Assembly (NCBI GenBank): GCA_949296115.1
Contig: CASFNR010000001.1
Coordinates: forward strand, 124,001 to 188,000
Source: an uncultured Eubacteriales bacterium
GTDB lineage: Bacteria; Bacillota; Clostridia; Oscillospirales; Oscillospiraceae
DNA: 64,000 nt
Reading direction: 5' to 3'
In this document: positions 1-64,000 of the stretch, piece after piece
How the letters are laid out: the number at the start of each line of letters is the position of its first letter
How positions within the stretch are numbered: the stretch's first letter is position 1
Notes under the pieces: model-generated
The model's database searches: none
What the model was told of the DNA's origin: nothing
The model's input: only the letters and a program-made list of their open reading frames with translations
Program-made: the position numbers and the translations under genes

Positions 1-2
1 TC

Positions 3-548
3 GTTCAGGTATTTTTGGTTGCAGTTGCCATTGCCCTGGGAACCGCCGGAGCCTGGCGATTGGCCGCCGCTCTCTGGAACAGTCCAGTCTCAGCGGACCC
101 CATCGTTTACTCCTTGGGAGCCGCCTGTTTCTTCTCCCTGATTGGCTGCGTGGGATTCTCCATTCTGTTCAATATACACGGTCCCGGCGGCATCCTCTGT
201 GCATTGGGTGGACTGTTGGCCTGGGCCGTCTATGGACTGGTGGAAAAATTTGGAGGAACAGACATCCTGGCATACTTCTTCTCAGCACTTTTTTCTTCCG
301 TCTATTCTGAGATTATGGCAAGAATACGGAAATATCCGGCAATTTCCTACCTGGTTGTTTCTATTTTCCCCATCATCCCAGGCGCCGGCGTGTACTACAC
401 AATGAATTACGCTGTTCGGGGCGAAATGGAGTTGTTTGCGTCCCAGGGCATGCACACTGCCGCCATCGCCGGGGTAATGGCAATGGGCATTCTCTTAGGT
501 TCCACGGTATTCCGGATGTATTCTTACCTTAGAGCCCGCAGAATATAG
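3..548 (+). CDS. ThrE-type threonine/serine exporter, C-terminal (ThrE_2/DUF3815) part, 5' truncated
   Basis: The reading frame is open to the window edge. A TTG at position 15 could start it, but no ribosome binding site is visible, so the true start probably lies upstream. The product is a hydrophobic protein of about 180 residues with roughly five membrane segments. It includes the FSILFN and IIPGAGVYYTM stretches typical of the small C-terminal half of split ThrE exporters (family knowledge). In Firmicutes the two halves are often separate adjacent genes, so the larger ThrE_1 half is expected just upstream, outside the window. The family exports threonine and serine across the cytoplasmic membrane; this substrate is inferred from the family only. 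A strong hairpin follows the stop codon. Confidence 0.75.
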   Translation, partial: VQVFLVAVAIALGTAGAWRLAAALWNSPVSADPIVYSLGAACFFSLIGCVGFSILFNIHGPGGILCALGGLLAWAVYGLVEKFGGTDILAYFFSALFSSVYSEIMARIRKYPAISYLVVSIFPIIPGAGVYYTMNYAVRGEMELFASQGMHTAAIAGVMAMGILLGSTVFRMYSYLRARRI

Positions 549-551
549 TTT

Positions 552-582
552 TTCTCCCCTCAGCATGTGGCTGAGGGGAGAA
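552..582. terminator. Bidirectional hairpin between ThrE-like gene and sirtuin gene
   Basis: There is a perfect 13-bp stem, TTCTCCCCTCAGC with GCTGAGGGGAGAA, and a 5-base loop. It lies between two convergent genes with T-rich sequence on both sides, so it can end transcription from either direction. Confidence 0.75.
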
Positions 583-598
583 TTTATATATTCCGTTC

Positions 599-1315
599 TT
601 ATGGAAGTTGAGAAAAAATAGAGCCAAGGCTTTCATGAAAAACCAGATCCGCCTGGCTGTCATAAGGCGTCTCATCCCGGTTGATCAGAACCAGCCGATT
701 TCCCTGATAGTAGTTGATCAACCCCGCTGCGGGATATACCGTCAAACTGGTGCCGGCTACAATCAGCAGATCGGCTCTGCGGATGGCCATGACGCTTTTC
801 ATCAGGGTATCCTGATCCAAACCTTCCTCATACAGCACCACATCCGGCTTCACAATTCCGCCGCAGGAGCACCGGGGAACACCCTTGCTTTCCTTAAGCC
901 ATTCGGCACTGTAGAATTTCCGGCAGCGGGTGCAGTAATTCCGAAGGACAGACCCATGGAGTTCATATACCCGCTTGCTGCCTGCCTTTTGGTGAAGCCC
1001 GTCAATATTCTGGGTAATCACCGCATCCAGTTTCCCCTCCTGTTCCCACTGAGCCAGACGCCGATGGGTCACATTCGGTTCAAATCCGAGGGGGAGCATC
1101 TTTTCCCGGTAAAACCGGAAAAAGTATTCCGGATTGCGTTCATAGAAACTATGGCTGATAATAACCTCCGGCGGGTACTCAAATTTCTGGCTGTAGAGTC
1201 CATCCACACTCCGAAAATCCGGAATCCCGGACTCCGTACTCACGCCTGCGCCGCCGAAAAAAACAATGTGCCTGCTTTCCTCAACCCACTGTTTCAGAGT
1301 TTCCAGATTGTTCAT
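599..1315 (-). CDS. cobB: Sir2-family NAD-dependent protein deacylase
   Basis: Sirtuin of 238 residues that removes acyl groups from lysines using NAD. The NAD-binding motif GAGVSTESGIPDFRS is at about residues 22-36. TQNIDGLH is at about 101-108 and the catalytic histidine lies in ELHGS at about 120. A zinc site is formed by CTRC (128, 131) and CSC (149, 151). The length fits class III/U bacterial sirtuins. The start codon lies inside the 3' end of trmD (35-bp overlap), so the gene is probably translated as the last member of the SRP/rRNA-processing operon. Linkage of a sirtuin to trmD is not a functional link I recognise. The 3' end runs into the bidirectional hairpin at 552-582. Confidence 0.93.
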   Translation of the reverse strand: MNNLETLKQWVEESRHIVFFGGAGVSTESGIPDFRSVDGLYSQKFEYPPEVIISHSFYERNPEYFFRFYREKMLPLGFEPNVTHRRLAQWEQEGKLDAVITQNIDGLHQKAGSKRVYELHGSVLRNYCTRCRKFYSAEWLKESKGVPRCSCGGIVKPDVVLYEEGLDQDTLMKSVMAIRRADLLIVAGTSLTVYPAAGLINYYQGNRLVLINRDETPYDSQADLVFHESLGSIFSQLP

Positions 1316-2051
1316 GGTCCTCCGCCTCCATTTCCTTGAGCAGTTTCCGGTCCTGTTTGCTGCTCAAATCCAATTTTGCGTACATATCCGGCCGGCGCTG
1401 CCGGGTCCGGCGCAGCGCCTGTTTCCGGCGCCACTGCCGCACCTTCTCATGGTTGCCGGACAACAGAATATCCGGCACCGCTCTGCCATGCCAGACAGCC
1501 GGGCGGCTGTACTGGGGATATTCCAGAAGCCCGTTGAAGTGGCTCTCATCCTCAAAGCACTCCGGGTCTGCCAGTACCCCGGGAACCATCCGGCATACGG
1601 CGTCTGTAACCGCCATGGCGGCAATTTCGCCTCCGGTCAATACAAAATCACCCAGAGAAATTTCTTCGTCCACACACTCGTCAATGAACCGCTGGTCAAT
1701 CCCCTCATAATGGCCGCACACCAGAATCAGATTTTCCAGCCTGCTCAGCCGGATTGCATCTGCCTGAGTGAATGTATGGCCGCACGGCGAAAGATATATC
1801 GTATGCACCGGCCCCCCGGCCTCGTCACAGGCGGCCTCCCAGCAACGGTACAGCGGGTCTGCCTGCATGATGGCCCCCCGCCCTCCACCGTAAGGATAAT
1901 CATCCACCTGATTCTGCTTGCTGGAGGTATAGTCCCGTATCTGGCGGGCTTCGATCTGAATGTAGCCTCGTTCCTGCGCCCGGCCAAGGATGCTCTCGGA
2001 CAATACATCTCCCAGGGTTTCCGGAAACAGTGTCAAAATATCAATTCTCAT
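1281..2051 (-). CDS. trmD: tRNA (guanine-37-N1)-methyltransferase TrmD
   Basis: SPOUT-class methyltransferase of 256 residues that uses S-adenosylmethionine to make m1G37 next to the anticodon, preventing frameshifting. The sequence starts MRIDILTLFPE. It has the conserved YPYGGGRGAIM loop, the knot motifs LSPCGHTF and LVCGHYEGID, and DFVLTGGEIA. The start at 2051 was chosen because MRIDILTLFP is the usual N-terminus; an in-frame extension upstream would lie inside rimM. It overlaps the end of rimM by 11 bp and the start of the sirtuin gene by 35 bp, indicating translational coupling. The rimM-trmD order is the classic bacterial arrangement. Confidence 0.98.
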   Translation of the reverse strand: MRIDILTLFPETLGDVLSESILGRAQERGYIQIEARQIRDYTSSKQNQVDDYPYGGGRGAIMQADPLYRCWEAACDEAGGPVHTIYLSPCGHTFTQADAIRLSRLENLILVCGHYEGIDQRFIDECVDEEISLGDFVLTGGEIAAMAVTDAVCRMVPGVLADPECFEDESHFNGLLEYPQYSRPAVWHGRAVPDILLSGNHEKVRQWRRKQALRRTRQRRPDMYAKLDLSSKQDRKLLKEMEAEDHEQSGNSETVG

Positions 2052-2532
2052 CCGTGCGCATTCCCTCCAGCAGTTTGACCTCCATCCGGTTGGCATCCAG
2101 ATCCGTGGATAGGATGAACTGCTTTACGGCAGGGATCATGTATTCATACTGCCCTTTCACTACATAGACGCTGTTTCCCGGATAGTCCAGTACATCGGTA
2201 ATTACCCCGATCTTCTCTTCTCCGGCAAACACTTCCACGCCGGTTAACTCCGCAGCAAAAATCACGTCCGGGTCCATATCCTCCCGGTAAAGGCTCAAGA
2301 TTTTCCCCCGGAGCCCCTGCGCAGTCTCCATGGAATCCACCCCCCGGAGCTTGACCAGGTTGCAGGTTTTCTGTACCCGGACAGACTCCATCACATATTC
2401 CGTTCCATTGATGCTGCACCGGTCAAAATCACACAGCATGGAAGGGTCGTCCAAAAAGCACAGCAGTTTTATCTCGCCACGGACTCCGTGGGTGGTTACA
2501 ATTTCGCCGGCTTCAATCAAGGGAAGTCTCAT
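2041..2532 (-). CDS. rimM: Ribosome maturation factor RimM
   Basis: RimM of 163 residues, which binds ribosomal protein S19 and assists maturation of the 16S rRNA 3' domain of the 30S subunit. The N-terminal RimM beta-barrel starts MRLPLIEAGEIVTTHGVRGE. A PRC-barrel domain follows from about residue 90 (AAELTGVEVFAGEEKIGVI). The start at 2532 is supported by a TAGGAG ribosome binding site just upstream and by the conserved EAGEIVTTHG N-terminus. An intra-operon hairpin lies upstream at 2568-2593, between khpA and this gene. The 3' end overlaps trmD. Confidence 0.96.
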   Translation of the reverse strand: MRLPLIEAGEIVTTHGVRGEIKLLCFLDDPSMLCDFDRCSINGTEYVMESVRVQKTCNLVKLRGVDSMETAQGLRGKILSLYREDMDPDVIFAAELTGVEVFAGEEKIGVITDVLDYPGNSVYVVKGQYEYMIPAVKQFILSTDLDANRMEVKLLEGMRTDEN

Positions 2533-2567
2533 TTCATATACTCCTAATCGATCGTTATACAAATGCG

Positions 2568-2593
2568 AAAAATGCGTGACGAACTCGTCACGC
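2568..2593 (-). terminator. Intra-operon hairpin with short T run between khpA and rimM
   Basis: An 8-bp perfect stem (GCGTGACG with CGTCACGC) with a 4-base loop is followed on the minus strand by ATTTTT. It lies in the 69-bp gap between khpA and rimM. It could act as a leaky terminator or processing site that lowers rimM-trmD expression relative to rpsP and khpA. The T run is only five long, so full termination is doubtful. Confidence 0.5.
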
Positions 2594-2601
2594 ATCATCG
2601 C

Positions 2602-2832
2602 TCAATCCACGATTTCGACCGTGACCTTTTCGCCAGTGCGCTGGGCAACAGTCTTAATAATGGTGCGGATCTCTTTGGCGATCCGTCCCTGGCGGCCGAT
2701 CACCTTGCCCATGTCCCCTTCGGCGACACGCAGCTCCAGAACCTTGCCGTCCTCTTCTTCGATTTCGGTTACGGTAACGGACTCAGGATCATCCACCAGA
2801 TTTTTTGCCATATACAGCAAAAGTTCTTTCAT
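2602..2832 (-). CDS. khpA: KH-domain RNA-binding protein KhpA
   Basis: Protein of 76 residues with a single KH domain. The RNA-binding GxxG loop is in GDMGKVIGRQGRIAKEIR at about residues 39-56. The family (YlqC/KhpA) pairs with KhpB/Jag and affects small-RNA-linked regulation and cell elongation in Firmicutes (family knowledge). The position between rpsP and rimM is the standard Firmicutes order, which supports the call strongly. The gene follows rpsP by 23 bp and is clearly co-transcribed. Confidence 0.95.
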   Translation of the reverse strand: MKELLLYMAKNLVDDPESVTVTEIEEEDGKVLELRVAEGDMGKVIGRQGRIAKEIRTIIKTVAQRTGEKVTVEIVD

Positions 2833-2855
2833 TGCGGAATTCTCCTTTTGGGATC

Positions 2856-3095
2856 TTACAGAACGCCAGCGCTCTTCAGCAGGCCGCGAACGGTATCAGT
2901 GGGCTGTGCGCCGTTCTTGATCCAAGTCTGAGCCTTCTCAGCATCCACCGTAATGGTAGCGGGCTGGGTCAGGGGATTGTAAGTGCCAATCTCCTCAATG
3001 CAGCGGCCATCACGGGGAGAACGAGCATCCGCAACCACAATCCGGTAGTAAGGAGCCTTCTTGGCGCCCATTCTTCTCAGTCTGATCTTAACCAT
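2856..3095 (-). CDS. rpsP: 30S ribosomal protein S16
   Basis: S16 of 79 residues, a primary binder of 16S rRNA needed for 30S assembly. The N-terminus [20 protein letters not shown] and the following [16 protein letters not shown] segment are diagnostic. A good ribosome binding site (GGAGGTG) lies just upstream of the start. The gene sits in the ffh-rpsP-khpA-rimM-trmD operon, 62 bp downstream of ffh. Confidence 0.98.
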
Positions 3096-3157
3096 GAGAG
3101 TTTCACCTCCAAAAATCTGATTCTATATCGCAAAGCAAATTGCTTTCAGCGAACCTG

Positions 3158-4510
3158 TTAAAAACCGGGGAATCCCCCGCCGAGGCCGCCCAGGCCCCGC
3201 ATGCGCTTCATCTTCCGTCCCATGCCCGGGCCGGAGAACTGCTTGATCAGCTTGCGCATCTGCTCAAAGGATTTCAGGAGCTTGTTCACATCCTCCACCC
3301 GGACCCCGGCGCCGGCGGCAATCCGCTTCTTCCGGCTGGCGCCGATGATCTCCGGCTTCTCCCGCTCCTTGGGGGTCATGGAAAGAATAATTGCCTCCGT
3401 ATGGGCCATGGCCTTCTCATCCAGCTTCACGCCCTTCAGGTTTGCACCGCCGGGCATCTGGGCCAAAATCTCCTCCATGGAACCCATGGACTTCATCTGG
3501 ACCATCTGATCGTAGAAGTCCTGGAGGGTGAAGCGGTTGGATTTCAGCTTTTCCTCCATCTCGGCGGCCTTCTTGGCATCGTAGGCCTTTTCCGCCTTCT
3601 CAATCAGGGACAGCACATCCCCCATACCGAGAATCCGGCTGGCCATCCGGTCCGGATGGAAGGGCTCGATGTCCTCCAGTTTTTCACCGGTACCAGCAAA
3701 TTTGATTGGTTTGCCGGTAATCGCCTTTACGGAAAGGGCCGCACCGCCCCGGGCGTCGCCATCCAGTTTACTGAGCATGACGGAATCAATGTCCAGCCAC
3801 TCGTTGAAGCTCTGAGCGGCATTCACCGCATCCTGTCCGGTCATGGCATCCACGACCAACATGATTTCATCCGGCTTGACCGCAGCCTTGATTTCCTTCA
3901 GCTCATTCATCAATGCTTCGTCAATGTGCAGACGGCCGGCAGTGTCCAGGAACACCATGTCGTGACCATGCTGCCGGGCATAGAGCACCGCTTCCTTCGC
4001 TGTCTGGACCGGATTCTGGGTTCCTTTTTCAAATACGGGAATATTCAGCTTCTGGCCGCAGACCTTCAGCTGCTCAATGGCGGCAGGCCGGTAAATATCG
4101 CAGGCCACCAGCAGCGGGTTCTTCCCCTGCCTCTTCTGCAGTCCTGCCAGCTTGGAGCCGTTGGTGGTCTTACCGGCGCCCTGCAGGCCAACCAGCATCA
4201 CAACCGTCGGTCCGTTGGGGTTGATGGTCAGATGCCTGGTCTCGTTGCCCATCAGCTTGCACAGCTCTTCATTGACGATTTTTACAATCATCTGGGCCGG
4301 CGTCAGGGACTCCAGAACGTCCGCACCGACGCACCGCTCCGTGACAGATTTAATAAAGTCCTTCACGACCTTGTAACTGACGTCTGCCTCCAGCAGCGCC
4401 ATGCGAATTTCCCGCATAGCCTCCTTTACATCGGCCTCTTTCAGACGTCCTTTGCCGCGAAGCTTTTTGAAGGTTGCGGAAATCTTTTCAGTTAATCCTT
4501 CAAATGCCAT
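3158..4510 (-). CDS. ffh: Signal recognition particle protein Ffh
   Basis: SRP54 GTPase of 450 residues that binds signal peptides of nascent membrane and secreted proteins together with 4.5S/6S SRP RNA and docks to FtsY. There is an N-terminal helical bundle, and a G domain with the P-loop GLQGAGKTT, DTAGR and the insertion-box region KLDGDARGGAA. The methionine-rich M domain (about residues 300-430) has GSMEEILAQMPGG. It ends in a Gly-rich tail GGLGGGFPGF. YlxM, its regulator partner in Firmicutes, is encoded immediately upstream (2-bp gap). Confidence 0.98.
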   Translation of the reverse strand: MAFEGLTEKISATFKKLRGKGRLKEADVKEAMREIRMALLEADVSYKVVKDFIKSVTERCVGADVLESLTPAQMIVKIVNEELCKLMGNETRHLTINPNGPTVVMLVGLQGAGKTTNGSKLAGLQKRQGKNPLLVACDIYRPAAIEQLKVCGQKLNIPVFEKGTQNPVQTAKEAVLYARQHGHDMVFLDTAGRLHIDEALMNELKEIKAAVKPDEIMLVVDAMTGQDAVNAAQSFNEWLDIDSVMLSKLDGDARGGAALSVKAITGKPIKFAGTGEKLEDIEPFHPDRMASRILGMGDVLSLIEKAEKAYDAKKAAEMEEKLKSNRFTLQDFYDQMVQMKSMGSMEEILAQMPGGANLKGVKLDEKAMAHTEAIILSMTPKEREKPEIIGASRKKRIAAGAGVRVEDVNKLLKSFEQMRKLIKQFSGPGMGRKMKRMRGLGGLGGGFPGF

Positions 4511-4512
4511 AG

Positions 4513-4857
4513 CTACTCCTCAAGTTCCCGGGCAATTTCCATAATACGCTCCGTCAGGGACGGCATATCCGCCTTCGGATCAGACCGGAGACGACTGGTC
4601 AGTTCCAGGATTTCCCTGGCGGCTCTGCGGCAGTTTTGGTCCCGCCGGGCGCAGCCGGTCTTTTCTTCCATGTTCCGAAGCAGCGCCTCGGCACGGCTCA
4701 GATTGTCATGGACGCCCTGTCGGCTGATGCCCAGAATCTCACCGATCTCGCCAAGAGACAGATCCTGGTTATACCGCATATCAAAGCATTCCTGCATACG
4801 AGGGGTCAGCAAACTGCCGTAGTAGTCGTACAGAAGAACCAGTTCCAACGTCTCCAT
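4513..4857 (-). CDS. ylxM: YlxM-family helix-turn-helix protein (UPF0122)
   Basis: Small protein of 114 residues with a sigma-factor region-4-like helix-turn-helix (LSLGEIGEILGISRQGVHDN at about residues 31-50). In Gram-positives YlxM is encoded with ffh and has been reported to modulate SRP assembly (family knowledge). The ATG at 4857 follows an AGGAGG ribosome binding site. An upstream in-frame ATG would lie close to the -10 element and is rejected. It is the first gene of the operon and has a consensus promoter directly upstream. Confidence 0.93.
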   Translation of the reverse strand: METLELVLLYDYYGSLLTPRMQECFDMRYNQDLSLGEIGEILGISRQGVHDNLSRAEALLRNMEEKTGCARRDQNCRRAAREILELTSRLRSDPKADMPSLTERIMEIARELEE

Positions 4858-4899
4858 TCCCTGTCCTCCTGTAAAGTAACCTTGCTTAACACCGGGTGG

Positions 4900-4928
4900 A
4901 TTATAGCATACATGTGCCATGATGTCAA
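4900..4928 (-). promoter_or_regulatory. Consensus sigma-70 promoter of the ylxM-ffh-rpsP-rimM-trmD operon
   Basis: On the minus strand there is a perfect TTGACA (4928-4923), a 17-bp spacer and a perfect TATAAT (4905-4900). The predicted start of transcription is near 4893, giving a leader of about 35 nt to ylxM. Confidence 0.88.
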
Positions 4929-4975
4929 GTGTTTTTACCGTACAGGTAAAAATTCATCACCGAAATTTGGTCATT

Positions 4976-5638
4976 CTATGCAAACGAGTCGGGCAGTTCA
5001 TACCAGGTGACCAGTTCCTCCGTGACAGAGAAACCAAAATCCCTGTAGAGTCTGATCGCTCTTTCATTGGTTGAGGCCACCTCCAGAGACAGCCTCTGTC
5101 CCAAAGCTGCCGTGGCCATCAGGTGACACAGAACCGTTCTGCCTTCCCCCGGCACCAGGGACGCAACCGCATAAATGGTTTTCCCGGCAAGCCACCCCAG
5201 ACCAATCAAGGTATCCCGCCGATGGATGAACCAGCCGCCCCCCAAAGACAGAATCCGGCTCTCATCCCCAAAAGTCAAGGCAGAGGCTCCGTCCACCATT
5301 GCCATTTTTTGATTGTACCATTCACGCCATTGCCCAACATTCTCTGCGCCGACCGGGACCAGGAAAACCTCCGGTTCCAAAGCCGCAGCTTTGTTCTCCC
5401 CCTCCATCCGAAGCAGCGTGAAATAGGACTTGAATTGCTTCAATCCGGGATGGTTGGCCGCAAAGACCCGTTCGGCGCCCGCAGCCCGGCAAAATTGCGC
5501 ACATTCCTTGAGATGGCAGAGGAGGCTTCCTTTCTGCACGGTCTGCACCCAGATATATCCCTGCCTCGTATAAGGGATTTCACGCAATGTAATGCTCGCT
5601 ACGCCGTATTCTGTTGAGAAAAAGGGAAAATCCCGCAT
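4976..5638 (-). CDS. GNAT-family N-acetyltransferase
   Basis: Protein of 220 residues with a C-terminal GNAT fold. The acetyl-CoA-binding region is near LLCHLMATAALGQRLSLEV, followed by the conserved tail ASTNERAIRLYRDFGF. The N-terminal ~100 residues may form a second, degenerate GNAT-like half; I cannot assign them. The substrate is unknown. The start at 5638 (MRDFPFF) is preferred over a TTG six codons upstream, because AAAGAGG lies 6 bases before the ATG. The gene is probably monocistronic; it is separated from the ylxM promoter by about 50 bp. Confidence 0.85.
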   Translation of the reverse strand: MRDFPFFSTEYGVASITLREIPYTRQGYIWVQTVQKGSLLCHLKECAQFCRAAGAERVFAANHPGLKQFKSYFTLLRMEGENKAAALEPEVFLVPVGAENVGQWREWYNQKMAMVDGASALTFGDESRILSLGGGWFIHRRDTLIGLGWLAGKTIYAVASLVPGEGRTVLCHLMATAALGQRLSLEVASTNERAIRLYRDFGFSVTEELVTWYELPDSFA

Positions 5639-5802
5639 AGAAAACCTCTTTTTCAAAACTGTCGTTCGGTTACAAACCGATCATCCACCTATTTTTCGAA
5701 AGAATTGTGCAAAATGTACACAAACTCCCTAAAAAATGTACCAAAGAAATTGATTCATCGTCCAATCTTTTTCAAAATGTTGTGGTTTTTCTTGTTTAGG
5801 TA

Positions 5803-5830
5803 TTGATTTCCACATTAAAATATGTATAAT
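5803..5830 (+). promoter_or_regulatory. Promoter of the small conserved protein gene at 5873
   Basis: TTGATT (5803-5808), a 16-bp spacer and a perfect TATAAT (5825-5830). The predicted transcription start is about 5837, giving a 36-nt leader with an AAGGAGG ribosome binding site. The rest of the gap from 5639 is AT-rich and shows nothing else convincing. Confidence 0.75.
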
Positions 5831-5872
5831 AGGCTGTGGAAAACATGATTGCAAAGAAAGGAGGTTCATCCA

Positions 5873-6103
5873 ATGAAGAAGATCATCTGCAAGAAGGAGT
5901 ACGACACCGAGACTGCCACCCTGATCAAGCGTACCGTCAACGGCAGCTTCGGCGATCCGGCCGGCTATGAAGAAAGCCTGTATCAGACCCCCGAAGGCCT
6001 GTACTTCATCTATGTTTGCGGCGGTGAGGCTTCCCAGTATCCCAGCGCGGATATTAAGCGGATTGCCAAGACCAAGGTCAACGAATGGATTGAAACTCAC
6101 TAA
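5873..6103 (+). CDS. Small conserved protein of unknown function (76 residues)
   Basis: The ATG at 5873 follows AAGGAGG with ideal spacing, and the gene has its own strong promoter and terminator, so it is a real, well-expressed monocistronic gene. The protein starts MKKIICKKEYDTETATLIKR and has a central GSFGDPAGYEESLYQTPEGL stretch. It also has an aromatic, glycine-rich YFIYVCGGEASQYP segment and a basic, helical C-terminus. No signal peptide or membrane segment is seen. It resembles short uncharacterised proteins I associate with Clostridia and their mobile elements, but I cannot give a function. Confidence 0.85.
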   Translation: MKKIICKKEYDTETATLIKRTVNGSFGDPAGYEESLYQTPEGLYFIYVCGGEASQYPSADIKRIAKTKVNEWIETH

Positions 6104-6120
6104 CCTACATAGACGGAATA

Positions 6121-6150
6121 AAAGGAGTCTGCTTTCGCAGGCTCCTTTTT
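6121..6150 (+). terminator. Intrinsic terminator after the 76-residue protein gene
   Basis: The hairpin pairs AAAGGAGTCTGC with GCAGGCTCCTTT (one G-T pair), with a 4-base loop and a TTTTT run. A-rich sequence on the other side makes it usable by the convergent kinase gene as well. Confidence 0.85.
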
Positions 6151-6173
6151 ACTTTATCTCCCATTCCGGCGTC

Positions 6174-7271
6174 TCACTTCATAGCCTCAGAAACACAGTC
6201 AAAGACGATCTGATTCATCTCATCCATATGTTTCTGCATGTCCTTTGCCAGCGCAATCTGGCAGCGGGTACGCACCAGGTTGTGCTCTGCCGACTTTGTT
6301 TTGAAATAGAGATCTCCATCCAGATAGTCCGCCAGGAAACGTGTAGCCAACTCCACAGTGAGAACAAAGCAGCTCAGCGCGAGAGTCTCAACCTCTTTCC
6401 GGCTCATCGTCTTTGCGGTCATGGAGAGAAACCCCTCCGCAAACGCACGGAACACATCCAGGTTGACGCCGGCCTTTTCAAACGCCGGGCAGTCCTCCTC
6501 CACATAATTCGCAGCAAACCGGATTGCATCCCCAAAGTCGTGGCCCATCAGCCCCGGCATCACCGTGTCCAGATCAATGACGATCATGGCCGCACAGTCC
6601 TCCGGGCGGAACAGGACGTTGTTGATCTTCGTGTCATTGTGGGTCACACGCAGCGGAAGCTCGCCCTTCTGCTGCAAATCTGTCAAGGTACACGCAAGGT
6701 CCTCCACGGACAGCAGATAGTCGATTTCCTCCCGTACAGAAGAAACACGCCCAACACGGTCCTGGGCAATGGACTGCCTCAGGTTTTCAAACCGTTTTCT
6801 GGTATTGTGAAAAGCCGGGATGGTCTCCGTCAGCCTGGTAATATCAAAGTCCGCCAGATCCATCTGGAATTCACCGAAGGCTTTGCCTGCATTGCGAACC
6901 ACATTCAAATCCGTAACCGAATTGAACGTGACAGACGGAACATAATTGGTCATTCTCCAGAAGTTGTCCCCGTCCACGATGTAGGTCTTTCGGTCGGGAG
7001 TATGATGAAAGTGCAGCGTAAGCTGATTCGGTTTCTTTGCCCGAATATGCTCCGTCACCTTGTCAATGTTATCCATCAGGCCAACCGGATTGCGAAAGGC
7101 GTACGTATTGACATTCTGCACCAGGAAGGATTTTGGGGTTCCATCCGGGAGCAGGAAGTTAACCTTGTAAGTATGATTAACGTTTCCCATCTGGATGGTC
7201 TCAAATCCCACATATTCATAGTCAATACGAAATCCCCTGCATACTTCCAGCAGCTTCTGATACAAGTCCAT
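6174..7271 (-). CDS. nahK: N-acetylhexosamine 1-kinase-like phosphotransferase (APH fold)
   Basis: Kinase of 365 residues with the aminoglycoside phosphotransferase fold. It carries LRVTHNDTKINNVLF at about residues 209-223 (catalytic Asp) and VIDLDTVMPGLMGHDFGD (metal-binding Asp), with TRFLADYLDGDLYF and EHNLVRTRCQIAL near the C-terminus. These segments match what I remember of bifidobacterial NahK/LnpB, which phosphorylates N-acetylgalactosamine/glucosamine at C1 in lacto-N-biose and mucin-sugar use. The rest of that pathway (LnpA, GlmU-like) is not in the window, so the substrate is inferred. The gene stands alone with its own promoter and a hairpin abutting its ribosome binding site. Confidence 0.8.
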   Translation of the reverse strand: MDLYQKLLEVCRGFRIDYEYVGFETIQMGNVNHTYKVNFLLPDGTPKSFLVQNVNTYAFRNPVGLMDNIDKVTEHIRAKKPNQLTLHFHHTPDRKTYIVDGDNFWRMTNYVPSVTFNSVTDLNVVRNAGKAFGEFQMDLADFDITRLTETIPAFHNTRKRFENLRQSIAQDRVGRVSSVREEIDYLLSVEDLACTLTDLQQKGELPLRVTHNDTKINNVLFRPEDCAAMIVIDLDTVMPGLMGHDFGDAIRFAANYVEEDCPAFEKAGVNLDVFRAFAEGFLSMTAKTMSRKEVETLALSCFVLTVELATRFLADYLDGDLYFKTKSAEHNLVRTRCQIALAKDMQKHMDEMNQIVFDCVSEAMK

Positions 7272-7285
7272 AACATCTTCCTCCC

Positions 7286-7320
7286 AAACCGGAAAATGGG
7301 GCGCCTCATCATTCCGGTTT
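7286..7320 (-). promoter_or_regulatory. Leader hairpin abutting the ribosome binding site of the kinase gene
   Basis: A perfect 9-bp inverted repeat (AAACCGGAA at 7286-7294 and TTCCGGTTT at 7312-7320) lies immediately upstream of GGGAGG on the minus strand. A second inverted repeat (AATGGGG at 7295-7301, CCCCATT at 7321-7327) interleaves with it, but its upstream arm overlaps the -10 element. A role in translation control or mRNA stability is possible but unproven. Confidence 0.45.
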
Positions 7321-7324
7321 CCCC

Positions 7325-7353
7325 ATTCTACCCCATTTATCCCTCTTTGTCAA
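7325..7353 (-). promoter_or_regulatory. Promoter of the N-acetylhexosamine kinase-like gene
   Basis: On the minus strand, TTGACA (7353-7348), a 17-bp spacer and TAGAAT (7330-7325). The predicted start is about 7318, a 46-nt leader. Confidence 0.8.
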
Positions 7354-7402
7354 TAAAAGGCTTCCCTCCCCCCAGGGGATCCCTGTAGGGAAAAAGCTTG
7401 CA

Positions 7403-8092
7403 TTACTTCACACAATCCGGGAACAAATTCTCCACGGCGGAACATGCGGCCATTTGTTCCGCCCGCTTTTTGCTGCTGCCGGACCCAGTGCCAACCACGG
7501 TGCCATTGAGAGAAACAGAAACGTCAAAATGTTTGTCATGATCCGGACCGCTTTCCCCAATCAGTGCGTAGGTCAGCGTCTGATTCTTTTTCTGCTGAAC
7601 CAGTTCCTGAAGCAGGGTCTTGTAGTCTACATTATGCAGCTTGGATACCGGGACTTCCACCAGGATGAATTTCTTTACAATCTGAAGCGCCGCCTCCAGG
7701 CCGCCATCCAAAAAGCATGCTGCAATCACCGACTCCATGGCATCTGCCAGAATGGAATCACGGCTCCGGCCGCCCCCCTGCTCTTCGCCATGTCCCAGCA
7801 GGAGATGTTTTCCAAGGTCAATGCGGCGTGCTGTTGCCGAAAGCGTTCCCTCGCAAACCATGTCCGCCCGCATCCGGGTGAGCTCGCCCTCCGGGCGGTC
7901 CGGGAAATTCCGATACAGGTATTCCGCCACCAGCATTCCCAGCACGCTGTCCCCCAGGAATTCCAGGCGCTCATTGCTCAGCAGCCCATTATGCCAACGC
8001 TCATTGGCATAGGAAGAATGGGTCAGGGCATTCTGAAGCAGCGAAATATTATGAAAATGATATCCGATTGCGGTTTCCAGGTCCTTAATCAT
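7403..8092 (-). CDS. rnc: Ribonuclease III
   Basis: RNase III of 229 residues, which cuts double-stranded RNA in rRNA precursor processing and mRNA turnover. The catalytic signature NERLEFLGDSVLGM is at about residues 40-53, and ADAMESVIAACFLDGG carries the second acidic cluster. A C-terminal double-stranded RNA binding domain begins near residue 155 (DYKTLLQELVQQKK) and ends with GSGSSKKRAEQMAA. The start overlaps the plsX stop by 4 bp (ATGA), so translation is coupled. It is the last gene of the trmFO-plsX-rnc group on the minus strand. Confidence 0.97.
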   Translation of the reverse strand: MIKDLETAIGYHFHNISLLQNALTHSSYANERWHNGLLSNERLEFLGDSVLGMLVAEYLYRNFPDRPEGELTRMRADMVCEGTLSATARRIDLGKHLLLGHGEEQGGGRSRDSILADAMESVIAACFLDGGLEAALQIVKKFILVEVPVSKLHNVDYKTLLQELVQQKKNQTLTYALIGESGPDHDKHFDVSVSLNGTVVGTGSGSSKKRAEQMAACSAVENLFPDCVK

Positions 8093-9114
8093 GCTTCCGT
8101 CTCCTTCATGGCAGCAAGCCGCTGCTCCAGCTGGGCCGTGAAATTCCCATCTGCGGCGGCAATTGCCTGCCGAATGGCACTATGGAACGCCAGCGGGTCG
8201 GAGGAGCCATGGGCCTTGACCACCGGCTTCTTGATGCCCAGGAGCTGGGTTCCGCCAATTTCCCTGTAATCCAGAATCTTCACGATATCCGACACGCCGG
8301 ACTTGCACAGCAGGTAGCCCAACTTGGAAAAAACGTTTTTCTTGAACATTTTTTTCATCATGCTGCCCATGAACATTGCGGTTCCCTCGATGGACTTCAG
8401 CAGCACATTTCCGCTGAAGCCGTCGCAGACAATCACATCCACTTCCCCCAGGGGAACGGCCCGCGCCTCCACATTGCCCACGAAGTTCAGCAGCCCCTTC
8501 TCGCCCGCATCCTTCAGCAGGGCATAGGCTTCCTTCTGCAGAGGGGTTCCCTTGCTGTCCTCTGTTCCATTGTTCAGCAAGCCGACTCTCGGGTTCTGTA
8601 CGCCCATTACATTCCGGACATACTCGGAGGCAACCAGGCCGAATTGCAGCAAGAATTCCGGCGTACACTCCACGTTGGCGCCGCAATCGCAGATGATGAC
8701 GCTGCCGCCTCCCTTTGTGGGAATCGCAGGGGCCAGGGAGGCCCGCCGAATGCCCTTCACCCGTTTCACAAGCAGCGTTGCGCCGGTCAGCAGGGCGCCG
8801 GTAGATCCGGCGGAGACAAAGGCATCGCCCTTCCCTTCCGACAGCATTTTAAGCCCGATAATCATAGAAGAATTCTTCCGCTTGTGAATCACGGAGCCGG
8901 GATCATCGTGCATGTCCACCACGTCCTCCGCATGGGCAATCTCCATGCCGTTGGGAAGATTCTCAATGCCGTGCTTTTTCAGGACCTCCAGGATTTCTTC
9001 CCCCCGTCCAACCAGCACCACTTCAATGCCGAAGTCTTTCACCGCATCAATCGCGCCCATTACCGGGGCTTCCGGGGCGTGATCGCCGCCCATTGCATCG
9101 AGTATAATCTTCAA
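8089..9114 (-). CDS. plsX: Phosphate acyltransferase PlsX
   Basis: PlsX of 341 residues, which converts acyl-ACP to acyl-phosphate for phospholipid synthesis at the membrane surface. The N-terminus KIILDAMGGDHAPEA, the central SAGSTGALLTGATLLV and the GNVEARAVPLGEVDVIVCDG segment are typical. I set the start at the TTG at 9114, which gives the usual (M)KIILDAMGG N-terminus with AGAGGTGG six to seven bases upstream; the GTG three codons earlier overlaps that ribosome binding site. The usual plsX-fabD-acpP neighbours are absent; here it is linked directly to rnc. Confidence 0.96.
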   Translation of the reverse strand: MKIILDAMGGDHAPEAPVMGAIDAVKDFGIEVVLVGRGEEILEVLKKHGIENLPNGMEIAHAEDVVDMHDDPGSVIHKRKNSSMIIGLKMLSEGKGDAFVSAGSTGALLTGATLLVKRVKGIRRASLAPAIPTKGGGSVIICDCGANVECTPEFLLQFGLVASEYVRNVMGVQNPRVGLLNNGTEDSKGTPLQKEAYALLKDAGEKGLLNFVGNVEARAVPLGEVDVIVCDGFSGNVLLKSIEGTAMFMGSMMKKMFKKNVFSKLGYLLCKSGVSDIVKILDYREIGGTQLLGIKKPVVKAHGSSDPLAFHSAIRQAIAAADGNFTAQLEQRLAAMKETEA

Positions 9115-9133
9115 TTGCGCCACCTCTTTCTTT

Positions 9134-10438
9134 TTATATTCCCCTGGCCGTCAGACCGTCAATGATTTCCAAAGAACGCATGGAAATGGCCAGATTTTTT
9201 TCCGCTTTTTTGCGAATACGTTTTTCCAGCGGCTGGATAATGCTGAAATTGATATTCATGGGCTGGAAATTTTCAACGCTTTCATCGCTGATATACAATC
9301 CAAGGGCGCCAATGGCGGTGGATTTGGGGAATTCGGGAAGCGTCCGCCCCTGAACCTTTGCCGCCATTGCAACCGCCGCCAGATAGCCGGAGGCGGTGGA
9401 TTCCACATAGCCTTCCACACCGGTCATCTGCCCGGCAAATGCGACCAGCGGATCCCGCCGGTCCGCATAATACCGGTCCAGCAATTTGGGAGACTGCAGG
9501 AAGGTATTCTGGTGCATGACGCCATAACGGACAAACTCCGCTTGCTGCAGCCCGGGAATCATGGAAAAGACCCGTTTCTGTTCTCCGAATTTCAGGTGTG
9601 TTTGGAATCCGACCAGATTAAATACGCTCTTGGCCGCGTTGTCCTGCCGGAGCTGCACCACGGCATAGGGCTCCTTTCCCGTTCTGGGGTCGGTCAGCCC
9701 CACTGGTTTCAGCGGCCCGAAGCGCAGGGTATCCGGTCCACGCCGGGCCATCACCTCTACCGGCATACAGCCCTCAAATACGTTCCGATCCTCGAAGCCG
9801 TGGACCTCTGCTTCTTCCGCCGAAATCAATTCCCGGACAAATGCCTCATACTGCTCCTTGTCCATGGCGCAGTTGATATAGTCCGGGGTCCCCCGGTCAT
9901 ACCGGGACTGCCACCAGGCCAGGTCCATATCAATGGATTCCGCCGTTACCAGCGGCGCAGCGGCATCAAAGAAATGCAGATACCCTGTTTCTCCAAAATA
10001 TTCGGAAATAGCCTTTGAGAGGCTGTCCGAGGTCAGCGGTCCGGTTGCAATAATCACCGGGCCTTGGGGCACGTCGGTTACCTCCTGATGAATCACTCGA
10101 ATATTGGGATGGCTTTCAATTCTCTGCGTGACCAATTTGGCAAAGCCCTGCCGGTCTACCGCCAGGCAGCCGCCGGCCTCCACCCGGGTCTCCTCTGCAC
10201 AGGCAAGGATCAGGCTGCCGCAGCGGCGCAGCTCTTCCTTCAGCAGCCCCACGGCGTTCTCCAGGCGGTCTCCCCGGAGGGAGTTGGAGCAAACCAGCTC
10301 CGCAAAATCCGGACTGTGATGGGCCGGGGTCATTTTCTCCGGTTTCATCTCGTAAAGTTCCACGGAAATTCCACGGTTCGCCAGCTGCCAGGCAGCCTCT
10401 GAGCCTGCCAGACCGGCTCCGATTACCTTCACTGTCAC
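9134..10438 (-). CDS. trmFO: Folate-dependent tRNA (uracil-54-C5)-methyltransferase TrmFO
   Basis: Flavoprotein of 434 residues that makes ribothymidine at U54 of tRNA using methylenetetrahydrofolate and FADH2. The N-terminal FAD-binding VIGAGLAGSEAAWQLANRG is at residues 4-22, followed by CSNSLRGDRLENAVGLLKEE. The C-terminal half contains GQMTGVEGYVESTASG, typical of the GidA-like family. The gene begins with GTG and lies 2 bp after the topA stop. topA-trmFO linkage is common in Firmicutes. Confidence 0.97.
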   Translation of the reverse strand: MTVKVIGAGLAGSEAAWQLANRGISVELYEMKPEKMTPAHHSPDFAELVCSNSLRGDRLENAVGLLKEELRRCGSLILACAEETRVEAGGCLAVDRQGFAKLVTQRIESHPNIRVIHQEVTDVPQGPVIIATGPLTSDSLSKAISEYFGETGYLHFFDAAAPLVTAESIDMDLAWWQSRYDRGTPDYINCAMDKEQYEAFVRELISAEEAEVHGFEDRNVFEGCMPVEVMARRGPDTLRFGPLKPVGLTDPRTGKEPYAVVQLRQDNAAKSVFNLVGFQTHLKFGEQKRVFSMIPGLQQAEFVRYGVMHQNTFLQSPKLLDRYYADRRDPLVAFAGQMTGVEGYVESTASGYLAAVAMAAKVQGRTLPEFPKSTAIGALGLYISDESVENFQPMNINFSIIQPLEKRIRKKAEKNLAISMRSLEIIDGLTARGI

Positions 10439-10440
10439 GC

Positions 10441-12681
10441 TCAGGCCTCCTTTTTCTTTGCGGCTGTCGTTTTTTTGCTGCCAGTGGATTTTCCCGCCGC
10501 TTTTGTCCCAGCTTTGGCTTTTGGTTTTTCTTCCGCCGCCGGCGCATCCGTCCCATCCTGAGCAGCAGCTTTCTTCTTGTAATACCCCCGCTGATCCTCC
10601 GGCAGGAAGCGGCTGCAGGATTCGTTAATGCAGAACGGCTTCATCCGGCCCTTGCCGGATTTCTTGAACAGGGTGTGGCCGCATTCCGGGCAGTCCTCCG
10701 CCGTGGGGACATCCCAAGTCATAAAACCGCACTCCGCCCCCTTTTCACAGGCATAGTAGGCATATCCCTTCTTGGATTTCCGTTTCAGGATGGCACTGCC
10801 GCACTTGGGGCAGCGTCCCGGCATTTTTTCAACCAGAGGCTTGGTGTTCTTGCACTCCGGGAAGCCGGGGCAGGCGAGGAATCTTCCGAATCGGCCGGTT
10901 TTAATCACCATTTTCCGGCCGCAAAGCTCGCAGACCTCGTCGGTTTCCTCCTCCGGAACCTTCAGCCGAACTCCCTCCAGTGCGGTTTCCGCATCCTGAA
11001 GCTCTTTGCTGAAATCCCGGTAAAAATCCGCCAAAAGCTCCTTCCAGGGCTGCTTTCCTTCCTCAACAGCATCCAGGCGGGACTCCATGTTTGCCGTAAA
11101 GGCCACATCGATGATGTCGTTGAACCGCTCCATCATCAGTCCTGTGACAATCTCGCCCAGGGGGGTGGGCGCAAGCCGCTTATCCTGCTTTACCACATAT
11201 TCCCGGTCCTCAATGGTGGAAATGGTTGCAGCATAGGTGGATGGGCGGCCGACCCCCTTTTCTTCCATGGCTTTCACCAGGGTGGCCTCCGTATAGCGGG
11301 CAGGCGGTTGGGTAAAATGCTGCTCCTTCTGGGCGTTTGCCAAAGCGACCTGTTCCCCGACCCCGAGGTCCGGGAGCGCTGAGCCGATCTGCTCGGTCTC
11401 GTCGTCTTTCCCCTCTTCGTACACCGACATAAAGCCCGGGAAACGCATGCTTTGATGGCTGGCCCGGAACACATGCCCAGCGCATTCGGTATCAATGGAT
11501 ACGGTATCAAACACCGCATTTGCCATCTGGGTTGCCAGGAACCGGCTCCAGACCAGCTTGTAAAGCTTGAACTGATCCGGAGTCAGGCTGCCCCGCACCC
11601 GTTCCGGCTCCAGCTCCACATGGGTGGGACGGATTGCTTCGTGGGCGTCCTGTGCGCCGGATTTCGTTTTGTAGGTGTGGAATGAACCATAGTAATACGC
11701 TGCGCCATAACGCGCCTTAATAAACTGCGCCGCTTCCCCCATTGCCTCATCAGACAAACGCAGGGAGTCCGTACGCATATAGGTAATCAGGCCGGTGGTA
11801 CCTTCCCCGGCAATTTCCACGCCCTCATACAGCTGCTGGGCAACCATCATGGTTTTTTTCGGGGTAAATCCCAATTTTCGGGAAGCCTCCTGCTGCAGCG
11901 TGGAGGTGGTGAATGGAGGAGGGCTGGTTCGCTTTTTTTCGGACTTCTTCACATTGTTCACATTGAATGGTTTTCCATCAATCTGTGTCAGAACATCCTG
12001 TGCCTGGGATTCACTCTCCAGTTCCTGCTTCTTGGGACTTCCGTAATAATGCGCCACAAAGCTGCCCGGTTTTCCAATCCGGTTCAGCGTAACGTCAATG
12101 GTCCAATATTCCCGGGGCTGGAAATTCCGGATCTCCTGCTCCCGGTCCACCACCATCCGGGTGGCAACGCTCTGGACACGGCCGGCGGACAGACCCCGGC
12201 GCACCTTCTTCCACAGCAGCGGAGAAAGCTGATAGCCCACAATCCGGTCCAGAATCCGACGGGCCTGCTGGGCGTCCACCAGATTATAGTCGATTTCTCT
12301 GGGATGCTGAATTGCTTCCCGGACCACCTTCTGGGTGATTTCGTTAAAGGTCACTCTGCGCGCCTTTTCATCGGGCAGGTTCAGCAGCTCTTTCAGATGC
12401 CAGGAAATGGCCTCCCCTTCCCGGTCCGGGTCCGTTGCGAGGTAGACGGTGTCTGCCTTGCCCGCTTCGGTTTTCAGTTCTTTAATCAGGGATTCTTTTC
12501 CCCGCACCGGGATATACTGGGGTGTAAAATCGTGCTCCAGGTCCACGCCCATTTTGCTCTTGGGAAGGTCCCGGAGGTGGCCCATGCTGGCCTTTACAAT
12601 ATAATCAGGGCCAAGATACCGCCCAATGGTTTTGGCTTTGGAGGGAGACTCCACAATCACAAGATTGCTTGCTTTTGCCAT
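10441..12681 (-). CDS. topA: DNA topoisomerase I (type IA)
   Basis: Topoisomerase of 746 residues that relaxes negative supercoils. The TOPRIM domain starts at NLVIVESPSKAKTIGRYLG (residues 6-24) and has DPDREGEAISWHL. The active-site tyrosine is in GLITYMRTDSLR at about residue 300. Three C-terminal zinc-ribbon units are visible (CELC..C..C, CPKC..C..C, CPECG..C..C). The extreme C-terminus is a Lys/Ala/Pro-rich unstructured tail of about 45 residues, common in TopA of this group and presumably DNA-binding. AAAGGAG precedes the start. Confidence 0.98.
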   Translation of the reverse strand: MAKASNLVIVESPSKAKTIGRYLGPDYIVKASMGHLRDLPKSKMGVDLEHDFTPQYIPVRGKESLIKELKTEAGKADTVYLATDPDREGEAISWHLKELLNLPDEKARRVTFNEITQKVVREAIQHPREIDYNLVDAQQARRILDRIVGYQLSPLLWKKVRRGLSAGRVQSVATRMVVDREQEIRNFQPREYWTIDVTLNRIGKPGSFVAHYYGSPKKQELESESQAQDVLTQIDGKPFNVNNVKKSEKKRTSPPPFTTSTLQQEASRKLGFTPKKTMMVAQQLYEGVEIAGEGTTGLITYMRTDSLRLSDEAMGEAAQFIKARYGAAYYYGSFHTYKTKSGAQDAHEAIRPTHVELEPERVRGSLTPDQFKLYKLVWSRFLATQMANAVFDTVSIDTECAGHVFRASHQSMRFPGFMSVYEEGKDDETEQIGSALPDLGVGEQVALANAQKEQHFTQPPARYTEATLVKAMEEKGVGRPSTYAATISTIEDREYVVKQDKRLAPTPLGEIVTGLMMERFNDIIDVAFTANMESRLDAVEEGKQPWKELLADFYRDFSKELQDAETALEGVRLKVPEEETDEVCELCGRKMVIKTGRFGRFLACPGFPECKNTKPLVEKMPGRCPKCGSAILKRKSKKGYAYYACEKGAECGFMTWDVPTAEDCPECGHTLFKKSGKGRMKPFCINESCSRFLPEDQRGYYKKKAAAQDGTDAPAAEEKPKAKAGTKAAGKSTGSKKTTAAKKKEA

Positions 12682-12717
12682 GTGTAATGCTCTCCTTTGA
12701 CAATTTCAGCCGGATAG

Positions 12718-13974
12718 TCAGCGGCTGCGCAGCGCAATGCGTTTTCCTGGCAGACGACGGATCACACCTTTCAGTTCCAGCATGGTCAGCGCGGACAGCA
12801 ATTTGCCCGTGGGCAGACCGGTATCCGCAATCACGTCATCTACCAGCCGTTCCCCCGTCTCCAGCGCTGCGACGATGGTTTCTTCCTCAGGAGACAGCGG
12901 CGGCAATTTGGTTTTTACGCCACTATACGGCGTGGAAGCCTGCTTGTCAATGTCTTTCTTGTCTAATTTTTTCTTAAGCTCCTGCTTTGATCCCGGCAAA
13001 CGGCCCCTCTCGGCCACCAGGCTGGCTTCCTGTTCAATGGTCTGTCCGATTTCTGCGGGGTATGCGGTGAGGGATTTCCCTTTGCTTCCGGGGTGCAGTT
13101 TTCCAGGGTACAGATACGCATATTCTCCCACCACGTCCCATCCGCAGGAAGCCATAGCAGCGCCGTCCCGCAGGAGCTGGTTGCTCCCCTGGAAGGAGGG
13201 CAGATCAATATTCCCGGGAACCACGAACACATCCCGTCCCTGATCCGCCCCCTGGCGGGCCGTAATCAGCGCGCCGCTTTTCTCGGGGGCCTCTATCACC
13301 AGAACGCCATTGCTTAAGCCGCTGATAATGCGGTTCCGCTTCGGGAAGGTCCATCGGGCGGGCATCGTCCCCGGGGGAAATTCGCTGAATATACAGCCGT
13401 ACTTCTCCACATCCCGGAACAATGACTGGTTCGAGACGGGGTAAACAATGTCTGCGCCGCAGCCCAAAACGCCAATCACCGGCCGCCCGGCGGTCAAAGC
13501 CCCTGACATGGCCATGCCGTCAATCCCGTATGCCATGCCGGACACCACAATGCCGCCGCAATCGGCGATCTGATAGCCCATCCGTTTGGCCGTGGTCAGG
13601 CCGTAAGCGGACGCCTTCCGCGTCCCCACCACCGCAATCGCCGGATGGCTTTCCAGATCCGGAATCCGTCCTTTGTAATAGAGGACCACTGGCGGGTCCG
13701 CAATGTGCTTCAGTCTGCGGGGATAAGCCGCATCCTGAAACGTGACAATCCGGATATTCTTTTCCCGGCAGGCGTCCAGAATTTCCTGGGCCTGGGTCAG
13801 GGATTTGTCCAAAAGCCCTTCCTTTCCTGTTGGGGATACATTTTCAATCCCTTCGTAGGATTTCGGGTCAGCAAAGTATATCTCCTCCGGGTCAGAAAAA
13901 TGCTGCAGCAGCGACGCCTTTCCCCGGTCACTCAGGCCCGGCCGGTGGGCCAGCCATATCCAGTGCAGCAGCAT
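12718..13974 (-). CDS. dprA: DNA-processing protein DprA (Smf)
   Basis: Protein of 418 residues that loads RecA onto incoming single-stranded DNA during transformation. The Rossmann-like core has VGTRKASAYG, SGMAYGIDGMAMSGAL, GVLGCGADIVYP, FPKRNRIISGLS and SGALITARQGADQGR, the typical DprA signature. An N-terminal SAM-like region and a C-terminal winged-helix (DML1-like, after LSPEEETIVAALE) flank it. dprA directly upstream of topA is the standard Firmicutes order. No other competence genes are in the window, so competence cannot be judged. Confidence 0.95.
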   Translation of the reverse strand: MLLHWIWLAHRPGLSDRGKASLLQHFSDPEEIYFADPKSYEGIENVSPTGKEGLLDKSLTQAQEILDACREKNIRIVTFQDAAYPRRLKHIADPPVVLYYKGRIPDLESHPAIAVVGTRKASAYGLTTAKRMGYQIADCGGIVVSGMAYGIDGMAMSGALTAGRPVIGVLGCGADIVYPVSNQSLFRDVEKYGCIFSEFPPGTMPARWTFPKRNRIISGLSNGVLVIEAPEKSGALITARQGADQGRDVFVVPGNIDLPSFQGSNQLLRDGAAMASCGWDVVGEYAYLYPGKLHPGSKGKSLTAYPAEIGQTIEQEASLVAERGRLPGSKQELKKKLDKKDIDKQASTPYSGVKTKLPPLSPEEETIVAALETGERLVDDVIADTGLPTGKLLSALTMLELKGVIRRLPGKRIALRSR

Positions 13975-13994
13975 AATATTTCCCCCGTTTCAAT

Positions 13995-14753
13995 TTAATC
14001 CCCAGAACCTTTTATCTGCCACATCACGATTGCGGCGGCAATGGCCGCATTCAGGGACTCGCAGTGGGAATTCATGGGAATAATCAATTCCCGGTCTGCC
14101 GAATCCAGAATTTCAGGGCGGACCCCCTGCCCCTCGCTGCCGATTACCACCGCCATGGTATGCAGCGGTGCCCGGCGCAGATCCTCCGCCCGGTCACTCA
14201 ACGCCGTAACACCGATGGGGATACCCCGTTTCTGACATGCGGCATAAACCTCTTTCCAGCCGGCCTGGACCGTATCCCGGCGGAAAACCGCCCCCATGCT
14301 GGCACGGACCACCTTGTGGCTGTAGGGATCGGCGCATCCTTCCATCAAAACCACCGGAACATCCAGCGCATCTGCGGTGCGCAGAATCGTCCCCAAATTT
14401 CCCGGGTCCTGAATGCCGTCCAGCAGCAGCATCCCGCCCACCGGCACAAAAGCAGGGCTTGGCGGCATTTTGCAGACAAACAACGCCCCCTGGGGACTGG
14501 CCATGGGAGAAATGGATTCCATCACATCTGCCGGCACCCGGATCAGATTTATGGAATCCGGAAAGTCCGCCTGAACGCCGTCGGACAAAACCACAGTCTC
14601 AAGTCCGGCGCAGTGCCGGACAGCCTCTTGCAGAAGCTTCGTGCCGTCTCCCACAAACAGTCCCATTTCCTCCCGATACTTTCTGGAGGAAAGCAGTTTT
14701 CTGATCATCTGGATCTGGGAATTCTTCCGGGATGTGATCCGCTGTTCCATCAT
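13995..14753 (-). CDS. TrmH/SpoU-family RNA 2'-O-methyltransferase
   Basis: Protein of 252 residues with an N-terminal RNA-binding substrate domain (ITSRKNSQIQMIRKLLSSRK) and a C-terminal SPOUT knot. The knot has LLLDGIQDPGNLGTILRTAD, VIGSEGQGV and LIIPMNSHCESLNAAIAAAI. It methylates ribose in rRNA or tRNA using S-adenosylmethionine; the target base cannot be told from sequence. A YsgA/RlmB-like role is likely. The start overlaps the ktrA stop by 4 bp, so it is co-translated with the potassium-uptake genes. Confidence 0.92.
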   Translation of the reverse strand: MMEQRITSRKNSQIQMIRKLLSSRKYREEMGLFVGDGTKLLQEAVRHCAGLETVVLSDGVQADFPDSINLIRVPADVMESISPMASPQGALFVCKMPPSPAFVPVGGMLLLDGIQDPGNLGTILRTADALDVPVVLMEGCADPYSHKVVRASMGAVFRRDTVQAGWKEVYAACQKRGIPIGVTALSDRAEDLRRAPLHTMAVVIGSEGQGVRPEILDSADRELIIPMNSHCESLNAAIAAAIVMWQIKGSGD

Positions 14754-15397
14754 AGTTTCTGCAATTCCTCCAGGGAGTAGGTGTCACCCAAGACCACCAA
14801 AATATCCTCCGCCTGTATGACATATTCTGCCGAAGGGGACACATTGGTCTTTCTGCCGCTCTCCACCGCAATGATGTTGATGCCCAGCCTGGCCCGAATG
14901 TTCAAATCCCGGATGCTTTTTCCCGTCCATCCCTTTGGTGCAGGGACTTCGAGAATGCCATACTCCTCAGATAGTTCAATATACTCCAGCACATTGTGGC
15001 TGTGGAGGCTTCGACCCAGACGCTGGGCATTTTCCTGCTCCGGAATAACAACACGGTTGACCCCCAGCTTTTCCAGCACCTTCCGATGTGTCTCATCGTG
15101 AGCCTTACAAACAATGTATGGAACTCCAAGTTCCATCAGGTTCATGGCAACCAGCACAGAGGCCGCAAGATCATTTCCGATGGCAATCACGGCGCAGTCA
15201 AATTCCTTTGCTCCCAGAGCCCGCAGGACTTCCTTGTCCTTTGCGTCACCCACAACCGCATGGGTGACATCAGAGGCGACCTGCTGCACCAGATGACTGG
15301 ATACATCCATGGCCAGCACATCTGCCCCTAATTTGCACAGCTGCCGGGCGAGGGCCTGTCCAAACAGCCCCAGTCCAATTACCAGATAGGATTTCAT
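14750..15397 (-). CDS. ktrA: Potassium uptake regulatory subunit KtrA/TrkA (RCK)
   Basis: Cytoplasmic RCK protein of 215 residues that gates a Ktr/Trk potassium channel. The N-terminal TrkA-N Rossmann domain has GLGLFGQALARQL and a nucleotide-binding acidic end at AMDVSS. The C-terminal TrkA-C domain begins near residue 135. The ATG at 15397 follows GGAG with 9-base spacing; an upstream start would overlap ktrB and is less likely. It lies 13 bp downstream of the membrane subunit, forming a two-gene transporter module. Confidence 0.93.
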   Translation of the reverse strand: MKSYLVIGLGLFGQALARQLCKLGADVLAMDVSSHLVQQVASDVTHAVVGDAKDKEVLRALGAKEFDCAVIAIGNDLAASVLVAMNLMELGVPYIVCKAHDETHRKVLEKLGVNRVVIPEQENAQRLGRSLHSHNVLEYIELSEEYGILEVPAPKGWTGKSIRDLNIRARLGINIIAVESGRKTNVSPSAEYVIQAEDILVVLGDTYSLEELQKL

Positions 15398-15410
15398 AAC
15401 AAAATTCTCC

Positions 15411-16790
15411 TTACCCAATCAAAAGCTTTGTCTCCGCATAGCGGAACCGTTCTTCTGCACGATTTCCTGCCAGGAATCCCAGGCTGATGGTCAGAACGCC
15501 CACCCGTCCGAAATACATATGCAGAATCATCAGGAGCTTGGCAGGAACGCTGAGAATCCGGGTCGCACCCGCTGTCAGTCCAACGGTTGCAAGGGCGGAA
15601 ACCGACTCAAACAGGCCGTCCGTGAAGCCCACCGGCGACGTAACGCTGATAAACGCACCTCCAAACACAGCCAGGAAGATTAAAATAAAGGCAATGGTCA
15701 TCGCATCCAGCACCTGTCCCTGAGGAATGGTGCGGCGGAAAACGCACACCGACTCCCGGCCTCGGGCTCTGGCCACCATAAACAGCACCAGCGCAATAAA
15801 GGAGACGGTTTTCAATCCGCCGGCTGTGGAACCGGAGGACCCGCCAATCAGCATCAGAACAATTGAGACCGCCTTCCCTCCCTCGGACAGCGCCGCCTGA
15901 TCGATGGAAGCAAAGCCGGCTGTCCGCAGTGTTATGGATTGGAACAGTCCATTGAGGAGTTTCTCCCCCACAGGCATCGGTCCCAGGGTGGCCGGATTGT
16001 CCCATTCCAGCAGACAAATCAGGAACCAGCCGGCCACAAGCAGTGCTGCCGTTGTCAGCAGGACCAATCTGGTATAAATGGTCAGCCGTTTGAACCGGCG
16101 CTTTTGAACCACATCCTGCCAGACCAGGAAGCCCAGTCCGCCGATTACAATCAAGACTCCGATGGTCAGAAGAACCACAGGATCGGACTGAAATTCCATC
16201 AGGCTTGCGTCCGGCTTTATCACGCCGAAGATGTCGAATCCCGCATTGCAGAACCCGGAAACGGAATGAAAGATTCCCCAGCGAATTGCGTTTAAAAACC
16301 CATATTCCGGCAGAAAACGCAGAAACAAAATCAGTGCGCCAATTCCCTCCACCCCAAAGCTTCCGACCAGGACCGTTCTTTGCAGTCGTACCACACCATC
16401 CATATCGTTGACGCTCAGTGCCTGTGCCATGACCAAACGCTGCTTCAATCCAATTCGCTTGCGCAGCAGAAACACCAGCAGCGTTGCTGCCGACATAAAT
16501 CCCAGACCGCCAATCTGGATCAGGCATAGAATGACCACCTGACCGAAGCCGCTCCATTGCAGCCAGGTATCCTGCATGATCAATCCGGTGACGCAGGTAG
16601 CAGACGTTGCCGTAAACAGTGCCGTCAGGAATCCGCAGGACGAACCGTCACGGGAAGCCGCCGGCAGTGTCAGCAGGCAGGCGCCAGCCAGAATAATTCC
16701 TGCAAACGCCACCGCAATCACTTTGGCGGGGCTCAGGCTTTTGGGTCTCTTTTTCATCCAAAATGCAAACAATCTTGCACGAAATGACAT
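15411..16790 (-). CDS. ktrB: Trk/Ktr-type potassium transporter membrane subunit KtrB
   Basis: Integral membrane protein of 459 residues of the SKT superfamily, with four M1-P-M2 repeats. Selectivity-filter-like segments are visible: TATSATCVTGLIM, HSVSGFCNAGFD, ITLRTAGFASID and SALATVGLTAG. It imports K+, probably coupled to Na+ or membrane potential, with KtrA as gate. The start follows AAGGAGG, and a promoter with an extended -10 lies just upstream, making it the first gene of the ktrB-ktrA-SpoU group. Confidence 0.94.
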   Translation of the reverse strand: MSFRARLFAFWMKKRPKSLSPAKVIAVAFAGIILAGACLLTLPAASRDGSSCGFLTALFTATSATCVTGLIMQDTWLQWSGFGQVVILCLIQIGGLGFMSAATLLVFLLRKRIGLKQRLVMAQALSVNDMDGVVRLQRTVLVGSFGVEGIGALILFLRFLPEYGFLNAIRWGIFHSVSGFCNAGFDIFGVIKPDASLMEFQSDPVVLLTIGVLIVIGGLGFLVWQDVVQKRRFKRLTIYTRLVLLTTAALLVAGWFLICLLEWDNPATLGPMPVGEKLLNGLFQSITLRTAGFASIDQAALSEGGKAVSIVLMLIGGSSGSTAGGLKTVSFIALVLFMVARARGRESVCVFRRTIPQGQVLDAMTIAFILIFLAVFGGAFISVTSPVGFTDGLFESVSALATVGLTAGATRILSVPAKLLMILHMYFGRVGVLTISLGFLAGNRAEERFRYAETKLLIG

Positions 16791-16833
16791 AGATTGCCTC
16801 CTTCGGCTGATTCAGCTAAAGTGTATTTTTTAT

Positions 16834-16860
16834 AGTATACCATGTCCGGCTTTTTTGCAA
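16834..16860 (-). promoter_or_regulatory. Promoter of ktrB
   Basis: On the minus strand, TTGCAA (16860-16855), a 15-bp spacer and TATACT (16839-16834) preceded by TGG, an extended -10. The short spacer is offset by the TGn motif. Confidence 0.65.
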
Positions 16861-16893
16861 GCATCATTTCCGTTCCGCGTCCGGACATGGCAT

Positions 16894-16925
16894 CACCCGC
16901 ATACCGTTTTTGCGGTATGCGGGTG
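16894..16925. terminator. 13-bp hairpin downstream of the sugar transferase gene
   Basis: Perfect inverted repeat CACCCGCATACCG and CGGTATGCGGGTG with a 6-base loop, 12 bp beyond the stop of the sugar transferase gene. There is no clear T run after it on the minus strand, so it may be a weak terminator or an mRNA 3'-end stabiliser. Confidence 0.55.
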
Positions 16926-16937
16926 AAGATGGGTCAG

Positions 16938-18353
16938 TCAACGCTGCTCCTGATCTATATCCCGTAAGAGTTCGTCCGCACGCTTCTGGTTTTCCTCCGC
17001 CTTGTCGATTCCCTCCGTGCTCTCTTTGCTGAAAATGATCCGCAGCGTCAGGATAATCAGCTTGATATCCAGTAGGAAGGAGTAATTTTCGATATACATC
17101 AAATCCAGACGAAGCTTGTCATATGCGCTGGTATTGTATTTTCCATAAATCTGCGCATAACCCGTCAAACCGCCCCGAACCTTCAGCCGATAGGCAAACT
17201 CCGGTATGGTTTCGCAATATTCATCCGCAATCACCTTCCGCTCCGGACGAGGTCCCACAATACTCATGTCCCCTTTCAGAATGTTGAGAATCTGGGGCAG
17301 CTCGTCCAATCGGGTGGCACGGATGACCTTGCCTGTTCTGGTAATCCGGGGATCATTCTCTGTCGCCAGAACGGCGCCGGCGTACTTTTCCGCATCCACA
17401 ATCATGCTGCGGAATTTCAGAATCTCAAATTCCCGGCCATTGCGGGTCAGCCGTTTCTGTTTAAAGAAAACCGGGCCCCCGTCCTCCAGCTTGATGGCCA
17501 GCGCCACCGCCAGAAATACCGGGGAAGAAATCAGCAGCGCAATGGAGGACAGTACAATGTCCATTCCCCGCTTGGCGACCCGTTGAGCGGGCGTCAGTCC
17601 TGTCCCCTTCACCAGCAGCAGCGGCGTATCAAAAAGCGTAATATCCTTGGCGCCTCGCACCATAATATCGGTCAGTTTCGGAGAAATATACGTCCGAACC
17701 CGGTAACGGTAACAGAATTTCAAAATGTCATTCCGAACCTGGGCGGGAACATCGCTGAGAATCACTGCGTCATATTTGGGAATTTCCTTGCAGATTGCCT
17801 CCTGCCCCTCATCAATGGAAATCAGCTTGCTGATGTTGTATTTATCCCGGCGGGAGTCCATTTTAATCTTCAGAGAAACGCCGCGCCGGTTTCCGTAAAT
17901 CAAAAGCATTTCATGGGGTGCGTACAGCTTGTGATACAGCCCGGTATACAGCAGTACCAGCACGATGGCAATCACAATCTCTGCCAACGTCAGGACCGCA
18001 ATGGGCGAGGGGGACAGCATGCTGTTTGCAATCAGGCAAAGCTGGAAATAGGTTATGGCATTCACCAGAATCAACGAGATCACCTGACCAATCATCAAGT
18101 CAACCCGATGCAGCTGCCCAAATTTGGTACAGTCGGAATTCTGAAAAAAAACATACATCAAGACAGCATAGACGCCCATCAGGACATACTTGCCCTTATA
18201 GGCAAAATAGGCAAGCGTATATCCTTTCATCCATGCCACATAGTAGAGAATCGTCAGCAGAAGAATCTCCAAGAGCGTTTCCGCCACCCTGACAAACCCT
18301 TTCATATCCTCATAGGCGCCACGGCTCAGTTTCTTCATTTTTGTTCGGCACAT
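16938..18353 (-). CDS. Polyprenyl-phosphate sugar-1-phosphate transferase (exopolysaccharide initiating enzyme)
   Basis: Protein of 471 residues. The N-terminal part has about four to five membrane segments and a soluble CoA-binding-like region. The C-terminal catalytic domain begins at KRGMDIVLSSIALLI and carries KFRSM, the catalytic DELPQ motif, NILKGDMSIVGPRPE and RGGLTGYAQI. Such enzymes move a sugar-phosphate from a nucleotide sugar to undecaprenyl phosphate to begin polysaccharide or glycan assembly. No other glycosyltransferases, flippase or polymerase genes lie nearby, so it is an orphan here. The start is uncertain: 18353 or an ATG five codons later. Confidence 0.92.
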   Translation of the reverse strand: MCRTKMKKLSRGAYEDMKGFVRVAETLLEILLLTILYYVAWMKGYTLAYFAYKGKYVLMGVYAVLMYVFFQNSDCTKFGQLHRVDLMIGQVISLILVNAITYFQLCLIANSMLSPSPIAVLTLAEIVIAIVLVLLYTGLYHKLYAPHEMLLIYGNRRGVSLKIKMDSRRDKYNISKLISIDEGQEAICKEIPKYDAVILSDVPAQVRNDILKFCYRYRVRTYISPKLTDIMVRGAKDITLFDTPLLLVKGTGLTPAQRVAKRGMDIVLSSIALLISSPVFLAVALAIKLEDGGPVFFKQKRLTRNGREFEILKFRSMIVDAEKYAGAVLATENDPRITRTGKVIRATRLDELPQILNILKGDMSIVGPRPERKVIADEYCETIPEFAYRLKVRGGLTGYAQIYGKYNTSAYDKLRLDLMYIENYSFLLDIKLIILTLRIIFSKESTEGIDKAEENQKRADELLRDIDQEQR

Positions 18354-18499
18354 CCTTTATCCATGGTAAAATCATCGATTCTGGCGCCATCATAGCACAT
18401 CAGACTGGTCTTTTCAAGCCTATTTGGCTTAAATCGACGTTTCACCTCATTTCAGACGAAAAAAGGCGCAGCCGTCTGGCTGCGCCTCTCAAGTTCATC

Positions 18500-18655
18500 T
18501 TATTCCGCAGAGAACTGGTCCTTGCCCACAGAGCAGAGGGGGCACTCAAAATCCTCGGGCACATCCTCCCACTTGGTACCGGGCGCAATGCCGCCTTCGG
18601 GATAGCCCTCTGTCTCGTCGTAAGTCCAGCCGCAAACGTCGCATACATATTTCAT
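18500..18655 (-). CDS. Rubredoxin
   Basis: Rubredoxin of 51 residues with the two iron-binding CxxC knuckles (YVCDVCG and ECPLCSVG). The conserved GTKWEDVPEDF loop lies between them. It carries single electrons, typically to flavodiiron oxygen/NO reductases such as FprA, or to rubrerythrin. The ATG at 18655 follows AAGGAG. The upstream region has a GTGAC-N3-GTCAC palindrome centred at about -41 of a predicted start. fprA and trxA, about 2 kb away, share this palindrome type. Confidence 0.97.
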   Translation of the reverse strand: MKYVCDVCGWTYDETEGYPEGGIAPGTKWEDVPEDFECPLCSVGKDQFSAE

Positions 18656-18701
18656 AAGTGATAGACTCCTTTCAAATTCCATTATCCTTTGGGGTGAAGC
18701 T

Positions 18702-18742
18702 AGGATACCCCATTTTCAAAATAATTACCGTGACAAAGTCAC
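18702..18742 (-). promoter_or_regulatory. Rubredoxin promoter with Crp/Fnr-type palindrome near -41
   Basis: The palindrome GTGAC-AAA-GTCAC is at 18730-18742. On the minus strand a TATCCT -10 (18707-18702) predicts a start near 18695, which puts the palindrome centre at -41, the usual class II activator position. No good -35 is present, as expected for an activated promoter. A near-identical site lies at 20716-20732. Confidence 0.6.
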
Positions 18743-18748
18743 ACTATA

Positions 18749-19528
18749 TCAGTGCTGTCCGCAGCCATGGCTGCCGCAGCCGTGCTCACCGCAGGAGTGT
18801 CCTTCGCCGTGGTGGTGCTCTCCATGATGGTCGCACTTCACATCCGGGTTGAAGGCCAGCGTTCCCGCAGCCAAAGCCTGCGCCGCTTCATCCGCACTGC
18901 CGGATACGCCGCCATAAAGCCGGATTCCCGCCTCTGCCAGTGCCATCTGTGCGCCGCCTCCGATTCCGCCGCAGATCAGGGCGTCCACGTTCAGCGCCCC
19001 CAGCACGCCGGCCAGGGCGCCATGTCCGCTGCCATTGGTATCCACGATTTCGCTGGACACGATTGCTCCATTCTGAACATCATACACCTTGAACTGCTGG
19101 GTATGACCAAAGTGCTGAAAAATTTCTCCATTTTCGTAAGTTACCGCAATTCTCATGGTACATTCTCCTTTCGGTTTCTGAAAACGTGTCTGGATTTCCC
19201 GCAAAAGGCAGCCGCTGTCGCCGCACGCTGCCCCGCCGTCGCACAGGTGGTACTCTCCCCCCTGAATCATCAAAGGGGCGCCCTCCACCAGCATATCCGC
19301 CAGCTTGCGTCTGGCAGATGCGTAGATCAGCTGAACCGTTGTACGGGCCACACCCATACGGCGGGCGCAGTCCTCCTGGGACAGCGATTCCCGGTCAATC
19401 AGTCGGACGGTCTCGTATTCATCCACCGTCATGACGATGGGATTAGTTTGCTGTTCCGATCCGGCAGGTGCAAACCGTCTCACTTCGGGGAACGTACATA
19501 CCCGGCGCATTTTTCTGGGTCTCGCCAT
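18749..19528 (-). CDS. DUF134 DNA-binding domain fused to NifX/NifB-type cofactor-binding domain, His-rich tail
   Basis: Fusion of 259 residues. Residues ~1-95 match the DUF134/UPF0251 family: MARPRKMRRV, then a sigma-4-like helix-turn-helix in LSQEDCARRMGVARTTVQLI. Residues ~125-230 match the dinitrogenase iron-molybdenum cofactor family (MRIAVTYENGEIFQHFGHT, then DALICGGIGGGAQMALAEAGI). The C-terminal ~30 residues are His/Cys/Gly-rich and look metal-binding. The start at 19528 is set by a promoter whose predicted start (about 19559) excludes the earlier ATG; AGGTGA precedes it. No nif genes are present, so a role in iron-sulfur or metal sensing is inferred. Confidence 0.88.
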   Translation of the reverse strand: MARPRKMRRVCTFPEVRRFAPAGSEQQTNPIVMTVDEYETVRLIDRESLSQEDCARRMGVARTTVQLIYASARRKLADMLVEGAPLMIQGGEYHLCDGGAACGDSGCLLREIQTRFQKPKGECTMRIAVTYENGEIFQHFGHTQQFKVYDVQNGAIVSSEIVDTNGSGHGALAGVLGALNVDALICGGIGGGAQMALAEAGIRLYGGVSGSADEAAQALAAGTLAFNPDVKCDHHGEHHHGEGHSCGEHGCGSHGCGQH

Positions 19529-19565
19529 CCGATTCACCTGACCCTTCATCTTGAAATCCAACTAT

Positions 19566-19593
19566 AGTATAACTCATTATTGACATATGTCAA
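19566..19593 (-). promoter_or_regulatory. Promoter of the DUF134-NifX fusion gene
   Basis: On the minus strand, TTGACA (19593-19588), a 16-bp spacer and TATACT (19571-19566). The predicted start is about 19559 and the leader about 31 nt. The -35 element lies inside a perfect palindrome. Confidence 0.8.
19580..19593. promoter_or_regulatory. 14-bp perfect palindrome in the divergent Crp/Fnr intergenic region
   Basis: TTGACATATGTCAA is a perfect dyad of the TTGAC-N4-GTCAA form, an FNR/HcpR-like layout. It overlaps the -35 of the minus-strand promoter and lies at about -53 of the plus-strand promoter, a suitable place for repression of one gene and activation of the other. It is adjacent to the gene for a Crp/Fnr regulator, so autoregulation is likely but inferred. 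Confidence 0.6.
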
Positions 19594-19604
19594 CAAAAAT
19601 AAAA

Positions 19605-19633
19605 TTGACAGGACATGAAATTGGGATTATACT
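19605..19633 (+). promoter_or_regulatory. Promoter of the Crp/Fnr regulator gene
   Basis: TTGACA (19605-19610), a 17-bp spacer and TATACT (19628-19633). The predicted start is near 19640, which rules out the earlier ATG at 19587 as the translation start. Confidence 0.85.
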
Positions 19634-19655
19634 GTGTAGAAAAGGGGGCGAAGGT

Positions 19656-20312
19656 GTGGATTTTGCAAGCTGCTTTCCCATTTGGGACAAGCTGACACCG
19701 TCTGAGCAGGCGCAATTATCACAGCGTGCGGAGCTTCGCAGCGTCAAGGCCGGAACCGTTCTGCACAACGGAGACATGGACTGCCTGGGGTTGCTGGTGA
19801 TCTGCTCCGGTCAGCTGCGGGTATATACATTGTCTGAAGAAGGCAGAGAAGTAACCCTCTACCGGCTGTTCGATCAGGATATTTGTCTGTTCTCCGCCTC
19901 CTGTGTGATGACCAACATTCAGTTCGAGGTGATTGTGGAGGCGGAAAAGGACAGCCAGATGTGGGTGCTTCCCTCCGGCCTGTTCAAACAGATGATGGAG
20001 CAGTCCGCTGTCGTCGCCAATTATGCGAATCAGCTTATCAGCAGTCGGTTCTCGGAAGTGATGTGGCTGATGGAACAGATTATGTGGAAAAGCTTTGACA
20101 AGCGGCTGGCAGGTTTCTTGCTGGACGAAAGCCAACTGGAAAATACAGCCGTTCTGAAAATTACCCACGAAAAAATAGCCAACCATATGGGCACCGCCCG
20201 GGAGGTTGTCACCCGAATGCTGCGCTACTTCCAGAGCGAGAACCTGGTGCATCTGACCAGGGGCACCGTGGAAATTCTGAACCCGAAAGCACTGCAGGAG
20301 CTGCGCTCATAA
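19656..20312 (+). CDS. Crp/Fnr-family transcriptional regulator
   Basis: Regulator of 218 residues. An N-terminal cyclic-nucleotide-binding-type sensor barrel covers about residues 10-125, and a C-terminal winged helix-turn-helix has ITHEKIANHMGTAREVVTRM. The recognition helix keeps the R-E-x3-R spacing of E. coli CRP rather than the E-x2-SR of FNR, which predicts GTGA-type half-sites. No N-terminal Cys cluster for an FNR-type iron-sulfur centre is seen. The GTG at 19656 is chosen because the promoter start is near 19640 and GGGGGCGAAGG precedes it. The ligand is unknown; haem/NO or redox sensing is inferred from the flanking rubredoxin, thioredoxin and FprA genes. Confidence 0.92.
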   Translation: MDFASCFPIWDKLTPSEQAQLSQRAELRSVKAGTVLHNGDMDCLGLLVICSGQLRVYTLSEEGREVTLYRLFDQDICLFSASCVMTNIQFEVIVEAEKDSQMWVLPSGLFKQMMEQSAVVANYANQLISSRFSEVMWLMEQIMWKSFDKRLAGFLLDESQLENTAVLKITHEKIANHMGTAREVVTRMLRYFQSENLVHLTRGTVEILNPKALQELRS

Positions 20313-20335
20313 AAAAGGAGAGAGCCGAAGCTCTC
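20311..20335 (-). terminator. Intrinsic terminator of trxA
   Basis: On the minus strand, GAGAGC-TTCG-GCTCTC is followed by CTTTTTT. It lies between convergent trxA and the Crp/Fnr gene. Confidence 0.85.
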
Positions 20336-20354
20336 CCCGCTTTCAAATATATCC

Positions 20355-20663
20355 TTATCCCAGCAGCGCCAGAATCTGCTGCTTGGGGCGGGCGCCGATG
20401 GACTGATTGACAATCTTGCCGTCTTTCACGACCAGAAGCGTGGGAATGCTCGCTACCTTGAAGGTGGCGGCCAGTTCCACTTCTTCGTCCACATTTACCT
20501 TGCAGACTTTGATGTCCGGGCGCTCGGCGGCAATCTCGTCCAGGATGGGGCCGACCATCCGGCAGGGGCCGCACCAGGGAGCCCAGAAGTCCAGCAGAAC
20601 CGGTTTCTCACTGTTGATTACTTCCTGAGTGAAATTCTGTTTTGTAATATGCAGTACCGACAT
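20355..20663 (-). CDS. trxA: Thioredoxin
   Basis: Thioredoxin of 102 residues with the active site WAPWCGPCRM at about residues 27-36 and the conserved cis-proline in ASIPTLLV. It is a cytoplasmic dithiol reductant for ribonucleotide reductase, peroxidases and others. No thioredoxin reductase gene is in the window. A GGAGGTAAC ribosome binding site precedes the start. It is divergent from fprA, and the shared intergenic region holds a 17-bp palindrome centred at -41 of a predicted trxA start. Confidence 0.97.
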   Translation of the reverse strand: MSVLHITKQNFTQEVINSEKPVLLDFWAPWCGPCRMVGPILDEIAAERPDIKVCKVNVDEEVELAATFKVASIPTLLVVKDGKIVNQSIGARPKQQILALLG

Positions 20664-20689
20664 TGCAGTTACCTCCTGTTTTTTCTTTT

Positions 20690-20732
20690 ATTCTACTGCG
20701 CTGCCATAGGAAATTCCGTGACCAAGTCACGG
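20690..20732. promoter_or_regulatory. Divergent trxA/fprA regulatory region with 17-bp palindrome
   Basis: CCGTGAC-CAA-GTCACGG (20716-20732) is a perfect 7-3-7 dyad, nearly identical to the site upstream of rubredoxin. On the minus strand TAGAAT (20695-20690) predicts a trxA start near 20683, putting the dyad centre at -41. On the plus strand a weaker TATGTC (20750-20755) gives about -38 for fprA. It is a candidate binding site for the Crp/Fnr regulator encoded nearby. Confidence 0.6.
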
Positions 20733-20783
20733 TTTGCCGTATTTTTTTGTATGTCCGAAACTGATAGATAAGGAGAAAGATAT

Positions 20784-21941
20784 ATGACCATTACAAAGGA
20801 TATTCGCTACATCGGCGTCAATGACCATCAGGTGGACCTGTTTGAGGGGCAGTATGTGGTTCCCAACGGTATGTCTTACAATTCCTACGCCGTGATGGAT
20901 GAAAAGGTCGCGATTTTTGATACCGTGGACCGGAACTTCGCATCACAGTGGCTGGAGAACATCAACGCTGTTCTGGATGGCCGCAAGCCGGACTATCTGA
21001 TCATCCAGCATATGGAGCCGGATCACTCCGCCAATATTGCCAAGTTTCTGGACGTATATCCGGATGCCACAGTGGTCTCTTCCGCCAAAGCCTTTACCAT
21101 GATGGGTAATTTCTTCGGCCCGGACGTCGCCCCGAACCGCATGGTGGTGGGTGAAGGCAGCACCCTGTGCCTGGGCAGCCACACCCTGACCTTTGTTACC
21201 GCCCCCATGGTGCACTGGCCGGAGGTGATTGTAACCTATGATTCCCTGGACAAGGTGCTGTTCTCCGCCGACGGCTTCGGCAAGTTCGGCGCTCTGGATG
21301 TATCCGAGGAGTGGGATGACGAGGCCCGCCGCTATTACATCGGCATCGTGGGCAAGTACGGCCCCCAGGTCCAGGCGCTGCTGAAGAAGGCTGCCGGGCT
21401 GGAGATCAGCACCATCTGCCCCCTGCACGGCCCGGTGCTGACGGAGAATCTGGGGCACTACCTGAACCTGTATAACCTCTGGTCCTCCTATCAGCCGGAG
21501 GAGAAGGGCGTCGTGGTGGCGTATACCTCCGTCTACGGCAACACCAAGGCAGCCGCTTTGCTGCTGACCCAGGAGCTGAAGAATTCCGGGTGCGCCAATG
21601 TTGTGGTTTACGACCTGGCCCGCTGCGATATGGCCCAGGCTGTGGCAGACGCTTTCCGCTACGACAAGCTGGTGCTGGCCACCACTACCTATAACGCAGA
21701 TATTTTCCCCTTCATGAAGGAATTTATTCACCACCTGACGGAGCGGAACTTCCAGAACCGCACCGTTGCCTTTGTGGAAAACGGCACCTGGGCTCCCACT
21801 GCCGCCAAGGTCATGGCCAAGATGCTGGAATGCAGTAAGAATCTGACCTTCACCGAAACCACTGTGAAGGTGCTGTCCGCACTCAGCCCGGACAGCAAGG
21901 CGCAGATCGCCGCATTGGCAAAAGAACTGAGCAGCCTGTAA
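20784..21941 (+). CDS. fprA: A-type flavodiiron protein FprA
   Basis: Flavodiiron protein of 385 residues that reduces O2 to water or NO to N2O in anaerobes. The N-terminal metallo-beta-lactamase-like domain has the diiron ligands in QHMEPDHSANIAK (HxExDH). Further ligands lie around MVHWPEVIVTYD and CPLHGPV. The C-terminal flavodoxin domain begins near residue 250 with the FMN loop TSVYGNTKAA. Electrons normally come from rubredoxin, encoded 2 kb away. AAGGAG precedes the start, and a bidirectional terminator follows. Confidence 0.97.
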   Translation: MTITKDIRYIGVNDHQVDLFEGQYVVPNGMSYNSYAVMDEKVAIFDTVDRNFASQWLENINAVLDGRKPDYLIIQHMEPDHSANIAKFLDVYPDATVVSSAKAFTMMGNFFGPDVAPNRMVVGEGSTLCLGSHTLTFVTAPMVHWPEVIVTYDSLDKVLFSADGFGKFGALDVSEEWDDEARRYYIGIVGKYGPQVQALLKKAAGLEISTICPLHGPVLTENLGHYLNLYNLWSSYQPEEKGVVVAYTSVYGNTKAAALLLTQELKNSGCANVVVYDLARCDMAQAVADAFRYDKLVLATTTYNADIFPFMKEFIHHLTERNFQNRTVAFVENGTWAPTAAKVMAKMLECSKNLTFTETTVKVLSALSPDSKAQIAALAKELSSL

Positions 21942-21947
21942 AGCGCC

Positions 21948-21980
21948 AAATCTGCCGGGATGTAGATCCCGGCAGATTTT
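21948..21980. terminator. Bidirectional terminator between fprA and recQ
   Basis: Near-perfect stem AAATCTGCCGGGA with TCCCGGCAGATTT, a 6-base loop, and T/A tracts on both sides, between convergent genes. Confidence 0.88.
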
Positions 21981-21985
21981 ATATG

Positions 21986-23830
21986 TTATATGTGATTGGC
22001 GGAACGCAGGTATTCCTGAATTCCCTCCAGGAACGCTCCGCCGTACCAGCGAGCCTTCAGTTCCCCTACACCGGAAACCCTTCGCAGCTGCAGAAAGGTT
22101 TTCGGCTTTTTTCTTGCCATATCTTCCAGAGTCGCGTCGGAAAAAACAGCGTGGGGCGCAATGGCGCTGCTTCTGGCCAGACTGCGGCGGATCGACAAAA
22201 GAATTTCCAAAAGCTGCGTTTCATCCGCAGATAATTTTTTCCCTGATAACAAGGTCTGCTTTTCTCTGCCGGTTCCCGGCACTTTGCGGTAAACCGCCTT
22301 GCCCCGAAACAGCACCTGGGGCGCAAGGTCCGTCAATTCGATTCCCGTCTGGATTTCATCCTCGTACAGATATCCCTGGGATGCCAGCTGATCCACCATG
22401 GCATTCAGTTCTCCGGTACCGGCTTCTTTCAGGATTCCAAAGGTCGGCAGTTGAGCCAAACGCTCCGCAAAGGCGGATTCTTCCTGCGCTCCCTGCAGAA
22501 CCTTCAGGAGCCGTCCCCGGTCAGGCCATGCGCCTGTCAGGTCAAAAATCCGGCGGACACAGGACAGAATCATCTGAGCCTGCACTGTCATTTCCTCGTC
22601 GTGGAACCGCCCCTTGCAGTTGCCGCAATTTCCGCACAGCTCCAAATGCCGCTGCCCGAAATACTCCAGAATGTAGCCCCGCAGGCAGCCGTTTGTTTTG
22701 CAGTAGCCTGCCATGGCTTCCAGTCGGTCCAGATCCTGCCGCCGGATGCTCTGCTGCTGTTCCGGTTCCAGCTCCTCATTTTCAGCGCCGTTCTGAATCA
22801 GATACCGGGCGGTATGCACGTCGGCGCCGCTGTAAAGCAGAATGCACTCCCCATCCGTTCCATCCCGGCCTGCACGGCCCGCCTCTTGATAGTAGGCTTC
22901 CAGGCTTTTGGGCATGTTGTAATGAATGACATAGCGTACATTGGACTTGTCGATACCCATGCCGAAGGCATTGGTGGCAACCATGATGGTGCAGCGATCA
23001 TGCAGGAAGTCCTCCTGATTCCGCTGCCGCTCTTCCTCCGGCAGCCCGGCATGGTATTGGGTCGCCGGGTATCCCAAATCCCGGAGCATCTGACAGACCG
23101 TCTCCACCTTTCGCCTGGTTGCGCAGTAGATGATTCCGCTCTTCCCATTTCGGGCGGCAAGCAGTCCTCTGAGTGCATCATCTTTCCGATCCGGGTGCAG
23201 CACTTCAAAAGAGAGGTTAGGACGGTCAAACCCGGTAACCCGGCGCACCGGATGATGGAGTCCCAGAATCCGTTCCACATCCTGCCGGACCTGCTGGGTC
23301 GCAGTGGCGGTAAAAGCTCCCACCACAGGTCGCCGTTCCAAGGTTCTCAGAAACTGGACAATCCGCAGATAACTCGGTCGAAAATCCTGTCCCCATTGAG
23401 AAATGCAGTGGGCCTCGTCCACCGCCACGAAGGAGATTTGCAGTTGTCTGACTACATTGCCAAAGCCTTCATAGTCCAGCCGCTCCGGCGACACATAGAG
23501 CATCTTGTACCGCCCCGCCAGCAAATTGCGGTAGACCAGCCGAATCTGCTCCGGGTTCAGCGACCGGTTCAGATACGCCGCCGGAACACCCGCTGCTTTC
23601 AGTGCCATCACCTGATCCTGCATCAGTGAAATCAAGGGTGAAATCACAACCGTCAGCCCCGGAAGGAGAAGCGCCGGAATCTGATAGCAGATGCTTTTCC
23701 CGCCGCCGGTGGGAAGAATTCCGAACACATCCCGCCCGGCCAGAACGCCGTCAATCAAGGCTTCCTGGCCCGGCCGGAACCGGGTATATCCAAAAACACG
23801 CTGAAGTAACTCCCGTTTATCCGTCGTCAC
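21986..23830 (-). CDS. recQ: ATP-dependent DNA helicase RecQ
   Basis: RecQ helicase of 614 residues. Helicase motifs include GILPTGGGKSICYQIPALL (Walker A), VDEAHCISQWG (DEAH), AFTATA and GRAGRDG. The RQC zinc site is in CLRGYILEYFGQ and CGNCGNC. A C-terminal HRDC-like domain holds VFSDATLEDMARKKP. It unwinds DNA at stalled forks and during recombination. The start is GTG at 23830 with AAAGGGGG upstream. It lies downstream of tsaD but is separated from it by a terminator hairpin, so it probably has its own weak promoter or receives readthrough. Confidence 0.96.
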   Translation of the reverse strand: MTTDKRELLQRVFGYTRFRPGQEALIDGVLAGRDVFGILPTGGGKSICYQIPALLLPGLTVVISPLISLMQDQVMALKAAGVPAAYLNRSLNPEQIRLVYRNLLAGRYKMLYVSPERLDYEGFGNVVRQLQISFVAVDEAHCISQWGQDFRPSYLRIVQFLRTLERRPVVGAFTATATQQVRQDVERILGLHHPVRRVTGFDRPNLSFEVLHPDRKDDALRGLLAARNGKSGIIYCATRRKVETVCQMLRDLGYPATQYHAGLPEEERQRNQEDFLHDRCTIMVATNAFGMGIDKSNVRYVIHYNMPKSLEAYYQEAGRAGRDGTDGECILLYSGADVHTARYLIQNGAENEELEPEQQQSIRRQDLDRLEAMAGYCKTNGCLRGYILEYFGQRHLELCGNCGNCKGRFHDEEMTVQAQMILSCVRRIFDLTGAWPDRGRLLKVLQGAQEESAFAERLAQLPTFGILKEAGTGELNAMVDQLASQGYLYEDEIQTGIELTDLAPQVLFRGKAVYRKVPGTGREKQTLLSGKKLSADETQLLEILLSIRRSLARSSAIAPHAVFSDATLEDMARKKPKTFLQLRRVSGVGELKARWYGGAFLEGIQEYLRSANHI

Positions 23831-23861
23831 TCCCCCCTTTCTTCACTCCCTTGCCCAGGAA

Positions 23862-23888
23862 AACGGCTGGCTCCGTCAGCCAGCCGTT
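23862..23888 (-). terminator. Terminator after the cysS-polA-rimI-tsaD operon
   Basis: An 11-bp stem, AACGGCTGGCT with AGCCAGCCGTT, and on the minus strand a TTTTCC tail, six bases downstream of the tsaD stop. Confidence 0.75.
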
Positions 23889-23893
23889 GAAAA

Positions 23894-24913
23894 TCAGGAC
23901 AAGGATTCCCCCAAAATCGACTTCGTTGCATAAGCGTTCAGGCTCATATCTGCCACATTTCCTGCCAAAAACTCATAGTACGCCTGGGCGCCGATCATGG
24001 CGCCGTTATCTCCGCACAGACTCAGGGGCGGCATAAACACCTGGGCGCCGCAGCCTTCCGCCGCCTCCAGGATGCCCCGGCGAATTCTGGAATTGGCCGC
24101 CACGCCGCCGGCCACAGCCACCTTCCGGCTGCCGGTCTGCTGCAGCGCCAGGGTGACGCGGGGCACCAGCGTATCCGCCACCGCCTCCGAGAAGGAGGCA
24201 CACAGGCTGGGGACATCCAATTCCTCCCCCACCTGCTGGGCATGGTGAATCAGATTCAGCGCCGCCGTTTTCAGGCCGGAAAAGCTCATGTTGTAGGGAT
24301 TTTCCCCCGGCTTGCTCCTGGGCAGCACATATTTCCGGGGATCCCCCGTCTGGGACTGCCGGTCCAGCGCCGCTCCCCCGGGGTAAGGCATTCCCAATAC
24401 CCGGGCAACTTTATCGAAGCACTCCCCTGCCGCATCGTCCAGGGTGGTGCCCAGGATTTCCATTTTGGTATAGTCCTTCACATCCACAATCATGGTGTGC
24501 CCGCCGGACACCACCAGGCACAGAAAGGGCGGTTCCAGCTCGGGGTAGGCCAGATAGTTCGCCGCAATGTGTCCCCGGATATGGTGTACCGGAATCAGGG
24601 GCTTCCCCAATGCCAGCGCCGCTGCTTTGGCGAAATTAACGCCAACCAGAACTGCCCCGATCAATCCTGGGGCGTAGGTCACCGCCACCGCATCAAGTTC
24701 TTTCCGGGTCAGCCCTGTTTGGGCCAATGCCTGATCCGCCAGGGCATAAATTGCCTCCATATGCTTGCGGGAAGCGATTTCCGGCACCACGCCGCCGTAG
24801 ATTTTATGCAAATCAACCTGGGATGCAATGCAGTCGCAGAGCACCTGCCGCCCATCCCGGACAATGGCCACGGCGGTTTCATCACAGGAGGATTCCACTG
24901 CCAGAATATTCAA
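23894..24913 (-). CDS. tsaD: tRNA N6-adenosine threonylcarbamoyltransferase TsaD
   Basis: Protein of 339 residues of the Kae1/Gcp family that makes the essential t6A37 modification on ANN-decoding tRNAs with TsaB and TsaE. The N-terminus is NILAVESSCDETAVAIV. The metal-binding HxxxH is in VHHIRGHIAANY, followed by VVSGGHTMIV and the C-terminal GVAANSRIR. The start is set at TTG 24913, which gives the usual NILA(V/I)ESSCDET N-terminus with AAAGGAG nine bases upstream; the GTG three codons earlier lies in that site. It overlaps the rimI stop by TTGA. TsaB and TsaE are not in the window. Confidence 0.96.
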   Translation of the reverse strand: MNILAVESSCDETAVAIVRDGRQVLCDCIASQVDLHKIYGGVVPEIASRKHMEAIYALADQALAQTGLTRKELDAVAVTYAPGLIGAVLVGVNFAKAAALALGKPLIPVHHIRGHIAANYLAYPELEPPFLCLVVSGGHTMIVDVKDYTKMEILGTTLDDAAGECFDKVARVLGMPYPGGAALDRQSQTGDPRKYVLPRSKPGENPYNMSFSGLKTAALNLIHHAQQVGEELDVPSLCASFSEAVADTLVPRVTLALQQTGSRKVAVAGGVAANSRIRRGILEAAEGCGAQVFMPPLSLCGDNGAMIGAQAYYEFLAGNVADMSLNAYATKSILGESLS

Positions 24914-25350
24914 ATTTCCCACTCCTTTCGCAGAATCAGCCCATCCTCCCGGGGATGCTGATAGTAGTTAGGCCGCCTTCCCACTTGAACAAATCCCAGC
25001 CTTTCGTACAACTCCCGGGCGGGCTCGTTGGAAACCCGGACCTCCAGGGTCAGGCTGTGACTTCCCCGCTCCTTCAGCGCTTCCACCAGCGCTTTAACCA
25101 GCGCAGAGGCGATGCCTCTGCGTCGGAACGAAGGATGCACCGCCAGGTTCATCATATCCGTCTCCCCCAGCACCGTCTGGGAGCCGACATAGCCAGCCAC
25201 CGTTGCCCCCTCCAGGGCAACCAACCAGCAGGACAGCGAATTTTCCAGCTCAGAAGCGATGCTTTTGGGGCTCCAGGGGTCCGAAAAGCATTCCTTCTCC
25301 AGTTGGGCAATCTGGTCAACATGCTCTGCCGTCATTTTGACAATGTTCAT
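24910..25350 (-). CDS. rimI: Ribosomal-protein-alanine N-acetyltransferase RimI
   Basis: GNAT enzyme of 146 residues that acetylates the N-terminal alanine of ribosomal protein S18. The acetyl-CoA loop is VHPSFRRRGIASALV, the conserved C-terminal motif is VSNEPARELYERLGFVQVG, and LGETDMMNLAV is typical of RimI. It sits between polA and tsaD with ATGA and TTGA overlaps on the two sides; rimI-tsaD linkage is a widespread arrangement that supports the name. Confidence 0.93.
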   Translation of the reverse strand: MNIVKMTAEHVDQIAQLEKECFSDPWSPKSIASELENSLSCWLVALEGATVAGYVGSQTVLGETDMMNLAVHPSFRRRGIASALVKALVEALKERGSHSLTLEVRVSNEPARELYERLGFVQVGRRPNYYQHPREDGLILRKEWEI

Positions 25351-27878
25351 TTCGCCTCATACCAGCTCTTTCCGTATTTTGCTTCCGCTGTCAGGGGTAC
25401 CGTCAGCTGAACTACCGATTCCATCTCCTGGCTGACCAGCCGAGAGACTTCCAAGGCGATTTCCTCCGGGCACTCCACAATCAGTTCGTCGTGAACCTGC
25501 AGCAGCAGCTTGGCCTGGGGATAGTTCCGGTTCAGGGCGTCCTCCACCCGAATCATTGCCAGCTTGATAATATCCGCCGCCGTTCCCTGGATGGGAGTAT
25601 TCAGGGCAATCCGCTCCGCCCCGCTGCGAACATTGAAATTGCTGCTGGTCAGTTCTGGAATATAACGCCTGCGGCCAAACAGGGTCTCGGTATATCCCCG
25701 CTCCCGGGCATCGGCCACAACCTGGTGCATATAGGCTTTTACCCCATGATAGTGGTTCAGGTAGCTGTCAATGTAGGCTTTCGCCTCATACCGGCTGACT
25801 CCGATGTCCTCCGCCAGGGAAAACTCGCTGATGCCGTAAACAATACCGAAGTTTACCGCCTTGGCGTGCCGGCGCTGCAGGGGTGTCACCTGCTCTTTGG
25901 GAACAGCGAATACCTGAGCCGCCGTCGCCGTATGAATGTCACTGCCGCTGCGGAATGCCTCCTGCATGGTTTCATCTCCGGCGATATGGGCCAGCACCCG
26001 CAGCTCAATCTGGCTGTAATCCGCATCCACCAGGACGCATCCCGGCTTGGGCACAAACATTTTCCGGATTTCCGCCCCCAGATCCGTCCGGACCGGAATG
26101 TTCTGCAGGTTCGGTTCCGTGGAGGACAGTCTGCCGGTGGCGGTGACCAGGTTCTGGAAGGTGGTATGCACCCGGCCGTCCTCCCGGATTTCCCGGATCA
26201 GTCCGTCGGCATAGGTGGATTTCAGCTTGGTCAGCATCCGGTAATCCATGATGGCAGGGATGATGGGGTGCTTTCCCTTCAGCTTTTCCAGGACGTCCAC
26301 ATTGGTGGAGTAGCCGGTCTTGGTCTTTTTGACCACCGGAAGGCCCAGGGTCTCAAACAGGAGCTGGCCCAGCTGCTTGGGAGAATTGATGTTGAATTTC
26401 TCCCCGGCATAGTCGAAGATCACCGTCTCGCAGTCCTCGATCCGCTGCGACAGCATCTCACCGAAGGCTTCCAGCAGACTGCGGTCCACACAGATTCCCC
26501 GTTTTTCCATCCGGTACAGCACCGGGCACAAGGGCAGCTCTATCTGCTGATACAGTTTCTCCATCCCATTTTTTTCCAGCTCCTGCCGCAAAACGGGATA
26601 CAGGTTCCACATTGCCTCAGCGCAGCCGGCCGCATCCCCGTCCTCTACCGTCGTTCCCAGAAAATTGGTGGCAAGCTTCGACAGCGGATAATCGGACTGA
26701 GAGGGGTTCAGATCATAAGCGGCCAGGGCAGTATCGAAGATGCAGGATGTCCAGGGAATCCCCAGCCGGTCCAGCTGATGGAAGGTTTCCCTGCTATCGT
26801 GGAGGATCAGCGCTTTGTCTGAGAAATCCCATTTCCCCATAGAAATTTCCATGGGCGTGAACGCACAGACGCCGGTTTCCCAGGCAACGCCCATTCCTCC
26901 ATCCGGGGCAACGTAGACCGCACATTTCTGAACAGATTCCGGCACCGCTTCCACCCTGGGCAGCGCTGGGGCAGCAGTCGTTTCTGGAACTTCCATTTCC
27001 TGATCTGCACCCCGCAGGCCATATTTATCAATCAGCCGCACAAACTCAAGTTTTTGAAACAGCCGGTACAATTCAGGGCGGTTATAGGGCTGGACAACCG
27101 CATCCATGGGCGTAAAGTCAATGGGCGCTTCCGGGCGGATCGTCGCCAGATCGTAGGACAGGTAGGCGTTCTCCCGCCCCGCTTCCAGCTTCTCCCGCAG
27201 CTTGGGACGAATGCCGGCATCATCCAGATGGTCATAGACCCCGTCCAGGCTGCCGAATTTCAGAAGCAGATCCGTGGCGGTTTTGGGCCCCACCCCCGCA
27301 ACGCCGGGGATATTGTCAGAGGAATCTCCCATCAGCGCTTTCAGGTCAATCAGCCGTTTTGGCTCAAAGCCGTATTCTTCACGGAATTTTTCCGGGGTAT
27401 ACAGGGTTGCGCTGGTGCTGCCGGGTTTTGAAATCACCAGCTTCACATGGACATGATCGTCAATCAGCTGCAGGGAGTCCCGGTCCCCTGTCACAATCAC
27501 GCACTCCCAGTCCTCCTGGGCGCAGATCTTCCCCACCGTACCGATCACATCGTCCGCTTCCCAGCCCTGGCACTCGTAGATGGGAATGTTCATGGCCCGC
27601 AGAACATCCTTCATCACCGGCATCTGCATGGCCAGCTCTTCCGCCATTCCATGCCGGGTTGCCTTGTATCCGTCGTACTTCAGGTGCCGGAAGGTAGGGC
27701 CATGAAGGTCAAAGGCAACGCACACCGCCTCCGGCTGCTCTTCCTTCTCCATCCGCTCCAGAATGTTCAGGAAACCGTAAATGGCATGGGTATACAGGCC
27801 ATCCCGGGTGGTCAGGGGCTTGACCCCGAAATAGGCCCGGTTGATGACGCTGTTTCCGTCCAGAATCAAAAGCTTCAT
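25347..27878 (-). CDS. polA: DNA polymerase I
   Basis: PolA of 843 residues for Okazaki fragment processing and repair. The N-terminal 5' nuclease domain (about 1-290) starts KLLILDGNSVINRAYFG and has GWEADDVIG and GVGPKTATDLL. The middle region keeps the exonuclease fold (FDTALAAYDLNPSQ), but I see no DxE catalytic pair, so proofreading is probably lost as in other Firmicutes. The polymerase domain has LVDADYSQIELRVLAHIAGD, RRHAKAVNFGIVYG and LLQVHDELIVECP. The ATG at 27878 follows GGAG and is preferred over an upstream GTG. It overlaps the cysS stop. Confidence 0.97.
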   Translation of the reverse strand: MKLLILDGNSVINRAYFGVKPLTTRDGLYTHAIYGFLNILERMEKEEQPEAVCVAFDLHGPTFRHLKYDGYKATRHGMAEELAMQMPVMKDVLRAMNIPIYECQGWEADDVIGTVGKICAQEDWECVIVTGDRDSLQLIDDHVHVKLVISKPGSTSATLYTPEKFREEYGFEPKRLIDLKALMGDSSDNIPGVAGVGPKTATDLLLKFGSLDGVYDHLDDAGIRPKLREKLEAGRENAYLSYDLATIRPEAPIDFTPMDAVVQPYNRPELYRLFQKLEFVRLIDKYGLRGADQEMEVPETTAAPALPRVEAVPESVQKCAVYVAPDGGMGVAWETGVCAFTPMEISMGKWDFSDKALILHDSRETFHQLDRLGIPWTSCIFDTALAAYDLNPSQSDYPLSKLATNFLGTTVEDGDAAGCAEAMWNLYPVLRQELEKNGMEKLYQQIELPLCPVLYRMEKRGICVDRSLLEAFGEMLSQRIEDCETVIFDYAGEKFNINSPKQLGQLLFETLGLPVVKKTKTGYSTNVDVLEKLKGKHPIIPAIMDYRMLTKLKSTYADGLIREIREDGRVHTTFQNLVTATGRLSSTEPNLQNIPVRTDLGAEIRKMFVPKPGCVLVDADYSQIELRVLAHIAGDETMQEAFRSGSDIHTATAAQVFAVPKEQVTPLQRRHAKAVNFGIVYGISEFSLAEDIGVSRYEAKAYIDSYLNHYHGVKAYMHQVVADARERGYTETLFGRRRYIPELTSSNFNVRSGAERIALNTPIQGTAADIIKLAMIRVEDALNRNYPQAKLLLQVHDELIVECPEEIALEVSRLVSQEMESVVQLTVPLTAEAKYGKSWYEAK

Positions 27879-29290
27879 ACTCTTCTCCACTTGCTTCCCT
27901 GGGGCGTGTCAATGATCTCGATGCCCCGGGCTTTCAGTTCGTCCCGAATCCGGTCTGCCTCCCCGAAGTTCTTCGCCTTCTTCGCCGCAGTACGGGCAGC
28001 AACCAGCGCATCAATTTCCGGGTCTGCCTGGGCCTCCGCTTCCGCTGCCTGTTTTTCCCGCAGGGCCTGGGCAGCCTGGAGCAGATTCAGCGACAGCACC
28101 TGGTCAAAGTCCTGAATCAGGGCCAGTTTGGTGGCATCGGAGCATTTTGCCTTCAGCACATCATAAACAGCTGTCACCGCAACAGAGGTATTCAGGTCAC
28201 CGTTCAGCGCCCCTACAAACCGCTGCTTCAGCTGCTGGAAGGCTTCTTCGTCCACACTTCCCTCGGACTTCAGGCCCGCAATCCGGGCAATCAGCTTTTC
28301 ATAGGTCATGGCAGCGTTGTCCAGGTTCTCCCAGGAGAACACCAGATTCCGGCGGTAATGGCTCTGCAGGCAGAACAGCCGGTAGGCCATGGGGTCGTAT
28401 CCCTTCTGCTCCAGCAGAGAAACCGTCAGGAATTCACCTTTGGACTTGCTCATTTTTCCGGTGTCCGTATTCAGATGGTGAACATGGAACCAGTAATTGC
28501 ACCACTTATGCCCCAGGTAGCTCTCCGACTGGGCGATTTCATTGGTGTGGTGGGGGAATGCGTTGTCAATGCCGCCGGCATGGATGTCCAGATCCTCCCC
28601 CAGGTGCTTCATGGAAATGCAGGAGCACTCAATGTGCCAGCCGGGGTAACCCACGCCCCAGGGAGAATCCCACTTCAGAGCCTGATCCTCAAATTTGGAC
28701 TTGGTGAACCAGAGGACGAAGTCATTTTTATTTTTCTTGTTGGTGTCCTCCTCCACGCCTTCCCGGACGCCCACCGCCAGGTCCTCTTCATCATGGTCAT
28801 TGAACACATAATATTTTTCCAGGGTGGAGGTGTCGAAATACACATTGCCCCCGGCCAGATAGGCCTTTCCTTTATCCAGCAGCGTCTGCACCATATGAAT
28901 GTATTCATCAATGCAGTTGGTGGCAGGCTCCACCACGTCCGGACGCTTGATGTTCAATTTGTCGCAGTCGCTGAAAAAGGCATCGGTGTAGAACTTGGCA
29001 ATCTCCATCACGGACTTGTGCTCCCGCTTGGCACCCTTGAGCATTTTGTCCTCACCGGTATCCGCATCGGAGGCCAGATGGCCTACGTCCGTAATATTCA
29101 TGACCCGCTTTACCGGATAGCCCAGGTAGCGCAGGGACTTTTCCAGCACATCCTCCATAATGTAGGTACGCAGATTGCCGATATGGGCATAATGGTACAC
29201 CGTCGGGCCGCAGGTATACATTTTGACAAGGTTCGGGTCATTGGGGACAAACAGCTCCTTTTTATGGGACAGCGAATTATACAAGTACAT
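27875..29290 (-). CDS. cysS: Cysteinyl-tRNA synthetase
   Basis: Class I synthetase of 471 residues. The zinc/HIGH region is MYTCGPTVYHYAHIGNLRTY. Zinc ligands continue in GWHIECSCISMKHLG and HHTNEIAQSE. The KMSKS loop is TGKMSKSKGEF, and a DALR-type helical domain follows with the C-terminal anticodon region. Expression is governed by a T-box leader, so uncharged tRNA-Cys should induce cysS and, by readthrough, the overlapping polA, rimI and tsaD genes. AGGTAAG precedes the start. Confidence 0.97.
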   Translation of the reverse strand: MYLYNSLSHKKELFVPNDPNLVKMYTCGPTVYHYAHIGNLRTYIMEDVLEKSLRYLGYPVKRVMNITDVGHLASDADTGEDKMLKGAKREHKSVMEIAKFYTDAFFSDCDKLNIKRPDVVEPATNCIDEYIHMVQTLLDKGKAYLAGGNVYFDTSTLEKYYVFNDHDEEDLAVGVREGVEEDTNKKNKNDFVLWFTKSKFEDQALKWDSPWGVGYPGWHIECSCISMKHLGEDLDIHAGGIDNAFPHHTNEIAQSESYLGHKWCNYWFHVHHLNTDTGKMSKSKGEFLTVSLLEQKGYDPMAYRLFCLQSHYRRNLVFSWENLDNAAMTYEKLIARIAGLKSEGSVDEEAFQQLKQRFVGALNGDLNTSVAVTAVYDVLKAKCSDATKLALIQDFDQVLSLNLLQAAQALREKQAAEAEAQADPEIDALVAARTAAKKAKNFGEADRIRDELKARGIEIIDTPQGSKWRRV

Positions 29291-29299
29291 AAATCTTAC

Positions 29300-29511
29300 C
29301 TCCGATACAAAAATAAAACGCCCCTTGCACTATCGGTACAAGAGGCGGCCAATGTCCGCGGTTCCACTCTCATTTTTCACTCAAGTATGGATTGCCTCGC
29401 TCCCGGACGCACATTCCCACCGCCGGATTCTGCACGGGCTTACAGCCAATGGCCCGTGCTCTCTGGAGATCGGCAAATGGTACTATTTCCGTTCACAGCG
29501 ATATGGCTTTT
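29300..29511 (-). promoter_or_regulatory. T-box leader of cysS (tRNA-Cys-sensing riboswitch)
   Basis: On the minus strand the T-box core AGAGTGGAACCGCG (29370-29357) matches the conserved antiterminator sequence. It is followed by a terminator pairing CGCCTCTTG (29347-29339) with CAAGGGGCG (29327-29319) and a T-rich run TTTTATTTTT. A candidate specifier codon UGC (cysteine) is at 29411-29409, in AATGTGCG on the 3' side of Stem I. The leader starts near 29511. It explains most of the 382-bp gap between cysS and the lipoprotein gene. Confidence 0.92.
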
Positions 29512-29517
29512 CCGCAT

Positions 29518-29547
29518 ATTTTAGCACTCAATCCATGGCCTTGTCAA
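29518..29547 (-). promoter_or_regulatory. Promoter of the T-box/cysS operon
   Basis: On the minus strand, TTGACA (29547-29542), an 18-bp spacer and TAAAAT (29523-29518), directly upstream of the T-box leader. Confidence 0.82.
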
Positions 29548-29607
29548 GGCTTTTCAGGAAAATTTCCACGATCTTCCATGGAAATTTATTAAGAAATTCT
29601 TACACTA

Positions 29608-29637
29608 TTGACAACGCCCCCCCTTTCCCGTTATAAT
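29608..29637 (+). promoter_or_regulatory. Promoter of the SH3b lipoprotein gene
   Basis: TTGACA (29608-29613), an 18-bp C-rich spacer and TATAAT (29632-29637). The predicted start is near 29644, with GTGAGGTAAC as ribosome binding site. Confidence 0.85.
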
Positions 29638-29672
29638 ACGGTTGAGAAATGAGACGAAAGTGAGGTAACGCC

Positions 29673-31043
29673 ATGAATTTCTCCATGCAACATTCACTCA
29701 GAAAAATTCTGAGTCTGATTCTGGTTGTCACTCTGGCTGCCACTGCACTGACCGGCTGCTTCGGTTCATCCGATGCGGGCGAAACCACGGGGGAGACCTC
29801 CGGTTTGAACATCAATCTGTCTGACCCCACCGATCCCGCCGTCAACACCACGGTTCCTGCCGAGACCGAGGCGGTTGAGATCAACGAAAATACGGCGACC
29901 ATCCTCAGCGAGCTAACGGTTCGCAGCAACCCCAGCGCCGACGCCTTCATCGTCGGGACCCTCTATGCCGGCGACCGGGTTGAGATTAACCGCCGTGAGG
30001 AAGTAACCAACATTGATTGGGCCTACATCATCTCCCCCATGTCCGGCTGGATTATGATGGACTATGTAAAGATGGACATTGAGCCTGAGGGCGAAGGCGG
30101 TTCCGATACCAGCACGCCTGCCGGCAATGGCACCGTCACAGAACCCACCCAGGGCAGCACCAATACCGGGACCGGGACCAATACCGGCAGTGGGACAACC
30201 ACTAACATCGCCGGGACCATCACCGCCAGCGCTCTGTACATCCGCAGTGAACCCAGTACAAGCGGAAAAGTCCAAGGCTCTTATTCCAAGGGTGACAAGG
30301 TCACCATTCTGGAGACCAAGGACGGCTGGGGCCGGACCAACAAGGGCTGGATCAGCATGCAGTACGTCAGCACCAGCGGAACCAGCACCGGTACCAATAC
30401 CGGCACCAACACCGGTACGAATACGGGAACCAGCACCGGCAACGGCAGCACCACCGTGCAGTTTAAGGGAATTGTTACCGCTTCCGAGCTGAATATTCGC
30501 AGCACCGCCAGCACCGAAGGCACCCGGGTGGGCAGTCTCTCCTATGGCGCGCGGGTTGAGATCCTGGAGAAGAGCGGCGACTGGGGCCGGACCAAGGACG
30601 GCTGGATCAGTCTGCAGTATGTCTATCAGGACGGCACCACCGGTTCCAAGACCGCCAACGGCATTGTCACCGGCAATCAGCTGAATATCCGCAGCGGCCC
30701 GGGCACCGGGTACGGCTCCGTCGGCAGCCTGAACGCAGGTGACCGTGTGAACATTCTGGAGCAGTTTACTTACAACGGCACCACCTGGGGCTGCATCAAG
30801 AACGGCTGGATCAGCCTGCAGTACGTCTACATCGATGGCACCGGTACCGGCAACGACAAGCACGGAACCATTACCGGAGATAACCTGAACATCCGCAGCG
30901 GCCCGGGCACCGGATATAATTCCGTGGGCACCCTTAACTCCGGAGAGGTTGTCACCATCCTCTATCAGGTGAAGGTGGGCGATACCACCTGGGGCAATAT
31001 CAAGAACGGTTGGATTTCCATGGACTATGTAAATCTTGACTGA
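29673..31043 (+). CDS. Lipoprotein with five bacterial SH3 (SH3b) repeats
   Basis: Surface lipoprotein of 456 residues. The signal peptide has a hydrophobic core ILSLILVVTLAATALTGC, with LTGC as the lipobox, so Cys-33 should be lipidated. Five SH3b units follow at about residues 70-130, 184-235, 265-318, 326-382 and 393-455. Each has the pattern L-x-(V/I)-RS-x-(P/A)-S/G-x-T and ends GWI-(S/M)-M/L-(Q/D)-YV. The units are joined by Thr/Gly/Ser/Asn-rich linkers. SH3b domains usually bind peptidoglycan; no hydrolase domain is present, so an anchoring or scaffold role is inferred. It is monocistronic with a strong promoter and terminator. Confidence 0.9.
   Translation: MNFSMQHSLRKILSLILVVTLAATALTGCFGSSDAGETTGETSGLNINLSDPTDPAVNTTVPAETEAVEINENTATILSELTVRSNPSADAFIVGTLYAGDRVEINRREEVTNIDWAYIISPMSGWIMMDYVKMDIEPEGEGGSDTSTPAGNGTVTEPTQGSTNTGTGTNTGSGTTTNIAGTITASALYIRSEPSTSGKVQGSYSKGDKVTILETKDGWGRTNKGWISMQYVSTSGTSTGTNTGTNTGTNTGTSTGNGSTTVQFKGIVTASELNIRSTASTEGTRVGSLSYGARVEILEKSGDWGRTKDGWISLQYVYQDGTTGSKTANGIVTGNQLNIRSGPGTGYGSVGSLNAGDRVNILEQFTYNGTTWGCIKNGWISLQYVYIDGTGTGNDKHGTITGDNLNIRSGPGTGYNSVGTLNSGEVVTILYQVKVGDTTWGNIKNGWISMDYVNLD
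30381..30444 (+). repeat. 12-bp microsatellite-like repeats coding Thr-Gly-Thr-Asn linkers
   Basis: Imperfect tandem copies of the 12-bp unit ACCGGTACCAAT encode TGTN repeats in the linker between SH3b units 2 and 3. A shorter similar tract lies at about 30157-30200. Such tracts can change length by slippage in steps of four residues. Confidence 0.75.
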
Positions 31044-31049
31044 TGTTTT

Positions 31050-31086
31050 AAAAAACAGGGACTTCGTTATGAAGTCCCTGTTTTTT
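31050..31086. terminator. Bidirectional terminator after the SH3b lipoprotein
   Basis: A perfect 16-bp stem (AAAAAACAGGGACTTC with GAAGTCCCTGTTTTTT) and a 5-base loop, with A/T tracts built into both sides. Confidence 0.92.
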
Positions 31087-31372
31087 AATGGGGAGACCGC
31101 TGGTGCTCCATCCATTTTTCCCGGATTTCTTCCGCTGTAAGAAATCCGGCCGTCAGGCAGGTGGGGATGGTAACCTGGAGCATCAGAAGGCCATTCAGCC
31201 AGCCTTCCGCAGATGCATCGCCCTCTTGCTTCGAGATCACGGTGCGTTCGTTGCTGCGTGGCTGTATATCATCCGTGAACGCTCCCTGGTAAATCCTTTT
31301 TCCTCCCCAGAATCCTGCCAAAACCAGTATGCACGCCAAAATCACTGCAAAATATCCCTTCGCTCTTCTCAT
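31085..31372 (-). CDS. Small single-pass membrane protein of unknown function
   Basis: The 95-residue frame starts MRRAKGYFAVILACILVLAGF, a positively charged N-terminus followed by one membrane-spanning or uncleaved signal segment. About 70 polar residues follow. GGGAGG eight bases upstream of the ATG makes translation likely. The stop abuts the bidirectional terminator at 31050-31086. No domain is recognised, and no clear promoter is seen upstream. It could be a secreted or anchored small protein. A spurious frame cannot be excluded. Confidence 0.6.
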   Translation of the reverse strand: MRRAKGYFAVILACILVLAGFWGGKRIYQGAFTDDIQPRSNERTVISKQEGDASAEGWLNGLLMLQVTIPTCLTAGFLTAEEIREKWMEHQRSPH

Positions 31373-31498
31373 ACGCTGTTCCTCCCAATTCCTCGATCAC
31401 CTGCGGCAGATACCGTTCTGCTCTGATTGCAGTTTATCACATCGAACCTGTCGGCTTCTGCCGGAATGGAAGGCTATTTCCGGAATATTTCTCAATGG

Positions 31499-31527
31499 TT
31501 GCGAAGTTGATCTATCTATGGTATAGT
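31499..31527 (+). promoter_or_regulatory. Promoter of the radical SAM gene
   Basis: TTGCGA (31499-31504), a 17-bp spacer and TATAGT (31522-31527) preceded by TGG, an extended -10. The predicted start is about 31534. Confidence 0.75.
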
Positions 31528-31554
31528 GTAGCAAACACTGTGTGAGGAACGGGC

Positions 31555-32391
31555 ATGAAACGATTTCGGAAAATCTATCTGGAAATATCCAATATCTGCA
31601 ATTTAAACTGCCGATTTTGTCCCGGCACCAGGCGGCTTCCCCGTCAAATGAATGAAAAAGAATTTGCCGCGGCGCTGGATATTCTGCGTCCCTGGACAGA
31701 CTTTCTGTATTTTCACGTTATGGGGGAGCCCTTGTGCCACCCCCAGTTGGAGTCCTTTCTCCGGCTGGCAGGGAAAGCAGGCTTTCGGGTCATTCTGACC
31801 ACCAACGGCACCCTGCTCAGCCAATTTGGACAAATGCTTCTGAACTCCCCTGCCCTGCACAAGGTCAACATCTCCCTCCACGCCTTTGAGGCGAATGAGC
31901 TGTCCCTCCCCTTTTCCGCTTATCTGGCGCAATGCCTTTCCTTCGGCCAGGCCGCGCAGGGGAAAAAGCTGGTTGTTTATCGGCTCTGGAACCAAGGCGG
32001 AGCGGACAGCCGCAATCAGGAAATCCTTCAGGCGCTGGAATCTGCTTTTCCAAAGCCCTGGGACGTCCAGCCCCGGGGGACCCGAATCGGCAACCGGGTG
32101 TTTCTGGAATACGGGGACCGGTTTGACTGGCCGAACCTGACTGCACCGGAGGGCAGCGGGCGTGTTTTCTGCTATGGTCTGCGGGACCAGATCGGGGTAC
32201 TGGCAGATGGGACAGTGGTCCCCTGCTGTTTGGATCATGAGGGAGATTTGGCTTTGGGAAACCTGTTTGAGACGCCTTTGGATGAGATTCTGGACGCTCC
32301 CCGGGCAAGCGCCATCTTCCAGGGATTCGGAAACAAAACGGCGGCGGAAGAGCTCTGCCGCAAATGCGGATATGCCCGCCGGTTTAAATAG
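31555..32391 (+). CDS. Radical SAM protein with SPASM domain
   Basis: Protein of 278 residues. The radical-SAM [4Fe-4S] motif is C-x3-C-x2-C in SNICNLNCRFCPG at about residues 11-23. HVMGEPLCHPQL is a typical GEP loop, and ILTTNGTLL the next strand. The C-terminal SPASM-type cysteines are in FCYGL, VVPCCLDHEGDLALGNL and ELCRKCG. SPASM proteins modify peptides, or act as anaerobic sulfatase-maturing enzymes or mycofactocin-type enzymes. No precursor peptide, sulfatase or transporter gene lies next to it, so the substrate is unknown. It has its own promoter and terminator. Confidence 0.92.
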   Translation: MKRFRKIYLEISNICNLNCRFCPGTRRLPRQMNEKEFAAALDILRPWTDFLYFHVMGEPLCHPQLESFLRLAGKAGFRVILTTNGTLLSQFGQMLLNSPALHKVNISLHAFEANELSLPFSAYLAQCLSFGQAAQGKKLVVYRLWNQGGADSRNQEILQALESAFPKPWDVQPRGTRIGNRVFLEYGDRFDWPNLTAPEGSGRVFCYGLRDQIGVLADGTVVPCCLDHEGDLALGNLFETPLDEILDAPRASAIFQGFGNKTAAEELCRKCGYARRFK

Positions 32392-32425
32392 TTGTTCTGA
32401 GCAGCAGATAAACTCTTCTTACAGA

Positions 32426-32459
32426 AAACAGGCACCCCGAAGGAGTGCCTGTTTCTTTT
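32426..32459 (+). terminator. Terminator after the radical SAM gene
   Basis: AAACAGGCAC pairs with GTGCCTGTTT, followed by CTTTT. A closely similar hairpin is repeated at 32593-32626, flanking the cloverleaf-like element. Confidence 0.8.
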
Positions 32460-32479
32460 GGTGGACCCGAGGAGATTCG
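32454..32479. repeat. Left copy of 26-bp direct repeat matching the 3' end of tRNA-Ala(CGC)
   Basis: These 26 bases are identical to 33796-33821, which contains the last 21 bases of the tRNA-Ala gene, including CCA, and 5 bases beyond. A duplicated tRNA 3' end on the other side of an AT-rich accessory island is the classic form of an attachment-site pair, but no integrase gene remains. The copy could instead be the tail of a lost tRNA gene, since it is followed (minus strand) by its own terminator-like hairpin. Confidence 0.8.
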
Positions 32480-32584
32480 CTGCATTTCCTTTCCTGGGGA
32501 AAGAAAATTGTGGTGCTGCCGCCGTCCAGCCGGCGGCAGGCAGCAGTCCGCCGGACTGCTGCATTCTATTTTGCGAATCTCCTC
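32469..32584. repeat. 116-bp cloverleaf-like inverted-repeat element
   Basis: The outer arms are a perfect 12-bp inverted repeat, GAGGAGATTCGC and GCGAATCTCCTC, both matching the tRNA T-arm sequence. Inside are three perfect hairpins: CTTTCC/GGAAAG (32489-32503), CTGCCGCCG/CGGCGGCAG (32516-32539) and GCAGCAGTCC/GGACTGCTGC (32540-32562). The whole can fold as a closed stem with three branches. Near-identical terminator hairpins flank it on both sides. No coding capacity is seen. It may be a MITE/REP-like intergenic repeat or a structured RNA. Confidence 0.75.
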
Positions 32585-32592
32585 TTAACAGA

Positions 32593-32626
32593 AAACAGGC
32601 ACCCAAAAGGGTGCCTGTTTCTTTTG
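32593..32626 (+). repeat. Second copy of the AAACAGGCACCC hairpin
   Basis: A perfect 12-bp stem, AAACAGGCACCC and GGGTGCCTGTTT, loop AAAA, then CTTTT. It is a near copy of the hairpin at 32426-32459 and is read as an intrinsic terminator on the plus strand. Confidence 0.75.
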
Positions 32627-32652
32627 GCAAATAACCCTAATTGTGATACAAA

Positions 32653-32702
32653 TGAACCCCCTTTGGGCGTCAGGGGGTTCACTTTGTGCAAAGGGGGTTC
32701 AC
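32653..32702. repeat. Inverted and direct repeats of TGAACCCCCT
   Basis: TGAACCCCCT (32653-32662) is inverted at 32672-32681, and AGGGGGTTCAC is repeated directly at 32692-32702. These overlap the 3' end of the mobilization-gene remnant and may mark where the element was cut off. Confidence 0.55.
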
Positions 32703-32864
32703 AGGAAGAGGCGTTACTTGTAACAGAATACACCGACTACAGTGCATAGAGCGTACAATTTGCCGCAACACCTTTTCCCGGTTTTCAAGCTGCCGGATTT
32801 TCTTCTTCCCGTCCTCAATCTCGGCGGTCACTTCCTCGCGGGTTTTCTCTCTTGGTTTCGTCAT
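32679..32864 (-). pseudogene. Remnant of a DUF3847-like mobilizable-element gene
   Basis: The 61-residue frame starts MTKPREKTREEVTAEIEDGK and continues KKIRQLENREKVLRQ, the N-terminal charged coiled-coil I associate with DUF3847 proteins encoded beside MobA/MobL relaxases. After about residue 36 the sequence diverges (IVRSMHCSRCILL) and ends early, so the conserved C-terminal half is missing. AAAGGAG precedes the ATG, and a terminator-like hairpin lies upstream. No relaxase gene follows. It is read as a decayed mobile element fragment. Confidence 0.6.
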
Positions 32865-32891
32865 GGCTGGTCGCTCCTTTCTGCTCATGGG

Positions 32892-32935
32892 CAAAAGAAA
32901 AGAGCAGCCGTTTTCTGTGCGAAAATAGCTGCTCT
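32892..32935 (-). terminator. Hairpin upstream of the DUF3847-like remnant
   Basis: AGAGCAGC (32901-32908) pairs with GCTGCTCT (32928-32935), with an inner TTTTC/GAAAA stem, followed on the minus strand by TTTCTTTT. It separates the kinase-like gene from the remnant and acts as a terminator or leader attenuator. Confidence 0.7.
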
Positions 32936-33000
32936 GTGGGTTTATATTCAGTTGTGGGGCTGGTGGTCTGCTCAACAAATGGGAATTACACCAAAACAAC

Positions 33001-33546
33001 CTAAGATAACAACGCTGTCCCACTTACAATTTTTTCTTGTACTGCGGAAACAGTTTCTTGAATGGAATAAGTGGTCGTATCTACAACATTCGATTCATAT
33101 ATTCCCAGATTGCAAAATTGTTCCCACATTGTATCTACCAATTCGATATTTGTTTTTCGGTCTAACTTTGAGCGTTCAACAGCTCGTTTTAAGGTTTCTT
33201 CCTTACTTGCCCTTAAAATAATATAATGCACCTCATAATGTTCCCGAACAAGACTTTGCCACGGCTTTAAAAACCACGGTCCGATAATACCGTCAACAAT
33301 TACATCATATCCCCCACGAGCATATCGCTTCGCAGCTTCTAAAAAGGCTTCAATGACAACCAAATTTTGCTCATTTGACTCTGGCAAATGTGGCGGTATC
33401 GCTCCCTTGCTCAAATAATGATAAAAGTCATCTGTGTGCATATGCACAGACTTATCCATGTCAGATTCCTTGGCAATAAGAGATGCCGTCGTACTCTTTC
33501 CTGTTCCCGGAGAACCTGTGATTACAATAATTCTGCCCTGATTCAT
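33001..33546 (-). CDS. P-loop kinase-like AAA-family ATPase, AT-rich cargo gene
   Basis: Protein of 181 residues with a Walker A motif GSPGTGKSTTASLIA near the N-terminus and a catalytic-looking HTDDFYHYL. YDVIVDGIIGPWFLKPW resembles a Walker B region, and ILRASKEETLKRAVER resembles an arginine-rich lid. It resembles small-molecule or nucleoside kinases such as the chloramphenicol phosphotransferase/zeta-like group, but the substrate is unknown. The base composition is visibly more AT-rich than its neighbours, and it lies between tRNA-tail repeats, indicating horizontal transfer. The ATG at 33546 follows GGAG; the longer frame upstream lacks a site. Confidence 0.8.
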   Translation of the reverse strand: MNQGRIIVITGSPGTGKSTTASLIAKESDMDKSVHMHTDDFYHYLSKGAIPPHLPESNEQNLVVIEAFLEAAKRYARGGYDVIVDGIIGPWFLKPWQSLVREHYEVHYIILRASKEETLKRAVERSKLDRKTNIELVDTMWEQFCNLGIYESNVVDTTTYSIQETVSAVQEKIVSGTALLS

Positions 33547-33744
33547 CTTTATTTCTCCAACTTCCGATTTATCGCTCGATTTTCTAAAAAAGTATAGCAC
33601 AAAACCATAAACAAATCCACATCATTTCAGCCTGTCGGCGGTATTATGGATGCGGATATGGCAGCAGCCTTATCCTTTTACTCTTTACCCGGAAATAACC
33701 AGCGCAATAAAAGCCCCAAAGCCCTTGAAATCGGGACTTTCTGG

Positions 33745-33796
33745 CAAAAAGAAAGCACCGCAACCTCGATACCCATTGCATCAAAATTGCGGTGCT
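33745..33796 (-). terminator. Terminator of tRNA-Ala
   Basis: AGCACCGCAA (33754-33763) pairs with TTGCGGTGCT (33787-33796) across a 23-base loop, and TTCTTTTT follows on the minus strand, five bases beyond the CCA end. The AT-rich gap 33547-33744 holds no other recognisable feature. Confidence 0.8.
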
Positions 33797-33821
33797 CTTT
33801 TGGTGGACCCGAGGAGATTCG
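33796..33821. repeat. Right copy of the 26-bp direct repeat (3' end of tRNA-Ala)
   Basis: Identical to 32454-32479. The two copies bracket the ~1.3-kb accessory island with the cloverleaf-like element, the mobilization remnant and the kinase-like gene. Confidence 0.8.
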
Positions 33822-33876
33822 AACTCCCGACCCCTACAATGCGAATGTAATGCGCTCCCAGCTGCGCTACGGGCCC
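33801..33876 (-). tRNA. tRNA-Ala, anticodon CGC
   Basis: The minus strand folds into a full 76-nt cloverleaf with encoded CCA. The acceptor is GGGCCCG/CGGGTCC with the G3-U70 pair that identifies alanine tRNAs. The D arm is GCGC...GCGC, the anticodon stem TTACA/TGTAG, and the loop TTCGCAT gives anticodon CGC (reads GCG). The T arm is GGGAG-TTCGAAT-CTCCT. It has its own consensus promoter and terminator. Confidence 0.95.
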
Positions 33877-33892
33877 ATGCGAACTACATGGG

Positions 33893-33921
33893 ATTATACA
33901 GCGGTTGGACGAAAATGTCAA
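33893..33921 (-). promoter_or_regulatory. Consensus promoter of tRNA-Ala
   Basis: On the minus strand, perfect TTGACA (33921-33916), a 17-bp spacer and perfect TATAAT (33898-33893), starting about 10 nt before the mature tRNA 5' end. Confidence 0.9.
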
Positions 33922-34020
33922 GCAAAACTTCTCCTGTTTTTGCCCCCGCTGAAATTCCCCTTCCCTTTTGGAGAAAAATGTGGTAGGATAGGGGCCGAAA
34001 CCAAATGAAGGAGAAGCATT

Positions 34021-36162
34021 ATGGAATCCATCTGTCAAATTCTGGCCAGAGAACTGGGGCAGAAGTTGGAATATGTAGAGAATGTGGTTACCCTGATGGA
34101 CGATGGCAACACCATTCCCTTTATTGCCCGATACCGAAAAGAAATGCACGGGGCCATGGATGACACTACCCTGCGCGCCCTGGAAACCCGCCTGACTTAC
34201 CTGCGGAATTTGCAGCAGCGCCGGGAGGAAGTCAAAAAATCCATCGAAAACCAGGGAAAGCTCACCGAAGAACTCTCCCAGGCCATCGACGCAGCAGCTA
34301 CCATGACAGAGGTGGAGGACCTGTACCGCCCTTACAAGCAGAAGCGTCGCACCCGTGGCTCCATTGCCCGGGAGAAGGGCCTGGCGCCCCTGGCAGCGGC
34401 GATTTTTGCCCAGGATGGTCAAGACCCCGCCGTGCTGGCCGCAGCCTTTGTGGACCCGGAGAAAGGCGTGGAATGTGTGGAGGACGCACTCCAAGGGGCC
34501 AGCGACATCATTGCCGAGGATCTCTCTGACGATGCCGACATCCGCAAGGGTCTTCGCAATCTGGTGACCCGGCGGGGCGTCTTTACCTGCAAGGCAGCGG
34601 AGGACGCGGAAACCGACGGGGTGTATCAGCTGTATTACGACTTTACCCAGCCTGTCTCCCGGATGCTGGATCACCAGATTCTGGCCATCAACCGGGGAGA
34701 AAAGGAAGGCGTCCTCAAGCCCGCCGTCACTCTGCCGGGAAACGAGGGGGCCGCCCTGGTCTGCCGGGCCGCTTTGAAGCCCACCGCCCAGGTTTCTGCC
34801 TTTGTTCGTGCCGCTGCGGAGGACGCCTACGAGCGGCTGATTTTCCCCTCCATTCAGCGGGAGGTCCGCAGCGACCTGTCCGACCGGGCCTACGCCGGAG
34901 CCATCCACAACTTTGCCCTGAATCTGAAGCCCCTGCTGATGCAGCCCCCGGTGAAGGGATTCGTTACCATGGGTCTGGACCCTGGGTACCGCAACGGCTG
35001 CAAGGTTGCCGTGGTGGACCCCACAGGAAAGGTGCTGGACACCGCCGTGGTTTACCCCACCTTCAGTCAGAAAAAGAAGCAGGAGGCCATTGCATTCCTC
35101 TCCGGATTGATTCGCAAGCACGGTGTTCAAAACATTGCCATCGGCAACGGCACCGCCTCCCGGGAGACGGAGGCCATGACAGCGGAAATGCTGGCTGCCT
35201 TCCCCGATGTGCGGTATATGATCGTCAACGAGGCCGGCGCTTCCGTCTACTCCGCCTCTCCCCTGGCCGCTGCGGAGTTCCCGGACTACGATGTGAATCT
35301 GCGCTCCGCCGTCTCCATTGCCCGCCGTCTCCAGGACCCCCTGGCGGAGCTGGTGAAAATCGACCCCAAGGCCATCGGTGTCGGGCAGTATCAGCACGAC
35401 TGTCCCCAGAAGGAGCTGGACAGCGCCCTGGGCGCCGTGGTGGAGGACTGCGTCAACTCCGTGGGCGTGGATGCCAACACAGCCTCCCAGAGCCTGCTGC
35501 AGCAGGTATCCGGCCTGACCAGCGCCACCGCAAAGAACATTGTGACCTATCGGGAGGAAAACGGCCCCTTCACCAGCCGCTCCCAGCTGAAGAAAGTGCC
35601 CAAGTTGGGGCCGAAGGCTTTTGAGCAGTGCGCCGGCTTCCTGCGGGTTCCCGAAAGCAAGGAACTGCTGGACAACACGGGCGTGCATCCGGAATCCTAT
35701 CCGGCAGCAAAGGCGCTGCTGAATCTGCTGGGCTGCAAAAAAGGAGACAACCTGGCAGACCTGACCCGAAAGCTGGAAGCCTACGGACTGAGCAAAGCGG
35801 CGGCGGAGTGCGCTGTGGGCGAGCCTACCCTCCGGGACATCGCCAAAGAGCTTTCCAAGCCCGGCCGTGATCCCCGTGATGAGCTTCCCGCCCCCATTCT
35901 GCGCAAGGATGTGCTGGAAATGAAAGACCTGAAGCCCGGCATGGAGCTCACCGGTACCGTGCGCAACGTCATTGACTTCGGCGTCTTTGTGGACATCGGC
36001 GTTCACCAGGACGGACTGGTGCATATTTCGGAAGTCTGTAACCGCCGTTTGCGCCATCCCAGTGAAATGGTAAAGGTAGGCGACATTGTGAAGGTTGTGG
36101 TTCTGAATGTAGATGAGAAGCGGCACCGGATCAGCCTTTCCATGAAGCAGGTAAAATCATAA
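34021..36162 (+). CDS. tex: Tex-family RNA-binding transcription accessory protein
   Basis: Tex protein of 713 residues. The N-terminal helical region has FIARYRKEMHGAMDDTTLR. A YqgF/RNase-H-like domain is around residues 320-450 (GLDPGYRNGCKVAVVDPTGK, AIGNGTASRETEAM). Helix-hairpin-helix motifs follow near 490-550 (VNSVGVDANTASQSLLQQVS), and a C-terminal S1 domain lies at about 640-710 (GTVRNVIDFGVFVDIGVHQD, ISLSMKQV). The family affects transcription and RNA metabolism and in some Firmicutes aids ribosome rescue. AAGGAG precedes the start. It is monocistronic, ending in a bidirectional terminator. Confidence 0.95.
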   Translation: MESICQILARELGQKLEYVENVVTLMDDGNTIPFIARYRKEMHGAMDDTTLRALETRLTYLRNLQQRREEVKKSIENQGKLTEELSQAIDAAATMTEVEDLYRPYKQKRRTRGSIAREKGLAPLAAAIFAQDGQDPAVLAAAFVDPEKGVECVEDALQGASDIIAEDLSDDADIRKGLRNLVTRRGVFTCKAAEDAETDGVYQLYYDFTQPVSRMLDHQILAINRGEKEGVLKPAVTLPGNEGAALVCRAALKPTAQVSAFVRAAAEDAYERLIFPSIQREVRSDLSDRAYAGAIHNFALNLKPLLMQPPVKGFVTMGLDPGYRNGCKVAVVDPTGKVLDTAVVYPTFSQKKKQEAIAFLSGLIRKHGVQNIAIGNGTASRETEAMTAEMLAAFPDVRYMIVNEAGASVYSASPLAAAEFPDYDVNLRSAVSIARRLQDPLAELVKIDPKAIGVGQYQHDCPQKELDSALGAVVEDCVNSVGVDANTASQSLLQQVSGLTSATAKNIVTYREENGPFTSRSQLKKVPKLGPKAFEQCAGFLRVPESKELLDNTGVHPESYPAAKALLNLLGCKKGDNLADLTRKLEAYGLSKAAAECAVGEPTLRDIAKELSKPGRDPRDELPAPILRKDVLEMKDLKPGMELTGTVRNVIDFGVFVDIGVHQDGLVHISEVCNRRLRHPSEMVKVGDIVKVVVLNVDEKRHRISLSMKQVKS

Positions 36163-36207
36163 AAAAGTCCGCGGCAAGAGGCAGGTTCCTCTGGCCGCGG
36201 ATTTTTT
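36161..36207. terminator. Bidirectional terminator between tex and phoU
   Basis: TCCGCGGC pairs with GCCGCGGA, with an inner GAGG/CCTC stem and a run of six A on one side and six T on the other, shared by convergent tex and the pst-phoU operon. Confidence 0.9.
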
Positions 36208-36850
36208 ACGCCTGGACATGGGTCCCGGTGACACCGTAGATCACCCATTCCGCCACATTGGTGGCATGGTCGGCAATCCGCTCAAAATACTTGGCAATCA
36301 TCAGCAGATCCAGGGTATCCTCCCCCTGCTCCGGATTCCGGGCAATGGCCTGAATCAGTTCCGTCTTGATCTGCATAAAATCAGCGTCTACAACGTCGTC
36401 GTGAACCAAAACTGCCTTCGCCAGCGTCATATCCTGCCGGATATAAGCGTCCACGCTCTGATTTACCATCAGCATGGCGTGCTTTGCCATTTCCTGGATT
36501 TTATTGAGATTGGTCTTGGTTTTGGTCTGAATCTGCGGCAGGATTTCCACAATATCCTCTGCCTGATCCCCGATGCGCTCCAGATCGGTGATAATTTTCA
36601 GGGCGGCGGAAATAAAGCGCAGGTCCCGTGCCACTGGCTGCTGGCGCAGCAGGAGCCGCATACACACCGTTTCAATGGACCGCTCCATTTCGTCAATTTC
36701 TCCGCCGATGGTTTTCACCTGCCCCACCAGTCCGGTATCCCAAGCGTCCAGAAGCCGGGAAGCCAGATCAATGATCTGCTCGCACAGCTGCCCCATTTGG
36801 GTCAGTTCCTGATTCAGCTGTTCCAGCTGACGGTCATAATTCACTCTCAT
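36206..36850 (-). CDS. phoU: Phosphate signalling/regulatory protein PhoU
   Basis: All-helical protein of 214 residues made of two PhoU three-helix bundles, with metal-binding ERIGDQAEDI and ERIADHATNV motifs. It links the Pst transporter to the PhoR/PhoB(P) sensor system and limits phosphate uptake. It follows pstB by 2 bp, as the last gene of the pstSCAB-phoU operon. The two-component genes are not in the window. Confidence 0.97.
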   Translation of the reverse strand: MRVNYDRQLEQLNQELTQMGQLCEQIIDLASRLLDAWDTGLVGQVKTIGGEIDEMERSIETVCMRLLLRQQPVARDLRFISAALKIITDLERIGDQAEDIVEILPQIQTKTKTNLNKIQEMAKHAMLMVNQSVDAYIRQDMTLAKAVLVHDDVVDADFMQIKTELIQAIARNPEQGEDTLDLLMIAKYFERIADHATNVAEWVIYGVTGTHVQA

Positions 36851-36852
36851 GT

Positions 36853-37605
36853 TTAACCAAACCTTCCCGTAATATATTCCTCAGTCCGCTTGTCTACGGG
36901 CCGGGAGAACAGCTTCTCCGTCTCACCGTACTCCACCAGATCGCCCAGCAGGAAGAAGGCGGTCTGATCGGAAATCCGCACGGCCTGCTGCATATTGTGG
37001 GTGACAATGACAATGGTGTATTGGCTCTTCAGCTCCATCACCAGATCCTCAATCCGGGAGGTGGCAATGGGGTCCAGGGCCGAAGTAGGCTCGTCCATCA
37101 GCAGCACCTTGGGCTGCACCGCCAGCGCACGGGCAATGCACAGCCGCTGCTGCTGTCCGCCGGACAGACCCAGGGCATTCTTCTTCAGGCGATCCTTGAC
37201 TTCGTCCCAGATTGCGGCGCCCCGGAGGGCCTTTTCCACAATTTCATCCAGTTCCTGTCGGTTGGTGATGCCGTGGGTCCTAGGGCCGTAGGCGATGTTA
37301 TTGTAGATGCTCATGGGGAATGGATTGGGCTTCTGGAACACCATGCCAACTTCCTTCCGGAGCTGATTGACGTTGGTCTCAAAAATATCCTGGCCCTCAT
37401 AGCGGACACTGCCGGTGATCCGTACACCGGGCACCAGGTCGTTCATCCGGTTCAGAGTCTTTAGGAAGGTGGACTTTCCGCAGCCGGAGGGGCCGATCAG
37501 GGCCGTAATGCTTTTTTCCGGGATGTCCAGACTGATGTTTTTCAGCGCCTGGGTCTGGCCGTACCAGAGGTTCAGGCCGTTAACGGTAATAACCGGTCGA
37601 TTCAA
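36853..37605 (-). CDS. pstB: Phosphate ABC transporter ATP-binding protein PstB
   Basis: ATPase of 250 residues. It has Walker [12 protein letters not shown], the Q-loop region [15 protein letters not shown], signature [16 protein letters not shown] and Walker [14 protein letters not shown]. The start is a TTG at 37605 that overlaps the pstA stop (TTGA), with AAGGAG nine bases upstream; the open frame continues much further upstream but only inside pstA. It powers PstCA with PstS-delivered phosphate. Confidence 0.97.
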
Positions 37606-38447
37606 ACTGCATTTCTCCTTTGAAAATACTTGGTAACCAGCACTGCCGCCAGGTTGATCAGCAACGACAGCACCATCAGAATGGCGGCGATGGCAAAGGC
37701 AACCCCAAATTCTCCCTGCTCCTTGGCGTAAACATACAGGGCAACCGTCAATGTGGCGCCGGCGCTGGACAGGCCGTCCCAGAAGCCATTCAGGGCATGG
37801 GCAAATCCGGCGGTGAACAGCAGGGCTGCGGACTCTCCCAGAATCCGGCCCACCGACAGGATGCAACCGGTGAGTACGCCGTCGATGCAGCCGGGAAGCA
37901 CCACGGTGCGCACCACACGCCACTTCCCTGCCCCCAGTCCAAAGGCGCCCTCCCGGTACGCCTGGGGTACGGTTTTCAGGCTCTCCTGGGTGTTGCGCAT
38001 GATGGTGGGCAGGTTCATAATCACCAGCGTCAAGGCGCCGGAGAGCAGGCAGGTGCCGAAATTGTTGGAGAACATCAGCATACCCACCAGGCCGTAAATG
38101 ATGGAGGGAATGCCGGACAGCGCCTCGGCGGCATATTCAATGACGCCCACCAGGCGCTTGCTGGAAGCATACTCCGTCAGGTAGACTGCGGCCCCCACGC
38201 CCAGGGGCAGCACAATGGCCAATGAGGCGATCACCACATACAGGGTGTTCAGAATGTCCGGCAGAATGCCGATGTTTCCGCTTAAGTAGCTGGGCTTGGT
38301 ACTGAGCAGCTGCCAGGTGATGTTGGGGATGCCCTTGGCCATCACATATCCCACCAAAAACAGCGTCAGGATCCCGGTAAGTGCGGCGGCCAGGTACATT
38401 CCGCCCCGGACCGTCCAGAGAAACAGCCTTCTTCTGTTGGAAATCAT
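37602..38447 (-). CDS. pstA: Phosphate ABC transporter permease PstA
   Basis: Permease of 281 residues with about six membrane segments. The cytoplasmic EAA-type loop is around [19 protein letters not shown] and [22 protein letters not shown]. It partners with PstC. It overlaps pstC upstream by 4 bp and pstB downstream by 4 bp, so translation is coupled across the transporter. Confidence 0.96.
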
Positions 38448-39316
38448 GGCTTTTTCTCTCCTTTCAGGAAGAAATTCAGGGCTGCGTTGATCAGCATGAT
38501 GAACAGGAACAGCACCAGCGCGATGGAGAACAGCGCCTGCCGCTGCAGGCCGCTGGAATAAGACATTTCACTGGCCACGGCGGTGGTCAGGAATCGGACG
38601 CTCTGGAACAGGGAGTCCGGCATATTGGCGGCATTTCCCGCAACCATCATCACCGCCATGGCTTCCCCGATGGCCCGGCCCACGCCCAGCACAACCGCAG
38701 CGGCAACGCCGCTTTTTGCTGCGGGGGCGCTGACCCGGAAATAGGTCTCCTCCGGGGTTGCCCCCAGCGCCAGAGAGGCGTCCTCATATTCCTTGGGTAC
38801 AGCCTCCAGGGCGGTAATGGACATTTTGATAATGGAGGGGAGAATCATCACCGCCAGCACCACAATGGCCGCCAGCAGTCCCGCACCGTCCGGAATATGG
38901 AACAGATTCCGGATGCCGGGAACCAGCACCATCATGCCCACCAGACCATAGACCACAGAAGGAATTCCCGCCAGCAGGCTCACCGCCTGCTCCATCACGG
39001 ACTTGATGCGCTTGGGCGCCATTTTGGCAAGGTACATGGCAGTGAGAAAGCCCACAGGCACCCCCAGAAGGATGGCCCCAGCCGTGCCGTAGATGCTGGT
39101 GAGGATAAACGGAAGAATGCCGTACTGTGGCTGGGCAGCCGTAGACGCCCAGGTATCCCCGAAGAGGAAATCCAGCAGTCCAATCTCCCGGATGGCAGGA
39201 ATGCCGCTGATAATCAGGTAAATGGAAATCAGCAGAACACAGCCCACCGTAATCAATCCCAGCAGCAGGAAAACGCCGTGGACAATGGTTTCAAACAAAT
39301 TGGTTTTCGTTTTCAT
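38444..39316 (-). CDS. pstC: Phosphate ABC transporter permease PstC
   Basis: Permease of 290 residues with about six membrane segments. The conserved LLAGIPSVVYGLVGMMVLVP and TALEAVPKEYEDASLALGAT loops match PstC. It lies between pstS and pstA, and its stop overlaps the pstA start (ATGA). Confidence 0.96.
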   Translation of the reverse strand: MKTKTNLFETIVHGVFLLLGLITVGCVLLISIYLIISGIPAIREIGLLDFLFGDTWASTAAQPQYGILPFILTSIYGTAGAILLGVPVGFLTAMYLAKMAPKRIKSVMEQAVSLLAGIPSVVYGLVGMMVLVPGIRNLFHIPDGAGLLAAIVVLAVMILPSIIKMSITALEAVPKEYEDASLALGATPEETYFRVSAPAAKSGVAAAVVLGVGRAIGEAMAVMMVAGNAANMPDSLFQSVRFLTTAVASEMSYSSGLQRQALFSIALVLFLFIMLINAALNFFLKGEKKP

Positions 39317-39438
39317 CCTATCAACTCTTTGTCACAGTTTCACAGTTCAGAAAGGGAGGCTTCCGCCTCCCTTCCGCATATTGGACTGGGATTCCGGCCG
39401 GAAGGCGTGGCCCCGGAGTTTCTCCCAGGATTCGGCAA

Positions 39439-40317
39439 TCAGTTGGCGGGCACTACACCGGCGGCGATGATGATTTCATTGGCCTCGCCGGAGGTGATGT
39501 AGTCGAAGAAAGCCTGGGCGGTTTCGCTGAGTTCCACACCGTCCTTGGTAGCCAGGACGAAGGGACGCTGAATCTTGTAGCTGCCGTCCTTCACGGTTTC
39601 CTCGCTGGGCGTTACGCCGTCAACCTTCAGCGCCTTCACGGTGTCCTTTACAGAGGCCAGAGAGGCATAGCCGATGGCGCCGGGGTTCTGGGCAACGGCG
39701 GTGATCACGTCGCCGGTAGAAGTCAGCTCCTGACGATACTTGCAGGCATCCTCGGTGCCGGTGATTTCCTCAAAGCCGCTGCGGGTGCCGGAGCCGGCTT
39801 CCCGTCCGATGAGGACGATCTCCGCATCCTCGCCGCCCACTTCCGACCAGTTGGTGATCTCACCGGTGTAGATGGCGGCAATCTGCTCCACCGTCAGGTC
39901 TTCCACGGTGTTGGCGGGATTGACGATCATGGCAATGCCGTCATAGGCCAGGACCGTTTCCGTCAGGCCGGAGGCCTTCTCCTCGTCTTTCAGCGCCCGG
40001 GAGGAAAGGCCGATGTCGCAGCGGCCCTCCTGCACAGCCTGAATGCCTGCGCTGGAGCCGGTGGGGTTGTAGGTAAAGGTGACCTTGACGTTGGCCTCCG
40101 TGAATGCCTCACCCAGAGCGCCGATCACGGATTCCATGGAAGTGGAGCCGTCGGTGGAAACGCTGCCGGTCAGGTCAGCGCTTTCACTGGGGGCGGCAGC
40201 CGCAGTGGTGCTGCCCACGGTGGTGGAAACGTTGGCGTCTGTGCCACTGTTGCTGCCGCAGGCAGCCAGGGTCAGCATCAGGGTCATTGCTGTAATGGCA
40301 GATAGTATTCTCTTCAT
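39439..40317 (-). CDS. pstS: Phosphate-binding lipoprotein PstS
   Basis: Binding lipoprotein of 292 residues. The signal peptide MKRILSAITAMTLMLTLAAC ends in a lipobox with Cys-20, then an Asn/Ser/Thr-rich linker. The PBP-like fold has GSVSTDGSTSMESVIGALGE at the phosphate site, AYDGIAMIVNPAN and GREAGSGTRSGFEEI. It captures phosphate outside the membrane and passes it to PstCA. AAGGAGATAAG precedes the start. It is the first gene of pstSCAB-phoU and has Pho-box-like repeats upstream. Confidence 0.97.
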   Translation of the reverse strand: MKRILSAITAMTLMLTLAACGSNSGTDANVSTTVGSTTAAAAPSESADLTGSVSTDGSTSMESVIGALGEAFTEANVKVTFTYNPTGSSAGIQAVQEGRCDIGLSSRALKDEEKASGLTETVLAYDGIAMIVNPANTVEDLTVEQIAAIYTGEITNWSEVGGEDAEIVLIGREAGSGTRSGFEEITGTEDACKYRQELTSTGDVITAVAQNPGAIGYASLASVKDTVKALKVDGVTPSEETVKDGSYKIQRPFVLATKDGVELSETAQAFFDYITSGEANEIIIAAGVVPAN

Positions 40318-40367
40318 TGTTCTTATCTCCTTATTGTTGGATTCGTGGGATGTATCCTACGGCTCTC

Positions 40368-40432
40368 ATCATACCGGGAGATTGTAAAATCAGAAATCCT
40401 CATTATGTAAAAACAAGGAAAAGGACTGTAAG
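40368..40432 (-). promoter_or_regulatory. pstS promoter region with Pho-box-like repeats
   Basis: On the minus strand a TATGAT -10 (40373-40368) lacks a good -35. Upstream are three TTTACA/CTTACA-type hexamers (40432-40427, 40411-40406, 40388-40383) spaced by about two helical turns, as in PhoP-activated Firmicutes promoters. Phosphate control is inferred. Confidence 0.45.
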
Positions 40433-40494
40433 ATTTTCTTCAGATTACAGTAATTCTTTTCATTACCCGTCTTTCCGGGATTTGGCAAAAACGC

Positions 40495-40523
40495 TTGACA
40501 GATTGCACAACTTCTTCTAAAAT
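40495..40523 (+). promoter_or_regulatory. Promoter of glgB
   Basis: TTGACA (40495-40500), a 17-bp spacer and TAAAAT (40518-40523), divergent from pstS. The predicted start is near 40530. Confidence 0.82.
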
Positions 40524-40593
40524 ACAAGCAGAGGGGTTATGGATGTTGTTTGCCTCTCGGAATCCAGCGCAAATTCAATCGGAAGGTGACGCT

Positions 40594-42819
40594 ATGTATC
40601 GAATTTTGGAATTGAATCCCCAGCTTCAGCCGTTTGCCGGGGACATTGATCTGCGGATGTTCCTGTACCACTCCACCAAGGGCCGTCTGCTTACCGGTGA
40701 CCAGACTCTGTCGGATTTTGCCAATGCTTATAACTATTATGGGTTCCATCATGTAGACGGCGGCTGGTACTACCGGGAGTGGGCTCCCAGCGCCTATCAG
40801 CTGTACCTGGAGGGCGAATTCAACGACTGGAACCAGACCAGTCACCCCCTGAAGCATGTTGGCAACGGCAACTGGGAGCTGTACCTGGAGGGCGACGACG
40901 CGCTGTGGGAAGGCTGCAAGGTCAAAACCGTGGTAGATGCCAACATGACCCGAACCGAGCACATCCCCCTGTACGCCCGCCGGGTGGTGCAGGACCCCAA
41001 GACCATTACCTTTACCTGTGAAGTTCAGGACGAGCGGAACGCCTTCTCCTGGACGGACCAGGACTTCACCGGTGAGGACGAGCTGTACATCTATGAGGCC
41101 CATGTGGGCATGGCCCAGGAAGAGGGAAAAGTCGGCACCTACCTGGAATTTGCCGAGAATGTCCTTCCCCGGATCAAGCAGGCGGGCTACAACACCGTGC
41201 AGCTGATGGCCATTATGGAGCACCCCTATTACGGCTCCTTCGGCTATCAGGTCTCCAACTTCTATGCCGCCTCCTCCTGGTTCGGCAAGCCCCAGGATCT
41301 GAAATACCTGATCAACAAAGCCCATGGAATGGGAATCCGGGTGCTGCTGGACGTGGTTCACTCCCACGCTGTGAAGAATACCACGGAAGGCATCAATATG
41401 TTTGACGGCACCACCTGGCAATTCTTCCATGACGGCGCCAAGGGCGATCATCCCGCTTGGGATACCAAGTGCTTTGACTACGGCAAAACCGGCGTCCTTC
41501 ACTTCCTGCTGAGCAACCTGAAGTTCTGGATGACGGAATATCACTTCGACGGCTTCCGCTTCGACGGGGTGACCTCCATGCTCTACCATGACCACGGTCT
41601 GGGCACGGACTTCAACACCAATGACAAGTATTTCTCTTACAACACCCACACCGAGGCCATCACCTACCTCCAGCTGGCCAATGAGCTGATCCGCCAGGTC
41701 AATCCCAAGGCCATCACCATTGCGGAGGATATGTCCGGAATGCCGGGTATGTGTCTGCCCATTTCCGATGGCGGCATCGGCTTCGACTACCGCCTGGGCA
41801 TGGGTCTGCCGGATATGTGGATCAAGACCGTGAAGGAAAAGAAGGACGAGGACTGGAACATCGGCCAGATGTGGGGCGATATGTGCCTGCGCCGTCCCGG
41901 CGAGAACACCGTGGCCTATGTGGAGTCCCATGACCAGGCTCTGGTGGGCGACAAGACCATGATCTTCCGCCTGGCGGACGCCGCCATGTACACCGACATG
42001 AACAAGACCACCCACAACCCCGTCATTGACCGGGCCATCGCCCTGCACAAGATGATCCGGCTGTTCACCCTGGGCGGCGGCGGAGAAGCCTACCTGAACT
42101 TCATGGGCAATGAATTCGGCCATCCGGAATGGATTGACTTCCCCCGGGAGGGCAACGGCTGGAGCTTCCACTATTGCCGCCGTCAGTGGAGCCTGAAGGA
42201 AAATGGGTTCCTGAAGTACCAGTGGCTCAACGATTTTGACGAGGACATGGTGAAGCTGACCAAGGAAAACCATATGTTTGAGCAGCGGATGGCGGATCTG
42301 ATGCTGCTGAAGGAGCCGGAAAAGACCATTGTTTTCTATCGTCATGGTCTGCTGTTCGCCCTGAACTTCCATCCCAGCCTGTCCCTGACCAATGTCCTGG
42401 TGCCGGTGCATCAGCCCGGCGAATACACGGTGGCCCTGTGCAGCGATGATGAAAAGTACGGCGGTCAGAATCTGGTTGCCCATATGGTTTACCCCACCAA
42501 GATGTTCGATGGGAAGCATTATGTGGAGCTGTACATTCCTGCCAGAACCGCAATCGTTCTGAAAGAGCATGTCATTTTGCCCGAGGATGCTGCTGCGGAT
42601 GAAGCCCCCAAACGGACGCCACGGAAAAAAGCCTCCAAGGAGACCATAGAGGCGGCCTCTGACACAGGTTCCAAACAGGCCGTGAAGAAGGAAGCAGAAC
42701 CTTCGGACCCGGTGGCTCCGGTACGCAAGCGCGCCCCTAAAAAGGCGGAGTCTCCCGCCGATCCTGTTGCGGAAAAGAAGTCAACCCGGAAGCGCACTGC
42801 CAAGCAGGAAACCACATAA
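40594..42819 (+). CDS. glgB: 1,4-alpha-glucan branching enzyme, eukaryotic-type (GH13_8)
   Basis: Branching enzyme of 741 residues that adds alpha-1,6 branches to glycogen. There is an N-terminal CBM48 (WAPSAYQLYLEGEFNDWN). The GH13 core has DVVHSHAVKNTTEGINMFDG, FDGFRFDGVTSMLYHDHG (nucleophile Asp), TIAEDMSGMPG (acid Glu) and YVESHDQALVGDKTM. These match the animal/plant-type GH13_8 clade more than GlgB of E. coli or Bacillus. The last ~75 residues are a Lys/Pro/Ala/Glu-rich unstructured tail. The ATG at 40594 follows GAAGGTGA; an ATG at 40543 after GAGGGG is an alternative. No other glycogen genes are nearby. Confidence 0.95.
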   Translation: MYRILELNPQLQPFAGDIDLRMFLYHSTKGRLLTGDQTLSDFANAYNYYGFHHVDGGWYYREWAPSAYQLYLEGEFNDWNQTSHPLKHVGNGNWELYLEGDDALWEGCKVKTVVDANMTRTEHIPLYARRVVQDPKTITFTCEVQDERNAFSWTDQDFTGEDELYIYEAHVGMAQEEGKVGTYLEFAENVLPRIKQAGYNTVQLMAIMEHPYYGSFGYQVSNFYAASSWFGKPQDLKYLINKAHGMGIRVLLDVVHSHAVKNTTEGINMFDGTTWQFFHDGAKGDHPAWDTKCFDYGKTGVLHFLLSNLKFWMTEYHFDGFRFDGVTSMLYHDHGLGTDFNTNDKYFSYNTHTEAITYLQLANELIRQVNPKAITIAEDMSGMPGMCLPISDGGIGFDYRLGMGLPDMWIKTVKEKKDEDWNIGQMWGDMCLRRPGENTVAYVESHDQALVGDKTMIFRLADAAMYTDMNKTTHNPVIDRAIALHKMIRLFTLGGGGEAYLNFMGNEFGHPEWIDFPREGNGWSFHYCRRQWSLKENGFLKYQWLNDFDEDMVKLTKENHMFEQRMADLMLLKEPEKTIVFYRHGLLFALNFHPSLSLTNVLVPVHQPGEYTVALCSDDEKYGGQNLVAHMVYPTKMFDGKHYVELYIPARTAIVLKEHVILPEDAAADEAPKRTPRKKASKETIEAASDTGSKQAVKKEAEPSDPVAPVRKRAPKKAESPADPVAEKKSTRKRTAKQETT

Positions 42820-42823
42820 TCAA

Positions 42824-42899
42824 GAACCCCGGCTACGGTTAAACCACAGCCGGGGTTCCGGTACAGCAAACCAAAGGGACCGCCGTTGGCGGTCCCTTT
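42824..42899. terminator. Two tandem hairpins between glgB and the aminotransferase gene
   Basis: GAACCCCGGCT/AGCCGGGGTTC (42824-42858) is followed by the perfect AAAGGGACCGCC/GGCGGTCCCTTT (42873-42899, 3-base loop). The genes are convergent; the second hairpin serves both directions. Confidence 0.8.
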
Positions 42900-42913
42900 C
42901 ACAACACTGAATA

Positions 42914-44200
42914 TCAGACGTTCAGCAGCTTTTCCAGCGCGGCCAGCTTCAGGCAGACACAGAGAACTTCCATGGCCTGCTCCAGCTCCGAAACCGGAGG
43001 AAGGCTGGGTGCAATGCGGAGATTGGAATCCTGGGGATCTTTGCCATAGGGATAGGTGGCCCCTGCCTCGGTCATGGTGATGCCGGCATCCCGGCACAGT
43101 TCCCAGACCCGCTTCGCCGTTCCCGGCATGGCATACAGGCTGACAAAGTAGCCGCCCTTCGGATCATTCCAGTGGGCAATGCCCAACGGCGCAATTTCCC
43201 GGTTCAGGTACTCCGACACCACCTGGAACTTGGGCGCCATGATGGCGGCGTGGCTCTTCATAATCTCCAGGGTATGGGCCTTGTTCTGCAAATAACGGAC
43301 ATGGCGCAGCTGATTCACCTTGTCGTTGGAGATCATCTGAATCCCGAAGAGCTTGGTGAAATAACGGATGTTGCTCTCGCTGGAGGCCAGACAGCTGATG
43401 CCGCCGCCGGAGAAGGTAATCTTGGAAGTAGAGGCGAATTCATAGACCATATTGGGCCGCCCTGCCTCTGCGCACAGGGAGATAATATCCGGGAACGGAA
43501 CATATTCTCCCTGGAACTGGTGAACGCAGTACGCGTTATCCCACATAATCGCAAAATCCGGGGCTGCGGGCTTCAGATTGGCAAAGCGGTGAATTGTCTC
43601 CTCGGAGTAGATGATGCCGTCCGGATTGGAATACTTGGGCACATTCCAAATCAGCTTCACCTGGGGATCCTTCACATATTCCTCCACCAGGTCCATGTCC
43701 GGGCCGGTGGGCGTCATGGGGATGGGAATCATCTCGGCGCCGAAGGATTCGCCGATGAAGAAATGCCGATCGTAGCCAGGCGCAGGACAAAGGAATTTTA
43801 CTTTCTCCTCCCGGCACCAGGGGCGGGGGCTGTCCGGCAGGCCATGGGTATAGGCCCGGGATACCACATCAAACATCAGATTCAAAGACGCAACTCCGCC
43901 CACAAAAATCTGAGAAGGCTTGCAGTCCAGCATATCCGCCCAGTAGGCCCGGGCACTGGGCAGGCCGGCCAATTCCCCGTAATTGCGGGTATCCACACCG
44001 CCGTCAATGCAGTCCTCCGGCTTTTGCAGCTGGGTCAGCAGCCCGCTGACCATATCCAGCTGCGCCTTGGAGGGCTTGCCGCGGGACATATTCAGATTCC
44101 ACTTTTTCTCCTGGCACTGCTTGTAGGCGGCCTGTACAGTTTGGTATTCACGCTCCAGCTGGGAACGTGTCATGCAAGAATACGGGGTCACATCCATCAT
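42914..44200 (-). CDS. Aspartate aminotransferase of the MocR-like class I group (fold type I PLP enzyme)
   Basis: PLP enzyme of 428 residues. The Schiff-base lysine is in EFASTSKITFSGGG, with PAPGYDRHF, WNVPKYSNPDGIIYS and IMWDNAYCVHQF upstream, and NLRIAPSLPP with the substrate-binding Arg. The arrangement fits the Aminotran_MocR family, members of which are bacterial aspartate aminotransferases. It would link aspartate/oxaloacetate with glutamate, and a glutamine synthetase gene is divergent from it. The start is either of two adjacent ATGs behind GGAAGG. Confidence 0.88.
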   Translation of the reverse strand: MMDVTPYSCMTRSQLEREYQTVQAAYKQCQEKKWNLNMSRGKPSKAQLDMVSGLLTQLQKPEDCIDGGVDTRNYGELAGLPSARAYWADMLDCKPSQIFVGGVASLNLMFDVVSRAYTHGLPDSPRPWCREEKVKFLCPAPGYDRHFFIGESFGAEMIPIPMTPTGPDMDLVEEYVKDPQVKLIWNVPKYSNPDGIIYSEETIHRFANLKPAAPDFAIMWDNAYCVHQFQGEYVPFPDIISLCAEAGRPNMVYEFASTSKITFSGGGISCLASSESNIRYFTKLFGIQMISNDKVNQLRHVRYLQNKAHTLEIMKSHAAIMAPKFQVVSEYLNREIAPLGIAHWNDPKGGYFVSLYAMPGTAKRVWELCRDAGITMTEAGATYPYGKDPQDSNLRIAPSLPPVSELEQAMEVLCVCLKLAALEKLLNV

Positions 44201-44233
44201 CCTTCCAGAGAATTTCTTGAATTTCCTGGCTTA

Positions 44234-44262
44234 TTATATGCTTTCAAAACGAAAAATGCAAT
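44234..44262 (-). promoter_or_regulatory. Promoter of the aspartate aminotransferase gene
   Basis: On the minus strand, TTGCAT (44262-44257), a 17-bp spacer and perfect TATAAT (44239-44234). The start is near 44227. Confidence 0.82.
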
Positions 44263-44366
44263 ATGTAAATACAGAAAATTTCATTTTCAGATTCATTTTT
44301 CAAAGAATTGGAGGAATGCACAAAACCAGATTCTGCCCCCCATTTCTTTTTCGACACAATCACTCC

Positions 44367-44395
44367 TTGCATTTTGCAGGAAAGTTGCATACAAT
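44367..44395 (+). promoter_or_regulatory. Promoter of glutamine synthetase III
   Basis: TTGCAT (44367-44372), a 17-bp spacer and TACAAT (44390-44395), predicting a leader of about 105 nt. The AT-rich intergenic stretch 44201-44507 also contains a TTGGAGGA site before a 32-codon open frame at about 44316-44414, which I do not regard as a gene. No known riboswitch is recognised. Confidence 0.65.
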
Positions 44396-44507
44396 TTATT
44401 TGAATAATGTATAAAAAATCCCTTTGGATTGGAGTAGTTTCCCTTTTTTCTTTCCGATGAATTGAAAAGTCTGCGTTATTTCGATTTTGAAAGGATGTGC
44501 CCCTCCC

Positions 44508-46592
44508 ATGAGCGATGTCATAAACGTCCCGGAGATCTTTGGCAGCGACGTATTTAATGAAGCAATTATGAAGCAGCGGCTTCCAACCGATATTTACCTG
44601 GCCTGGAAGCATTGCGTCACCACCGGCTCCCAGCTTCCGCTGGATGTAGCCAACGAAATTGCGGAAGCCATGAAGCTCTGGGCAATCCAGAAAGGCGCCA
44701 CCCACTACACCCACTGGTTCCAGCCCATGACCGGCATCACCGCCGAAAAGCACGATTCCTTCATTGCGCCCACCGGTGACGGACGGGTTATTATGGAATT
44801 TTCCGGCAGCGAACTGGTTCGCGGAGAGCCGGATGCCAGTTCCTTCCCTTCCGGTGGTCTGCGGGCAACCTTCGAGGCCCGGGGCTACACCGCCTGGGAC
44901 CCCACCTCCTGCGCCTTTGTGAAGGACGGCAGTCTTTATATTCCCACCTGTTTCTTCTCCTATACCGGCCAGTCTCTGGACAAGAAAACCCCGCTGCTGC
45001 GTTCCATCGACGAAGTCTCCCGGGAAGCCCTGCGGATTCTGCGGCTCTTTGGCGACACCCAAACCCAGCGGGTCATTCCTTCCGTGGGCGCCGAGCAGGA
45101 ATATTTCCTTCTGCCCAAGGACCTGTATGCCCAGCGGGAAGATCTGCGGCTCACCGGGCGCACCCTGTTCGGCGCTCAGCCTCCCAAGGGCCAGGAACTG
45201 GACGATCATTACTTCGGCACCATTCGGACCCGGGTTTCCTCCTTCATGAAAGACCTGGATGAGCAGCTGTGGCGGCTTGGAATTCTCAGCAAGACCAAGC
45301 ACAATGAAGGTGCCCCCTGCCAGCATGAGATGGCCCCCATCTATACCGACGCCAACACCGCCTGCGACGACAACCAGCTGATTATGGAGATCATGAAGAA
45401 ATGCGCGGCCAAGCACAACCTGGTTTGTCTGCTCCATGAGAAGCCCTTCGCCGGTGTGAACGGTTCCGGCAAGCACAACAACTGGTCGCTGTCCACGGAT
45501 TCCGGAAAAAATCTGTTCAGCCCTGGAAAAACCCCCAGCCAGAATGCCCGTTTCCTGGTTTTTCTGGCGGCATTTATCGCCGGTGTAGACGAATACCAGG
45601 ATTTCCTGCGCTGTACCGTGGCGTTTGCTGGCAACGATCACCGATTGGGCGCCAGCGAAGCCCCGCCCGCCATTGTCTCCATCTTCCTGGGGGAAGAGCT
45701 GGATGCCATTATCCGCTCTATCATCGACGGCACCAACTATACCGAGCCGGAGAAGAGCATGCTGCGCATTGGCGTAGATGTGCTGCCCGCTATCCCTAAG
45801 GACACCACAGACCGTAACCGGACCAGTCCCCTGGCTTTCACCGGAAATAAGTTCGAGTTCCGGATGCCCGGCTCCTCCCAGTCCATCGCCGGGCCGAATA
45901 TTGCTCTCAATACCATTATGGCCGAGGAACTGGGGAAATTCGCAGATGTATTGGAAAATGCCCAGGATTTTGATGCGGAACTACAGAAGCTTGTATGCAA
46001 GGCCCTGACCGACCATCAGCGGATTATCTTCGGAGGAAACGGATACAGCGAGGAATGGAAAGAAGAGGCTGTCCGTCGGGGCTTGCACAATCTTGCGTCC
46101 ACCGCCGAGGCGCTTCCTACCTATGTCTCGGAACGGAACATCGATCTGGTCACCCGCCGGGGTATTTTCACGGAGGATGAATTCCGGGCCCGTTACACCA
46201 TCCACCTGGAATCCTACAACAAGATTGTGCGCATCGAAGCCCGGACCATGATGGACATGGCCCTGCATCAGATTCTGCCGGCCGCCATCCATTACAGCCA
46301 AAGCCTGTGTGACACCATTGCTGCAAAGAAACCCCTCCATCTGGCGGCGAAAGCCGAGACAGAATTGGTTTCCCGTCTCAGCGCTGCCACCGATGCGCTT
46401 TACGACCATGTGGAAACCCTTCGGTTTGCCCTGGCCGCTGTGCCGAAAGAACCCGCAACGGCTGCCAATTACTACCACACCGTGGTGATTCCCGCCATGC
46501 GGGATTTGCGCCAGGATGCAGACACATTGGAAACGCTCACTGACAAGTCCTACTGGCCATATCCCACCTACTCCGACCTTCTTTATTATTGA
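44508..46592 (+). CDS. glnN: Glutamine synthetase type III
   Basis: GSIII of 694 residues that makes glutamine from glutamate, ammonia and ATP. It has the GSIII-specific N-terminal region (YLAWKHCVTTGSQLPLDVAN, THYTHWFQPMTG). The core has VGAEQEYFL, CQHEMAPIYTDANTACDDNQ, GVNGSGKHNNWSLSTD, FAGNDHRLGASEAPPAI and NRTSPLAFTGNKFEFRMPGS. The length and motifs exclude GSI. The ATG at 44508 is chosen over an upstream TTG; AAAGGA lies 12 bases upstream. Type III enzymes are common in Bacteroides and gut Clostridia. It ends in a strong shared terminator. Confidence 0.97.
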   Translation: MSDVINVPEIFGSDVFNEAIMKQRLPTDIYLAWKHCVTTGSQLPLDVANEIAEAMKLWAIQKGATHYTHWFQPMTGITAEKHDSFIAPTGDGRVIMEFSGSELVRGEPDASSFPSGGLRATFEARGYTAWDPTSCAFVKDGSLYIPTCFFSYTGQSLDKKTPLLRSIDEVSREALRILRLFGDTQTQRVIPSVGAEQEYFLLPKDLYAQREDLRLTGRTLFGAQPPKGQELDDHYFGTIRTRVSSFMKDLDEQLWRLGILSKTKHNEGAPCQHEMAPIYTDANTACDDNQLIMEIMKKCAAKHNLVCLLHEKPFAGVNGSGKHNNWSLSTDSGKNLFSPGKTPSQNARFLVFLAAFIAGVDEYQDFLRCTVAFAGNDHRLGASEAPPAIVSIFLGEELDAIIRSIIDGTNYTEPEKSMLRIGVDVLPAIPKDTTDRNRTSPLAFTGNKFEFRMPGSSQSIAGPNIALNTIMAEELGKFADVLENAQDFDAELQKLVCKALTDHQRIIFGGNGYSEEWKEEAVRRGLHNLASTAEALPTYVSERNIDLVTRRGIFTEDEFRARYTIHLESYNKIVRIEARTMMDMALHQILPAAIHYSQSLCDTIAAKKPLHLAAKAETELVSRLSAATDALYDHVETLRFALAAVPKEPATAANYYHTVVIPAMRDLRQDADTLETLTDKSYWPYPTYSDLLYY

Positions 46593-46596
46593 TTAG

Positions 46597-46635
46597 AAAA
46601 AATCCTGCCTGTGAACATCCACAGGCAGGATTTTT
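46597..46635. terminator. Bidirectional terminator between glnN and the UPF0210 gene
   Basis: A perfect stem, AAAAATCCTGCCTGTG with CACAGGCAGGATTTTT, and a 6-base loop between convergent genes. Confidence 0.93.
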
Positions 46636-46638
46636 ATG

Positions 46639-47997
46639 TCAGTTTTTCAGGCTCTGAAGAGGCGCAGGAATTCGCCCACCTCGGGCAATAAACACCTCGC
46701 TGTTCGGCTCATGTACCGGCATCACCGGAGCGCTGCCCAGCAGGCCGCCCATCTCCACCCGGTCGCCGACCTTCATTCCAGGGGCCGGTATAATCCGGAC
46801 TGCCGTTGTTTTGGAATTCACCATTCCGATTGCCGCTTCGTCCGCAATGATGGCGGAAATGGTAGCTGCGGAAGTATCTCCCGGCACGGCTATCATGTCC
46901 AGGCCCACGGAGCAGACGCAGGTCATCGCCTCCAGCTTGTCCATCACCAGGGTGCCGGACTCCGCTGCCGCAATCATGCCCTCGTCCTCCGACACCGGGA
47001 TAAAGGCGCCGGACAGGCCGCCCACATGGTTGGACGCCATCACGCCGCCCTTCTTCACCGCATCATTCAGCAGTGCCAGTGCAGCGGTAGTTCCGTGGGT
47101 GCCGCAGATCTCCAGGCCCATTTCCTCCAGAATCCGGGCCACGCTGTCGCCCACCGCCGGGGTAGGCGCAAGACTCAAATCCACAATGCCGAAAGGAATG
47201 CCCAGTCGGCGGGAGGCTTCCATGCCCACCAGCTGCCCCATCCGGGTAATCTGAAAGGCAGTTTTCTTGATGGTCTCCGCAACCACGTCAAAGGGCTGAC
47301 CCTTGATTCCCTGCAGGGCATGATACACCACGCCGGGGCCGGAAACGCCCACATTCAGCACGCACTCCGGCTCCCCCACTCCGTGGAAGGCGCCCGCCAT
47401 GAAGGGGTTATCCTCCACCGCATTGGCAAACACCACCAGCTTGGCACAGCCCAGGCCCTGGTTGTCCGCCGTCAGTTCCGCAGTTTTCTTGATAATCCGG
47501 CCCATTTCCGCAACGGCATCCATATTGATGCCAGCCTTGGTGGAGCCCACATTCACGCTGGCGCACACACGCTCCGTGACAGCCATGGCCTGAGGGATGG
47601 AACGAATCAGCTTCCAGTCCCCGGTGGTAGCACCCTTCTGAACCAGCGCAGAAAAGCCGCCGATAAAGTTCACGCCGCAGGCTGCCGCGGCAGCATCCAG
47701 GGTTCTGGCAATTTCCACATAAGATTCCGCTTGGCAGGAGCCTGCGACAATGGAAATCGGGGTGACAGATATCCGCTTGTTTACGATGGGAATTCCAAAT
47801 TCCTTCTCAATGTCCTCTCCCACCTTCACCAGGTCCTTGGCGCAGGTGGTGATTTTCTTATAAATCTTGGCGCAGCAGACGCTCAGGTCGGGATCGCAGC
47901 AGTCCATCAGGCTGATGCCCATGGTGATGGTACGGATGTCCAGATGCCGCTTGTCAATCATATCCTGGGTCTGTAAAATATCATTCCGATTCAGCAT
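46639..47997 (-). CDS. UPF0210/PFL-family protein (DUF711)
   Basis: Protein of 452 residues of the UPF0210 family. It has the conserved N-terminal [18 protein letters not shown] and segments [31 protein letters not shown] and [19 protein letters not shown]. The family has a glycyl-radical-enzyme-like fold but no established reaction; it is usually paired with an ACT-domain protein, as here (9-bp gap), which suggests control by an amino acid. No glycyl radical motif or activase is seen. Confidence 0.93.
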
Positions 47998-48006
47998 GGC
48001 GTTACC

Positions 48007-48276
48007 TCAGATTCGGTGCATGGCCTCGAAAATGTCCTCCCGCTGAACCCGGATGGACAGTCCCATTTCTTTACCGATTTCCTCCATCTTGGTTACAAGT
48101 TCCCCCAACGGGAGATTGCACATGGAAACCTCCGTCACCATCATCATGGTGAAGTATCCCTGCATAACAGTCTGGCTGATGTCCAGGACATTGACATTGT
48201 AGTTGGCCAAGGCGGTACAGACACTGGCAATAATACCGACCCGGTCTTTGCCGACAACCGTAACAATTGCTTTCAT
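48007..48276 (-). CDS. ACT-domain protein (UPF0237)
   Basis: Protein of 89 residues consisting of one ACT domain (KAIVTVVGKDRVGIIASVCT, NVNVLDISQTVMQGYFTMMM). It is likely a ligand-binding regulatory partner of the UPF0210 protein encoded just downstream. The pair is conserved across Firmicutes and archaea (family knowledge). AAAGGA precedes the start. Confidence 0.93.
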   Translation of the reverse strand: MKAIVTVVGKDRVGIIASVCTALANYNVNVLDISQTVMQGYFTMMMVTEVSMCNLPLGELVTKMEEIGKEMGLSIRVQREDIFEAMHRI

Positions 48277-48308
48277 ATTCAGCGATCCTTTCTCTTTCTG
48301 GGGGCTCG

Positions 48309-48590
48309 TCAGACTTCGTAGTCAGCGGAAACCCGTGTATTCAAAAGATGGGCAAAGTGGGTCTTTGCCTCCAGATGCAGCGGATGAGACGCATAATCCG
48401 TCAGTGCCTGTCTGCTTTCAAACTCGGAATAAAGGGCATAATCCATTCCCTGGAAGGCCCGGCGGATTTCCAGGTGTTTCAGACCGGGAATCTTCCCCAC
48501 CAAAGGCTCCAGCACAGACGCAATCAGCTTTACAGCCTCCTGCTTGTCCACGCCGTCTTTCAAGGTATACAGCACAATATGTTTCACCAT
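48309..48590 (-). CDS. Dabb-family (stress-responsive alpha/beta barrel) protein
   Basis: Protein of 93 residues starting MVKHIVLYTLKDGVDKQEAV, with LEPLVGKIPGLKHLEIRRAF and YALYSEFESRQALTDYASHP, the pattern of dimeric ferredoxin-like Dabb barrels. The function is unknown; some members act in small-molecule or aromatic-compound metabolism. The ATG at 48590 follows AGGAGG. It lies 32 bp upstream of the ACT gene and may be co-transcribed with it, after the terminator of the ispH-rpsA gene. Confidence 0.88.
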   Translation of the reverse strand: MVKHIVLYTLKDGVDKQEAVKLIASVLEPLVGKIPGLKHLEIRRAFQGMDYALYSEFESRQALTDYASHPLHLEAKTHFAHLLNTRVSADYEV

Positions 48591-48619
48591 AACGGATTCC
48601 TCCTGTTTTCCAGCGGTGT

Positions 48620-48652
48620 AAAAAATACCGGGACTGCGCGCAGCCCCGGTAT
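48620..48652 (-). terminator. Terminator of the cmk-ispH/rpsA operon
   Basis: ATACCGGG (48625-48632) pairs with CCCGGTAT near 48645-48652, around an inner GCGCGC core. A TTTTTT run follows on the minus strand. Confidence 0.85.
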
Positions 48653-48663
48653 CCTGTTGCAAA

Positions 48664-50604
48664 TTACTCAGCGTCCTCCGCAGGCTGCTCCAGCAGAGCG
48701 CGGATGGACAGGGAGATACGCTTGTTCTCAGCGTCCACGTCGGTGATCTTCACCTTCACATCCTGACCCTCGGACAGCACATCCTCGGGCTTGCCGATGC
48801 GGCGGTCTGCAATCTGGGAGATGTGGATCAGGCCGTCCACACCGGGCAGGATCTCAGCAAAAGCGCCGAAGGTCATCAGCTTCACAACCTTGGCATCCAC
48901 CACATCGCCAACACTGTACTTGGCCATGAACTGGTTCCAGGGGTTCATCTCGGCAGTCTTATAGCCCAGAGAAATCTTATGCTTCTCGGGGTCAAAGGAG
49001 ATGACGTAAACGTCGATCTCGTCGCCAACCTTCACCACATCGGCAGGGGTCTTGATCCGGTTCCAGCTCAGCTCGGAAACATGCACCATGCCGTCCACGC
49101 CGCCGATGTCAACAAAGGCACCGTAGGAAGTCAGAGACTTCACAACGCCATGATACTTCTTGCCATTCTCAATCTCAGCCCAAATCTTCTCCTGGGCAGC
49201 CTTGCGGGCCTCGGAGGTCACGGCACGGATGGAGCCGATGACACGGCGGCGGGCACGGTTTACCTCGGTGATCTTCATCTGGACAGTCTTGCCCACCATG
49301 GAGCTCATGTCGCCGCCCTTGGCGATGCCGGACTGGGAAGCGGGAATAAAGACACGGATGCCCTTCACGTTGGCAACCAGGCCGCCCTTGTTCTCCTCGG
49401 TGATGGTGCCTTCCACAGTGGTCTTTTCCTCCACCCAGGAAGCCATCTCATCCCAAACCTTCAGGCCGTCCAGCTTCTTCTTGGACAGCTGCACGGTGCC
49501 TTCCTGGTCGTTCACACGAACCACAAAGACCTCGATCTCGTCGCCCACCTTCAGAACGTCCTCCGGCTTCACGGAAGGATCGGTGCTGACTTCGTCGTAG
49601 GGGATGTAACCGGCATGCTTGGTGCCCAGATCAACCTGGACCTCGGTATTGCCGATGCCTGTAACGATGCCCGTAACCTTATCTCCTGTATTTAAAGTTT
49701 TGATGGACTGCTCCAGAAGTTCGGCAAAGCTCTCCTCCTGCACAGCCTCAACATTCGTAATTTCGCTCATCGTCTTATTGACCTCCTTTATAATCCACGC
49801 CGGCGTCGACGCACCGGCTGTGATCCCAACATCGGTGACACCGCGAAAATCCTCCGGTTTCAGCTCACCGGCATGATCCACCAGGAAAACCTGGCTGCAG
49901 TGTTCTCGGCAAATCATAGCGAGACGGCCTGTGTTGGAACTTTTGGGGTCTCCGACAACAACCATGGCCTGACAAGATTGGCTTAATTCCGCTGCTTCGC
50001 TTTGCCTATACTCAGTTGCTCTACATATTGTATCAAAAATTTTCAAGTTAGTAAACTGTTTTTTTGCAAAATCAACGCACGATTTCCACAAAAATTCCGT
50101 GGATGTGGTCTGTGAAACCATGCATATCGCCAAATTTTTAAGATTTTCTTGCGATTGCGCCCAGTTCTCCAGGGCTTCCTTGCTCTCAAAAACGCGGCAG
50201 TCCCTGCACCAGCCCGCAATTCCCACAACCTCCGGGTGCGTGGGAGTTCCAATGATCACCGGAAGCCTCCCCTCTGCTTCCGCCCGGCTGACAATGGTGT
50301 GAATGCGCTTGACAAAGGGACAGGTGGCGTCAATGGTCTCCACCCCCCGCCGCTCCAATTCCTCATAGACGACCTTTGTCACGCCATGGGAACGGATAAT
50401 CACCGTGTCCCCGGGCTGCGCCTGTTCCGGGCGGTCAATCACATGGACGCCCATTTCCTCAAAGTGACGCACCACATGGCTGTTGTGGATAATGGGTCCC
50501 AGGGTACACACCCGTTTTCCCGCCTGAGCCGCCTGCTCCACAATTTCCACCGCACGGCTGACGCCGAAGCAGAAGCCCGCACTCTTGGCAATCCGAACAC
50601 TCAT
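48664..50604 (-). CDS. ispH: IspH (HMBPP reductase) fused to ribosomal protein S1
   Basis: Fusion of 646 residues. Residues 1-280 are IspH, the last step of the MEP isoprenoid pathway. Its three [4Fe-4S] cysteines are Cys-12 (SAGFCFG), Cys-95 (DATCPFV) and Cys-194 (FDTICRA), with conserved IIHNSHVV and RSHGV. Residues ~305-635 hold four S1 RNA-binding domains; the third has SLTSYGAFVDIGGVDGMVHV. This fusion is well known in Clostridia. The last repeats are the most S1-like, so the protein may act on ribosomes as well. The start overlaps the cmk stop by 4 bp. Confidence 0.97.
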   Translation of the reverse strand: MSVRIAKSAGFCFGVSRAVEIVEQAAQAGKRVCTLGPIIHNSHVVRHFEEMGVHVIDRPEQAQPGDTVIIRSHGVTKVVYEELERRGVETIDATCPFVKRIHTIVSRAEAEGRLPVIIGTPTHPEVVGIAGWCRDCRVFESKEALENWAQSQENLKNLAICMVSQTTSTEFLWKSCVDFAKKQFTNLKIFDTICRATEYRQSEAAELSQSCQAMVVVGDPKSSNTGRLAMICREHCSQVFLVDHAGELKPEDFRGVTDVGITAGASTPAWIIKEVNKTMSEITNVEAVQEESFAELLEQSIKTLNTGDKVTGIVTGIGNTEVQVDLGTKHAGYIPYDEVSTDPSVKPEDVLKVGDEIEVFVVRVNDQEGTVQLSKKKLDGLKVWDEMASWVEEKTTVEGTITEENKGGLVANVKGIRVFIPASQSGIAKGGDMSSMVGKTVQMKITEVNRARRRVIGSIRAVTSEARKAAQEKIWAEIENGKKYHGVVKSLTSYGAFVDIGGVDGMVHVSELSWNRIKTPADVVKVGDEIDVYVISFDPEKHKISLGYKTAEMNPWNQFMAKYSVGDVVDAKVVKLMTFGAFAEILPGVDGLIHISQIADRRIGKPEDVLSEGQDVKVKITDVDAENKRISLSIRALLEQPAEDAE

Positions 50605-51218
50605 TGGGTATCCACCTTGATGGAATCCCGGGCCATCTTCAGGGGGGCAATTTCCCGATGGGTGTCCTGATAGTCCCGCTGCTGAATTTCCTTCAGGATC
50701 TTCGCAAAGTCTGCCTTCTCCCCCCGGGCCAGCAGTTCTTTTGTCCTCCGCTCCGCCCGGATTTCCGGAGTAGCGGTCAGGAAAATCTTCACCGTCGCCT
50801 TGGGCAGCACAACGGTTCCGATGTCCCGGCCATCCATGATGACGTTATGCTTTCTGGCTACCTCCCGCTGCATATCCAGCAGCAGCTCCCGGACCAGGGG
50901 CTGGGCGGACACCAGGCTGGCCTTCTGGGAGATTTCCTGGCTGCGGATGTCTCCGGTCACATCCATCCCGTTCATTATCATGTGCTGCACACCGTCTGCA
51001 TCGTATTCCATGCCGATGGTCAGCTCATCAATATACCGGGCAATGCCGTCGGCATCCTTGGGGCTGATCCCCCACAGGTCGAAGAAATAGGCCACTGTCC
51101 GGTAAATCGCACCGGTATCCACATAATAATATCCCAATTCCTGGGCCAGCCGCCGGGCAATGGTGCTCTTCCCCGCTCCGGCAGGGCCGTCAATGGCAAT
51201 GGAAATCTTTTTTTCCAT
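50601..51218 (-). CDS. cmk: Cytidylate kinase
   Basis: CMP/dCMP kinase of 205 residues with Walker A IAIDGPAGAGKSTIARRLA, YYYVDTGAIYRTVAYF, MDGRDIGTVVLPKA and RAERRTKEL. The ATG at 51218 follows AAAGGA. cmk upstream of ispH-rpsA is a frequent order in Clostridia. Confidence 0.97.
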   Translation of the reverse strand: MEKKISIAIDGPAGAGKSTIARRLAQELGYYYVDTGAIYRTVAYFFDLWGISPKDADGIARYIDELTIGMEYDADGVQHMIMNGMDVTGDIRSQEISQKASLVSAQPLVRELLLDMQREVARKHNVIMDGRDIGTVVLPKATVKIFLTATPEIRAERRTKELLARGEKADFAKILKEIQQRDYQDTHREIAPLKMARDSIKVDTQ

Positions 51219-51249
51219 ATGTAGTTCCTTTCTGAATATCACAAGAATT

Positions 51250-52290
51250 CTAGTCTGCCTGTTTCCGGCGGAGTTTGGCAAGCGCCTCCGCCTCCTGCCG
51301 GACCACTTCCTGGGCGGACAGACCAAGCCGCTTTCCGGTTTCCTCCGGCGTCAGCGGCGGTTTTCCCTCCAATCCGAAGCGAAGCGTCAGCAGACGGGCC
51401 TGCTTTTCGTCCAATCCGGACAGGAGATCCAGAATCCGTGCCCGGCTCTGGAACGCAGCCGTATCTTCCACCGCCTGGTCCTGTTCCTTTTCCTCCGGTT
51501 CTTCCGGCTGCTTCATCTGGGCCATCAGACGTGCATCATCCACCATCTTCCGCAGAGACTCCGCCTCTTCCTGACTGATATGCATTTGCCAGGCAATCTC
51601 TTCCAGAGTAGGATTGCGTCCAAGTTCGCTGAGCAGGCGTTCATCCACCTGACGGTAATCCTCCATCCCTTGGCGGGCCTTCTGACCAACGCCGTTCGCC
51701 CGTGCCTGAAGCGCCACTGCCTTGGCCATATAGAATCGAATCCAGTGGTCCCGCTGCTGAGAATAGGCGCCGCCTGTGTAGCCGCTCACAGCCTTCCACA
51801 ACCCCAGGCTGCCCTCCTGAATCAGGTCCAGCAGGAAAATTCCATAGCCGGTGAATGTCCGGGCAAGTTCCAGCACCCGGGACAGGCCCAGATTGGTCAG
51901 CTGCTCCTGTGCCCGGAAATCCCCACCGGCGGCCTCCCGGGCCAGAACCTGCTCATCTCCAAAGGCAGGCGTGGCAGCCACTTCCTCCAAATACAGCCGC
52001 AGAGGGTCGTTGGGTTCCAGCTGATCCGCCGCAATGCCGGTTTTGCTCATCTCCATCTCCTGGAGCAGCCGGGCCGTAGCCTCTCCAGCCGCTTTCACCC
52101 GGGGAAGATCCGACACATCCAGTTCCAAATTCCTGGTTTCCATCGTCAGGAATGCGTCTTCTACCGCGTCCTCTCCTTCATCCTCCAGCAGCACCAGCAG
52201 ATTGGCCGCAGACACCTTTGCGCCGGGGCGAAGGTCATTCAAGAGCATCTCCCAGGGAGCATCTTCAAAAGAAATATCCAATTCATTCAT
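51250..52290 (-). CDS. Degenerate sigma-70-like protein with region-1.1-like N-terminus
   Basis: Protein of 346 residues. Residues ~10-62 resemble sigma region 1.1 (LNDLRPGAKVSAANLLVLLE, DAVEDAF). DPLRLYLEEVAATPAF (95-110) is region 1.2-like, and LLDLIQEGSLGLWKAV (153-168) is a clear region 2.2. The following promoter-melting and -10-contact segment is replaced by AYSQQRDHWIRFYMAKAV. Region 3 is partly kept, and region 4 ends without a clear helix-turn-helix. The start overlaps the stop of the canonical sigma gene (ATGAATGA) behind GGAGG, so the two are co-translated. It may be a sigma partner or regulator, or a decaying paralogue. Confidence 0.8.
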   Translation of the reverse strand: MNELDISFEDAPWEMLLNDLRPGAKVSAANLLVLLEDEGEDAVEDAFLTMETRNLELDVSDLPRVKAAGEATARLLQEMEMSKTGIAADQLEPNDPLRLYLEEVAATPAFGDEQVLAREAAGGDFRAQEQLTNLGLSRVLELARTFTGYGIFLLDLIQEGSLGLWKAVSGYTGGAYSQQRDHWIRFYMAKAVALQARANGVGQKARQGMEDYRQVDERLLSELGRNPTLEEIAWQMHISQEEAESLRKMVDDARLMAQMKQPEEPEEKEQDQAVEDTAAFQSRARILDLLSGLDEKQARLLTLRFGLEGKPPLTPEETGKRLGLSAQEVVRQEAEALAKLRRKQAD

Positions 52291-53155
52291 TGAGAAAATC
52301 CTCCAATCCCAGGCTCGCCCCGTTTTTCTGAAGCTTTTCCATGGCTTGACGCTCAATCTGCCGGACCCGTTCTTTGGAAATTCCCAGACGTTTCCCAATA
52401 TCCTCCAGGGAATAGCTGGTCCCGTCCTCCATTCCAAAATGCAGGCGCAGGATCTCCTGCTGGCGGCTGGTCAAGGTGGACAGCAGCGTGTCCAGCGTAT
52501 GTTCCAGCTCCTGCCGCACCAGCGTCTCATAGGGCTGGGGCGCCTGAATGTCCTCCACCAGAGATTGCAGCGCTCCATCTTCATCTGCCCCAACGGGCAC
52601 ATCCAGAGAACACACATCCGGCATCAATTTCTTCAATTCCAGCACCTTGTCCCGGGGCAAGCCGCTTCTCTGCGCAACCTGATCCACTGTAGGCTCTTCC
52701 CCGTTCTCCTGGCGGAGCGCCGTTTCCGCCATCTGAATCTTCCGGATTCTCTCCGCCGTATGTAGCGGCACACGGATAGGCCCCGCGTGGTTCATCAGGC
52801 AGCGGGTTACCCCTTGCCGAATCCATTTCGTGGCATAGGTGGAAAATCGATAATCCCGGGTATAATCAAACTTTCGGGCGGCTGCCAGCAGGCCGATGCT
52901 TCCCTCCTGGATCAGGTCCAGCAGGCCTACGCCTCGTCCGGCATATTCCCGCGCAACGGAAACAACCAAGCGGAGATTGGAATTCACCATTTGCCGAATG
53001 GCATCTTCATCCCCCGCCGCACAGCGCTTTGCCAGATCCCGCTCTTCTTCCGGGGTAAGCCGGGGGTATTCCCGGATTTCCCGCAGGAATTGGCGGACAT
53101 CATCTTCCCCCGCGCTCACCGGGGTATCCGTTTGCTTATCGATCAGTTCTGTCAT
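52283..53155 (-). CDS. Sigma-70 family RNA polymerase sigma factor (SigA/RpoD-like, short)
   Basis: Sigma factor of 290 residues. Region 1.2 is DDVRQFLREIREYPRLTPEE, region 2 is LLDLIQEGSIGLLAAARKFD with YRFSTYATKWIRQGVTR, and region 3 starts IRVPLHTAERIRKIQ. Region 4.2 is YSLEDIGKRLGISKERVRQI. Region 1.1 is absent and the protein is shorter than typical SigA, so it could be the primary factor of this lineage or a group 2 factor. The dnaG-sigma order is the classic macromolecular-synthesis operon. The start overlaps the dnaG stop by 4 bp. Confidence 0.92.
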   Translation of the reverse strand: MTELIDKQTDTPVSAGEDDVRQFLREIREYPRLTPEEERDLAKRCAAGDEDAIRQMVNSNLRLVVSVAREYAGRGVGLLDLIQEGSIGLLAAARKFDYTRDYRFSTYATKWIRQGVTRCLMNHAGPIRVPLHTAERIRKIQMAETALRQENGEEPTVDQVAQRSGLPRDKVLELKKLMPDVCSLDVPVGADEDGALQSLVEDIQAPQPYETLVRQELEHTLDTLLSTLTSRQQEILRLHFGMEDGTSYSLEDIGKRLGISKERVRQIERQAMEKLQKNGASLGLEDFLNE

Positions 53156-54906
53156 TGCCTGTATCCTTTTCGTTTCTTCAAACTATCCCGCATTGCCATC
53201 AAATCATCCTTTGATTTGACCGCAGCGGCCTGATGTTCCCGCAGAACGGTTTCCACACAGTCCCTGAGGGCTTCCTCGTTCACTGGGCCGGTCTGCCGCT
53301 GGGCAATTCCGGCAATGTGGGACATTTCCTCCGGCGTCAGTTCTTCCAGTCCGCTCAGGGATACCTCGAATCCCTGGCTGTGCCGCTGGGACAGCTGACG
53401 GAATACACTGCCCAGCAGTTCTGAGGAGAACATCTCCGGCTGAAGCTGAGGGATTTGCTCCAGCAGCGCCGGCTCCTTCAAAATCTGTCCCAGGATTTGC
53501 TCCTCCGCCATGGCGGATTTCAGGTTATCATAGCGGATATTCCGGCTTTTGGGCTGAAGCGCCCGGGCAGGCGCCAGGTCAATCTTCTCCTGCTGCTTCT
53601 TCTCCCGGGCGATGCGGCGCTTCCTGGCCCGGTCCACTTCCAGCCGCATGGCCTCCATGCTGATTCCCGCAGCCTCCGCCACCCGTCCGGAGTAGACCTC
53701 CCGCTGGACCGCACTGGACAGCGTTCCCACCAGCTCCGCCGACTCCTGAAGAAATTTTACCTTTTGGTCATCATCCTGCAAATCATAGTTCCGGGCAATG
53801 GCTTTCAGCTGATACTCCACCCGATTGGAGGATTCTTCCAGCAAAAGCTTAAACCGGTCAGCCCCGAACTTCTTCAGGAACTCATCCGGGTCCTTGGCAT
53901 CCCGCATTTGCAGGACCTTCACCTGCAGCCCCGCCCGCTCCAAAATCGGAATGGCCCGCTGGGTTGCATTCTGGCCTGCCGTGTCCCCGTCATAAATGAG
54001 CACAACCTGATCGGTGTACTTGCTCAGCAGTGTGGCGCCGTCCTCCGTCAGGGCCGTCCCCAGGGAGGCCACGGCACAGTCAAAGCCATATTGGTGCAGG
54101 GCGATGGCATCCATATACCCCTCCACCAGAATCAGGTAGCCCAGTTTGCTCTTCTTTGCCAGATTCAAAGCGAACAGATTCTTCCGCTTGTTGAAAATCA
54201 GGGTTTCAGGGGAATTCAGATATTTTGCGGCAGACTTGTCTTTGTCACTCATAATCCGTCCGCCAAAGCCGATCACATTGCCCCGGACATCGATAATCGG
54301 GAACATCAGCCGGTCCCGGAAACGATCAAACAGATTTCCGTTTTTCCGGGAAACCGTCACCAGTCCCGAATCCCGCAGTTCCTGGTCCGTGTAACCCTTT
54401 CTCCGCAGGGCATCCGTCAGGTTCGACCAGCTGTCCGGCGCATAACCGATGCCAAAGCGAATGAGGGTTCCTTTCGTCATGCCCCGCCCCAATGCATAGC
54501 TCAGTGCATCCTTCCCGGCGGGGGCATACAGCTGGTCGTAAAAAAAACGGGCCGCCTCCTTGTGGAGCGCCCAAAGCCGCTCCTGCTGACGATAGCGGCT
54601 CTGGTACCGCTCATCCTCCGGAACTTCCATTCCCGCCCGCTTGGCCAGGGCGCGGACGGCGTCCGGATAGCTCAGCCCCTCAATTTCCATTTCGAAATTG
54701 ATGACGCTGCCCCCCTTGTGACAGCCAAAGCAATAATAGATTCCCTTCTCCGGGGAAACCGAGAAAGAAGCGGTCTTTTCCCCATGAAAAGGGCACAGGC
54801 CGAACAGGTTGGAGCCGGAGCGCTTCAGGCGCACATACTCCCCAACCACGTCCTCAATTGGATTGCGTGCGGTCAGCTCATCTAAAAATCCAGGTGGAAA
54901 AGCCAT
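53152..54906 (-). CDS. dnaG: DNA primase
   Basis: Primase of 584 residues that makes RNA primers for replication. The zinc-binding domain has CPFHGEKTASFSVSPEKGIY then YCFGCHKGG. The core has SLGTALTEDGATLL and the TOPRIM motifs LVEGYMDAIALHQYG and YDGDTAGQNA. A C-terminal DnaB-interacting region follows. The ATG at 54906 follows AAGGAAG and matches the usual N-terminus FLDELTARNPIEDVV. It is encoded between dgt and the sigma factor. Confidence 0.97.
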   Translation of the reverse strand: MAFPPGFLDELTARNPIEDVVGEYVRLKRSGSNLFGLCPFHGEKTASFSVSPEKGIYYCFGCHKGGSVINFEMEIEGLSYPDAVRALAKRAGMEVPEDERYQSRYRQQERLWALHKEAARFFYDQLYAPAGKDALSYALGRGMTKGTLIRFGIGYAPDSWSNLTDALRRKGYTDQELRDSGLVTVSRKNGNLFDRFRDRLMFPIIDVRGNVIGFGGRIMSDKDKSAAKYLNSPETLIFNKRKNLFALNLAKKSKLGYLILVEGYMDAIALHQYGFDCAVASLGTALTEDGATLLSKYTDQVVLIYDGDTAGQNATQRAIPILERAGLQVKVLQMRDAKDPDEFLKKFGADRFKLLLEESSNRVEYQLKAIARNYDLQDDDQKVKFLQESAELVGTLSSAVQREVYSGRVAEAAGISMEAMRLEVDRARKRRIAREKKQQEKIDLAPARALQPKSRNIRYDNLKSAMAEEQILGQILKEPALLEQIPQLQPEMFSSELLGSVFRQLSQRHSQGFEVSLSGLEELTPEEMSHIAGIAQRQTGPVNEEALRDCVETVLREHQAAAVKSKDDLMAMRDSLKKRKGYRQ

Positions 54907-54956
54907 ACTTCCTTCTCTTTTCTGAAATGAAACATATTCGCAGATATTATAGCACA

Positions 54957-55970
54957 TCATCCCCGGACATTCCAGCCCATGGGGATGAAAATTTCTGTAT
55001 ATTTGTCAACGGCATAGTTATCTGTCATTCCGGCAATATAGTCACACACTGTCCGTTCCATTCCGTCGAAACTCAGCTGCGGCTGGAAGTCCTCCGGCAG
55101 CGCCTGGGGATGGGCGCTGTAATACTCAAACAGCCGGGTCAGCATGGCCTTGGCCTTGCCCTCCTCCCCTTTTGCCACCGGGTTGCGGTAAACCCGCTCA
55201 AACATGAACGAGCGCAGGTCCTTCAGCGCCTTGTCCACTTCCGGAGACAGGCATACCTCCCCCGCCTCCCGGGAAACCCGGATGGCATCCGTGACCAGGG
55301 TGTTGATCCGGGCGCTGTGGGTATGCCCCAGCACATCGGAGATCGCCTTGGGGATGTCCTCATTCTCCAGAATGCCCGCCCGGATGGCATCGTCGATGTC
55401 ATGATTGACATAGGCAATCTGGTCGGAGCGGCGGACAATCTGCCCCTCTAAAGTCTCCGTCCATTTGGGGCCGGTGTGCATGAGAATGCCCATGCGCACC
55501 TCATAGGTCAGATTCAGTCCCTGGCCGTCCTTTTCCAGAAAGTCCACCACCCGCAGGCTCTGTTCATTGTGGCGGAAGGGCTTTCCCAGGCACTGGCTCA
55601 AGGCCGCCTCGCCTGCATGACCGAAGGGCGTATGGCCCAGGTCATGCCCCATGGCAATGGCTTCCGCCAGGTCTTCGTTCAGGCCCAAGGCGCGGGTGAT
55701 GGTGCCGGCGATCCGGGACACCTCCAGGGTGTGGGTCATCCGGGTCCGGTAGTGGTCCCCCTCCGGGCGGAGGAAGACCTGGGTTTTATGCATCAGCCTG
55801 CGGAAAGCCTTGCTATGTACAATCCGGTCAATATCCCGCTGATAGCAGGTTCGCACATCCTGCTCCCGGGGTTCCTCATACCGGGGTCTGCCCCGGCTCT
55901 GGTCCGCAAACGCCGCCAACGGATTCAGCCGTCTGTGCTCCTGATACTCAATTTCCTCCCGGACCGTCAT
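54957..55970 (-). CDS. dgt: Deoxyguanosinetriphosphate triphosphohydrolase-like HD protein
   Basis: HD-domain dNTPase-like protein of 337 residues. SKAFRRLMHKTQVF and the metal-binding RMTHTLEVSRIAGTI, AMGHDLGHTPFGHAGE and DQIAYVNHDIDDA motifs define the family. Such proteins remove triphosphate from dNTPs. The gene begins at ATG 55970 and is linked to dnaG and the sigma gene, a common clostridial arrangement that fits nucleotide-pool control at replication. Confidence 0.95.
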   Translation of the reverse strand: MTVREEIEYQEHRRLNPLAAFADQSRGRPRYEEPREQDVRTCYQRDIDRIVHSKAFRRLMHKTQVFLRPEGDHYRTRMTHTLEVSRIAGTITRALGLNEDLAEAIAMGHDLGHTPFGHAGEAALSQCLGKPFRHNEQSLRVVDFLEKDGQGLNLTYEVRMGILMHTGPKWTETLEGQIVRRSDQIAYVNHDIDDAIRAGILENEDIPKAISDVLGHTHSARINTLVTDAIRVSREAGEVCLSPEVDKALKDLRSFMFERVYRNPVAKGEEGKAKAMLTRLFEYYSAHPQALPEDFQPQLSFDGMERTVCDYIAGMTDNYAVDKYTEIFIPMGWNVRG

Positions 55971-55983
55971 TTTCTTTTCCCCC

Positions 55984-56616
55984 TTATGTATCCGCCACCG
56001 GGAACGCCCGGTATTCCTGTCCAATCTCCATTGCGTCCACCGTTCCGGCGGTCAAGTCGGTCAACCGTTCCAAGAAAGGCTGCGCCTGTTTCTCCGGGAA
56101 CAGCAGCTCCAGCTCCACTTCTGCACCAAACTCGGTCTGGCGGATGATTCCGCCAAAGGCGCTGACCTCCAGCCGCACCCGCTCGTAATATGGATAGGGA
56201 CACGGCACATACAGGGCGGTCCAGACACGCTTCATGGATTTCCCGGCGGCATCCACCCCAATCTTCGCCCCTTTGGTGTAGGCCCGGACCAGGCCGCCTG
56301 CACCCAGGAGAATGCCCCCAAAATAGCGGGTCACCACACATACCACGTTAAACAGCCCTTCCCGCTGCAAAACCTGGAGCATGGGCATTCCGGCAGTGCC
56401 CCCCGGCTCTCCGTCGTCAGAAAACCGGACGGCCCCATCCCGGATGATATAAGCCCAGCAGTTATGGGTGGCGTCGTAATGCTGCTTTTTCATCTCCTGG
56501 ATTCGCTGAAGTGCTTCTTCTTCTGTTTCAACCGGCCAGACTCTGCCGATAAACCGTGACTTCTTCTCCACAAACTCATCCTGTCCGTATTGAGTCGGAA
56601 CCAGGTATTCGTCCAA
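55984..56616 (-). CDS. YigZ/IMPACT-family protein
   Basis: Protein of 210 residues with an N-terminal UPF0029/IMPACT domain (EFVEKKSRFIGRVWPVETEE, HNCWAYIIRDGAVRFSDDGE, GEPGGTAGMPMLQVL). A C-terminal DUF1949 ferredoxin-like domain follows. The family is conserved, and eukaryotic IMPACT regulates Gcn2, but the bacterial role is unclear. It lies 13 bp upstream of dgt and 3 bp downstream of hflX, in one run of genes. Confidence 0.93.
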   Translation of the reverse strand: MDEYLVPTQYGQDEFVEKKSRFIGRVWPVETEEEALQRIQEMKKQHYDATHNCWAYIIRDGAVRFSDDGEPGGTAGMPMLQVLQREGLFNVVCVVTRYFGGILLGAGGLVRAYTKGAKIGVDAAGKSMKRVWTALYVPCPYPYYERVRLEVSAFGGIIRQTEFGAEVELELLFPEKQAQPFLERLTDLTAGTVDAMEIGQEYRAFPVADT

Positions 56617-56619
56617 GGG

Positions 56620-57888
56620 TCAACACTCCTTCACCACATACTCCCGCAGTCTGCCGTAGAGAATCTCGTCCAGAACAGCATCCACCACAATTCCTTCTGC
56701 GGTATAATCCACGCTGTTCACCTGAGCGCCGTCGTGGAGCGTTTCCACCATGCCGCCCATGGAGTAGGGCAGCTGAAGCCGGACGTGATGCCGTGCATGA
56801 TTCAGCGCCTTTTCAATCGCCGCAAGCAGTCCATCCATGTTTTTCCCCTGGCTGGCTGAGATGGCTACAATGTTTTCTCCAAAAGGAATGTCCTCCGGGT
56901 AAACCAGGTCTGCCTTGTTATAGCAGCGCAGCACCGGAGTTTCCGGCTTTGCCAGTTTGGCAATCAGCTTTTCCACCACCGCAATGTGGTCCTCCCGATG
57001 GGGGTCGGATGCGTCGATCACATGCAGCAGCAAATCTGCATACTCCAGTTCTTCCAGTGTGGCATGGAAAGCATTGACCAGGTGGTGGGGAAGCTTTGCA
57101 ATGAATCCCACCGTATCGGACAGAATCACATCCAGGTTATCCGAAACCGTCAGCAGCCTGGAGGTGGTATCCAGGGTATCAAACAGCCGGTTGTTGGCAG
57201 GGATTCCCGCCCCTGTCAGCTGGTTCAGCAGAGTGGATTTTCCCGCATTGGTATAGCCCACGATGGCCACCACGGGGATGGAATTTTTCATTCTCCGTTC
57301 CCGCTGGACTCCCCGAACCTTGCGCACCTGCTCCAATTCCTGCTCCAGGCGGGTAATCCGCTCCCGGATGTGGCGCCGGTCCGATTCCAGCTTGGTTTCA
57401 CCGGGACCCCGGGTACCAATGCCGCCGCCCTGACGGCTCAGACTTTTTCCCATACCGGACAGCCGGGGCAGCAGATATTTATACTGGGCCAGTTCCACCT
57501 GAAGGCGGCCCTCCTTCGTCTTTGCCCGCTGGGCGAAAATATCCAGAATGAGCGCACTGCGGTCCAGCACCGGGACTCCGATGATTTCCTCCAGCGCCCG
57601 GATATTTCCCGGGGAAAGCTCATTGTCAAAAATAACCATGGTTGAGGCGGTGGCCTCTACCAGCATTTTTACCTCCAGGGCCTTTCCCTCCCCGATAAAG
57701 CTGTGAGAATCCGGTGTGTGACGATTTTGCAGCACCTTGCCGGTACAGAATCCCCCTGCCGTCTCCAGCAGCGCATCCAGCTCCTCCAGGGTTTCCTCTG
57801 TTGCAGTCTGCTCCTTGGTGAAGCAGTCCGCATTCAGTCCAACCAGAACCGCCCGCTCTTGAATCGATTTTTCAAAATTTGACTCCAT
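56620..57888 (-). CDS. hflX: Ribosome-associated GTPase HflX
   Basis: GTPase of 422 residues that splits stalled ribosomes. The N-terminal HflX domain has FDNELSPGNIRALEEIIG and VLDRSALILDIFAQRAKTKE, then a coiled linker GPGETKLESDRRHIRERI. The G domain has G1 GYTNAGKST, G3 DTVGFI and G4 NKAD. The ATG at 57888 follows GGGAGG. It heads the hflX-yigZ-dgt-dnaG-sigma run and has its own promoter. Confidence 0.96.
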   Translation of the reverse strand: MESNFEKSIQERAVLVGLNADCFTKEQTATEETLEELDALLETAGGFCTGKVLQNRHTPDSHSFIGEGKALEVKMLVEATASTMVIFDNELSPGNIRALEEIIGVPVLDRSALILDIFAQRAKTKEGRLQVELAQYKYLLPRLSGMGKSLSRQGGGIGTRGPGETKLESDRRHIRERITRLEQELEQVRKVRGVQRERRMKNSIPVVAIVGYTNAGKSTLLNQLTGAGIPANNRLFDTLDTTSRLLTVSDNLDVILSDTVGFIAKLPHHLVNAFHATLEELEYADLLLHVIDASDPHREDHIAVVEKLIAKLAKPETPVLRCYNKADLVYPEDIPFGENIVAISASQGKNMDGLLAAIEKALNHARHHVRLQLPYSMGGMVETLHDGAQVNSVDYTAEGIVVDAVLDEILYGRLREYVVKEC

Positions 57889-57928
57889 GTTACCTCCCAG
57901 GGCTATGCGCCCCCTGTCGCTTGTCCAT

Positions 57929-57958
57929 AGTATACCATATCCGCCCCGCTGGAAACAA
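57929..57958 (-). promoter_or_regulatory. Promoter of hflX
   Basis: On the minus strand, TTGTTT (57958-57953), an 18-bp spacer and TATACT (57934-57929). Confidence 0.6.
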
Positions 57959-57987
57959 CGGATCCCAACCCATTTTTTGAAAAGATA

Positions 57988-58023
57988 CAAAAAAATCCGC
58001 ACCACAAAACGTGGTGCGGATTT
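57988..58023 (-). terminator. Terminator of rpmE
   Basis: AAATCCGCACCAC (57993-58005) pairs perfectly with GTGGTGCGGATTT (58011-58023), followed on the minus strand by a TTTTTTT run. Confidence 0.9.
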
Positions 58024-58032
58024 GCAGGAACC

Positions 58033-58250
58033 TTACTTCAGGCCGAACCGCTTGTTGAAGCGATCAACACGTCCACCGGTGTCAACCAGCTTCTGCTTGC
58101 CGGTATAGAAAGGGTGGCACTTGGAGCAGAGTGGCACTTGGAGCAGATCTCAACACGAATGTCCTTCTTGGTGGAACCAGTGGTAAAGACATTACCGCAT
58201 GCACAGCGAATCGTGGTCTGTTCGTACTTGGGATGGATACCTTCCTTCAT
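58033..58250 (-). pseudogene. rpmE: 50S ribosomal protein L31 gene with frameshifting 17-bp tandem duplication
   Basis: The frame starts [20 protein letters not shown] and keeps the L31 zinc ligands Cys-16, Cys-18, Cys-36 and Cys-39. It shifts right after His-40, where a 17-bp segment is duplicated (58114-58130 and 58131-58147). Without one copy the frame reads on as [20 protein letters not shown] and NKRFGLK to a stop at 58033, a normal 66-residue L31. As given, the product runs out of frame to 58038. Promoter, ribosome binding site (GAGGTGA) and terminator are intact. Either a recent mutation or an assembly error; another L31 copy may exist elsewhere. Confidence 0.93.
58114..58147. repeat. 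17-bp tandem duplication inside rpmE
   Basis: Two exact copies of GTGGCACTTGGAGCAGA lie head to tail. One copy restores the L31 frame exactly (201 coding bases including stop), so the second copy is the lesion. Confidence 0.97.
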
Positions 58251-58315
58251 TTCGTTCACCTCTTTCTTATCAGTTAAAGGGCATGATCGCCCCAGCAATC
58301 TTGAATCGCCCGGAT

Positions 58316-58344
58316 ATCATAACACAGCGCCAGTCAAAATGCAA
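58316..58344 (-). promoter_or_regulatory. Promoter of rpmE
   Basis: On the minus strand, TTGCAT (58344-58339), a 17-bp spacer and TATGAT (58321-58316), giving a leader of about 58 nt. Confidence 0.7.
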
Positions 58345-58378
58345 GCATTTTTTTCAGTTTTTTTTAAAATCCCGGCGT

Positions 58379-59011
58379 CTATTTTTCCTCTGCCTCAACT
58401 TGCAGCAGTTCCGGGGGTATTCTGCGGTCACGGAAATAGAATTCCCGGTCATGCTCCCCCACAGGGCGCATCACCCGGCAGGGATTCCCCACGGCCACCA
58501 CGTTGGACGGAATGTCCCGGGTCACAATGCTCCCCGCCCCGATCACGGTATTGTCCCCAATGGTGACCCCGGGCATGACAATCACTCCGGCGCCCAGCCA
58601 GCAGTTGCTGCCGATGTGGACGGGCATATTATACTGCAATCCCTGCCGGCGAAGTCCCGGTTCCACGGGGTGTCCCGCCGTGGCGATGGTTACATTGGGT
58701 CCGATCATGGTATAGTCCCCAATATAAATATGGGTGTCATCCACCAGGGTCAGGTTGAAGTTGGTATAGACATTTTTCCCCAGATGCACATGGCGGCCGC
58801 CGAAGTTGGCATAGAAGGGGGACTCCACATAGCACCCCTCCCCCACCTCGGCAAACAGCTCCTTCAGCTTGGCTTCCCGGTCCGCCATCCGGACATGGGG
58901 AATGGAATTGTAGTCCCGGAGACGATCCAGATATCCCAGCTGCTTGTCCAGAATTTCCTGGTCCATGGGCTGGTAGATTTCCCCGCTGTGCTGTTTTTCC
59001 TGAATGGTCAT
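58379..59011 (-). CDS. Maltose/galactoside O-acetyltransferase-family enzyme
   Basis: Left-handed beta-helix acetyltransferase of 210 residues. The N-terminal Maa domain is followed by hexapeptide repeats with FYANFGGRHVHLGKNVYTNF, the catalytic His in TAGHPVEPGLR and IGAGSIVTRDIPSNVVAVGN. It moves acetyl from acetyl-CoA to sugars such as maltose, glucose or galactosides. The true substrate is unknown. It is separated from the aminopeptidase gene by 10 bp and probably co-transcribed with it. Confidence 0.93.
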   Translation of the reverse strand: MTIQEKQHSGEIYQPMDQEILDKQLGYLDRLRDYNSIPHVRMADREAKLKELFAEVGEGCYVESPFYANFGGRHVHLGKNVYTNFNLTLVDDTHIYIGDYTMIGPNVTIATAGHPVEPGLRRQGLQYNMPVHIGSNCWLGAGVIVMPGVTIGDNTVIGAGSIVTRDIPSNVVAVGNPCRVMRPVGEHDREFYFRDRRIPPELLQVEAEEK

Positions 59012-59021
59012 GGTCTTTTCC

Positions 59022-60245
59022 TCAGAATGCCCAGTTTCCTCCCCGGAAAATAGGAACCGTCCGTCCGTCAGCGCAGATGGCGTCGATGTTCATGGTATCG
59101 CAGCCGATCATGAAGTCCTCATGGATCATGGAATCGTTCAGGCCCATCGCCCGGCATTCCTCCAGGGTCATCTCCTGGAATCCTTCAATCGTGTCGGCAA
59201 AACCCATGCCCAGCGCCAGGTGGCAGGCGGCGTTTTCGTCAAACAGGGTGTTGTAGAACAGGATTCCGCTTTCGCTGATGGGGCTCTTCTGGGGCACCAA
59301 GGCGCACTCGCCCAGGCAGGCGGCGCCTTCGTCCATGGCGATCATGCTCTTGAGCAGGTCCTCGCCCTTCTCCGCATGGACCTCCACCGCCCTGCCGTTT
59401 TCAAAGCGGACGGAGAATCCCTCAATCAGCTGGCCCCGATAAGACAGGGGCTTGGTGGCATACACAATGCCCTCCGCCTCCCCCTTTTTCGGGGAAATGA
59501 AGCATTCTTCTGTGGGAATATTGGGGTTGTAGGCAATGCCCCGGCGGTTGACGTCCCGTCCGCCCTGCCAGTGCCCCCGCTCCAGCATGCCCACCGTCAG
59601 ATCCGTGCCGTTGTCAGCGGTATAGTGCAGGGAACGGATGCCGAGGCTGTTCAGGTAGTCACAGCGGCCTTTCAGGTCGGCGTTGTGCTCTTCCCAGGCC
59701 TTTACCGGGTCGTCTGTCACCCGGGCGGTGAAGAGGATCGCCTCCCACAGCTTCTCCATGGCCGCACTGGTGCGCATGCCGGGGAAAACCTTCTTGGCCC
59801 AGGCGGCACCCGGAACCGCGGCGATGCACCACTGCTCCATGTTCTCCCGGCGGTCCTGGTAGGGCTTCAGAATGGGGTAGGACATCTGCCGGGCTTTGGA
59901 GACCTTCTCCATGTTGATGCCCTTCAGGCCGTCCGGGTCCGAGGATTCCAGATGGATGCGGGCGGGCAGGGTCTGGCAGAAATGCTCCTGCTTGGCTTCC
60001 TTCCAGGCTTCCACGGTTCCCATGGTCTTGACAGACTGGTAGCGCACGTGAAGCTTCGCCAGTTCCGGATAATCCCACTCCACGGTGACCTTCCGGGCCT
60101 TGGCCTTGTAGGCTTCCTCAACCAGCATTTTTACAAACTCCGGCTGGTCCAGATCGGCGTAGATCACAACATCCTGTCCCTTCTGGACATTCACACCGCA
60201 GCGGACAATCAGCCTGGCATATTCTCTGAGAACGGTTTTCTTCAT
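59022..60245 (-). CDS. M29-family aminopeptidase (AmpS/thermophilic metalloprotease type)
   Basis: Metallopeptidase of 407 residues starting MKKTVLREYARLIVRCGVNV. Dimetal ligands fit GEDLLKSMIAMDEGA, LGECALVP, LFYNTLFDENAACHLALG, SMIHEDFMIG and CDTMNIDAI, the M29 pattern. It removes N-terminal residues from peptides in the cytoplasm. The ATG at 60245 is the natural N-terminus; AAAGGAAG lies about 13 bases upstream. It has its own promoter, divergent from the homocysteine methyltransferase-like gene. Confidence 0.95.
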   Translation of the reverse strand: MKKTVLREYARLIVRCGVNVQKGQDVVIYADLDQPEFVKMLVEEAYKAKARKVTVEWDYPELAKLHVRYQSVKTMGTVEAWKEAKQEHFCQTLPARIHLESSDPDGLKGINMEKVSKARQMSYPILKPYQDRRENMEQWCIAAVPGAAWAKKVFPGMRTSAAMEKLWEAILFTARVTDDPVKAWEEHNADLKGRCDYLNSLGIRSLHYTADNGTDLTVGMLERGHWQGGRDVNRRGIAYNPNIPTEECFISPKKGEAEGIVYATKPLSYRGQLIEGFSVRFENGRAVEVHAEKGEDLLKSMIAMDEGAACLGECALVPQKSPISESGILFYNTLFDENAACHLALGMGFADTIEGFQEMTLEECRAMGLNDSMIHEDFMIGCDTMNIDAICADGRTVPIFRGGNWAF

Positions 60246-60279
60246 GGTACTTTGCTTCCTTTCTTTCAGAACTTTCGCT

Positions 60280-60308
60280 ATCGTATCAGATTTTATCCAA
60301 AAGGTCAA
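60280..60308 (-). promoter_or_regulatory. Promoter of the M29 aminopeptidase gene
   Basis: On the minus strand, TTGACC (60308-60303), a 17-bp spacer and TACGAT (60285-60280) with TGA before it, an extended -10. It is separated by only six bases from the -35 of the divergent promoter. Confidence 0.7.
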
Positions 60309-60314
60309 TGATTC

Positions 60315-60343
60315 TTGCATTCCCCCGGGAAATGTTTTATAAT
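60315..60343 (+). promoter_or_regulatory. Promoter of the homocysteine methyltransferase-like gene
   Basis: TTGCAT (60315-60320), a 17-bp spacer and perfect TATAAT (60338-60343). The start is near 60350. Confidence 0.82.
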
Positions 60344-60351
60344 CTTCCAGA

Positions 60352-60407
60352 TGGACAACTTTGTTTTGAATTTTTGATTTTGGGTAAATATTTTGTCCAG
60401 TTTACCC
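60352..60407 (+). promoter_or_regulatory. Leader with two mutually exclusive stems upstream of the methyltransferase-like gene
   Basis: TGGACAA (60352-60358) can pair with TTGTCCA (60393-60399), and GGGTAAA (60382-60388) with TTTACCC (60401-60407). The arms interleave A-B-A'-B', and the one-base gap between A' and B' makes both stems together unlikely. The last arm ends three bases before the GAGAGG ribosome binding site. It is a possible switch, with no match to a riboswitch I know. Confidence 0.4.
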
Positions 60408-60422
60408 TGAGAGGTGGAAAAT

Positions 60423-61295
60423 ATGCTGACAAGAGAATCCTTTCAAGAGAAAATCAGGCAGGGACTCCGGCTGCTGGACGGCGCCACCGGCTCCAATCTC
60501 CGGGCCGTTGGCATGCCCAAGGGCTGCTGCACGGAACAGTGGATCCTGGAAAATCCGGAGCCGCTGCTCACCCTCCAGCGGGGATATGCCCAGGCGGGCA
60601 GCCAGATTATCTATGCCCCCACCTTTCAGGCCCAGCCCATTGCCCTGAAAGCAGTGGGTCTGGATGGCCAGACGGAAAAAGTCAACGCCCGGCTGGTTGC
60701 CCTGAGCCGTTCCGCTGCCCCGGACTGTCTGATTGCCGGTGACCTGACCACCCTGGCCACCTTCTGCGACAGCTGGAACCCGGACAGCTTCGACCTGCTG
60801 GTGGACAATTATCGCCGGCAGATCCGGGGACTGATGGACGGCGGATGCGACCTTCTGGTGGGAGAAACCCTCCTTTATCCCCAGGAAGCAGAAGCCATTC
60901 TCACCGCTGCGGAACTGGAAGGCGCCGGGGCCGCCATGTACAGCTTTACCATGCAGTCTGACGGTTCTCTGTTCTCCGGGGCGGAAGTGGGTCCCGTGCT
61001 TCGGGAATTGGAGCACGCTGGCGCTGCTGCCGTAGGCTTCAACTGCGTGGCGGCGGATATGATGACGCCCTACCTGGTGAGCAAGCTTCGGCGCTTCGTC
61101 ACAGGACCGCTGATCTGCAAGCCGAATGCGGGGATGCCGGTGATCAACAGCGCCGGTATTGCGGAATATCATCAGACACCGGACGAATTTCGGGACATTA
61201 TGGCCCAGTGTGTGGAAAATGGCGCCACGCTGCTGGGCGGGTGCTGCGGCACCACACCGGAGTTTATTGCCGCAGTCAGAGCATTGCAGGAATGA
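60423..61295 (+). CDS. Homocysteine S-methyltransferase-family protein
   Basis: Zinc-dependent methyltransferase barrel of 290 residues. The N-terminal LLDGATGSNLRAVGMPKGCC is typical, and the zinc ligands are Cys in GFNCVAAD and the Cys pair in LGGCCGTTPEF. The family moves methyl groups to homocysteine, as in the MetH N-terminal module, MmuM and BhmT. No cobalamin or folate domain is attached, so the donor or partner is unknown. The ATG at 60423 follows GAGGTGG; a GTG three codons earlier lies in that site. It may work with a separate corrinoid protein not in the window. Confidence 0.92.
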   Translation: MLTRESFQEKIRQGLRLLDGATGSNLRAVGMPKGCCTEQWILENPEPLLTLQRGYAQAGSQIIYAPTFQAQPIALKAVGLDGQTEKVNARLVALSRSAAPDCLIAGDLTTLATFCDSWNPDSFDLLVDNYRRQIRGLMDGGCDLLVGETLLYPQEAEAILTAAELEGAGAAMYSFTMQSDGSLFSGAEVGPVLRELEHAGAAAVGFNCVAADMMTPYLVSKLRRFVTGPLICKPNAGMPVINSAGIAEYHQTPDEFRDIMAQCVENGATLLGGCCGTTPEFIAAVRALQE

Positions 61296-61341
61296 AACCC
61301 GATTCCGTGCAAATGCGGAACCGGAATGTCCGCATTTCCTA

Positions 61342-61370
61342 TTGCCAAATTTGTCGGAATTTGCTATAGT
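61342..61370 (+). promoter_or_regulatory. Promoter of the membrane E2-like gene, giving a near-leaderless mRNA
   Basis: TTGCCA (61342-61347), a 17-bp spacer and TATAGT (61365-61370). The predicted start is about 61377, one base before the ATG at 61378, and no ribosome binding site is seen. Confidence 0.65.
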
Positions 61371-61377
61371 GTGTCCT

Positions 61378-62793
61378 ATGAAAAACAGAATTCATCTCTA
61401 TGTCAGCCGTAAAAATGCGCTGACCTGGCTGATGGCACTGTGCATGGTTGCTTCGGCACTGACCCGCATGGTGTTCTCCGGTGGGAAAGGGACCGGAGAC
61501 ACCTTATACATGTGGAGTCAAATCGTTCTGCCGATTGCGGCAACCCTGCTGTATCCCGCCATCGCCCTTCTGAGCGGCAAGGAGCTGTTCTACAAGACTG
61601 CCATTCCGGTGTGGATGATGGTAGCATACGCCGCCGTGTGGGTTCAGGACAATGTCACCACGCAGATGATGGTGTGGCTGTTCTGGATTGCCCTGGTGTT
61701 CTTTGCTTACCTGTACACTGACATCACCTCCGGCCGGGCACATGCCGTGCTGCTCCTGCTGCCTTTGATGTGCGTTCCTCTGGGCTTCATCCTCTACTTT
61801 TATCGGTCGGGGCTGTTGGGAGGAGATCCGGAGGCCCTGCGGGCCTGCCTGCCGGATGTGCTGATGCTGTCGGGCGTGATTGTCCTGGTGTTTGCCATCC
61901 GGATTCATCCCCTGGGAGAATACCACCCCACCTGGGGTGATCGCACAGACGGGCGGCGTATCCGTACCCTGCCCGCCATGAGTCAGGTTTCCCCCTACAT
62001 CATGGTCACCCGGAACACCTCCACCAATTACTATGAGGATTCCATGGAGATCACGCACATCGACCGCTATATCCGGCAAAAGCGGCGGGAAGGCCTGACC
62101 AGCTTTGGTATTACCCATGTGCTGCTGGCCTGCTATGTCCGCACCCTGTGCAAGTATCCCGGACTGAACCGGTTCCTGGCCGGTCAGCGGGTATATTCCC
62201 GGGGAGAAGATGTGCAGTTCTGCATGACCATCAAAAAGGAAATGACCTCCGAGTCTCCTGACACGGTGATCAAAGTACACCTCAGCCCCCGGGACACGGC
62301 GGGGGATGTGTACAAGAAAGTGCAGGCCGCCATTGAGAACGTAAAAAATACGCCGCTGGATTCGGATTTTGACAACACCGCCGGCGCCCTGATGCTGATT
62401 CCAGGCGTTTTCCTGAAATTCGTGGTATGGCTGCTGAAGACCCTGGATTATTTCGGTCTGCTCCCTGCCTTCCTGCTGGAGGTCAGCCCCTTCCACGGTT
62501 CCCTCTTCCTCACGTCTATGGGCAGTCTGGGCATCAAGCCCATTTATCACCACCTGTATGACTTCGGCAATCTGCCTGTGTTCGGATCCTTCGGCATGAA
62601 GCGGCGGGCTTTCGAGGTCACCGAGGACGGCTCCGTGGTCCAGCGCAAATATGTGGACATCAAGTTCACCATGGATGAGCGTATTGTGGACGGGTTCTAC
62701 TATGCTGCTTTCTTCAAGCACTACAATCGGATTATGCAGCATCCGGAGATTCTGGATCATCCCCCTGAGGAGGTTCTGCGTGACATTGACTGA
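61378..62793 (+). CDS. Membrane protein with C-terminal E2/CAT-like acyltransferase domain
   Basis: Protein of 471 residues. The N-terminal ~175 residues have about six membrane segments. From about residue 205 a 2-oxoacid dehydrogenase E2/chloramphenicol acetyltransferase-like fold follows (SFGITHVLLACYVRTLCKYP, then KVHLSPRDTAGDVYKKVQAA). The usual catalytic HxxxDG is DERIVDG at 433-439, with Glu in place of His, so normal acyl transfer is doubtful. Similar soluble proteins with DERIxDG occur in Clostridia; none has a lipoyl domain, and here a membrane anchor is added. The 3' end overlaps birA by 14 bp. Confidence 0.85.
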   Translation: MKNRIHLYVSRKNALTWLMALCMVASALTRMVFSGGKGTGDTLYMWSQIVLPIAATLLYPAIALLSGKELFYKTAIPVWMMVAYAAVWVQDNVTTQMMVWLFWIALVFFAYLYTDITSGRAHAVLLLLPLMCVPLGFILYFYRSGLLGGDPEALRACLPDVLMLSGVIVLVFAIRIHPLGEYHPTWGDRTDGRRIRTLPAMSQVSPYIMVTRNTSTNYYEDSMEITHIDRYIRQKRREGLTSFGITHVLLACYVRTLCKYPGLNRFLAGQRVYSRGEDVQFCMTIKKEMTSESPDTVIKVHLSPRDTAGDVYKKVQAAIENVKNTPLDSDFDNTAGALMLIPGVFLKFVVWLLKTLDYFGLLPAFLLEVSPFHGSLFLTSMGSLGIKPIYHHLYDFGNLPVFGSFGMKRRAFEVTEDGSVVQRKYVDIKFTMDERIVDGFYYAAFFKHYNRIMQHPEILDHPPEEVLRDID

Positions 62794-63592
62794 GCGGGAA
62801 GCCGCCGTGGCAGCGCATCTGTCCCAATCCTATCCTTGGAAAGACCGGTTCTGCTGGCTCTCCCAGACCGGCTCCACCAATGACGTTCTTAAGCAGCTTG
62901 CCCGGGAAGGGGCTGCGGAGGGAACCGTTGTGATTGCGGATCAGCAGATCAACGGCCATGGCCGCCTGGGGCGCAGCTTCTACTCCCCTCCTGGTTCCGG
63001 TGTATATCTGAGTGTCCTTCTCCGTCCCAAATGCGCACCGCCGGACCTGCTCCATGCCACCTGCGCCGTCGGTGTGGCGATGTGCGATGCGGTGGAACGG
63101 GTCACAGGTTTCCGTCCTTCTGTCAAATGGACCAACGATCTGGTTGTGGAAAAAAGGAAGCTGGGCGGCATCCTTACGGAGCTGGGATTGACGGTCAGTG
63201 GAGACATCTCCTATCTCATCGCCGGTATTGGGTTGAATTGCCTGCAAAAAGCGGAGGACTTCCCTCCTGAGATCCGCTCCATGGCTACATCTTTGGAAAT
63301 GGTCACCGGGGCGACGATTCAGAGAGAAGCGCTTGCTGCCTCTATGATGGAGTCGCTGTTCGAAATGTCCCGGAACCTGCTCACGGGAAAAGGAGCCATG
63401 CTGGAGCAGTACCGCAGGGACTGCGTTACCATCGGCAAGGAAATTTCCCTGGTTCGGGGGCAGGAAATAACCCGGGGCACCGCACTGGACGTGGACGAAA
63501 ACGGAGCGCTGGTTGTGGCATTCTCAGACGGTACCGTCCGTGCCGTGAATTCGGGGGAAGTCAGCGTCCGGGGAATGTACGGCTATGTGTAA
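62780..63592 (+). CDS. birA: Biotin--[acetyl-CoA-carboxylase] ligase
   Basis: Biotin protein ligase of 270 residues that activates biotin as biotinyl-AMP and attaches it to carboxylase carrier domains. It has LSQTGSTNDVLKQLAREGAA, GHGRLGRSFYSPPGSGVYLS (the first Arg of GRGRxG is His), VKWTNDLVVEKRKLGGILTE, AGIGLNC and a C-terminal SH3-like domain (SLVRGQEITRGTALDVDENG). There is no N-terminal helix-turn-helix, so it is an enzyme without repressor function. The GTG at 62780 follows GAGGAGG and lies inside the end of the E2-like gene, indicating coupled translation. Confidence 0.94.
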   Translation: MTLTEREAAVAAHLSQSYPWKDRFCWLSQTGSTNDVLKQLAREGAAEGTVVIADQQINGHGRLGRSFYSPPGSGVYLSVLLRPKCAPPDLLHATCAVGVAMCDAVERVTGFRPSVKWTNDLVVEKRKLGGILTELGLTVSGDISYLIAGIGLNCLQKAEDFPPEIRSMATSLEMVTGATIQREALAASMMESLFEMSRNLLTGKGAMLEQYRRDCVTIGKEISLVRGQEITRGTALDVDENGALVVAFSDGTVRAVNSGEVSVRGMYGYV

Positions 63593-63619
63593 GTTCAGCG
63601 GGAAAAATCCGAAAAACTA

Positions 63620-63648
63620 TTGCATTTTCTTCTCGTATTGGTTATACT
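63620..63648 (+). promoter_or_regulatory. Promoter of the acidic-tail membrane protein gene
   Basis: TTGCAT (63620-63625), a 17-bp spacer and TATACT (63643-63648), then GGAGGTC as ribosome binding site. Confidence 0.8.
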
Positions 63649-63686
63649 GAGCATAATGATTTATTTTGAATCTGGAGGTCAATCTT

Positions 63687-63992
63687 ATGAAAGCATTCAA
63701 TACTGTTTTGAAGGTTCTCACCGCGATTGCCGCTGTCGCCGGTGCGATCTACATCATCGCAACCTATGGCGAACAGATTGTCGCCTGGGCCAAGCGGATG
63801 CTCGCCGCTCTTCCCAAGTGCCCCTGTGATGCCGAGGTGGTATTCGATGCCGCCGGTGAAGATGAGACTCCCGTGGAAGAGGCACCTGCTGCGGAAGAGA
63901 ACGCCCCCGCAGAGCCTGCGGAAGAGCCCGCTCCCGAGGTTGTGGTTTCCGAGCATGAGCCCGTGGCGGAAGAGGCCGATTTCGCCGAGTAA
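63687..63992 (+). CDS. Small membrane protein with acidic Pro/Ala/Glu-rich tail, unknown function
   Basis: Protein of 101 residues. The N-terminus MKAFNTVLKVLTAIAAVAGA starts a single membrane segment (about residues 8-28). An amphipathic region AWAKRMLAALPKCPC follows, then a highly acidic Pro/Ala/Glu tail of about 55 residues. The ATG at 63687 follows GGAGGTC, and a clear promoter lies upstream, so the gene is real. No family is recognised. The tail resembles disordered spacer segments and carries most of the net charge. Confidence 0.8.
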   Translation: MKAFNTVLKVLTAIAAVAGAIYIIATYGEQIVAWAKRMLAALPKCPCDAEVVFDAAGEDETPVEEAPAAEENAPAEPAEEPAPEVVVSEHEPVAEEADFAE

Positions 63993-64000
63993 TTTTCAGA

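Follow-up and report, generated by a model that had tools for sequence, protein, structure and literature searches.

Little is known about how strictly anaerobic gut Clostridia induce the genes that protect them from oxygen and thiol stress. The locus described here, where a Crp/Fnr gene lies among genes for rubredoxin, thioredoxin and a flavodiiron protein, raises the question of whether this regulator controls its neighbours, and through which operator. We analysed a 64-kb stretch of DNA (the window; Table 1), its own genome, 80 loci around homologues of the regulator (81 with the window), and a set of 297 genomes.

The locus and its palindromes

Both palindromes that a first-pass annotation had pointed out are present, GTGACAAAGTCAC at 18730-18742 and CCGTGACCAAGTCACGG at 20716-20732, and the Crp/Fnr gene does lie between them, in an open frame that spans 19587-20312. 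The exact dyad GTGACN3GTCAC occurs three times in the window, against a mean of 0.01 over 100 dinucleotide-preserving shuffles, and no shuffle reached three. Upon allowing one mismatch, the count stayed at three, with 1.3 expected by chance and 11 of the 100 shuffles reaching three. The third dyad (30292-30304) sits inside an unrelated, SH3-repeat-like gene, and no -10 element was found at the correct spacing from it. A composite pattern of site, RGW and -10 element at fixed spacing had two exact matches in the window, at the rubredoxin and trxA promoters, where 0.15 would be expected by chance even with two mismatches tolerated.

Table 1. Genes and promoter elements of the locus, in window positions.
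Feature	Position	Strand	Basis or remark
Rubredoxin, 51 aa	18500..18655	-	Pfam PF00301, E 5.5e-22
-10 TATCCT, rubredoxin promoter	18702..18707	-	first base 29 bp from operator centre
Putative operator GTGACTTTGTCAC (minus-strand reading), rubredoxin promoter	18730..18742	-	sequence, shuffles, composite pattern
DUF134 + Nitro_FeMo-Co fusion protein, neighbour gene	18749..19561	-	Pfam; ORF; start uncertain
Sigma-70-like promoter of the Crp/Fnr gene, TTGACA-N17-TATACT, own -35	19605..19633	+	
Crp/Fnr regulator, 218 aa, most likely GTG start; R182/E183/R187 and Cys43/Cys77/Cys83	19656..20312	+	Pfam, 115-sequence alignment, relative 3dv8
Thioredoxin trxA, 102 aa	20355..20663	-	TIGR01068 above cutoff
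-10 TAGAAT, trxA promoter	20690..20695	-	
Putative operator, GTGACTTGGTCACGGAA-type, trxA promoter	20718..20730	-	54 bp from divergent fprA gene
fprA-like flavodiiron protein, 385 aa	20784..21941	+	PF19583 + Flavodoxin_5

The GTG at 19656 is most likely the start of the Crp/Fnr gene, because relatives show ATG/GTG-GAT after a GGAGG-like sequence at this point. The arrangement of its promoter recurs, by eye, in loci L005-L008, where the rubredoxin gene lies 75 bp from an identical exact operator core. An FNR-like palindrome, TTGACATATGTCAA, in the gap between the genes for DUF134 and Crp/Fnr (about 19580-19593) seemed a properly spaced Fnr site and was judged incidental: TTGACN4GTCAA was found in L005 alone among 14 loci checked, and the palindrome overlaps the -35 boxes of both divergent promoters. 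The best NCBIfam match of the fprA-like protein was to flavorubredoxin NF008887, at 180.8 bits, under the 635 cutoff of that model.

Operator spacing and promoter geometry

The half-sites form a 13-bp core, GTGA-N5-TCAC, 1 bp shorter than the GTGA-N6-TCAC of CRP and different from the 14-bp core (N6) that is usual, though not strictly defining, in the Crp/Fnr superfamily. Within the regulator-homologue loci, we counted 85 noncoding occurrences of GTGA-N5-TCAC against zero to eight for each other spacer from 0 to 12, and a single one for N6, where the noncoding calls are approximate (gene caller with an amino-acid score). The composite of N5 site and -10 element was found in 92 of the 297 genomes and in none of the reversed-pattern controls, while the N6 composite with CRP's 14-bp spacing was found in 3/297 genomes and in 3 controls; the reversed pattern is a biased control in that it contains rare TAG-like words. 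As a genome marker, the AT-rich bare dyad GTGAYWWWRTCAC proved non-discriminating, and because it was also frequent in some genomes that lack the regulator (e.g., 6 in G203, 5 in G183 and 5 in G267; controls 0), it was dropped and the composite with the -10 element used instead. In one relative (G055; 38% identity), a trxA-like gene is preceded by a site with the 14-bp spacing.

The distance between site and -10 element was fixed. Of 65 non-redundant oriented sites, 44 had a -10 (TANNNT) whose first base lay precisely 29 bp from the centre of the site, and the next most frequent offset occurred in 6/65, in line with the minus-strand -10 elements and the class II position that had been proposed for the rubredoxin and trxA promoters. 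When sites did not face the crp gene, 50/55 had a -10 at +28 to +30; in the crp-facing direction, the spacing fitted in 1/10. The -35 region was weak, with a mean of 2.2/6 matches to TTGACA at 17-bp spacing against a background of 1.6. The 29-bp distance implies the geometry of a class II activator, with the site centred at about -41 from a start predicted by the -10 element. Class II promoters of E. coli CRP have their site centred at -41.5, and there the promoter-proximal TCAC is equally far from the -10.

The second dyad lies between trxA and fprA. The trxA promoter fits the spacing, but in the fprA direction the -10 is poor (TATGTC at +26), and only two of five fprA promoters fit. The fprA-like gene is a possible target, and its control by the regulator is weakly suggested.

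Regulator, predicted targets and co-occurrence across genomes

The protein combines a Crp-type HTH with a cNMP-binding-like domain and is thereby a member of the Crp/Fnr superfamily (Pfam HTH_Crp_2, 61 bits, cutoff 27, E 1.1e-16; cNMP_binding, 40.9 bits, cutoff 27.5, E 2e-10), with scores below the cutoffs of the NCBIfam CRP (34.8 bits; 266) and Fnr (32.9 bits; 228) models. Its recognition helix, TAREVVTRML, holds R182-E183-x3-R187, equivalent to R180-E181-R185 of CRP and invariant in an alignment of 115/115 homologues, while Cys43, Cys77 and Cys83 of the sensor domain are near-invariant in the same alignment. The residues at the presumed positions of the cAMP pocket appear by eye to be replaced. 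The invariant R-E-x3-R predicts GTGA half-sites; R180 and E181 of CRP correlate with site positions G3 and A6, according to PMC1274295. The earlier proposal that a CRP-like helix reads GTGA is supported as to helix and half-sites; the operator is 1 bp shorter than CRP's, which that annotation had left unmentioned.

A scan of the window's own genome found 11 GTGAYNNNRTCAC dyads, of which five have a correctly spaced -10, all upstream of redox genes, while the other six lie inside unrelated genes. With the loci of relatives included, 129 of the 148 composite sites lie upstream of redox genes. The predicted targets comprise thioredoxin, thioredoxin reductase, rubredoxin and rubrerythrin-like proteins, as well as small 4Fe-4S ferredoxins together with a polyferredoxin-like membrane protein. 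In relatives, the set extends to rhodanese, CcdA, desulfoferrodoxin, ferritin and ferredoxin-thioredoxin reductase. The oxygen/NO-defence set of the first-pass annotation is borne out for redox genes, and a role in NO defence is weakly suggested: a classification of 137 target genes contained no hybrid-cluster-protein class.

Site and regulator occur together across genomes. Of 124 genomes that encode a homologue of the regulator, 88 have the composite, versus 3 of 172 that encode none (kinship being ignored in the Fisher statistics); within the window's family but outside its genus, the figures are 16/18 versus 0/16. Six genera of this family hold both kinds of genome, and all six (read from tables) agree with the co-occurrence. 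Among the 145 sites listed, 55 lie on contigs that carry no regulator homologue, and 51 of these 55 are in genomes with the regulator elsewhere. In the three regulator-less genomes with a composite, the contig ends 44, 413 and 500 bp away from a site, so the regulator gene may be unassembled. Absence of the composite from 36/124 regulator-homologue genomes is partly expected from the strict pattern and from homologues reaching down to 27% identity; in G019, a complete genome of the same genus that has the regulator, a looser pattern showed no excess (2 versus 3 in controls). Some loci are nearly identical in different genera (e.g., L039, L046, L057, L061, L062 and L082), which suggests transfer or assembly contamination.

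Proposed mechanism, alternatives and known regulators

The computation shows the site, its conservation, the fixed -10 distance, the target set, and that site and regulator tend to occur together; we infer that the Crp/Fnr protein binds the site, that it activates, and that its cysteines read a signal of redox or thiol kind. The regulator would belong to a Crp/Fnr subfamily whose members occur in the order of the window's bacterium and in other Clostridia, including many oxygen-sensitive gut bacteria. Its dimer would bind a 13-bp core, GTGAY-N3-RTCAC (in extended form TTCYGTGAYWWWRTCACRGAA), with its centre near -41, and would act as a class II activator, since the promoters have no separate -35 element for RNA polymerase. 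The three near-invariant cysteines, located where the cAMP pocket would sit, may read the signal, and control is probably exerted via protein activity, because the regulator gene has an ordinary promoter of its own. Taken as a whole, activation of redox genes by this dimer from the class II position is an explanation that we consider highly probable.

The same regulator might instead repress, or repress some genes and activate others, with the operator blocking polymerase. The site overlaps the would-be -35, so that binding could occlude polymerase, and Crp/Fnr proteins can do both, as was predicted for HcpR (PMC545781). Yet a repressor does not need exact spacing, and the fixed -10 distance with no good -35 fits an activator-dependent promoter, which makes repression unlikely. 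That another protein binds the palindrome, be it a further paralogue of Crp/Fnr type or the product of the neighbouring DUF134 gene, with this Crp/Fnr a mere neighbour, strikes us as quite improbable. Co-occurrence is not binding, and the 81 loci include 15 clustered cases of DUF134 genes and a few of other Crp/Fnr-like proteins (clusters 5 and 28). Yet it is this Crp/Fnr that the genome-wide association follows, DUF134 occurs much less regularly, and it is the invariant R-E-x3-R that predicts GTGA half-sites. The near-identical loci in different genera would also fit a palindromic promoter part or shared ancestral sequence with no dedicated regulator, inherited by common descent or spread by transfer of one cluster. 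Against this, 65 sequences of <80% identity retain the site and its distance to the -10 but vary everywhere else, and sites precede many unrelated genes, also on other contigs; we deem such an origin extremely unlikely. Of the checks suggested with the first-pass annotation, the genome-wide scan and the comparison with relatives both spoke for its reading, site, spacing and -41 position being conserved near regulator homologues.

E. coli CRP at class II promoters shares with the window regulator the Crp-type HTH and an R-E-x3-R that reads GTGA half-sites, but its spacer is N6 rather than N5, and the three sensor-domain cysteines set the window regulator apart. HcpR1 and HcpR2, predicted in anaerobes by comparative genomics, are likewise Crp/Fnr regulators of redox genes (Clostridia, delta-proteobacteria); according to PMC1274295 and PMC545781, their motifs (wTGTGAn6TCACAw, TTGACn4GTCAA and GTAACn4GTTAC) all have a 14-bp core, versus 13 bp here, and the genes at the core of their regulons are hcp and frdX. 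The window regulator matches PDB 3dv8, a Crp/Fnr family regulator, over its full length (216/218 residues, E 6.8e-87), with the Cys43/77/83 and R-E-x3-R positions in common. PgRsp of Porphyromonas gingivalis, compared by description, is also a Crp/Fnr regulator tied to redox and was modelled on 3dv8, but it has 207 aa, versus 218, and binds haem (PMC6955866, which names Eubacterium rectale as the 3dv8 organism). No published description of this regulon or subfamily was found in the open-licence literature searched, and we read the regulator as a redox-activator subfamily of Crp/Fnr that is apparently undescribed there.

This unnamed subfamily could provide many gut Clostridia with a principal redox activator, with a dimer geometry adapted to an operator 1 bp under that of CRP, FNR and HcpR, its proximal half-site kept in the class II register, and a Cys43-Cys77-Cys83 centre, replacing the cyclic-nucleotide pocket, that detects oxidant, thiol or persulfide stress, a proposal on which our confidence is evenly divided. 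The shorter operator raises the question of how Crp-type dimer geometry adapts, for which the 14-bp form in G055 offers a natural comparison. A function becomes likely for the relative of solved structure, 3dv8, and the regulator, operator, promoter geometry and target list are now directly testable.

A 13-bp operator around the regulator gene

The Crp/Fnr regulator very probably activates redox genes through a 13-bp site. The first-pass annotation had proposed a redox regulon from two dyads, one upstream of rubredoxin and one between trxA and fprA; both dyads lie where it had placed them, the observation is confirmed, and its interpretation is supported with three changes: a 13-bp operator, a wider, thiol-centred regulon, and weaker standing for the NO part and for fprA as a target. 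The exact pattern GTGACN3GTCAC occurs three times in the window, versus 0.01 expected, and the third copy has no −10 element at the right spacing.

Features at the locus and composite sites (window, G000:C1:124001-188000; own genome 2.42 Mb, 85 contigs; composite site, operator + RGW + −10 at fixed spacing)
Feature	Position	Strand	Remarks
Rubredoxin gene		minus	ORF and profile searches
DUF134-Nitro_FeMo-Co fusion	window 18749-19561	minus	DUF134 is HTH-like; adjoins regulator
Palindrome TTGACATATGTCAA	window 19580-19593		rejected candidate
Crp/Fnr regulator	window 19656-20312	plus	between DUF134 fusion and trxA
trxA		minus	neighbour of regulator
fprA-like flavodiiron gene		plus	last of the five-gene set
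Third exact dyad	window 30292-30304		within SH3-repeat-like gene
Composite site 1			before rubredoxin
Composite site 2			before trxA
Composite site 3	C8:49104-49144		before second thioredoxin, then thioredoxin-reductase-like gene
Composite site 4	C17:17054-17094		before 70-aa two-cluster ferredoxin, then polyferredoxin-like membrane protein
Composite site 5	C17:25731-25771		before 216-aa rubredoxin/RUBY_RBDX protein
N6 composite site (L300)	G055:C1:8781-8822		before trxA-like gene
Redox cluster (L254-L258)	G270:C34:39757-50542		5 composite sites in 11 kb

Across 80 loci fetched around the best 80 of 382 regulator homologues (844 kb together), GTGA-N5-TCAC occurred 121 times, in 62 of the loci, as against 5 times with a spacer of 4 and 8 with a spacer of 6; other spacers gave up to 29 occurrences (n = 3), nearly all within genes. 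In noncoding DNA, which by approximate gene calls makes up only 13% of the scanned sequence (the 80 loci and 16 kb of the window), the N5 form was found 85 times, versus 0, 8, 1, 1, and 2 times for n = 0 to 4 and 1, 0, 0, 0, 0, 3, and 1 times for n = 6 to 12. The exact core is kept before rubredoxin in the closest relatives (loci L005 to L008), and the trxA/fprA site is kept in L005 as GTGATAAAGTCAC. Phylogenetic footprinting, which the first-pass annotation had suggested, thus finds the palindrome kept around regulator homologues, and the spacer counts and conservation together argue that the motif is real: The operator is a palindrome of 13 bp, which makes it 1 bp shorter than that of CRP.

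Some of the 80 loci differ hardly at all between genera. Eleven such neighbourhoods with regulator, rubredoxin, DUF134, trxA, and rhodanese genes appear under different genus names (L032, L036, L039, L046, L051, L057, L061, L062, L071, L072, and L082), which may reflect horizontal transfer or contaminated bins. DUF134 neighbours recur among the loci, with 15 members in their cluster. A perfect 14-bp palindrome, formed where the −35 boxes of the divergent DUF134 and Crp/Fnr promoters overlap, was set aside as incidental; among 14 loci checked, its like was present in L005 only. The regulator gene's own promoter reads TTGACA-N17-TATACT.

Promoter geometry and the regulator protein

Oriented sites beside genes of labelled clusters (91 sequences, reduced to 65 at <80% identity) yielded the full motif TTCYGTGAYWWWRTCACRGAA, with the promoter side better conserved. 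In 44 of the 65, a TANNNT begins at exactly 29 bp from the site centre, with at most 6 at any other offset, which, assuming a start site ~7 bp past the −10, bears out the claimed centring at about −41. With the 10 crp-facing sequences left out, 50 of 55 sites have TANNNT at +28 to +30; the figures are 1 of 10 for crp-facing and 2 of 5 for fprA sites. The promoter-proximal TCAC would accordingly stand in the register of class II CRP promoters, and the distal half-site alone would lie 1 bp closer than there. These promoters have no real −35: The mean TTGACA match at its place is 2.2/6 versus a background of 1.6, a slight excess due to the GA of CACRGAA, and this conserved GA may partly do the −35's work.

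The closest named relatives of the regulator, at 84-91% identity, are from Candidatus Faecousia and uncultured Oscillospiraceae, which suggests that the window comes from a Faecousia-like gut bacterium. R182, E183, and R187 are invariant among 115 distinct homologues from the fetched loci, as the R-E-x3-R recognition helix described earlier would have it; site positions G3 and A6 correlate with the CRP residues that correspond to R182 and E183 (PMC1274295). Conservation is also high for Cys43 (115/115), Cys77 (111/115), Cys83 (115/115), and His37 (108/115). Among solved structures, 3dv8 comes closest (E = 6.8e-87; next 8.7e-09); PgRsp, a haem-binding protein, was modelled on it (PMC6955866). 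No NCBIfam model scored above its cutoff (best 40.3 bits versus 211). Aligned by eye, the cysteines appear to flank the cyclic-nucleotide pocket region, and from this placement we propose that the regulator may use them for redox-, metal-, or cluster-based sensing.

Regulator and site across genomes

The pattern GTGAYNNNRTCAC occurs 11 times in the window's own genome (6 in the reversed-pattern control), and 5 of the 11, compared to none of the controls, carry the composite −10. All five lie before redox genes, and the regulon hypothesis thus survives the genome-wide scan, by which the first-pass annotation had said it could be refuted; a Pfam search with the polyferredoxin-like membrane protein gave no match. 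The other six sites fall inside open frames of 361-764 aa, by eye rpoC, an HtrA-like protease, a flippase-like membrane protein, an SGNH hydrolase, a peptidase, and the SH3 protein that holds the third dyad.

Among 297 genomes of the order (completeness ≥90%), a regulator homologue (E up to 1e-20) was found in 125, the composite site in 92, and the reversed control in none. Leaving out the own genome and ignoring kinship, 88 of 124 regulator-bearing genomes had the site, versus 3 of 172 that lack the regulator; each of these three has a site close to the end of a contig, at distances of 44, 413, and 500 bp. Within the window's family but outside its genus, the figures were 16 of 18 versus 0 of 16, and all six genera there that mix carriers and noncarriers follow this pattern. 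Of 145 listed sites, 90 share a contig with a homologue and 55 do not, 51 of the latter being in genomes that have one elsewhere. A 14-bp composite matched 3 times in the 297 genomes, as did its reversed control. The one in G055, beside a 38%-identical homologue, has the same TCAC-to-−10 distance as the 13-bp form and is a natural variant of spacing; G157, of the same genus label, has the 13-bp form.

The picture is weakened by the 36 of 124 regulator-bearing genomes in which the composite site is absent, by G019, a complete same-genus genome that carries the regulator, where a looser pattern was not enriched (2 versus 3 in controls), by the bare AT-rich dyad being common also in some genomes without the regulator, and by the near-identical loci.

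Target genes

At 148 distinct composite sites (loci L152-L299; the genome table totals 162 with the own genome), the first recognisable downstream gene encodes TrxA (67), a 4Fe-4S ferredoxin (20), rhodanese (9), CcdA (6), or desulfoferrodoxin (5); SDR, ferritin, ferredoxin-thioredoxin reductase, TrxB, and 6-pyruvoyl-tetrahydropterin-synthase-like proteins (4 each); DsrE-like, rubrerythrin, and another ferredoxin-like protein (2 each); and rubredoxin, peroxiredoxin, polyferredoxin, and a rubredoxin-rubrerythrin-like protein (1 each), with 11 unclassified. Of 10 representatives searched against Pfam, 9 were confirmed; the names rhodanese, ferritin, SDR, DsrE, rubrerythrin, and peroxiredoxin were given by eye. 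Leaving out the SDR and synthase-like genes, 129 of 148 targets are redox genes, a tally rather than an independent test since exemplars come partly from the same clusters. The synthase-like target (L241-L243 and L294; genomes G264, G205, G153, and G318) has the regulator close by in all four cases. In G270, the concentrated redox cluster has two regulator homologues next to it on its contig.

Judging from its targets, the regulon serves thiol, oxygen, and peroxide defence rather than defence against NO. The NO part of the oxygen/NO-defence set initially suggested is weakly supported, as is control of fprA, which is a possible target. The regulon is wider than the rubredoxin, FprA, and thioredoxin set and is centred on thiols.
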